A program made the translations under genes and the position numbers. 26,317 bases of DNA from a virus: positions 1-26,317 of the IMG/VR virus record IMGVR_UViG_3300025642_000025, one strand, 5' to 3'. Of this stretch, positions 1-26,317 are shown piece by piece. Positions within the stretch are counted from its first letter, which is position 1. Each line of letters begins with the position of its first letter. A model generated the notes under the pieces. It was not told where the DNA came from and did no database searches. It worked only from the letters and a program-made list of their open reading frames with translations.

Positions 1-96
1 GCCCTCAAAGCCGGCCAAGACTTCAAAGGCATTTGCGCCAGTCGCGTTTACAAGGATCGGATCTCGTACACCATCCTGAAAGTCATCGACAAATAA
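1..96 (+). CDS. 3' end of an unidentified phage gene (partial)
   Basis: The window opens inside a reading frame that runs from base 1 to a TAA at 94-96 and gives the last 31 residues of a protein, ending SYTILKVIDK. The start lies outside the window. The fragment is basic with a mix of hydrophobic residues, and I do not recognise it. A hairpin just downstream (105-132) would fit the end of a transcription unit, so this gene probably belongs to an upstream operon separate from the RadC-like gene that follows. Confidence 0.6.
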   Translation, partial: ALKAGQDFKGICASRVYKDRISYTILKVIDK

Positions 97-104
97 CCAA
101 CCCC

Positions 105-132
105 AAACGCGTCTATACCTCCAGGCGCGTTT
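105..132 (+). terminator. terminator-like hairpin after the first partial gene
   Basis: A seven-base arm AAACGCG (105-111) is complementary to CGCGTTT (126-132), with a 14-base loop. The 3' arm ends in a short T run followed by CCTT. It lies 9 bases after the stop of the upstream gene and well before the next start at 257, where a terminator would be expected. The U tract is short, so termination efficiency is uncertain. Confidence 0.4.
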
Positions 133-256
133 CCTTAAGGTCCGCTTAATTTGCCGGCAAAGGTTTGAATGCCATGCTGCAGATTTCGCGGGCCTTTCTT
201 GATGCAAATTTATTAAAAACTTACACACTTGGCGGATTCAGGGGGGCCTGAAAGAT

Positions 257-760
257 ATGGACAAACAAACTTTTTGGAATAATTTAACATCTGGTAAATT
301 CGCACAGATGGTAAAAGAAACAGCGAATGGCAATAAGCTATCAAGTTCGCAGGAGACTTACAACATCATCCGCCCAATGATCGACACACACCAAGATGTC
401 GAAAAGATGTACGGTATTTTCGCAAACGGACAAAATGAGATCTTGAAGCTTAAAGTTTTAGCCACTGGAAGCCTTACATCTTCATCGGTCTACCCGCGCG
501 AAATAGCAAAAGACTGTTTAGAATACAAAACCGCATCCCTGATCCTCGCTCACAACCATCCATCTGGTCATCCAGCACCGTCAAACGAAGACAAGCTACT
601 CACAAAAACCATTTTATTTGCAACAAAACTTGTTGGAACATCTCTACTCGACCATGTCGTCATCGGAGCTACTACATATTACAGCTTCGCAGACGATGGC
701 CTCTTGAGAGGATGGTCAGATGAATACGATTTTATTTTTAAGAAATCGTATTCAGATTAA
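257..760 (+). CDS. radC: RadC-like JAB/MPN-domain protein
   Basis: 167 aa. Residues about 65-150 carry the RadC (JAB/MPN, zinc-dependent isopeptidase-fold) signature: HNHPSG at 99-104, PS at 108-109, D112, then LLDHVVIG at 130-137 and YYSFADDG at 141-148. The two histidines and the later Asp are the expected metal ligands. The protein begins close to the JAB domain and lacks the helix-hairpin-helix N-terminus of chromosomal RadC, as usual for phage and mobile-element versions. The biochemical role of RadC is not settled; a link to DNA repair, recombination or plasmid/phage biology is inference. It leads a run of small + strand genes and is followed 14 bases later by a zinc-ribbon gene. Confidence 0.88.
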   Translation: MDKQTFWNNLTSGKFAQMVKETANGNKLSSSQETYNIIRPMIDTHQDVEKMYGIFANGQNEILKLKVLATGSLTSSSVYPREIAKDCLEYKTASLILAHNHPSGHPAPSNEDKLLTKTILFATKLVGTSLLDHVVIGATTYYSFADDGLLRGWSDEYDFIFKKSYSD

Positions 761-774
761 GGAGAAAGATTCCA

Positions 775-921
775 TTGGAGAAACCTATTAAATATGAAAC
801 ATGGATTTGTCCATATTGCGGAGAAAACGAAACAAGGAAAGATTTTCTCTGTGACGAATGTGCGAAAAAACTGGCAGATGAAGCCGATCGAATTGACCAT
901 GTTAATAGATGTGAATGGTAA
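775..921 (+). CDS. 48-aa zinc-ribbon protein with TTG start
   Basis: A short frame starting with TTG at 775, 10 bases after a GGAG (761-764), encodes 48 aa. It has two CxxC knuckles, CPYC (residues 12-15) and CDEC (26-29), the layout of a four-cysteine zinc ribbon, and an acidic helical tail. This frame fills the space between the RadC-like gene and the next gene better than the overlapping longer frame from 794, which has no Cys pattern or ribosome-binding site there. The following gene's ribosome-binding site lies just after its stop at 919-921. The likely role is a small nucleic-acid- or protein-binding zinc protein; nothing more can be said from the sequence. Confidence 0.7.
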   Translation: MEKPIKYETWICPYCGENETRKDFLCDECAKKLADEADRIDHVNRCEW

Positions 922-940
922 AGGGGGAGAATTTGTTATA

Positions 941-1237
941 ATGCCGGAAACAGCGAAAGTAATTAAATTAAAAGGAAATCCTAAAAATCCAGAATCAGCG
1001 GAACATATAATCCAATTCCCAGGAGGTTCGATTTCTGTATGTCGAACATCTGATAATAAATACTGGGTGCATATGGAAGTTAACCGACATCAAATCATTA
1101 AAGAAGCTAATCGAGAATCAATGCTTGGAGAGATCATTGACAGCCGGCTTGATTACGATAGACCGCCGGGAGATGTGCGAAAAATAGACATTCAAGATCT
1201 TAAACATGTAGCTATTCAAATAACTACAAGGGAGTAA
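941..1237 (+). CDS. hypothetical protein, 98 aa
   Basis: I place the start at ATG 941 because GGGGGAG (924-930) sits 10 bases upstream. The same frame stays open upstream to 794, but that part overlaps the zinc-ribbon gene in another frame. The protein begins MPETAKVIKLKGNPKNPE and has alternating charged and hydrophobic strands, suggesting a small globular alpha/beta fold. I do not recognise the family. The next gene begins five bases after the stop, so the two are probably co-translated. Confidence 0.65.
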   Translation: MPETAKVIKLKGNPKNPESAEHIIQFPGGSISVCRTSDNKYWVHMEVNRHQIIKEANRESMLGEIIDSRLDYDRPPGDVRKIDIQDLKHVAIQITTRE

Positions 1238-1241
1238 AACC

Positions 1242-1463
1242 ATGTACTACGATTATTACAAAGCATATCGACTCAAAGAAGAAGACTACACAGTCAAACA
1301 ACTGATCATGGCTGCAATGTTTCGTTCAAACGTGCCGCGTCTTATCAGCCTCAAACAAGCTTTTCCATTAATCTATAAGGAATGGAGAGCGAGAATGCAA
1401 TCACCAGACTGTTTCATCACCGAACAAGAACGCACAACTTATGGCGACCCAGGAGAAGACTAA
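1242..1463 (+). CDS. hypothetical protein, 73 aa
   Basis: Starts at ATG 1242 behind GGGAG with good spacing. The protein opens with a Tyr-rich stretch (MYYDYYKAYRLKEEDYT) followed by a helical, Arg/Lys-containing segment. There is no recognised domain, membrane segment or Cys motif. It is packed between neighbours on the same strand, and the ribosome-binding site of the next gene lies right at its stop codon. Confidence 0.6.
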   Translation: MYYDYYKAYRLKEEDYTVKQLIMAAMFRSNVPRLISLKQAFPLIYKEWRARMQSPDCFITEQERTTYGDPGED

Positions 1464-1473
1464 GGAGGGAACA

Positions 1474-1845
1474 ATGGAGGCTTTCAAATCAGTCCTTGAA
1501 GAAATACAATCAATCCTTGAAACAACCATAAGCGATGCATTTCAATACGCCCAAGATAACCTTGGTAATGAAGGTGCTTTTTATTTACCAGTATTCCAAC
1601 GTTGTGACGATGAATATCCAACTGATCTTCTTTTTACAGGATGGACACACACAATTGAAGACAGCGGAGACGTATTTATTGAACCAGACTTTAACAATTG
1701 CATTAATTTGGAAGACTTATTATATGCTCAAGTTACTAACTATGGAGTTCCATTTAACGAAATTATTAATTACTTAAATTCAACGATAGCAATGTTGATA
1801 GATCTACACAAGAAAAAAACAATAGAGACAAAATGCAAAAAATAA
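1474..1845 (+). CDS. hypothetical acidic protein, 123 aa
   Basis: The start is set at ATG 1474 because AAGGAGGGA lies immediately upstream; an in-frame ATG at 1441 lies inside the previous gene and lacks such a site. The protein is acidic and contains a short aromatic and charged core (DDEYPTDLLFTGWTHT). It ends in a basic helix. It overlaps the following membrane-protein gene by 13 bases. The family is not recognised. Confidence 0.6.
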   Translation: MEAFKSVLEEIQSILETTISDAFQYAQDNLGNEGAFYLPVFQRCDDEYPTDLLFTGWTHTIEDSGDVFIEPDFNNCINLEDLLYAQVTNYGVPFNEIINYLNSTIAMLIDLHKKKTIETKCKK

Positions 1846-2372
1846 CATCAGCTCTTAAAATATTCTTTGCCTATATTACCCTATGCGGTCTCGTAATGTT
1901 TCCATGCTTTATCGCAGAAGAGGCAATCCAAGTTGCCGTTTGGGGGACTTGGCCGGCGCAGGATGCAAAAGACTGGGACCTTGTTATGCAAGGCTGCAAT
2001 ATCGTCGATAACATAAACACCACACTAAAGATCATAAATTATTCCATCGGTTGGATCCAACCTCTCGCATTCTTCTCATACAAGGCCTATTCAAATGCTA
2101 CTGATTATTACGTTGAGGCCCTTAAAACCAAAATCTTCGCGCACAGCCCTGGGACTCTCGACGGCCACATGATTACCGCAACTGTATCGCTTAAGAAAGC
2201 CAAAGTCATGGATACAGAAGAAGGATTTCTTTATCAACTCAGGGCCCACAACGCACTCTATATTCATTTCAAACAAAAACCTTCTTCACCAACATTGAGA
2301 GTAACCGCTAAAATAGAAAAAAATGACCACGGCGTCTTTATACACCCAAATTCAATCATCCCTATTCAGTAA
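1833..2372 (+). CDS. N-terminally membrane-anchored hypothetical protein
   Basis: 179 aa. Residues about 7-30 (LKIFFAYITLCGLVMFPCFI) form a single hydrophobic segment after a short basic N-terminus, consistent with a membrane anchor or uncleaved signal. The remainder is soluble and mixed in charge, so it would lie outside the membrane if the N-terminus stays in the cytoplasm. The start overlaps the end of the previous gene by 13 bases, indicating translational coupling. No family is recognised. A role at the cell envelope, such as modifying the host surface, is only inferred. Confidence 0.6.
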   Translation: MQKITSALKIFFAYITLCGLVMFPCFIAEEAIQVAVWGTWPAQDAKDWDLVMQGCNIVDNINTTLKIINYSIGWIQPLAFFSYKAYSNATDYYVEALKTKIFAHSPGTLDGHMITATVSLKKAKVMDTEEGFLYQLRAHNALYIHFKQKPSSPTLRVTAKIEKNDHGVFIHPNSIIPIQ

Positions 2373-2425
2373 TGAATTTGAACAATATAACACAATCTAT
2401 CACTATCAAACAAGGAGAAACCATC

Positions 2426-2821
2426 ATGAACTCAATATCAATTACAGGACGTCTCGGACAAGATCCGGAGCTTCGTTATACACAAACAGAAAAGCCAGTC
2501 TGTAATATCTCAGTTGCGAATACTGCAGGCTTTGGTGACAGCCGTCAGACGCATTGGTTCACCGTTGTTTGCTGGCAAGGGCAGGCTGAAGCCGTTGCAC
2601 AGTATCTTCACAAGGGCAGCCAGGTAGGAGTTACCGGACGCTTACAAACCAGGAAATGGGAGGATAAAGAAGGCAACAACCGCATATCAACTGAGATTGT
2701 TGCAAACACCGTTGACTTTCTGGATCCGTCTTCAAACAACATCACACCTCCAGAACAAATTCCCGGATCTGGACCAGCCAAAGAAGCGGCGCCATTGCCA
2801 GAAAGTGAGATTCCTTTCTAA
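2426..2821 (+). CDS. ssb: single-stranded DNA-binding protein (SSB)
   Basis: 131 aa with an OB-fold typical of bacterial and phage SSB: ITGRLGQDPELRYTQT near residues 6-21, HWFTVVCWQGQAEAVAQYL at 43-61, and VGVTGRLQTRKWEDKEGN at 67-84. A Pro/Gly-rich linker leads to an acidic tail ending ESEIPF, equivalent to the DDDIPF-type tip that binds SSB partner proteins. I start at ATG 2426 because AAGGAG lies about 10 bases upstream; the frame extends upstream to 2372 without a good site. It coats single-stranded DNA during phage replication and recombination. No replication enzyme is visible in the window. Confidence 0.95.
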   Translation: MNSISITGRLGQDPELRYTQTEKPVCNISVANTAGFGDSRQTHWFTVVCWQGQAEAVAQYLHKGSQVGVTGRLQTRKWEDKEGNNRISTEIVANTVDFLDPSSNNITPPEQIPGSGPAKEAAPLPESEIPF

Positions 2822-2842
2822 TTAGCAAGAAGGGGTTATATT

Positions 2843-3043
2843 ATGAAGTTTGATGGTTGGTGTAAAGAAGGAGGAATAAGATTACTTCCTTGGCAAGAAA
2901 AAGTTTCAAAAGCTACATTTTTAGCAATGAAAAACGAGCCAAAGTGCCTTAATATGGCAACAGGAAAAACATTTTTATTTAAATTAATGCTTAAATTTAT
3001 AACTCAACATGGTCATAAAATGCATACTCAACCAGACGTTTAA
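2843..3043 (+). CDS. small protein with a P-loop-like motif
   Basis: 66 aa, started by ATG 2843 behind AAGGGG. The N-terminal half contains LLPWQEKVSKATFLAM and the second half NMATGKTFLFKLMLKFI. The order 'PWQ...' then 'ATGKT' recalls the start of helicase or packaging-type ATPases, in which an adenine-contacting Q precedes a Walker A loop. The usual first Gly of GxxxxGK[ST] is missing, and the protein ends soon after the motif. It may be a real small gene, a truncated ATPase, or a chance resemblance. It is followed at once by a hairpin. Confidence 0.5.
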   Translation: MKFDGWCKEGGIRLLPWQEKVSKATFLAMKNEPKCLNMATGKTFLFKLMLKFITQHGHKMHTQPDV

Positions 3044-3075
3044 GAAGGTTGCGGCAAAAAAACGCCGCACTTCTT
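3042..3075 (+). terminator. stable hairpin at the stop codon of the P-loop-like gene
   Basis: AAGAAG (3042-3047) pairs with CTTCTT (3070-3075), and TGCGGC (3050-3055) with GCCGCA (3064-3069). The loop is A-rich and eight bases long, and two bases (GT) are bulged on the 5' side. The hairpin begins at the stop codon of the upstream gene. No clear U run follows, so it could be a weak terminator or an mRNA-stabilising or processing element. Confidence 0.5.
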
Positions 3076-3098
3076 AACTCATCGTTATGGGGGCAAAA

Positions 3099-3413
3099 AT
3101 GAGATTATCTGATATGGATAAAGCTGAGCGGTCTTTACTTTTGTATTTTGAAACATGTGCTGTGGATCGAGGTGGTTTGGTTGATCTAAGGCGCATGAAT
3201 GATGAGGATAAGGGTATAAAGGACCAGTGGAATATGGATGAGTTTGTACTATTCGGGAGAGTTAGATTTGCCGACGTAAAGAATTATGGGACCCATTGGT
3301 GTGAATTGTCTAATGAAGCTTGGGAAATAGCACATTTAGAGCGTATGGCTCGTCATATTAGAATGAACAATAAACGTAGATGGTTGCGTACCGAAGAAGT
3401 TAAAGCACCATAA
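3099..3413 (+). CDS. hypothetical phage protein, 104 aa
   Basis: I prefer ATG 3099 because a GGGGG run lies five bases upstream; the in-frame ATG at 3087 has no site. The protein reads MRLSDMDKAERSLLLYFETC..., with a middle segment FVLFGRVRFADVKNYGTHWC and a C-terminal basic helix rich in Arg. The pattern suggests a winged-helix-like DNA-binding protein, as in other small phage proteins of this kind; that is inference from composition. It sits alone between two hairpins. Confidence 0.6.
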   Translation: MRLSDMDKAERSLLLYFETCAVDRGGLVDLRRMNDEDKGIKDQWNMDEFVLFGRVRFADVKNYGTHWCELSNEAWEIAHLERMARHIRMNNKRRWLRTEEVKAP

Positions 3414-3417
3414 CCAG

Positions 3418-3446
3418 CGGTTTCAGTCAGACAAGCTGCTGAACCG
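3418..3446 (+). terminator. terminator-like hairpin
   Basis: CGGTTTCAG (3418-3426) can pair with CTGAACCG (3439-3446), leaving one bulged T and a 12-base loop. It lies right after the stop of the upstream gene, and GGCGTTTCC follows. With the candidate promoter just downstream it may mark a transcription-unit boundary. The U tract is weak. Confidence 0.35.
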
Positions 3447-3458
3447 GGCGTTTCCTAC

Positions 3459-3487
3459 TTGACAGGTAACGGATTTCGTTATACGAA
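3459..3487 (+). promoter_or_regulatory. candidate promoter upstream of the Cys4 gene
   Basis: A perfect -35 hexamer TTGACA (3459-3464) is followed by AT-rich sequence with possible -10 elements TATACG (3480-3485, spacer 15) or TACGAA (3482-3487, spacer 17). Neither -10 is a strong match. The position between a hairpin and the gene starting at 3516 supports a promoter. This is seen by eye only. Confidence 0.35.
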
Positions 3488-3515
3488 TATTCTCAACCAT
3501 CACTGGAGATGACCA

Positions 3516-4013
3516 ATGGCCTACACGCCAGAACTCACACAATTCCATTCTGCATCCCTGCGACGCATCGCCTGGGCACTGAAAAAGCCCATGACAAAAA
3601 CCCTCGCAGCTATTATAGACAATCTCATAGCTATTATTGACCCTGGAAAAATCTGCGAAGCCTGTAAAGACAAATCTGATTGCCAAAACTGCATGTTTGG
3701 AGATTCAATCCCAACCGCCGAAGCACTCAATCCATTAAAATTCAACCTCGAAAGGAGCGTATCGATTATGAAACCAACCCAAGTATCGGTCTTAATCTCT
3801 AAGAAGATTGGCAAAAATTTCTGTTCATGGAGCGTCTCTCAAGGAATCACAGCAGAGCTTGAAGACGGTGATCACTACAAAGAAGCGATCATTGAACTTG
3901 ATACCAACCTCAAAGAACTCGTTGCCATGTCTCTTCCCATGGGGCCAAAAGGCTCAAAAGCAGCAAACCTACCGGCCGAACTTCCGGCAATTCCTGAAGT
4001 AACTGGAGAATAA
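3516..4013 (+). CDS. two-part protein: Cys4 domain joined to a second domain with an internal start
   Basis: 165 aa, started at ATG 3516 behind GGAGATG. Residues 1-60 (MAYTPELTQFHSASLRRIAW...) are helical and end in a four-cysteine cluster C47, C50, C56, C59 that probably binds zinc. Residues 85-165 (MKPTQVSVLISKKIGKNF...) form a distinct beta/alpha segment. At the join is an in-frame ATG (3768) preceded by AAAGGAG (3751-3757) with a 10-base spacer. The second half could therefore also be made as a separate 81-aa protein, or two once-separate genes have fused. Both halves resemble small proteins common in phages, but their functions are unknown to me. Confidence 0.65.
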   Translation: MAYTPELTQFHSASLRRIAWALKKPMTKTLAAIIDNLIAIIDPGKICEACKDKSDCQNCMFGDSIPTAEALNPLKFNLERSVSIMKPTQVSVLISKKIGKNFCSWSVSQGITAELEDGDHYKEAIIELDTNLKELVAMSLPMGPKGSKAANLPAELPAIPEVTGE

Positions 4014-4015
4014 CC

Positions 4016-4489
4016 ATGTTCACATACGAAGATGCTGTCGAAGAGCAAGAAAGGACACATGAAAGCGAACGTGATTTCTTAAAAAGACATAAACCGCTTT
4101 TTCGTACTGCTATCGAATACGGTAACATGTTTTCCCACAATGATAAATGGGAATATCCTATTACGAAAAGACGAACAGACGTGACATTTGCAGTTGGTAG
4201 TGGTTTAATTAACTGTGTAGCCTTGAACCTATATCTCGGTCCGGAAGATTCTATTATTAAGGATGTCGGTCCAATTATCGAAGAACTCAAAGAACATCCT
4301 TACCTTAAGTTTAAGGCCGAATCCGATTATATTGAAAATGGATGGAAAGGCTGGGACTTTAACATGAAAACGATCTTAGGTCTACCCGCAACATTAAAAG
4401 TAAGAGCATTTTTCGAAGCATCAACAAAATGCAAAAAAGTCGGGACTGGGAAATTCGAAGAAATTATGGAAGTACAATGCGAGGAATAA
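4016..4489 (+). CDS. hypothetical protein, 157 aa
   Basis: Starts two bases after the previous stop at ATG 4016, behind GGAGA. It is a soluble, mixed-charge protein with the segments FSHNDKWEYPITKRR (near residues 40-55) and LGPEDSIIKDVGPII (near 75-90). The family is not recognised. The next small frame at 4536-4700 repeats a similar order of elements (LFSH, then Y.I.YKR, then LGP..S.IK), so the two may be distant copies. Confidence 0.6.
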   Translation: MFTYEDAVEEQERTHESERDFLKRHKPLFRTAIEYGNMFSHNDKWEYPITKRRTDVTFAVGSGLINCVALNLYLGPEDSIIKDVGPIIEELKEHPYLKFKAESDYIENGWKGWDFNMKTILGLPATLKVRAFFEASTKCKKVGTGKFEEIMEVQCEE

Positions 4490-4535
4490 TCCCATAATCA
4501 ACAAAGAAGAAGAAGATCGACAATGGACAGAAGTC

Positions 4536-4700
4536 ATGGATTTATCAGAAAAATATGGATTAATCGGACAGGCCTATGCTGGAGTGGCTACGTTATTTTC
4601 TCATAGTGTTCAACAAGAAGAAGGTTTTTACTATGATATTCAATACAAACGTGGCCTTGGTCCACACCCATCGAAAATTAAAGAAGGAATAATTTCATGA
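4536..4700 (+). CDS. short frame with uncertain start, possible degenerate copy of the preceding gene
   Basis: An open frame shifted relative to the previous gene runs to a TGA at 4698-4700 that overlaps the ATG of the next gene (ATGA). Its first ATG is at 4536, giving 54 aa beginning MDLSEKYGLIGQAYAGVATL, but no good ribosome-binding site precedes it. Codon-like sequence (NKEEEDRQWTEV) extends upstream to about 4485, where GCGAGG sits before only ATA or ATC codons. Either the gene uses a rare start, it is reached by frameshifting from the upstream gene, or it is a decayed copy. The coupling ATGA supports translation. Confidence 0.45.
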   Translation: MDLSEKYGLIGQAYAGVATLFSHSVQQEEGFYYDIQYKRGLGPHPSKIKEGIIS

Positions 4701-5305
4701 ACTTCAACCTTCTGTCCATTGCATCCGGTATGAGCCCTGTATTGGCAGAACATATGTCTTCGGGATCGTCTGACACCCTAATCGACCCAGCGAAGTCTAT
4801 TGTTCTCCGTCATCACCGCAGCGCTTTTACCGGGTGCTTTTCAATGTTTCGTGTTAAGAATATCAACTGGGACATCTATAAATCCTGGAAAGAGAACCCA
4901 ATCCCACAACTAACCGGTATCATTGCAAACCAATTTATTAAGATTATCCAAAATAGTTATTCATTTATCACGACTCCGCCACCATCTGCCAAAAGAGATC
5001 CGGAAAATTATTGTACATATAATCTCGCACGCACGATTGCGTTTCGGGCTTCATTAAAATTCATTCCAACTTTTCAGCAACGTTTATCGAAAACCAATCA
5101 CGGTCGTTTCGCCAGCCTCTCTCAAACTAAACCCCAGCTCACATGGTATCCACAAAAGCGTTCAATTTTGTTAATCGATGATTGTATTACCTCTGGAAAT
5201 TCCATGAAACAATGTTATCAGGTACTTAAAGACCTCGATAACCATATCGATGGTTTGGCGTTTATTGATGTTAATCAGAAACCAAATTCAAAAGGAGGAG
5301 AGTGA
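4697..5305 (+). CDS. phosphoribosyltransferase-like (ComF-like) protein
   Basis: 202 aa. Residues 157-170 (ILLIDDCITSGNSM) match the PRPP-binding loop of type I phosphoribosyltransferases: hydrophobic strand, two acids, then T/S-G-x-S. The helix KQCYQVLKDL follows, as in ComF-type proteins. The N-terminal 150 residues are not recognised but include a Tyr- and Arg-containing segment (NYCTYNLARTIAFRASLKF) in the place of the ComF core. The start at 4697 follows AAGGAAT and overlaps the upstream stop. It could act on nucleotides or bases, or use the fold for regulation as many ComF-like proteins may; substrate unknown. Confidence 0.7.
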   Translation: MNFNLLSIASGMSPVLAEHMSSGSSDTLIDPAKSIVLRHHRSAFTGCFSMFRVKNINWDIYKSWKENPIPQLTGIIANQFIKIIQNSYSFITTPPPSAKRDPENYCTYNLARTIAFRASLKFIPTFQQRLSKTNHGRFASLSQTKPQLTWYPQKRSILLIDDCITSGNSMKQCYQVLKDLDNHIDGLAFIDVNQKPNSKGGE

Positions 5306-5658
5306 TGTATGAATTCCAAGGATTTTATATTCCAGATCGAATGATGCCAGGAATTACAAGATATATTAACGATAGAATTCTTCCAGGACAATTTCTACAG
5401 GCCATCATTTGCAATGATCTCAAGGCAGCATGTAGTCGAGCCGATGATGAAAATCAACGTAATCTCATAGCTTACGTTGGCTACTTTCACAACGAAGCTC
5501 CTTCACAATGCTGGGGATCAAAAAAGAAAATGATGGCATGGGTTAATGATACACCCAAGGAAAAACAACAACCAACTGTTTCGATAAAAGAATCGTACGA
5601 AACAGCACGCTTAATACATGAAGGCCTTCGCTTAGCAGTTATGAGAGGAAAATCCTAA
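5305..5658 (+). CDS. conserved-looking hypothetical protein, 117 aa
   Basis: The start ATG 5305 shares its A with the upstream TGA (TGATG) and lies behind AGGAGGAG, a very strong site, so translation is coupled to the phosphoribosyltransferase-like gene. A GTG at 5302 would also be in frame but lies too close to the site. The segment FYIPDRMMPGITRYINDRILPGQF and the later YFHNEAPSQCWGSKKKMMAWV look like a conserved small phage protein I have seen but cannot name. No catalytic motif is evident. Confidence 0.65.
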   Translation: MYEFQGFYIPDRMMPGITRYINDRILPGQFLQAIICNDLKAACSRADDENQRNLIAYVGYFHNEAPSQCWGSKKKMMAWVNDTPKEKQQPTVSIKESYETARLIHEGLRLAVMRGKS

Positions 5659-5858
5659 TGTTCAGCCATAATAAGCAGCTGATCACTCTTCAATACGATT
5701 ACATGAAACGCGAATCAGCCGAAGCATGGCTTCTTGCATTTAGCCGTAAAAAAGCATGGCTTGCTAAAAGTATATGCGATATCGATACAAAGAATGCAAC
5801 TATCGAAGTTCCACAATGGCTTGCTGAGAAATATGGTATTGAAATGTATGAGGTATAA
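5658..5858 (+). CDS. hypothetical protein, 66 aa
   Basis: Begins at the ATG of TAATG, overlapping the previous stop by one base. The first half is a helical Lys/Tyr-containing stretch; the second half has the pattern ATIEVPQWLAEKYGIEMYEV, a short strand followed by a helix. It is not recognised. Tight coupling to its neighbours indicates a shared operon. Confidence 0.6.
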   Translation: MFSHNKQLITLQYDYMKRESAEAWLLAFSRKKAWLAKSICDIDTKNATIEVPQWLAEKYGIEMYEV

Positions 5859-5862
5859 TATT

Positions 5863-6183
5863 GTGACAAAGAAAAAGATAAAAGAACTAAATCTTTGTAG
5901 ATATTGTAAACGAGACATCTCTCATCTTCATCATAATGCAGTTCATTGTCGATCTCCGATATGTCAAGAGCAATTCAATTTTGACCGTATAGAAAAAGTC
6001 CGTGATCAATCCAGACGATGGCGCAGAACCAAAAAAGAAAAACATAAGCAAAACTTATCTAAACGGAAATGTCAGGCATGCAATCATTTATTGCCAAAAA
6101 ACAAATGGTTTTTCTGTGATGATTTTTGCAGGCAAATGAAAACTGGGAATTATCGCATTGATGGTGATTGGTTGTTTGCGTAG
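5863..6183 (+). CDS. double zinc-finger-like basic protein
   Basis: 106 aa. I start at GTG 5863 because GAGGT (5850-5854) lies eight bases upstream and the previous gene stops at 5858; in-frame ATGs further upstream lie inside that gene. Two Cys/His clusters are visible: CRYC with HLHH and C....C in the first 40 residues, and CQAC followed by FFCDDFC in the last 40. They are separated by a strongly basic helix (KVRDQSRRWRRTKKEKHK). The layout suggests a small nucleic-acid-binding protein with two zinc sites, similar to degenerate HNH or zinc-ribbon proteins, but no HNH active site is seen. Confidence 0.6.
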   Translation: MTKKKIKELNLCRYCKRDISHLHHNAVHCRSPICQEQFNFDRIEKVRDQSRRWRRTKKEKHKQNLSKRKCQACNHLLPKNKWFFCDDFCRQMKTGNYRIDGDWLFA

Positions 6184-6217
6184 ATTAAAGAGGGATTATT
6201 ATCTTGAAAGAAAAACA

Positions 6218-6688
6218 ATGGAAATACTGAAAATAATTGATATCATAGATCACCAGAATAAATATTTCAAACAACGATTTTTGGTACTGAATCGTGAGCC
6301 ACAATATCTATATGAACGTGAGGGGATTTGGCTTATTGGTGAAGACTCCGGATTCTTTAGCTTTTATAAATACGATAAACCAAGTGTTGGGTTCTTTGCA
6401 TTTGCTGGCAGAAAGTTTAATATTCCCATGAAGGATGGATCTATAGAAAAAGCATATGGGCAGTGGTGGGATGGAACACCGGATGATTACAGTGGCCTTA
6501 TTTACGAAACAGGATATGGAACACCAGACGGTTTATCTAAGTGTAATGTTTTTTGTTCTATCAGAGTAGATCAAATAATTGTCGACAAATGGCTATTTAA
6601 AAACGAACCAAGCAATAATTACAACAGATACAATAAACGACACATTGATTTTGGTAAACAGATCATAGTAAGTCGTTGGGATAACTGA
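6218..6688 (+). CDS. hypothetical protein, 156 aa
   Basis: The frame opens at 6158 inside the previous gene; ATG 6218 is the most likely start (MEILKIIDIIDHQNKYF). It is rich in aromatic residues (GFFSFYKYDKPSVGFFAFAG; QWWDGTPDDYSGLIYETGYG), suggesting a beta-rich globular fold. The family is not recognised. It is the last gene of the first tight cluster; a structured non-coding stretch follows. Confidence 0.55.
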   Translation: MEILKIIDIIDHQNKYFKQRFLVLNREPQYLYEREGIWLIGEDSGFFSFYKYDKPSVGFFAFAGRKFNIPMKDGSIEKAYGQWWDGTPDDYSGLIYETGYGTPDGLSKCNVFCSIRVDQIIVDKWLFKNEPSNNYNRYNKRHIDFGKQIIVSRWDN

Positions 6689-6770
6689 CTAAAGTACTAA
6701 TAAGTTAATTCATACGTCTTCATTATGCTACACGGCTAATCTAAATGTTATCAATCCGCTCTATCAATCA

Positions 6771-6824
6771 CCAGGCCGTCTTTCAGGACGCTCTTCCTGG
6801 GTCAATAGGATGCAAGCCGGTTGC
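6771..6824 (+). other. structured leader-like stretch before the Cys-rich small gene
   Basis: The gap from 6689 to 6855 holds no gene. Its second half is more GC-rich than its surroundings and folds by eye into two elements. In the first, CCAGG (6771-6775) pairs with CCTGG (6796-6800), enclosing CGTC (6777-6780) paired with GACG (6787-6790). In the second, GCAA (6812-6815) pairs with TTGC (6821-6824) around GCCGG. GCTCTGGGGCGGG and the ribosome-binding site of the next gene follow. It could be a 5' leader element or a small RNA; I do not recognise a named riboswitch or ribozyme. Confidence 0.35.
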
Positions 6825-6855
6825 TCTGGGGCGGGATTAAATTAAGGAGATTATC

Positions 6856-7032
6856 ATGTGTTACAGTGGAACCTGCAAATGGGAATATCCTTCAGGTAAA
6901 TGCGGCTTACCACGCGGTCGTAAATGCCCAGATGGAATGAACGAAGAAGAACTAGACGAGGAGCAAGATAACTGGGAGTATGCTCAGGAGCGAGCATTTG
7001 AAGAGAAGAGGGAACGTCTTTTTGGAATTTAG
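6856..7032 (+). CDS. Cys-rich small protein, 58 aa
   Basis: Starts at ATG 6856 behind AAGGAG with ideal spacing and ends at TAG 7030-7032. The N-terminal half has four cysteines (CYSGTC, then KCGLPRGRKC), fitting a single zinc or disulphide knuckle; the second half is an acidic helix (EEELDEEQDNWEYAQERAF). It fits a common type of tiny phage Cys protein of unknown role. Confidence 0.65.
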   Translation: MCYSGTCKWEYPSGKCGLPRGRKCPDGMNEEELDEEQDNWEYAQERAFEEKRERLFGI

Positions 7033-7047
7033 AAAGGAAAAACCACT

Positions 7048-7233
7048 ATGAATAGAAAGATAGCATCATGGACACATTTACAATCAATGGTCGTGGAGAC
7101 TTTTCAACTTTTAGATCAAGCATCGAAAGAAATCTACCATCTCATGAGCGAGCTTGGGGATGATCCATTCAATGTCGGGTGCTATTCGAAAATTGTAAAG
7201 TTTTTAAATGAAAACACTGGAGACCACTCATAA
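7048..7233 (+). CDS. hypothetical protein, 61 aa
   Basis: Starts at ATG 7048 behind AAAGGAAA. It is predicted helical, with an amphipathic segment around MVVETFQLLDQASKEIYHLM. No motif or membrane segment is seen. It overlaps the next gene by one base (TAATG). Confidence 0.55.
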   Translation: MNRKIASWTHLQSMVVETFQLLDQASKEIYHLMSELGDDPFNVGCYSKIVKFLNENTGDHS

Positions 7234-7463
7234 TGGCATCCTTAAACCAAATGCTTGAAAGATGCTCCACTGGAAGGCATTACATCTATCTTTGTCTTCA
7301 AAACAGAACAACTTCTTCTAACCAGATTGAAATCCTTCCAGGGTTAAAAGCGGACGTGATTACCCATGGTCATCCAAAAGAGAATGGTCGGAAATATTTA
7401 CCAACAATAGTAAGTCTTGAATGCAAAGATTTATTCAATTATTCGATGGGTGATGCCAGTTAA
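7233..7463 (+). CDS. hypothetical protein, 76 aa
   Basis: Starts within the previous stop (TAATG) and ends at 7463, where its stop shares the palindrome TTAA with the stop of the convergent portal gene on the other strand. The sequence has no recognised motif. It is the last gene of the left + strand cluster. Confidence 0.5.
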   Translation: MASLNQMLERCSTGRHYIYLCLQNRTTSSNQIEILPGLKADVITHGHPKENGRKYLPTIVSLECKDLFNYSMGDAS

Positions 7464-8917
7464 TTTTCTTCTTCTTTTGGCATGTCGTCCTTAATCTCCC
7501 CTTCTTCCTTTTTCTTTATCGCATCACTTTCAATTTCTTTTTCCATTTTTGCCATCTGCTCATTTGTTAATCCGCTTAAGACTCTTTTTGCTACCAGCTT
7601 CTCAACTTCAACTCTAAAAATTTCAGATGTAACAACATTTTTTGCCTTAATTGCATCGTCAATGCTAAGCATCAATTTCTCTGCATTAAATTTCTTCTCA
7701 TGTGAAATGCTGACTTCATCAAATTCCTCTCCGATATTTTGCCACATCATCCAATATTTTACACATAGCAATCTCGCTTCAGTTTCACTGTCAACTTTTT
7801 CGGCTAATGCTGTATTCAAAAACCGAAACGATTCCTTTAATGATTCTCCACTGCGTGAACCTTTCGACTTCGACATTTCCCTGATTACGCTCAGATTAGC
7901 GATTCCATACATCTCATCGCTTTTTCTATCCCATATTTTTATAATTGCATCAATAGAGTCTCTAACTTTTGATTCCATCCAAAATGGTTTATCTCCGGGT
8001 GTCCCGGGAGGGAATTCAAGGATCCGTGTTGCCCCAACCTCTACAGGTGTATTTTCTCCGCCCTCAGTAAGTTCCTCTTTTGGCAGGGCCAACATTGGGA
8101 AAGCTGCATTTGTAATCACCTCGTCTGCATTGCTGGCATCTCTTACCATCGATGCATCGATCATTGCAATGTCTGCGACATCAGAAATACTCTTCCCAAC
8201 ATCCCCAGCATCTTGTCCGTTTCCGAACCAAATAAATGGAATTTCCCCAGATCTCGCAACACCTTCTTTAATGAAAGGATTTGCCCCAGTACCGATCAAT
8301 TCCGGTACATCTTCAATACTGTCAGGAATTTTCCACACCTCCCACTTCTCTCTGGTCCAAATCCTTATTGTATTATAATTCTCAAACAATTTGAGGTATG
8401 ACAATATTGGTCTATTGTTTACCGGATCTCGTTCATATTCCCAGTCAAGGATATTTAATGGTGAGTAATAAGCAAGGTAGGGGTAAATACTGTTATCGAG
8501 TTCGTCTTTTACAGTTTCGTGGTTTCCCGCGGCTTTATCAACTAATATACCGCAATGACCATAAACACTTGCCCATTTACGTTTTCTTCCCCAGAAGTTG
8601 CTCCAGTTTGTGCCATAAAGGTCACAATCATCCATAAATAAGTCCCATAGGTTGTCTTTTTTTAATCTACCAAATTCTTCGGCAAACGGTATTTCTCTTA
8701 AGAAATCGTTTAATACGTTTGTAATCCTTTTGGTATAGTTAAAACCAAAAGCCGCCGCCTTCCTTGCTTTGAAATTCTCTGAATCATCTTCAAATTGTCT
8801 TAACACTCCCCATGCAATTAAGGCTTTTGTTCCTCGATACGCAGCTTGGTAAAATTCCCAGTCGTCTTTACCTTCATCGTAACCTTTGCTTGTTTTCAAT
8901 AGATCTTCTTTTTTCAT
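7460..8917 (-). CDS. phage portal protein
   Basis: 485 aa on the minus strand, 22 bases after the large terminase, with GGGAGGT seven bases before its ATG. Length, position after the terminase and features such as RLKKDNLWDLFMDDCDLYG, WFGNGQDAGDVGKSISDVAD and the Lys/Glu-rich C-terminal helix fit a portal protein of tailed phages. These form the dodecameric ring at the packaging vertex, docking the terminase and later the tail. Specific family membership was not tested. The last 30 residues are almost entirely charged (EEGEIKDDMPKEEEN), as in many portals. It converges with the + strand gene ending at 7463, sharing four bases. Confidence 0.85.
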   Translation of the reverse strand: MKKEDLLKTSKGYDEGKDDWEFYQAAYRGTKALIAWGVLRQFEDDSENFKARKAAAFGFNYTKRITNVLNDFLREIPFAEEFGRLKKDNLWDLFMDDCDLYGTNWSNFWGRKRKWASVYGHCGILVDKAAGNHETVKDELDNSIYPYLAYYSPLNILDWEYERDPVNNRPILSYLKLFENYNTIRIWTREKWEVWKIPDSIEDVPELIGTGANPFIKEGVARSGEIPFIWFGNGQDAGDVGKSISDVADIAMIDASMVRDASNADEVITNAAFPMLALPKEELTEGGENTPVEVGATRILEFPPGTPGDKPFWMESKVRDSIDAIIKIWDRKSDEMYGIANLSVIREMSKSKGSRSGESLKESFRFLNTALAEKVDSETEARLLCVKYWMMWQNIGEEFDEVSISHEKKFNAEKLMLSIDDAIKAKNVVTSEIFRVEVEKLVAKRVLSGLTNEQMAKMEKEIESDAIKKKEEGEIKDDMPKEEEN

Positions 8918-8939
8918 GATAAACCTCCCAAGATTTAGG

Positions 8940-11594
8940 TTATCTGTATTTCTTTTGTTCGCGTGTTTTGTAGCGTTTCGACATTAAACGATAACGTGTT
9001 TCATCATAGGCGTGATCCTCTGCCTCGGTTGCCACATCTTCAATATTCCGTTTATCTCTTGGTAAAACCGGGACTGTTCGAATGAAATGCCTACAGTTGG
9101 AGAATATTAACAAGCCAGGTTTTTCCATTGGAATTTCTTGTGAATTCTTAAGGAATCGTCTTAGTTTTTCAAGTCCTTGTTTCCTGCTACCGGGTTTCTT
9201 GTTTGCCCGCGTCCAGTTAACTCCTTCTCTTCGCATATCGGCGGCAATACACATATTGTTTTCTTCATCATAGATAGATGAATCTGCGGGACCTCTCACG
9301 ACACCTCTATTACCGATAATCTTTTCAAATTCAATAGAAACTTCAATCCTTTTAATCTCCTGCGCGATTTCAGATGCGACCATTCTGCATCCTTCATTTT
9401 CTGTTCCATTCCATCCATAAAATTCATATATTCTAAAGATAGTTCCTCTCGGAAATGATTTTATTTTCCCATCTGCAAGAGTTATCTCAGTCCCATCACT
9501 TTCTGCCCACCATCCTACTGAGAATGGTCTTGCAGATCCCCAGTCAAAAGATCTGTCCACATACCATGAATGGGGTATCTCGAAAGGCTCGACAACATGC
9601 CGTACTTCATCCCAGATGTCGTCAAAGGCGCCGCCGGCCGTAATGTCCCAGCTTCCATCCCGCCACGCTTTCCGTTTATTGGGATCCTTAATTGAATCGA
9701 GTTTTTTGATATATTCAGGATCTGCTTTTAAGAGGACTTTGTTTTCGAGGATTGATCCGTGGATTCTAACGCGTTGTTCGCCTATATTGTTCGAAATGAT
9801 GGTACCAGGCGGGGCCGGGTCAACGAAATACCTCTTAACCCAGTTCATTCCTATTCCCCACGAATTCGTCGTAGATCGATATTTCCTTGGTACATCGGGA
9901 TTACTCGATCGGCAACATGATTTCATTGCTTCGTAGCATTTATCGTCTGGCCATCCTGTGAGTTCTTCCCATCCAATAAACGAATTACTATTGACAAGAA
10001 AAATACTTGAATTATCATTTTTGTCTTGCGTTACAGACTCCAGTTGTGTTATATAATGGTTTACGTCTTCAATTTCAAAATCAACCATTTTAACAAAAGG
10101 AGTTTCTGATGACTGAACAGAAAAATGATAGGACTTCAATGGAATATTTGTTTCAAAAGATTCATGGGTGTAAGGATGAGTATAAACGTTCTGAATGTCT
10201 TCGTAAGGGGTATGTCCAGATGAATTGTCCTGAGCATCCTTATTGTTGGTTGGGCGGTTGGATGTTTGAACATCGTTTTTTATTGGAAAAAAAGGTTGGG
10301 AGGTTCCTAAAACCTGAAGAGGAATGCCACCATTTAAACCATATTCGTTCTGACAATTGTTCTGAAAATTTAACATTCCTTGCTTCAAAATCTGAACATA
10401 TGCGAATGTATCATTCCAAGCAATTTGATCCAGCGTTAATCGAAACGGTAAGGGGGGCTGCGAAAAATTATGAAGTTTCCCGTGTTGATATTGCTGAAAG
10501 GATTGGGGTATCTGTCTCGACAATAAAGAATATTTGTCGGAATAATAACATGCTATGGATTGGATCAGACGAACATGAATTGAATGAACATGAAGTACAA
10601 GAAATGCTAAAGACTGACAAACCAAAGCAAGTTGCCGAATGTCTTGGTATTCATGTCCATACGTTGAGGCGGCGTTTTCCAAATCTTCTCCCAAGAAGGA
10701 AGCCTTCTGGTTATTTAGATCAATATAAGAAGAAAGTTTTGGCGCTTCGTGATAGAGGCCAACCGCTTCGTGCAATTGGGAAAGAATTTGATGTAACGAT
10801 GAAAACTGTATCCGATGCAATTGCGAGATGGAATCGTCCAGAGGATTATCTAAAATACGAAAAAAAGAATAATAGATTTCTCGATGAACACCAGAAAGAA
10901 ATTTATAAACTTCTTTTAATAGGGGTTTCACAGGTAAAGATTGCTTCAAAGTTTGAGACAAACAGGACAAGCCTATCCGTTGCCATCCGTAGGTGGTCAG
11001 CACAGGGTGCAGTACCCCCTGAAGTTGCTCGCCTATTAAATTCGAATAAGAATCGTATACAGAAAGTTTAATAGCGGGTTTTTCATAATGAAACGTTTTC
11101 GTTACTTTCTTGGGACCTTGCAACGTTTGGATTAAATCACCAACTTTTACATCCCTTGCTTGAATTTGCTTTCCATTTGCATATTTAATATAACCCTTAT
11201 GATATATGCTGTATTCATGCCCGTGATAATTCCAATAATCGTCAGGATTGTCCATGTGTCGCAAAAGAAGCTGCTCTTTTCCTGGGAATGTCCACACATA
11301 TTTGGATTCATTGTATTTAGCACCGGGAAAAATCTGATAGAACCATTTCTTCGTTCTTTGGATAATATCGTCTAATTGCTTATAAGTTCTCCTAAATAAG
11401 AGCCCGCGCCAGGCCCTGCCATATCCCTTGCCTACATCCTGGGCGAAATCCATTAGGATAGAATCTGTCTTTTGACTTCCACGAGTCCCATCATATAGTA
11501 CCTCATAAATGGGACACGCAAGATAAAGTCGTTGGCTTCCCTTTTGCGGTTGCCAGATTACATTGATTTCTTGATTTTCATTCTTCGAGTTCAT
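8940..11594 (-). CDS. terL: large terminase subunit interrupted by an intein
   Basis: 884 aa precursor. Terminase N-part: a Walker A-like loop GTRGSQKT at 36-43, with Gln where a Gly before the Lys is usual, then FRRTYKQLDDIIQR at 68-80. The sequence GHEY (125-128) is then broken by an intein (129-537) and resumes as SFIGWEELTGW (538-548). The spliced product reads GHEYSFIGWEEL, the Walker B region with its catalytic acids. The C-terminal RNase H-like nuclease shows RSFDWGSARPF (681-690), GPADSSIYDEE (768-778) and DHAYDETRY (860-868). Splicing should give a protein of 475 aa, a normal length for a packaging ATPase-nuclease. It overlaps the small terminase by 17 bases. Confidence 0.93.
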   Translation of the reverse strand: MNSKNENQEINVIWQPQKGSQRLYLACPIYEVLYDGTRGSQKTDSILMDFAQDVGKGYGRAWRGLLFRRTYKQLDDIIQRTKKWFYQIFPGAKYNESKYVWTFPGKEQLLLRHMDNPDDYWNYHGHEYSIYHKGYIKYANGKQIQARDVKVGDLIQTLQGPKKVTKTFHYEKPAIKLSVYDSYSNLIGEQLQGVLHPVLTTYGWQRIGLSCLSQTLKQSLPVKPLLKEVYKFLSGVHREIYYSFFRILDNPLDDSISQLHRIQFSSLHQILSQLHEAVGLYHEAPKLSSYIDLNNQKASFLGEDLENAASTYGHEYQDIRQLALVCQSLAFLVLHVHSIHVRLIQSIACYYSDKYSLLSRQIPQSFQQYQHGKLHNFSQPPLPFRLTLDQIAWNDTFAYVQILKQGMLNFQNNCQNEYGLNGGIPLQVLGTSQPFFPIKNDVQTSNRPTNNKDAQDNSSGHTPYEDIQNVYTHPYTHESFETNIPLKSYHFSVQSSETPFVKMVDFEIEDVNHYITQLESVTQDKNDNSSIFLVNSNSFIGWEELTGWPDDKCYEAMKSCCRSSNPDVPRKYRSTTNSWGIGMNWVKRYFVDPAPPGTIISNNIGEQRVRIHGSILENKVLLKADPEYIKKLDSIKDPNKRKAWRDGSWDITAGGAFDDIWDEVRHVVEPFEIPHSWYVDRSFDWGSARPFSVGWWAESDGTEITLADGKIKSFPRGTIFRIYEFYGWNGTENEGCRMVASEIAQEIKRIEVSIEFEKIIGNRGVVRGPADSSIYDEENNMCIAADMRREGVNWTRANKKPGSRKQGLEKLRRFLKNSQEIPMEKPGLLIFSNCRHFIRTVPVLPRDKRNIEDVATEAEDHAYDETRYRLMSKRYKTREQKKYR
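9984..11210 (-). mobile_element. intein in TerL with the endonuclease region on the opposite strand
   Basis: 409 codons, TerL residues 129-537. Block A: Ser1 (S129) then DVKVGDLIQT at 148-157. Block B: GVLHPVLTTYGWQRIG at 193-208 with the conserved His at 196; the usual Thr of TxxH is Gly193. Block F: VDFEIEDVNHYIT at 504-516. Block G: IFLVNSN at 531-537 followed by Ser538; the usual penultimate His is Ser536. About 15 extra residues sit between the F and G blocks. The span of about 280 residues between B and F, where a LAGLIDADG or HNH domain would normally be in frame, has no recognised domain and is the antisense of the HNH gene at 10109-11071. Junctions give a clean extein, so active splicing is likely but unproven. 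Confidence 0.88.
10109..11071 (+). CDS. HNH homing endonuclease encoded antisense inside the TerL intein
   Basis: 320 aa, opposite to the terminase gene, with its own AAAAGGAG (10095-10102) six bases before ATG 10109. Residues 51-102 are an HNH nuclease: MFEHRFLLEKKVGRFLKPEE, then HHLNHIRSDNCSENL (74-88), with the catalytic His pair and Asn. Four helix-turn-helix-like units follow, near 121-145, 160-190, 205-241 and 258-296 (for example VDIAERIGVSVSTIKNI and LRAIGKEFDVTMKTVSDAI), which would give long-site DNA recognition. It lies wholly between intein blocks A and F, and its C-terminal 30-odd codons overlap Hint block B codons on the other strand. It probably cuts intein-less terL genes and so drives intein spread; that role is inferred. 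Confidence 0.88.
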   Translation: MTEQKNDRTSMEYLFQKIHGCKDEYKRSECLRKGYVQMNCPEHPYCWLGGWMFEHRFLLEKKVGRFLKPEEECHHLNHIRSDNCSENLTFLASKSEHMRMYHSKQFDPALIETVRGAAKNYEVSRVDIAERIGVSVSTIKNICRNNNMLWIGSDEHELNEHEVQEMLKTDKPKQVAECLGIHVHTLRRRFPNLLPRRKPSGYLDQYKKKVLALRDRGQPLRAIGKEFDVTMKTVSDAIARWNRPEDYLKYEKKNNRFLDEHQKEIYKLLLIGVSQVKIASKFETNRTSLSVAIRRWSAQGAVPPEVARLLNSNKNRIQKV

Positions 11595-12501
11595 GGATGT
11601 AATCAGTCTCTATGGATTTTTCTTTAAGAAGTTGTTGTTGCTCCGTAGCCTTTTGAGCCCAGTCATGAGCATCTTCAATCTTCCCGGGAACCAGCATAAC
11701 TCCAAAATTCCCTGAATGTTCGATTTCTTGTTTCTCGATGTAACCACGATCTTTGAGTTGTGTTTTGGCTGCAAAAATAATACAGGAGGAGTCGCCAGCT
11801 GAAATGTTCTTCATTAAATTATCTTCTATGAAATCCTTTTTTTCCTCAATAGCAGTCTTATAAGCCTCTACGAATTCAGGATAAAGTCTCTTCCATTGGT
11901 AATAGGCATCTCGTTTTATTCCGGCAGCATCACATGCCACCTTAACGTTGAATGATGATTTCTCAAATGCTTTTAACCAGATTCTTTGTCTTTGTTTGCG
12001 AAGTTCAATTAACGCTAAGTTGGCTTTCTTGTATCCGTATCCACGATCTTTAGCCGAAACTGCAATTCCAACATTCTTTTTTCTTTTCTGGACCAATACC
12101 TTATATTTTTTCTCGAATTCAGGATCATCTCGTTTCCATGTATTAACAATGTATTTTGTTATACCTATTATAGTAGTGACCTCGCTTGGGCTTTTTTCTC
12201 CTCCGGAGTAGAGCAAAAGCCATTTTTCTTTAAGTTCTTCATTTTCTTTTTTATCAACATTTAAAATTCTCTTCCTTGGAACGATCATGCCTTTCACTAC
12301 TGCATCATCGTAGATTTTTTTATATTCAGCAAAAAATGCTCTATCGTTGAGCTTCCATCTATAGAAATTAGATTTAATCATACCAAGCTTTTTGCAAGTG
12401 TTTTCATGTTGATACGCGCATTCTGGGAATGCTTCAAGCCACTTAGTTTTCATTAAAACCGTGCTTTTTCTTCCTGTAAATTTATCTGATTTGATAGTCA
12501 T
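11578..12501 (-). CDS. terS: small terminase subunit, repeated HTH type
   Basis: 307 aa using ATG 12501, preceded by AAGGTG with a six-base spacer; a GTG at 12510 lies within that site. Three similar helix-turn-helix-like units recur, with patterns such as GMIKSNFYRWKLNDRAFFAEY, GITKYIVNTWKRDDPEFEKKY and GIKRDAYYQWKRLYPEFVEAY, each ending in a Trp/Lys-containing recognition helix followed by a PEF-type turn. This is the layout of DNA-binding small terminases that recognise the packaging site and recruit the large subunit. The C-terminus is helical. It is the first gene of the minus-strand packaging unit and overlaps terL by 17 bases. Confidence 0.8.
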   Translation of the reverse strand: MTIKSDKFTGRKSTVLMKTKWLEAFPECAYQHENTCKKLGMIKSNFYRWKLNDRAFFAEYKKIYDDAVVKGMIVPRKRILNVDKKENEELKEKWLLLYSGGEKSPSEVTTIIGITKYIVNTWKRDDPEFEKKYKVLVQKRKKNVGIAVSAKDRGYGYKKANLALIELRKQRQRIWLKAFEKSSFNVKVACDAAGIKRDAYYQWKRLYPEFVEAYKTAIEEKKDFIEDNLMKNISAGDSSCIIFAAKTQLKDRGYIEKQEIEHSGNFGVMLVPGKIEDAHDWAQKATEQQQLLKEKSIETDYIHELEE

Positions 12502-12537
12502 TTTTTTCACCTTATAATAAAATTTATGATTTTTTCC

Positions 12538-12564
12538 TTGACATTTATAAATTTTTATTATGAT
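12538..12564 (+). promoter_or_regulatory. candidate promoter in the divergent region between terS and scaffold
   Basis: The 172-base gap between the minus-strand small terminase and the plus-strand scaffold gene is very AT-rich. On the plus strand TTGACA (12538-12543) precedes TATGAT (12559-12564) with a 15-base spacer, shorter than ideal. A minus-strand promoter must also exist here for the packaging genes; AT-rich TATTATAAGG-like sequence close to the terS start is the best guess but no clear -35 is seen. Confidence 0.45.
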
Positions 12565-12673
12565 ACTTTAGCAACCATAACTTTTTCTTATAGAAACATG
12601 CAAGGATAATTTTTTCTTATGAATCGGTAAATAGTTAGATGGAATGGATAATTCCAAGTGAAAGGAGGCAGTT

Positions 12674-13483
12674 ATGCCATGGAAAAAAAGTAGCGAAGGA
12701 GATGTTGTTGTTGAAAACGGAAACCCGATTTTTGTGCACCCAGATGGTAGAGAGGAACAATTTAATGGCGATTCCACTTTAATTCGGATTGGAGAGCTCA
12801 AAAACGAGGCCAAAGGGTACAGGCAAAAGCATTCAGAGCTTAAAAAGCAGGTTCAGCCGATTTTGGATGCAGATATCGAAGACGTAAGTGGCTATCTCGC
12901 TAGGGCAAATGATGCCATCGACCTCGTCGAGACCTATAAGAAAGATGGTACCCCAGGCGCAGAAGAAGTCGAAAAGATCAAACAGAACGTTGCCGCAACA
13001 TTCGAGGGCCGGATCACAGAAAAAGACAAACTTCACAAGAAAGAGGTCGAAACGCTTAAGGGTTTATTAAAGGAAAAAGACGGATCCATAAAAAGACAGA
13101 TCGTAAGAAGTGCCTTCGATGCAAGCGAATTCATTCGAGATAAAACCTACATGCTTCCGGAACACGCCTACGATTCTTTTGGGAATAAATTCGTTGTCGA
13201 AGAAAAAGACGGCATTGCGAAAGCATACGGTGTCGATGTTAACGGAGAAAAAATCTTTTCTTTATCCGGATCAGGTTATGCAGACCCGGAAGAGGCCATC
13301 GAAATCATGGTTAAATCTCATCCTAAGCGAGATAAATTATTGCGGTCAGGGCCAGGAGGGTCCGGTGCAAAGGGTGGATCAGGCCAAAAACCATTTAATG
13401 GAAAAACGATTGACGCTTCAGATACGCAGGCGGCTTCACAAAACATTGATAAGATCGCCAGCGGGGAGGTAGTTGTTACATAA
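12674..13483 (+). CDS. scaffolding protein
   Basis: 269 aa, started at ATG 12674 behind AAAGGAGG. It begins with a short beta-like part (MPWKKSSEGDVVVENGNPIF), followed by a long charged helical region (residues about 40-155, with Lys/Glu-rich coiled-coil character) and a compact part with YMLPEHAYDSFGNKF. It ends in a Gly/Ser-rich tail with a short hydrophobic tip (GEVVVT). This order and its place immediately before the coat gene fit the internal scaffold that guides coat assembly and leaves before packaging. The C-terminal tip probably contacts the coat protein; that is inference. Confidence 0.78.
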   Translation: MPWKKSSEGDVVVENGNPIFVHPDGREEQFNGDSTLIRIGELKNEAKGYRQKHSELKKQVQPILDADIEDVSGYLARANDAIDLVETYKKDGTPGAEEVEKIKQNVAATFEGRITEKDKLHKKEVETLKGLLKEKDGSIKRQIVRSAFDASEFIRDKTYMLPEHAYDSFGNKFVVEEKDGIAKAYGVDVNGEKIFSLSGSGYADPEEAIEIMVKSHPKRDKLLRSGPGGSGAKGGSGQKPFNGKTIDASDTQAASQNIDKIASGEVVVT

Positions 13484-13564
13484 TAACATTCAGATACGCA
13501 ATGTTTACACCTTTTTTACCCGAATGGCGCAAACGTAAACCATTTATCTTTAGGAGGTGTCAAC

Positions 13565-14719
13565 ATGGCAATATCCAATACTCTTACAGCAATTTTACCT
13601 AAAATTTTGGCTCGTGGGCTCCTGCATCTTCGTTCCAGAGTGCTCATGACGCGTCTCGTCAACCTTGACTATTCGATGGAAGCCAAGAAAAAAGGCGAAA
13701 CCATTGATGTTCCGGTAGCTGCTTCCATTACCAGCGGTGCCGTTGCGCCTGCTGCATATCCCGCAGCCCCCACTAATCTAACCACAGCGACTGTCCAGAT
13801 TTCCCTTGATAACTGGCAGAAGGCCAGTTTCGGTCTGACTGACAAGGAACTTGGACAGATCAATGCACAGGATGATTTCATTACACTCGAAATGACCGCA
13901 GCCTTCGAGGCTTTAGCCGTTGATATCAATGATAGTATCTTTGCAGAATATGTCGGTGTTTATGGCTACACCGGTACCGCCGATACTACGCCGTTTGGCG
14001 CAGGCGTTGAAGTCACTTCAGCTACACTCGCCCGTAAGATCCTCAACCAGCAAAAATGCCCGAGAGACAATAGACGTGGTGTTTTGGATTTCGATGCTGA
14101 GGCAAATGCTTTAGCCCTGGCCCAATTCTCCGATGCTGAGAAGGTTGGTGGTAGTGATGTTAAGATCTCCGGTGAAATCGGTCGAAAGTTTGGCGTTGAT
14201 TGGAATGCGGACGATGGTGTTCCGACTCATACGGCTGGAACGGCTTCAGGGGCAACCACGAGTAGTGCTGGGTATGCGGTTGGTGTAACTACAATGACTC
14301 TTGGTTCTAATGGAACTGGAGCCCTTGTTGAAGGAGATGTTTTTACAATTGCCGGCGACGACCAGACTTACGTAATCTCGACTGGCGATGACGACGTGAG
14401 TAATGGTGGAACCATTGTCTTTGCTCCTGCTTTGAAGGTCGAGATTACCACGGCTGAAACAGCAATTACTGTTAAAGCTGATCATGTCTCTAACCTCGTT
14501 TTTCATCGCGATGCATTTGCCCTGGCTATGCGAGCTCCAGACGATGCACTCAAGGAAGTCTTCACTCCCGACAACAGCTATACCATGCAGGACCCGGTTT
14601 CCGGTCTCGTGATGAGGCTCGAAGTGATCCGCATGTATAAGCAGACCATGTGGGAGCTTGACGTTCTGTGGGGTGCTAAGCTGATTAGGGCGGAATACGC
14701 GACCCGAATCGCCGGATAA
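13565..14719 (+). CDS. major capsid (coat) protein, P22 gp5-like
   Basis: 384 aa behind GGAGGTG. It has the marks of the P22-type coat family with HK97 fold: an N-arm with ILARGLLHLRSRVL, the segment GETIDVPVAASITSGA, ISLDNWQKASFGLTDKEL (79-96) and FDAEANALALAQFSDAEKVGGSDVKISGEIGRKFG (176-210). The stretch 224-306, rich in Gly/Thr with TIAGDDQTYVIST, looks like a beta-barrel insertion domain comparable with the P22 I-domain. The family assignment comes from the pattern, not from a search. It follows the scaffold by 81 bases and is the most highly expressed type of gene in such operons. Confidence 0.9.
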   Translation: MAISNTLTAILPKILARGLLHLRSRVLMTRLVNLDYSMEAKKKGETIDVPVAASITSGAVAPAAYPAAPTNLTTATVQISLDNWQKASFGLTDKELGQINAQDDFITLEMTAAFEALAVDINDSIFAEYVGVYGYTGTADTTPFGAGVEVTSATLARKILNQQKCPRDNRRGVLDFDAEANALALAQFSDAEKVGGSDVKISGEIGRKFGVDWNADDGVPTHTAGTASGATTSSAGYAVGVTTMTLGSNGTGALVEGDVFTIAGDDQTYVISTGDDDVSNGGTIVFAPALKVEITTAETAITVKADHVSNLVFHRDAFALAMRAPDDALKEVFTPDNSYTMQDPVSGLVMRLEVIRMYKQTMWELDVLWGAKLIRAEYATRIAG

Positions 14720-14805
14720 GGCAGTAACCTTTTTAAATTCTACGTCCCGGTGAAGACCTTCCCGGGGCACAACATCTCAACCTTAATAATAACGGAGGTG
14801 TAAGC

Positions 14806-15870
14806 ATGACTAAAAGAAAACAAATTTTTTCTGCAATTGGAATTTTCGCGGTCCTTGGGGCTCTTGCCCTGTTCACATTGCCTTTCAATGTATTCTCTAC
14901 GACAACCACACCGGCCCTGTATGGGACTAACGTTCCGACTGCCGATTCAACCGCGAATGATGTTTCCGCTGATGTGATCGGAAGTAAGACTGATGCAGCT
15001 GCAGCTGGAGCAGTGTCTGCAACTGAGTCTATCATGGCTTACGCTAAGCAGATTGTGGGTGAGCAGATTGTCAACGACACGAATATCGATGCAATTCTCG
15101 TTGACACTGCAACTACTATTCCAGCTACGATTGCTACGGCACAGTCTGACCTTGATATCCTCACAGGTGCAACAGGTGCAAACCTTTTAACCGCTACGCA
15201 AGCCTCTATAGATGCAATTGAAGTTGATACTGAGACCACCATTCCGGCGACTATTACCACAGCCCAGAATGATTTAGATATCTTGACTGGTGCAACTGGG
15301 GCAAATTTACTTACTGCCACGCAGGCATCCATAGATGCAATCGAGGTTGACACTGAAACTACGTTGCCTGCTACCCTGGCTATTATTTCTGCGGCCGCCG
15401 CCCCGTCGTATACCCATCCAAATTATCTGGCTGTCACGGCAGATATGACAAGTGAAACCTGGAATACCGTTGCTGCTCATGAGATTGCAGTTGTGACCGG
15501 TGCTGTTCGGATGCAGATAATGATTGAAACTGTAGCCACAATTGTTACAGTTTCAACGAGCGGAACTTTGGCTCTTGGCGTTGCGGGCAATACTGCCGCT
15601 GTCATAGCTGCCACAGCTTTGGATACTGCTATTACCGGAGATGTCTGGTCAGGAGTTTATGGTGCGGTTGCGACTACTGAAATTGGGGTTGCCGATGCTC
15701 ATTCTTCTTTGACTTCAGCGATCTTTGACCTTGTAGTCGTTAATGGTATTGATGTTGGATATACCATTGCGGCTCAAGCTGGCACGACTGGTTCGCTTAA
15801 ATTTCATATTTACTGGACCGCCCTTGATTCAACCGGAGCAGTTACGGCAGGCGCTGGCGGAGCATTTTAA
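14806..15870 (+). CDS. repeat-containing head fibre or decoration protein with an N-terminal hydrophobic segment
   Basis: 354 aa, ATG 14806 behind GGAGGTG. A basic MTKRKQ is followed by a hydrophobic segment (residues 8-26, FSAIGIFAVLGALALFTL) resembling a signal or membrane anchor, which is odd for a gene next to the coat. Residues 100-181 are two 41-residue repeats, nearly identical at protein level, with a partial third (182-195, DTETTLPATLAI). Their Asn/Thr/Ala/Ile composition and regular spacing suggest a rod-like trimeric or beta-helical stalk. The C-terminal 150 residues are beta-rich. Position between coat and terminator suggests a head-decorating fibre, but an envelope or secreted protein cannot be excluded. 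Confidence 0.65.
   Translation: MTKRKQIFSAIGIFAVLGALALFTLPFNVFSTTTTPALYGTNVPTADSTANDVSADVIGSKTDAAAAGAVSATESIMAYAKQIVGEQIVNDTNIDAILVDTATTIPATIATAQSDLDILTGATGANLLTATQASIDAIEVDTETTIPATITTAQNDLDILTGATGANLLTATQASIDAIEVDTETTLPATLAIISAAAAPSYTHPNYLAVTADMTSETWNTVAAHEIAVVTGAVRMQIMIETVATIVTVSTSGTLALGVAGNTAAVIAATALDTAITGDVWSGVYGAVATTEIGVADAHSSLTSAIFDLVVVNGIDVGYTIAAQAGTTGSLKFHIYWTALDSTGAVTAGAGGAF
15103..15348 (+). repeat. two 41-aa tandem repeats within the fibre-like gene
   Basis: Two consecutive 123-base units encode 41-residue repeats beginning DTxTTIPATI and ending ASIDAIEV. They differ at only three residues (Ala/Glu, Ala/Thr, Ser/Asn), yet by my count about 24 of the 38 conserved codons differ synonymously. 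A 14-residue partial third copy follows. Confidence 0.85.
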
Positions 15871-15897
15871 CCCTAAACTTAAGTTAAGCTTTATTGC

Positions 15898-15930
15898 AAT
15901 CATAGGGGATCAAAAGGGTCCCCTATGATT
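15898..15930 (+). terminator. strong hairpin after the fibre-like gene
   Basis: AATCATAGGGGA (15898-15909) and TCCCCTATGATT (15919-15930) form a perfect 12-base-pair stem with a nine-base loop, the most stable hairpin I see in the window. A weak AT-rich tail follows rather than a run of U, so it may attenuate transcription between the capsid and neck genes. Confidence 0.6.
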
Positions 15931-15964
15931 TAAAAATAAAAGATTCCCCACAAGGAGATACACC

Positions 15965-16189
15965 ATGCGACTTCCGACCGTAAAGATAATCGCAAAAAAC
16001 AAATCAGGGCATATTGTAATTAATGAATCTGACTTCGATGAGAAAAAGCAGGAACTCTACATAGAGCCATCCGAAGTCGTTGAAACCGTTATCGAAGAAA
16101 AAAAATATTCAATCTCTGAACCCGAGCAAGCCCCAAAAAGAAAACCTGGTCGTCCACCCTTAAATAAAAAGGAAAATCCTTTTGATTAA
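15965..16189 (+). CDS. small basic-tailed hypothetical protein, 74 aa
   Basis: Starts at ATG 15965 behind AAGGAG. The N-terminal half (MRLPTVKIIAKNKSGHIVIN) is beta-like; the middle is acidic. The C-terminus has KRKPGRPPLNKK, an AT-hook-like basic/proline motif that could bind DNA or be a flexible structural tail. It lies between the terminator hairpin and the head-tail adaptor, a usual place for a small virion protein. Confidence 0.6.
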   Translation: MRLPTVKIIAKNKSGHIVINESDFDEKKQELYIEPSEVVETVIEEKKYSISEPEQAPKRKPGRPPLNKKENPFD

Positions 16190-16203
16190 CCAAGGAGGGC
16201 GAT

Positions 16204-16653
16204 ATGGCCTACAGCACCGATGCGGATCTCCTGAAGATTCGATCGACAATAATGGACCTCGGGGTAGACGATTGGTCTGATTTTCATACTCTTGCCGCAA
16301 CCGCGATTGACAACGATATCGAAGTGAAATGGTATCGTAAAGCTTCTGTGATAGAAGGCTATGATTGGCGCTTCACTCCATATGATAATAGTCTCCTATT
16401 AAATTCAGCAACTCAATTGCTGGATCTCTCCTGTTACAAAACCCTCTTCTTAATTTATCGTTATCTCGCCCAGGACACTACGATCGACCAGGATGCGTAT
16501 GGTCAGCAGCGCGCCTACTGGTCCGGACAGTATAATTGGGAGCTTGAACGCGTTATTGAGAAGGGCCTCGATTATGATTGGAATGAAAGCGGAGAGATTA
16601 ACGCCTGGGAGAAATCAATTGAACGGCCAGCCAGGCGAATTAAAAGGATCTAA
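16204..16653 (+). CDS. head-tail adaptor protein
   Basis: 149 aa behind AAGGAGGG. The beginning MAYSTDADLLKIRSTIMDLGVDDW and the helical middle (LLLNSATQLLDLSCYKTLFLIYRYL) fit the small helical adaptor proteins that sit under the portal. Its place soon after the coat gene and before other neck proteins supports this. The C-terminus is basic (ERPARRIKRI). Family assignment is from pattern and position. Confidence 0.65.
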   Translation: MAYSTDADLLKIRSTIMDLGVDDWSDFHTLAATAIDNDIEVKWYRKASVIEGYDWRFTPYDNSLLLNSATQLLDLSCYKTLFLIYRYLAQDTTIDQDAYGQQRAYWSGQYNWELERVIEKGLDYDWNESGEINAWEKSIERPARRIKRI

Positions 16654-16667
16654 GGGAGGTGTTTATC

Positions 16668-16781
16668 GTGGCAGTGAAAAAAGGGATCATGAAAAGGAAC
16701 GGAAGTGGATGCGGAGTTCGCGCGAATAGAGGCCGAGGTGGATGCAAAGTAACAAGGAGAACTGGGAGAGGCAGAAGATAG
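16668..16781 (+). CDS. 37-aa highly basic Gly/Arg protein
   Basis: GTG 16668 lies seven bases after AGGGAGGT (16653-16660), and the frame ends with TAG 16779-16781, whose last G directly precedes the ATG of the next gene. The product contains about 10 Arg and 5 Lys with many Gly and two Cys (SGCGVRANRGRGGCKVTRRT). Strong site, coupling and fit between neighbours argue for a real gene. It could bind DNA or RNA or be a virion component; no family is recognised. Confidence 0.6.
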   Translation: MAVKKGIMKRNGSGCGVRANRGRGGCKVTRRTGRGRR

Positions 16782-17207
16782 ATGTTGCTCAAGATTGAAA
16801 TTGACGTAGAAGACGCCATTGAGATGTTGGATAGTGTCGCAGCGGTTTTGACATCTGACGGATTTGCTGATGCAGCCGGCGGATTTGCTGCGGATCGCAT
16901 TATACAAAGAACTCTTTCTGGAAAAGATATTAATGATAATTCCTTTGAAGCGTACAGTGCCGCATATGCAAGAAAGAAAGGTGGTATAGTAAATCTATCT
17001 GCATCGGGTGAAATGCTCGGATCTATTGATTTCCAGTCTGGTTCTTCGACCGAAACGACGATTACGTGTGATTCGGATATCGCAGGATATCATGAAGATG
17101 GAACTTCCGATATGCCACAGCGGCAATTTATGGGGCTTTCAGATAAAGATATAGGCGACATGATGGAGGAGATTTTCACAGGACCTTTAACGGAGCTCGT
17201 AGGTTAA
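16782..17207 (+). CDS. phage virion morphogenesis / head-tail joining protein
   Basis: 141 aa. The C-terminal part YHEDGTSDMPQRQFMGLSDKD matches the pattern of head-tail joining proteins of the phage morphogenesis (gpS/HK97 gp10-like) group, where 'Y..G...MP.R.F.G' is typical. The middle has AAYARKKGGIVNLSASGEMLGSIDF, typical of the same group. It starts one base after the stop of the tiny basic gene. It probably completes the neck between the head and tail. Confidence 0.75.
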   Translation: MLLKIEIDVEDAIEMLDSVAAVLTSDGFADAAGGFAADRIIQRTLSGKDINDNSFEAYSAAYARKKGGIVNLSASGEMLGSIDFQSGSSTETTITCDSDIAGYHEDGTSDMPQRQFMGLSDKDIGDMMEEIFTGPLTELVG

Positions 17208-17209
17208 TA

Positions 17210-17434
17210 ATGGCAAATTTATCATCATTGGTTGAACAAGCGAATTCTTTACATGTCAGCATTGCTGAAGATTACAAACAAAGAATCCAAGTAGCGCGAG
17301 AAGTTTTGTTTCCGGCAAGGGCAGCTACAATAAAAATGAAAAGTGATAATACGAGCGCTATTGATTTGAGAAGGAAACGTAATATTGTAGATTCTTACAG
17401 AGTAAGCGGACTCAGCGGTCCAATGTATTTTTAA
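17210..17434 (+). CDS. hypothetical protein, 74 aa
   Basis: Starts two bases after the preceding stop. Helical N-terminal half, then a basic stretch (SAIDLRRKRNIVDSYRVSGLS). Not recognised. Packed inside the neck gene cluster, so probably structural or an assembly factor. Confidence 0.55.
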   Translation: MANLSSLVEQANSLHVSIAEDYKQRIQVAREVLFPARAATIKMKSDNTSAIDLRRKRNIVDSYRVSGLSGPMYF

Positions 17435-17449
17435 AAATATAGGTTGATA

Positions 17450-18004
17450 ATGGCTGGCTTTACTGTATCTGTGGAAGTTAAAACATCTGGATCTACAGAG
17501 GGTTCATTAGGACCAGCTTACATTCCAAAAGATACTCCGATATCAACTGGGATATCTACACCGAAAGACACTCCTGAATCTATTTTGGCTATGCTATATC
17601 AACTAAGCGTGTCTGAATCGAAGAGAGAAGACATTGAGAGCCTCACTAATGCTGAGAGAAAAGCTAAGTTCATAAGTGAACATCCCGTTGGTGGTGAAGA
17701 ACTATGGAAAAAACTTATGAAAAAAGCCAAAAAAACGATGAAAGATTCTGGTAAAACTGCGGTTGAAAAAGCAATTGATAAAGAAAAAGCCAAGGACTAT
17801 AAGCCAAAGAAAAGCGCAGCTGAAAAAGCAATCGAAAGAGAAAAAGCTAAGAGTTACGAACCTGAGATGGGTCCGGTCGAAGCGGCGATTACCAGAGGAA
17901 GAGCCATGAGTTATGAGCCCGAGACTGGACCAGGTGGACAGACAGTCGCAAGGATAACTGGCGCGGATTCTTTTAATCCTGGCTATTCCGGACCGAGATA
18001 TTAA
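17450..18004 (+). CDS. hypothetical protein with Lys-rich repeats, 184 aa
   Basis: I use ATG 17450, six bases after AGG; TTG 17444 is in frame but lies on that site. The second half holds three 20-residue repeats: VEKAIDKEKAKDYKP (104-118), AEKAIEREKAKSYEP (124-138) and VEAAITRGRAMSYEP (143-157), an extended or helical Lys/Glu repeat. The N-terminal 50 residues are Ser/Thr/Pro-rich. No family recognised. It lies between neck genes and the tail completion gene, so a tail or neck role is inferred. Confidence 0.6.
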   Translation: MAGFTVSVEVKTSGSTEGSLGPAYIPKDTPISTGISTPKDTPESILAMLYQLSVSESKREDIESLTNAERKAKFISEHPVGGEELWKKLMKKAKKTMKDSGKTAVEKAIDKEKAKDYKPKKSAAEKAIEREKAKSYEPEMGPVEAAITRGRAMSYEPETGPGGQTVARITGADSFNPGYSGPRY

Positions 18005-18021
18005 TAAAAGAGGTAATTAAC

Positions 18022-18483
18022 GTGGCAGCAAACAGCATTCGTGAACAGATTTTAGAACAAGTTGAAATTGTTCTTAATAATATCGATGCACTCAGCTCAG
18101 TAAAAAGAAAAGTGGTTGCTTCAGTTTCAGAATTAAAGGAGATACCTTCACCGCTTTTTCCAGTAACTTGTATGACAGCAGGTCTTCCGGTTCCGGTAGG
18201 AGGAAGGTATGTCACTCTCAGAGAATCTGGGCAAACGAACAACGTGAGGTCTGTCTTATCGATAAGCCTACGCACGTATGGTCTCGACAAACTAAATCCG
18301 GACACTGCTATATCGAGCTTATTTGAGGATATTTGGGACGCTCTCTACGCAGATCCAACAGTAGATGATCTCGCTGAAAGCGTTACCGTGAAACCACAGA
18401 GACAAACATTATTTTTCGAACCCTTTTATCGCTTCGACATGGTTTATGACGTCGAATACATACACGATACGGATGGTATTTAA
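18022..18483 (+). CDS. tail completion / terminator-like protein
   Basis: 153 aa with GTG start 18022 behind GAGGT. Helical beginning (REQILEQVEIVLNNIDAL) followed by beta strands and a C-terminal VYDVEYIHD; this order and position just before the tail tube fit tail-completion proteins that cap the tube beneath the head. It overlaps the next gene by one base (TAATG). Family assignment is by position and pattern. Confidence 0.6.
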   Translation: MAANSIREQILEQVEIVLNNIDALSSVKRKVVASVSELKEIPSPLFPVTCMTAGLPVPVGGRYVTLRESGQTNNVRSVLSISLRTYGLDKLNPDTAISSLFEDIWDALYADPTVDDLAESVTVKPQRQTLFFEPFYRFDMVYDVEYIHDTDGI

Positions 18484-19490
18484 TGGGAACTGCAGCAAAC
18501 GCACAAATCCAATATGAAAGTGCTCAGAACTTGAAAGCCTTTGCAGCTTTAGTTGACTCGGGTGATCATATTGTGTTCACTCCGATATTTGACATCATGA
18601 GTGGCCGAAGCGGATATGAACCAGATATTCGTCCGGATGGCATTATCAGTGGAATCGATATCCTGTCTGCAGGATCAGGGAATAATGAAGTCGATAATAT
18701 CGCCTTCACTGCCTGGTTGGCAGGAGCCTTAAAAGAAGTATCAGCAACTACGGTTTCAGTTACGCGGGCTTCCTCACAAACTCACGTAATCAACTCTATT
18801 ATATTAACCGGTACAACTCTCTCAGCTGTAAAAGGATCAGAGAGTACTGGATTCTCAACGACACGTGGAGCTGCAGGCGGCCCGCCTTATATTGCTGTTG
18901 GATCAATTGAAGTTGGTCAGATTAAGACCACTTCTCAAACGCCGGCAGCGTTAACTTTAAGCGAGATCTTTCAGATACCTGGGACACACCAGGAACGTGC
19001 TGATTATCCGCTTTATCGCAGGCCTCAAAACTTAGGGTATGGAGTACTTGCTTCGTCGACTTCGCGGAAAAATGCTCATGTTGAATTCTTTAGTGCATTA
19101 TTAGTATGTCATACTGGAGATTTATGCAAAGGAGTTTATGTTAAGTATTACACGCCTACATTCACAACGATTGAGTCAAGTGGCTGGGTCCCTGGCGACA
19201 AACAATCCTCTCAGTCTTATGCTCAACGATATGAGAAAATCCTCGGATATAAGACAGATAATCTAAAATCAGCATCATTTAGAGCGGAGCTTGACGATGG
19301 CATCAGTGATGCGCTTGTAGCGCTTGACGGTGAAATGCTGATTTTTAAATTTTTCCCGGATGCGAGTGGTAGTCCGTTTATGCTTACCATGGGGACTTTG
19401 CGGTTTGTTTCCTCCTTTCCGCAAATGGGTCCGATCTCTACTGGCTGTACGGTCATTGCAAAACTGCCTACTGCTCGCTTTTTAGAATAG
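18483..19490 (+). CDS. probable major tail (tube) protein
   Basis: 335 aa, coupled by TAATG to the tail-completion gene. It is beta-rich with Ser/Thr/Gly-rich segments (ISGIDILSAGSGNNEVDNIA; GTLRFVSSFPQMGPISTGC) and a compact C-terminus. Position after tail completion is where long-tailed phages encode the tube protein; no contractile-sheath signature was seen. Length is larger than the simplest tubes, so an added outer domain (about 160-230) is possible. The assignment is inference from position. Confidence 0.6.
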   Translation: MGTAANAQIQYESAQNLKAFAALVDSGDHIVFTPIFDIMSGRSGYEPDIRPDGIISGIDILSAGSGNNEVDNIAFTAWLAGALKEVSATTVSVTRASSQTHVINSIILTGTTLSAVKGSESTGFSTTRGAAGGPPYIAVGSIEVGQIKTTSQTPAALTLSEIFQIPGTHQERADYPLYRRPQNLGYGVLASSTSRKNAHVEFFSALLVCHTGDLCKGVYVKYYTPTFTTIESSGWVPGDKQSSQSYAQRYEKILGYKTDNLKSASFRAELDDGISDALVALDGEMLIFKFFPDASGSPFMLTMGTLRFVSSFPQMGPISTGCTVIAKLPTARFLE

Positions 19491-19499
19491 GACAATAGG

Positions 19500-19712
19500 A
19501 TGGCGGATCTTTCAACGGAAATTGAACTTATATTCATGGAAGCTCCTGAAAAAGATATAGATGATCCGGATTATAAAGAGTCGTTGCCGAGGGTCATGGT
19601 GGAGATATCAGGCTTAGAACCTATCATTCAGCCGCTCATGCTTAGGATTTTTCAATTAGTCGAAGCTAAATCTGCAGAACGTGGAGCAGGATATTATTTT
19701 TCCGTAAGATGA
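19500..19712 (+). CDS. small acidic protein A1 (first copy of pair)
   Basis: 70 aa. It reads MADLSTEIELIFMEAPEK... with later IIQPLMLRIFQLVEA and GAGYYFSV. The same order of residues recurs in the gene at 19988-20203, so the two are paralogues. It precedes a second small acidic gene, also repeated. Function unknown; position suggests tail assembly. Confidence 0.65.
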   Translation: MADLSTEIELIFMEAPEKDIDDPDYKESLPRVMVEISGLEPIIQPLMLRIFQLVEAKSAERGAGYYFSVR

Positions 19713-19719
19713 TAATCAT

Positions 19720-19971
19720 ATGTCTGAAGATTTTACAATTTCGTTTCAGGGTACTGATGCAGTAGACAGCATGACATGGGACATAAAGGACGGATTCGAA
19801 AATCTTGACAATGTTGTCACAGACGAAGCAGAAGAAGATCGATGGGTTCCAGAAATAATTGCTACATCGGATGAAGTGGAAGCAGCAATAGAAGAGCTTT
19901 TATATGATGTGCTTTTAGAAATTCAAATACAAAGCACAGGAACCGAATCAGATTTCGAAGACAATATATAA
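19720..19971 (+). CDS. small acidic protein B1 (first copy of pair)
   Basis: 83 aa, strongly acidic. Starts MSEDFTISFQGTDAV and later has EIIATSDEVEAAIEELLYDVL. The gene at 20207-20452 repeats the same features (MSEDLTITFQGTDEV; EIIITSDQLEPEVEEIMWDVL). No clear ribosome-binding site is seen, so it is probably coupled to A1, which ends 7 bases upstream. Function unknown. Confidence 0.65.
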   Translation: MSEDFTISFQGTDAVDSMTWDIKDGFENLDNVVTDEAEEDRWVPEIIATSDEVEAAIEELLYDVLLEIQIQSTGTESDFEDNI

Positions 19972-19987
19972 AGTATTGTGACTATTA

Positions 19988-20203
19988 ATGGCAGAATTCT
20001 CAAAAGATGTTGAATTTACGTTTATTGAGCCTCCTAAACAGATAGTTGTTGACTCAGAGGATGAAAGCGATCTGCCGACCATAAAAATTGATGTATCGAA
20101 ATCAGATTTAGTCATACAAGCCATCTTGCTTCGCATCTTGCCGTTGATATCAATCGAATCACAAGAATATGGAGCAGAATATGTTTTTGAGGTTAAAAAG
20201 TAA
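19988..20203 (+). CDS. small acidic protein A2 (second copy of pair)
   Basis: 71 aa paralogue of the gene at 19500: MAEFSKDVEFTFIEPPKQ, then VIQAILLRILPLISIES and GAEYVFEV align in order. Roughly a third of residues match by eye. No strong ribosome-binding site is seen. Confidence 0.65.
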   Translation: MAEFSKDVEFTFIEPPKQIVVDSEDESDLPTIKIDVSKSDLVIQAILLRILPLISIESQEYGAEYVFEVKK

Positions 20204-20206
20204 ATA

Positions 20207-20452
20207 ATGTCAGAGGATCTTACAATTACATTTCAAGGGACTGACGAAGTATCTTCTAAGATTACGGAGATTTATGATAAAATCAATGAAGCGCCGGATG
20301 AAGATGCTGTCGATAAAGAAGACACCGCTCTCGAAATCATTATAACCTCAGATCAATTAGAACCGGAGGTAGAAGAAATAATGTGGGATGTCCTCGGGAA
20401 GATCAAAACAAGAGCCGAAGAAGCCGAAGCGGAATTCCTTTCGAATTTATAG
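20207..20452 (+). CDS. small acidic protein B2 (second copy of pair)
   Basis: 81 aa paralogue of the gene at 19720, with the same beginning MSEDxTIxFQGTD and the same C-terminal TSD..E..xEE...DVL helix. A GAGGT lies about 12 bases upstream of its ATG and the upstream gene stops three bases before. Function unknown. Confidence 0.65.
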   Translation: MSEDLTITFQGTDEVSSKITEIYDKINEAPDEDAVDKEDTALEIIITSDQLEPEVEEIMWDVLGKIKTRAEEAEAEFLSNL

Positions 20453-20467
20453 GAGAAATAAAAAACA

Positions 20468-20818
20468 ATGATTGCAATCATTTCAAAAACCACAGCGGAT
20501 GCTGATATGCCGGTTATTTTAGAATTAATCGAACCATCTCTTTACTCCGGTAATCGACGAGTTTCAATTAGTAAAACACTCGATCAAGGTGCTTCATTCT
20601 CAGATATGGGATTTTCTGTTGCAGATCGTCGATATCAAATTAAAGCAATTGTCTCTGAAACGGTCGCAGCGAGCTTGAAGACTTTAAATGAAAACAATAC
20701 GGAATTAACGCTTGCGTTGTGGGAAGGGCTTTTCAAGGTAACGCCGATGAGCTTAAAGATAAAGGGAACTGGCATCGCAGTTTTTACGTTTGCGATTAAA
20801 TCACAAATTTCAGCATAA
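20468..20818 (+). CDS. hypothetical tail-region protein, 116 aa
   Basis: Starts at ATG 20468 behind AGGAGAAAT. A beta-rich small protein with SDMGFSVADRRYQIKAIV and TLALWEGLFKVTPMSLKIKGTGIAVFTF, consistent with a compact beta-sandwich such as tail-associated proteins. Not recognised. Confidence 0.55.
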   Translation: MIAIISKTTADADMPVILELIEPSLYSGNRRVSISKTLDQGASFSDMGFSVADRRYQIKAIVSETVAASLKTLNENNTELTLALWEGLFKVTPMSLKIKGTGIAVFTFAIKSQISA

Positions 20819-20836
20819 TAAACGGGAGGTAGTAAA

Positions 20837-21274
20837 ATGGCAAGAGGAGACGTCACCATCTTCGAAGAAGCATTGGCAAAAATGTTATCGGGCAATTGGG
20901 CCAGCACGGATCATTTTTACTGTGCAGTGTGTGACAATACGGCTACCCCTGCAGCTGGTACGGTCACACCGGTATTGGGTGATTTTACAGAGGTAGGTGC
21001 GGCTGGGACGTATGTTGCAGGAGGGACAGACCTCGGAGCGTTGTCTGCTCTGGTATCTGAAGCCGCGGGAGTCATGACGTTTGATTCAGCAACAAATCCA
21101 ACCTGGGCGCAAGATGGCAACAGCGATGTCGATGCTTACTGGGGGATTGTCTACAATTACACCGATGCCGGAAAGGACTGTCTTTGCTTTGTGGATCTTG
21201 ACGGACCGGTGGATATGAGCGGTGGGGATTTGACAATTACCTGGAATGCGAGCGGAATTCTTACTATTTCGTAA
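20837..21274 (+). CDS. probable virion structural protein, 145 aa
   Basis: Starts at ATG 20837 behind GGGAGGT. Helical start (MARGDVTIFEEALAKMLSG) followed by a Gly/Ala/Thr/Asp-rich beta domain (TYVAGGTDLGALSALVSEAAG; WGIVYNYTDAGKDCLCFVDL) and a final strand GDLTITWNASGILTI. It resembles small phage proteins found just before fibre genes. Family not certain. Confidence 0.6.
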   Translation: MARGDVTIFEEALAKMLSGNWASTDHFYCAVCDNTATPAAGTVTPVLGDFTEVGAAGTYVAGGTDLGALSALVSEAAGVMTFDSATNPTWAQDGNSDVDAYWGIVYNYTDAGKDCLCFVDLDGPVDMSGGDLTITWNASGILTIS

Positions 21275-21286
21275 CGAGGTATCGTT

Positions 21287-24082
21287 TTGGCATGGCTGAG
21301 CGGTTGGGACAATAGAATAAAGCTCACCATTGACAAGGACGTGGTCGATACCGCAAATCAGACCAACTTCCCTGTTATGGTATCCCTGTCCGCAGCGTCA
21401 GGGATAGGTGATGTTGATGTTTCTTGTGTGTTTGATGAACTTACCGCTGATGCGAATCGGAAGAAGATAGCTGTCACTAGCGATGACGGAACTACAGAAT
21501 TATATGTAGAAATAGAACGGTGGGACGATGCCAATGAGAAGGCTTGGCTGCACGTCAAAGTGCCTACTGTGGCTTACGATGCAGATACCGAGCTCTATCT
21601 CTACTATGATGCCGATCATGCCGACAATGACACCTACGTTGGAGACATTGACAGTATACCCGGGGCTGCTGTTTGGGATAGTAATTTTAAAGCTGTTTGG
21701 CACATGAGGGATGCAACAACGTCAACAGTTAAAGACAGTACAGGAAACAATCACGACGGAACAAAGGTTGGGGCAAATGAACCAAACGAGGTGGATGGAA
21801 AAGTTGATAAGGCTCAGGAATTTAGCGGCGACGATCAGGGAGACTCAAATATAACGGTTACTGATCATGCCGACTTTGATCTTCAAGGCGACTTCACTAT
21901 CGAAGCGTTGGCGTATTGCGATGCGTTTGGAAATGCTGAAGATAATAATAACTATGTTTGCCGTATTGTAAATAAAGATGATAACCCAGGAGGACGATCT
22001 TGGCAGTATAATATCCGTGGTGAAGCTGACGGTGTGAATGTTGGGAAACAGCAATTCATTTACGATGTTCCAGCGAGCACTTTGGTTTATTCGTCTACAG
22101 CGATCAGTTTGACGACATGGACTTCTCTTGCCATGGTCTTTGATAATACCGCTGGTTCTTATACGTTCTACAAAGATGGTTCTGCGGACGGGACTGCAAG
22201 TACAGACATTACCCCAAACAATAATGGCGGAAATGTGACCATCGGTGGAGGAGAAGCTCCGAGTGTGTGGGTCCATGATTGGGATGGAAAACTTGATGAA
22301 GTCCGCATTTCTGAAACTGAGCGTTCCGCACCTTGGATAAAAGCCACATACCACAGTCTTTGGGATTCGCTTATTACGTTTGGGGCGGAGGAGCTTAATC
22401 TTGATATTGATGTTTCAGCGACCACCGCAACTCTGACGGTTACTCCGAATGCAGCGACAGTAATCGGAGCAACCGGCGTATATCCAAATACCATAGCTTT
22501 AACTATCACTCCAAATGCAGCAACCGTTGCCTTTGGAATACCGGTAGCTGCTACCTGTGCATCTCTAACCGTCACAGCAAATGCTGCAGATGCAGTTTTT
22601 ACGATACCAATTATTGCAACATCTGCGTCATTAACCATTACGCCAAATGCTGCAACCGTGAGGGTAGGTACGGTTGCAGTGTTCTATCCTGCGGTGAATG
22701 GAGACGATGGTTATTGGAATGACACTACTGGGTTTTTTTCTACTGGCGATGCTATTTATTTATGCAATTCGACATCGTTTCCGCGTAGTTGTTTTATAAG
22801 GTTTCCAAATATAACCATTCCAAACTACGCGACAATAATATCTACACATGTTACTCTTACATCATTCGGTTATGGTGATAATGAAACTGCAAATGCCAAT
22901 GTTTATTTTAATGATTCAGCGAATGCCGTAGCCCCAACAGATTTAACCACAGCCAATGCTTTATCCCTCACTAATAATGTAGCCGCTTGGAATGCATTAC
23001 CTGCATGGGTTGATGGCACACAATACGATACACCGAGCTTGGTCGATGAACTCCAAGAAGTCATCGAAAATCCGAGTTGGTCTCATGATAATGCAGTTAT
23101 GCTTATCATTAAAGACAACTCCAGCACAAATGATGCTTCCCGACCTGCTTCCACCGTAGACTTCGATGGCGGATCTGAAAAAGCAGAGCTGCACGTTGAG
23201 TATTCGCTTCCCGACCTTAATGTTGAAGCAATTACTGCAACATTAACGGCTACACCAAAAAACGCTACTATTAACATTGCGGCGGCAACCGCCACCCTAA
23301 CAATCACCCCAAATACTGCGGATGCCGTTTTTAATATACCAATTAATGCAGCATTAGCATCTCTATCAATCACACCGAATGCAGTGACCCTTAACACCGT
23401 AGTTGTAACTTCAGTAGCACCCTTAACCATCACCCCCAATGCCGCTACGAGAAGTTGGGATCTTGAAGTCTCAGCAACTCTAAATGAACTTACTATCGCC
23501 ACTTACGATGCTATTGTTTTTGATGGCGCGGAATGGGCAGCTTGGATTGCAGCAAATGAATCAAGAGCATCTAAATATTATTACTTTATATTGACAGGCG
23601 CAGCCGATTCATTAGAAGATGTAACCATTCCGATTTCTTCGTTTCAAGCTCGCAGAAACTATACCTCTCCAACATATTTAAGCGTCATTATTAAAGACCT
23701 CACATATGCTGATGCCATAAGCGCTAGATCGAATGGCGACATGCAGATTAAAATGGAATATGAGGTAAACGGCGTCGTTGAACAAAGCTCAATTATGATC
23801 GAGGTAGACCTTGAAGATATTAGTGTTAATGAGGGTGCAAGCAATGCTTCGATCGGCCTTGTCGGCCATAGGATAGAAGGTTATGCACCAAAGTCAATTC
23901 TCCTTGAAAACATTGTTTACGGCACGCTCAAAGATGGAAAATATCAGTACAGGTGCTCTATTCCGAATTTATACCTTTCACCAGGTGACACAGTTACTGC
24001 AGATGGAAACGAATTTACAGTTGATAAAATCTCATACATCGTTTCACCGAAATCACAAATGATGTACGTTAAGGAAGCATAG
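21287..24082 (+). CDS. large adhesion-type virion protein with DUF2341 and LamG domains
   Basis: 931 aa. TTG start 21287 lies six bases after GAGGT (21276-21280); no in-frame ATG is nearby. Residues 1-125 are DUF2341-like (MAWLSGWDNRIKLTID; DTELYLYYDADHADN). Residues about 130-355 are a LamG/concanavalin-like jelly roll (FKAVWHMRDATTSTVKDSTGN; WDGKLDEVRISETERS). Two blocks of short 'TLTITPNAAT' repeats (380-458 and 650-722) flank a domain at 462-638 resembling DNRLRE-type beta domains (AVFYPAVNGDDGYWND; ELQEVIENPSWSHDNAV). The last 200 residues are a unique beta-rich end. It probably binds host surface glycans; that is inference. Confidence 0.75.
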   Translation: MAWLSGWDNRIKLTIDKDVVDTANQTNFPVMVSLSAASGIGDVDVSCVFDELTADANRKKIAVTSDDGTTELYVEIERWDDANEKAWLHVKVPTVAYDADTELYLYYDADHADNDTYVGDIDSIPGAAVWDSNFKAVWHMRDATTSTVKDSTGNNHDGTKVGANEPNEVDGKVDKAQEFSGDDQGDSNITVTDHADFDLQGDFTIEALAYCDAFGNAEDNNNYVCRIVNKDDNPGGRSWQYNIRGEADGVNVGKQQFIYDVPASTLVYSSTAISLTTWTSLAMVFDNTAGSYTFYKDGSADGTASTDITPNNNGGNVTIGGGEAPSVWVHDWDGKLDEVRISETERSAPWIKATYHSLWDSLITFGAEELNLDIDVSATTATLTVTPNAATVIGATGVYPNTIALTITPNAATVAFGIPVAATCASLTVTANAADAVFTIPIIATSASLTITPNAATVRVGTVAVFYPAVNGDDGYWNDTTGFFSTGDAIYLCNSTSFPRSCFIRFPNITIPNYATIISTHVTLTSFGYGDNETANANVYFNDSANAVAPTDLTTANALSLTNNVAAWNALPAWVDGTQYDTPSLVDELQEVIENPSWSHDNAVMLIIKDNSSTNDASRPASTVDFDGGSEKAELHVEYSLPDLNVEAITATLTATPKNATINIAAATATLTITPNTADAVFNIPINAALASLSITPNAVTLNTVVVTSVAPLTITPNAATRSWDLEVSATLNELTIATYDAIVFDGAEWAAWIAANESRASKYYYFILTGAADSLEDVTIPISSFQARRNYTSPTYLSVIIKDLTYADAISARSNGDMQIKMEYEVNGVVEQSSIMIEVDLEDISVNEGASNASIGLVGHRIEGYAPKSILLENIVYGTLKDGKYQYRCSIPNLYLSPGDTVTADGNEFTVDKISYIVSPKSQMMYVKEA
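22412..22660 (+). repeat. first block of TLTITPNAAT repeats
   Basis: Four degenerate copies of a 'A-T-L-T-[IV]-T-P-N-A-A-T' unit, about 23 residues apart, in the 931-aa adhesion protein (residues 376-458). Confidence 0.7.
23234..23452 (+). repeat. second block of TLTITPNAAT repeats
   Basis: Four further copies of the same unit (ATLTATPKNAT, ATLTITPNTAD, ASLSITPNAV, APLTITPNAAT; residues 650-722) after the DNRLRE-like domain. The two blocks probably arose by duplication, with the domain inserted between. Confidence 0.7.
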
Positions 24083-24083
24083 G

Positions 24084-25193
24084 ATGAAAGGATTGATTAG
24101 TAAGGTTTTTTCAGAAGGTAGATACAACGTAGACTTAACAAAATATGCGGGCAGTAGCTCTGACCCATATAGGGGCGAAGATTCCATTGAAGACGAATTA
24201 GACCGCATTGATGATAAAATTGCTGATATTGATGAACAGATAGCAGCGGATAATGTCGAAGTCGATGAGATTGCAGATGATATAGAATTCTTAGAATCGA
24301 TTGTGAACAACATTACTGCTCAATTAAACTGGGCATGGATGCTTGCTTACGAACAAGCAAGGCTTAATGCAATGCCGGAAGGACCTGAACGGGACGATTT
24401 AGAAGCTGAAAAAGCTGCATTAGAAGAATGGATTGAACAAAATGATATAGTTGAAAAGCTTGCAGCCGTAAATGCTCAAATTGCAGGAATGCAAGATACC
24501 TTAGCAGAAATGGAGGAAACATTAGAAGGAATGGAAGAAGGACCAGAAAAAGACGCTTATACTTATGTGGTAGACGATTACGACAATGAAATAGATGGTT
24601 TAATGGATGATGGAGTCGACTTATATGAACCATCCGAGAGAATTGAAGAAATAGATGAAATATTAACTGAAGCAGAAGGAGAGGCAAGAGATGAAATAGA
24701 AGAAAGAATAGAATTCGATCAAGAACAATTAGACGGTTTCGAAACTGAATGGGTAGATCTTAAGAGCGATCTTGGATCAATGGACCTTGAAATCAATCTT
24801 GATGCTGATTTAGCTTTTATAAGAATAAGTATCAGAGCCGAACTTAATGTGCTGGTTAAAGAAAGAATAGAGCTATGGTCAGACATAGAGCTTCTCGAAT
24901 TAAAAAAAACTGCCCTTGAACTAAAGAAAGAGGCTCTCGAAGAACGATTAGAAGAAGAAATTGAGGTATTAATAAGGAATATTTGGTGCGCAGATTTAAC
25001 GATAGACCTTTCAGGAAACATTGGTATTTTAGCAACTGAAAGTGGCTACAACATTCAACCCGGTTACGAAGGAAACGCAGCTTACGATGCCGTCAGAGAT
25101 GATGTACCAAGCGATGATGCATACCGGTATGGAATAATAACCGCAATTGATTATGAATTAGACACCTGCACCGTTCAAGTGAGCACCGGATGA
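24084..25193 (+). CDS. coiled-coil virion protein, C-terminally shortened relative to its neighbour
   Basis: 369 aa, starting one base after the upstream stop. MKGLISKVFSEGRYNVDL is followed by a long, very acidic coiled-coil region (34-297; rich in Glu/Asp/Leu). A C-terminal module has IWCADLTIDLSGNIGILA (300-317), NIQPGYEGNAAYDAVRDD (323-340) and YRYGIITAIDYELDTCTV (348-365). The next gene carries the same module in the same order and continues much further; this one stops where the neighbour's later domain would begin. It is probably a partial duplicate with an expanded coiled coil. Function unknown, likely tail or baseplate. Confidence 0.65.
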   Translation: MKGLISKVFSEGRYNVDLTKYAGSSSDPYRGEDSIEDELDRIDDKIADIDEQIAADNVEVDEIADDIEFLESIVNNITAQLNWAWMLAYEQARLNAMPEGPERDDLEAEKAALEEWIEQNDIVEKLAAVNAQIAGMQDTLAEMEETLEGMEEGPEKDAYTYVVDDYDNEIDGLMDDGVDLYEPSERIEEIDEILTEAEGEARDEIEERIEFDQEQLDGFETEWVDLKSDLGSMDLEINLDADLAFIRISIRAELNVLVKERIELWSDIELLELKKTALELKKEALEERLEEEIEVLIRNIWCADLTIDLSGNIGILATESGYNIQPGYEGNAAYDAVRDDVPSDDAYRYGIITAIDYELDTCTVQVSTG

Positions 25194-26317
25194 GCAAAGG
25201 AATCAACATAAGCCACATTGAAGATGGAGAATACAGCGTTGAGATTGAGCTCGATACTGACGCGATCGATGCAGAAATTACACGACTCGATGCAAAGATC
25301 GCTGACATTGACAGCCAACTTTCCGGTTTAGAAGAAGGACTTGCAAAAAGCATCCTTGAATTAAAGAAAACCGCATTAGAAAAGCGAAAAGAATATCTTG
25401 AAGACCCGGCGAATGTTCCGGTGAATCCTACGGAGGATATCTGGTGTGCGGACTTAACGGAGGATTTATCTGGAGATGTTGGTATTATAGATGTAACGGG
25501 GCTGAGAGGCGGCGGCTCAAACATTCAACCAGGATACAATGAAAATGCATTTTACGGAGAAGACAGGGATGGAATGCTTAAACCTGTGATTGCTGTGCCG
25601 TCTCCGGAAGCCTTTTGGAATTGGGCCATGCAAGGAGGCTGGCAGAAATGGAAACCGACTTATCGATATGGAACAATAACTGTGATCGATAAGGATCTTG
25701 ACACATGCACTATAACCCTGGATGATACGTTAAACCCAGATACAGACTTGGATGTGAATAATATGGCTACACTATCTGATGTTCCGATTGAATACATGGA
25801 TTGCGATAGTTCTGCATTTGATGTAAAAGATGTGGTGATTGTCAAGTTTGAAGATAATGACTGGAGTAAACCTAAAGTGATTGGGTTTAAGGATCATCCG
25901 AAGGGGTGCTATTGGGAAGGTTGGGGAGATACGCTTACATCTAACCATGATTGGGTACAGACCGGGGGAGATTCGTCTGTCACCGATGGAGTTATGGAAC
26001 TGAAGGGCGTTGAGGTTAATGCTGGGCTTGATTGGCTTGGGGATGGTGATGATGAGTTCCCGGCTATCGGAACTTTGGTAATTAAAGTCTCAGCGTCCAC
26101 ACCTCAATATGTTGCGATGGTGGTTCTTACAGACACAGGCGCGTTGGGGTTTACGTTTGCGGGTGACTTTCCTTTCGGTCATGACGTTGGCGACAACGAT
26201 GGAGAGCCCATGGAAATTGACATGACTGCTTATGAGTATCAGGATGGTGGGTTCCCGGTTAGTGGAGAACCTATTAAATACATATTTCTTACAGCGGATG
26301 CAAACCGAGGCGATACA
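25190..26317 (+). CDS. full-length relative of the coiled-coil virion protein (runs off the window)
   Basis: Starts at the ATG of ATGA overlapping the upstream stop and is open to the last base (376 codons so far). It begins MSKGINISHIEDGEYSVEI, has a short coiled coil (27-75, with ILELKKTALEKRKEYLED), then IWCADLTEDLSGDVGIID (84-101), NIQPGYNENAFYGEDRDG (111-128) and YRYGTITVIDKDLDTCTI (159-176). It continues with further beta-rich domains (DVPIEYMDCDSSAFDVKDVV; KPKVIGFKDHPKGCYWEGW). It looks like a known type of phage virion protein in which the conserved part is N-terminal, but I cannot name it. The C-terminus is outside the window. Confidence 0.65.
   Translation, partial: MSKGINISHIEDGEYSVEIELDTDAIDAEITRLDAKIADIDSQLSGLEEGLAKSILELKKTALEKRKEYLEDPANVPVNPTEDIWCADLTEDLSGDVGIIDVTGLRGGGSNIQPGYNENAFYGEDRDGMLKPVIAVPSPEAFWNWAMQGGWQKWKPTYRYGTITVIDKDLDTCTITLDDTLNPDTDLDVNNMATLSDVPIEYMDCDSSAFDVKDVVIVKFEDNDWSKPKVIGFKDHPKGCYWEGWGDTLTSNHDWVQTGGDSSVTDGVMELKGVEVNAGLDWLGDGDDEFPAIGTLVIKVSASTPQYVAMVVLTDTGALGFTFAGDFPFGHDVGDNDGEPMEIDMTAYEYQDGGFPVSGEPIKYIFLTADANRGDT

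Follow-up and report, generated by a model that had tools for sequence, protein, structure and literature searches.

The window (the whole 26,317-nucleotide stretch of viral DNA analysed here) carries four short genes in tandem on the plus strand, directly behind the gene for the tail tube: A1 (19500..19712, 70 aa), B1 (19720..19971, 83 aa), A2 (19988..20203, 71 aa) and B2 (20207..20452, 81 aa). The initial annotation, made by reading the sequence without database searches, had described a tandemly duplicated acidic cassette of order A1-B1-A2-B2, and this description is borne out by both pairwise and profile comparison. The four open reading frames lie where it had placed them, and all four proteins are acidic (pI 4.1-4.3). 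A1 and A2 are 34% identical (score 130 against a shuffle maximum of 58, with 0 of 2000 shuffles reaching 130), and B1 and B2 are 40% identical (score 143 against a maximum of 70, again with 0 of 2000 reaching 143). Profile comparison, the analysis on which the annotation had staked the paralogy, links A1 with A2 (E 9e-14) and B1 with B2 (E 2e-17), at scores equalled by none of 60 column shuffles. The genes are closely packed: A1 begins 10 bases after the tail tube gene, the A-B gaps are 7 and 3 bases and the B1-A2 gap is 16 bases. These short intergenic spacings suggest one co-translated unit.

The surrounding genes, all on the plus strand, belong to a tail module. Upstream lie a tail completion or neck protein (16782..17207; phrog_26, tail completion or Neck1, E 3e-12), which is the expected partner of the N-terminal strand of a tape measure protein (TMP), and a tail terminator (18022..18483; phrog_4204, tail terminator, E 5e-4) that is 71% identical in the related contig L009. 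The 335-aa product of 18483..19490 matches phrog_30644 (unknown function, E 1e-78) and its homologue in Marinobacter phage PS3 (vB_MalS-PS3; 38%); gene order points to a tail tube role, and the gene served as our upstream synteny anchor. The downstream anchor is a 116-aa tail gene (20468..20818; tblastn to PS3 E 2.5e-7, L030 E 1.9e-8, L066 E 6.5e-9), whose homologue lies directly 3′ of the TMP gene in relatives. It is followed by a 145-aa tail-module protein (20837..21274; phrog_644 E 1.6e-8, 84% identical in L009), a 931-aa tail protein (21287..24082; DUF2341 E 4e-6, PS3 E 2e-15, L066 E 8e-37) whose C-terminal part resembles the corresponding gene of TMP-bearing relatives, and a tail-tip or hub-like protein that runs off the contig (25190..26317; PS3 E 3.6e-42, L066 E 4.6e-55). 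By its position this last protein may be the hub, and a possible partner of a TMP C-terminus. Together with 24084-25193 it makes up a second tandem pair in the tail module, with a common IWCADLT-DLSG...NIQPGY region; 24084-25193 also encodes a long acidic coiled coil, and L006 and L009 have one gene here, not two. In L006 and L007 an apparent HNH/AP2-like endonuclease gene, judged by eye (L006 10819-11478), separates the 144-aa gene from the next tail gene; it is absent in L009.

Relatives of the window were reached via the tail tube: its tube was aligned with those of phages PS3 and ctUtU524, and a search with this alignment returned 80 IMG/VR loci. Four of the 80 (L006, L007, L008 and L009) have tubes 67-71% identical to that of the window, and all four show tube-A1-B1-A2-B2 in full, with the 116-aa gene next in line on every contig that extends that far. 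L006 and L007 are near-identical. A fifth copy (L126), nearly identical to that of L008, comes from a contig in the bin of a Cloacimonadota MAG. The order, including the position after the tube gene, is thus kept in four other IMG/VR contigs and one MAG contig, and four lineages in all carry the cassette. Across these lineages the A and B proteins (67-83 aa) are 33-56% identical, open, of the same length and in the same order. Third codon positions vary more between lineages than first and second positions, most clearly in A2 and B2, as expected for expressed genes. The four types stay distinct across lineages, which places the duplications before the split of the lineages seen. In the tube tree, the five cassette-clade tubes (window, L006, L008, L009 and L126) lie together on one side of a branch supported at 100/100. 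The tree has no outgroup; that change ran from TMP to cassette is inferred from the fact that nearly all siphophages have a TMP. Other searches added little: tblastn of B2 against phage records, single-sequence scans of viral contigs and a B1/B2 pair search gave nothing new, and scans with a four-sequence B2 alignment and with an alignment of the 116-aa gene recovered known clade members alone.

What occupies the same slot in other relatives is informative. The other loci have tubes about 35-46% identical to that of the window, and where the contig is long enough the tube gene is followed by a chaperone gene (about 150-180 aa), sometimes a short open reading frame, a TMP gene and then a gene of 113-122 aa, which is the homologue of the window gene at 20468 (117 aa in the PS3-type order). 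The arrangement is therefore tube-[cassette]-116 aa in the cassette clade and tube-chaperone-TMP-117 aa in the relatives, with homologous flanks; the cassette lies between tail tube and tail-tip genes, as a TMP gene does, and its slot holds neither chaperone nor TMP. Complete TMPs of relatives, in 50 loci, measure 560-957 aa and fall into two classes (560-686 or 892-957 aa), and a few relatives' TMPs reach 1089 aa. The PS3 protein in this slot matches TIGR01760 (tape_meas_TP901, E 2e-40) and many PHROG TMP families (E 2e-54), and we hold firmly that the protein replaced by the cassette was a true TMP. The tail of the siphovirus PS3 measures about 100 nm (PMC8424206); the TP901-1 rule, applied to the phage's 911-aa TMP, gives about 114 nm. 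In one relative (L117 4450-7250), the last 52 TMP residues, the C-terminal anchor, form a separate open reading frame, which reflects a frameshift error or else a genuine separation of anchor and ruler.

The initial annotation knew no family for these genes. That statement holds for Pfam, NCBIfam and PHROG scans, which name none for A or B (the only PHROG match below 0.01 is of B2 to phrog_10562, unknown function, E 6e-4), but no longer for B, which appears to consist of two TMP ends. When the B profile was run against 6960 frames of relatives, the top 15 matches were all TMP C-termini (best iE 1.8e-9; iE 8.8e-11 for the B2 family). In the opposite direction, a TMP C-terminus profile against 2181 frames of cassette contigs ranked the four B2 first (iE 2e-11 to 4e-8), with B1 and A frames after them, and a TMP N-terminus profile ranked the four B2 first and one B1 fifth. 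A full-length TMP HMM of 914 positions matched B2 at 10-32 and 877-911, or about 8-38 and 874-914 at the widest, in the right order (sequence E 1.4e-6), and had no match to B2 between about positions 40 and 874. Profile-profile comparison agrees: B matches the TMP C-terminus at E 6e-10 (E 6e-11 for the B2 family) and the N-terminus at E 9e-5, each with 0 of 60 shuffles as good, and the B1 profile alone gives E 1.7e-4 and E 9.7e-4, respectively. B2 copies also score above all their shuffles against the TMP N-terminus. The C-terminal half of B thus corresponds to the extreme C-terminus of TMPs, the anchor for the tip hub, and its start resembles the strand-helix at their neck end, both as sequence similarity; the long helical ruler is missing, the whole proteins being 67-83 aa. 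As the matches fall only at both ends and in order, it is well supported that B1 and its paralogue B2 would each be a TMP with the middle removed and both ends joined. B2 is the clearest member, with a TMP-like N-terminal strand-helix joined to a C-terminal strand-helix anchor. An AF2 model of B2 (strand 4-8, helix 12-28, strand 43-47, helix 52-79), at modest confidence, agrees in outline with this picture of strand, helix, linker, strand and long helix. The AF2 models of B2 and A2 have pLDDT 64 and 72, and Foldseek returned no significant fold match for either.

The A proteins are more diverged. A and B profiles match each other at E 4.9e-5, aligned over most of both lengths, and A weakly matches the TMP C-terminus (E 0.003) and N-terminus (E 0.009), each above all 60 column shuffles. 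Single sequences vary: A1 scores 9.2 against the TMP C-terminus, above all 781 scored shuffles, and the A2 profile reaches E 0.006 (0 of 60 shuffles), but the window's A2 alone is not above its shuffles, and of eight A sequences four exceed all their own shuffles and four do not. A1 has an N-terminal strand motif (MADLSTEIELIF) and then a C-terminal strand plus helix. A2 is modelled with a strand at 31-35, a helix at 41-60 and a strand at 66-70 (mean pLDDT 72); it was modelled alone because in a fused A2-B2 read-through model, since dropped, the alignment put A sequences on the B half. Judging by these alignments A is probably homologous to B, a more diverged copy of one design, which makes A1 and A2 putative ruler-less TMP paralogues and the cassette unit, probably, four copies of that design.

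In the ruler model of tail length, the ends of a TMP anchor and the middle measures. A point of comparison is phage TP901-1: internal TMP deletions shorten its tail proportionally, 30-aa deletions at either end abolish tails, and tail length extrapolates to 0 nm at a TMP of 127 aa, taken as the two end domains (PMC5099701). The TP901-1 deletion mutants resemble the cassette proteins in keeping both ends and losing the middle, but the shortest tail measured in the laboratory was 65 nm, whereas the cassette proteins appear to lie past the 127-aa zero-length intercept. Phage 80alpha uses three copies of its TMP, as against four paralogues in the cassette. The strands at the N-termini of the 80alpha copies occupy non-equivalent places in a sheet that they build with the tail completion protein (PMC11661146), and the C-terminal helices are housed in Tal, the tip protein (PMC7048315). 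The gene transfer agent RcGTA offers a short TMP (Rcc01694), trimeric and likened to the P22 tail needle, in a short siphovirus-like tail of five discs (PMC7296036). The likeness to the cassette, judged by description, is a short TMP; Rcc01694 has about 216 residues with a 113-residue helix and one gene, as opposed to 67-83 aa and four genes. The closest counterpart is the TP901-1-type TMP (TIGR01760) of PS3 and its IMG/VR relatives, which shares the slot, the N-terminal strand-helix motif and the C-terminal anchor with the cassette. Both adjoin homologous tube, 117-aa, LamG-like and hub-like genes; they differ in that the PS3-type TMP is one gene of 911 aa (560-957 aa in relatives) and the cassette consists of four paralogues of 67-83 aa with no ruler and no chaperone gene.

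We think it probable that the four genes encode ruler-less TMPs, which would connect the neck straight to the tail tip in a siphovirus-derived virion with almost no tail. An ancestor would have lost the chaperone gene together with the 500-900 aa helical middle of its TMP, so that what remained was the N-terminal strand-helix, an acidic linker and, fused behind it, the strand-helix anchor of the C-terminus. A first duplication of this remainder would have given the A- and B-types, and a second one, of the A-B pair, the present four genes. If the parts lie as in 80alpha, the N-terminal strands would be partnered by the tail completion protein in the neck and the C-terminal helices would lodge in the tail-tip hub, so that A1, B1, A2 and B2 would form a small, probably heteromeric plug that bridges neck and tip and leaves hardly any tube, or none, between the two. 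That the places in the neck sheet are not equivalent could explain why there are several diverged copies. A tail-assembly chaperone's job is to cover a long TMP, and it would therefore be dispensable once there was none to cover. The suggestion of the initial annotation that the cassette products act together fits this scheme and is retained; formation of heteromers is plausible. Applied to 67-83 aa, the ruler rule predicts essentially no tail, and the short tail remains a prediction for a clade known from genes alone. The full tube gene is highly conserved, and some tube might still be built.

The position after the tube gene had led to the suggestion that A and B are tail-assembly chaperones, of the lambda G/GT type, which likewise lie in the slot after the tail tube. 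We consider this very improbable and reject a chaperone origin of the cassette: the relatives' chaperone profile matches 72 TMP-bearing loci and has no match in cassette contigs (best iE 1.9), the relatives' chaperone gene is absent from the cassette clade, this type of chaperone has no profile similarity to the cassette, B resembles TMP ends instead and no long TMP remains to coat. Nor was a chaperone-type programmed frameshift joining two products found. A2 and B2 share a frame with a TAA between them, and a -1 frameshift product is therefore impossible there; between A1 and B1, a stop in the B1 frame (19705-19707) lies just upstream of the A1 stop, so that the one way to join the two would be a +1 shift at the final codon of A1. 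Scarcely credible, in turn, is the idea that the genes are functionless, decaying remnants of a deleted TMP. They are duplicated, have no ruler region and have diverged more quickly than the tube, but they are open genes of the same length and order in four lineages at 33-56% identity, with the codon-position pattern described above and with orthologous types that persist across lineages.

Two other readings are unlikely but have more in their favour. An ordinary or unrecognisable long TMP might be encoded elsewhere, with A and B as descendants of the old one that now serve as accessory proteins of neck or tip. In favour of this, the records are linear fragments, and the 369-aa coiled-coil gene of the window (24084-25193) shows a weak, coiled-coil resemblance to the middle of the TMP (iE 0.027). 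Yet the coiled-coil part of that gene has no counterpart in L009 or L006 beyond a hub-like region. The L009 contig, a linear and possibly incomplete record of 59,398 bases with packaging, head, tail, fibre, primase, exonuclease, helicase and integrase-like genes, has no match to the PS3 TMP, phrog_991 or PF10145 in searches where positive controls did match, and most of its long open reading frames have other homologies or known places. No long TMP was found in the records examined; the case for its absence from L009 is strong but not absolute, because the window and the 59-kb contig are linear, with no completeness estimate. In the other reading, which we rate as similarly doubtful, the four proteins form a segmented tape, lying in series along the tube lumen and jointly setting a finite tail length. 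Four diverged copies in fixed order in every lineage, and a tube protein kept at 67-71% identity, are points in its favour. On the other hand, each B copy retains both terminal anchors and not link-to-link interfaces, the best-matching stretch is the C-terminal anchor and no long helix is left.

If ruler-less TMPs are the right reading, the lineage looks like a natural experiment in which the TMP middle was removed and length fell below the extrapolated zero-tail point, and in which loss of the ruler coincides with loss of the chaperone. The fuller claim, to which we give somewhat better than even chances, is that this is a natural zero-length tape measure: a siphovirus lineage with neither TMP ruler nor chaperone, near tail-less, with a heteromeric plug of four mini-TMPs. 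If true, it would be a long-tailed phage caught turning short-tailed, and cassette phages would allow the evolution of short tails from long ones via one deletion to be tested directly. Proteins of 70-80 aa would also isolate both TMP anchors for structural work, and a set of small unannotated phage genes can now be named. The literature covered, which did not extend to most subscription journals, was searched for tape measures that are missing, short or minimal, and no such proteins were found described in it.

Several features outside the tail module were observed as well. The major capsid protein (13565-14719) is of the P22 coat type (PF11651 E 1e-12), yet it accompanies a siphovirus-type tail module. 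The gene after it (14806-15870) encodes an N-terminal hydrophobic segment and repeats of about 36 aa (IDAI-VDTETTIPATI); the L009 counterpart has 591 aa, and repeat number may therefore vary. The large terminase gene (8940-11594, minus strand) contains an intein-like insertion that follows NYHGHEY and ends VNSN before SFIGWEELT. Antisense to it (10109-11071, plus strand) runs a long open reading frame with HNH and helix-turn-helix domains, homing-endonuclease-like in character. This arrangement is conserved in both frames in the L009 contig (19035-22718), where the plus-strand terminase carries another insertion, about 330 aa long and located after residue 582, which may be a second intein.
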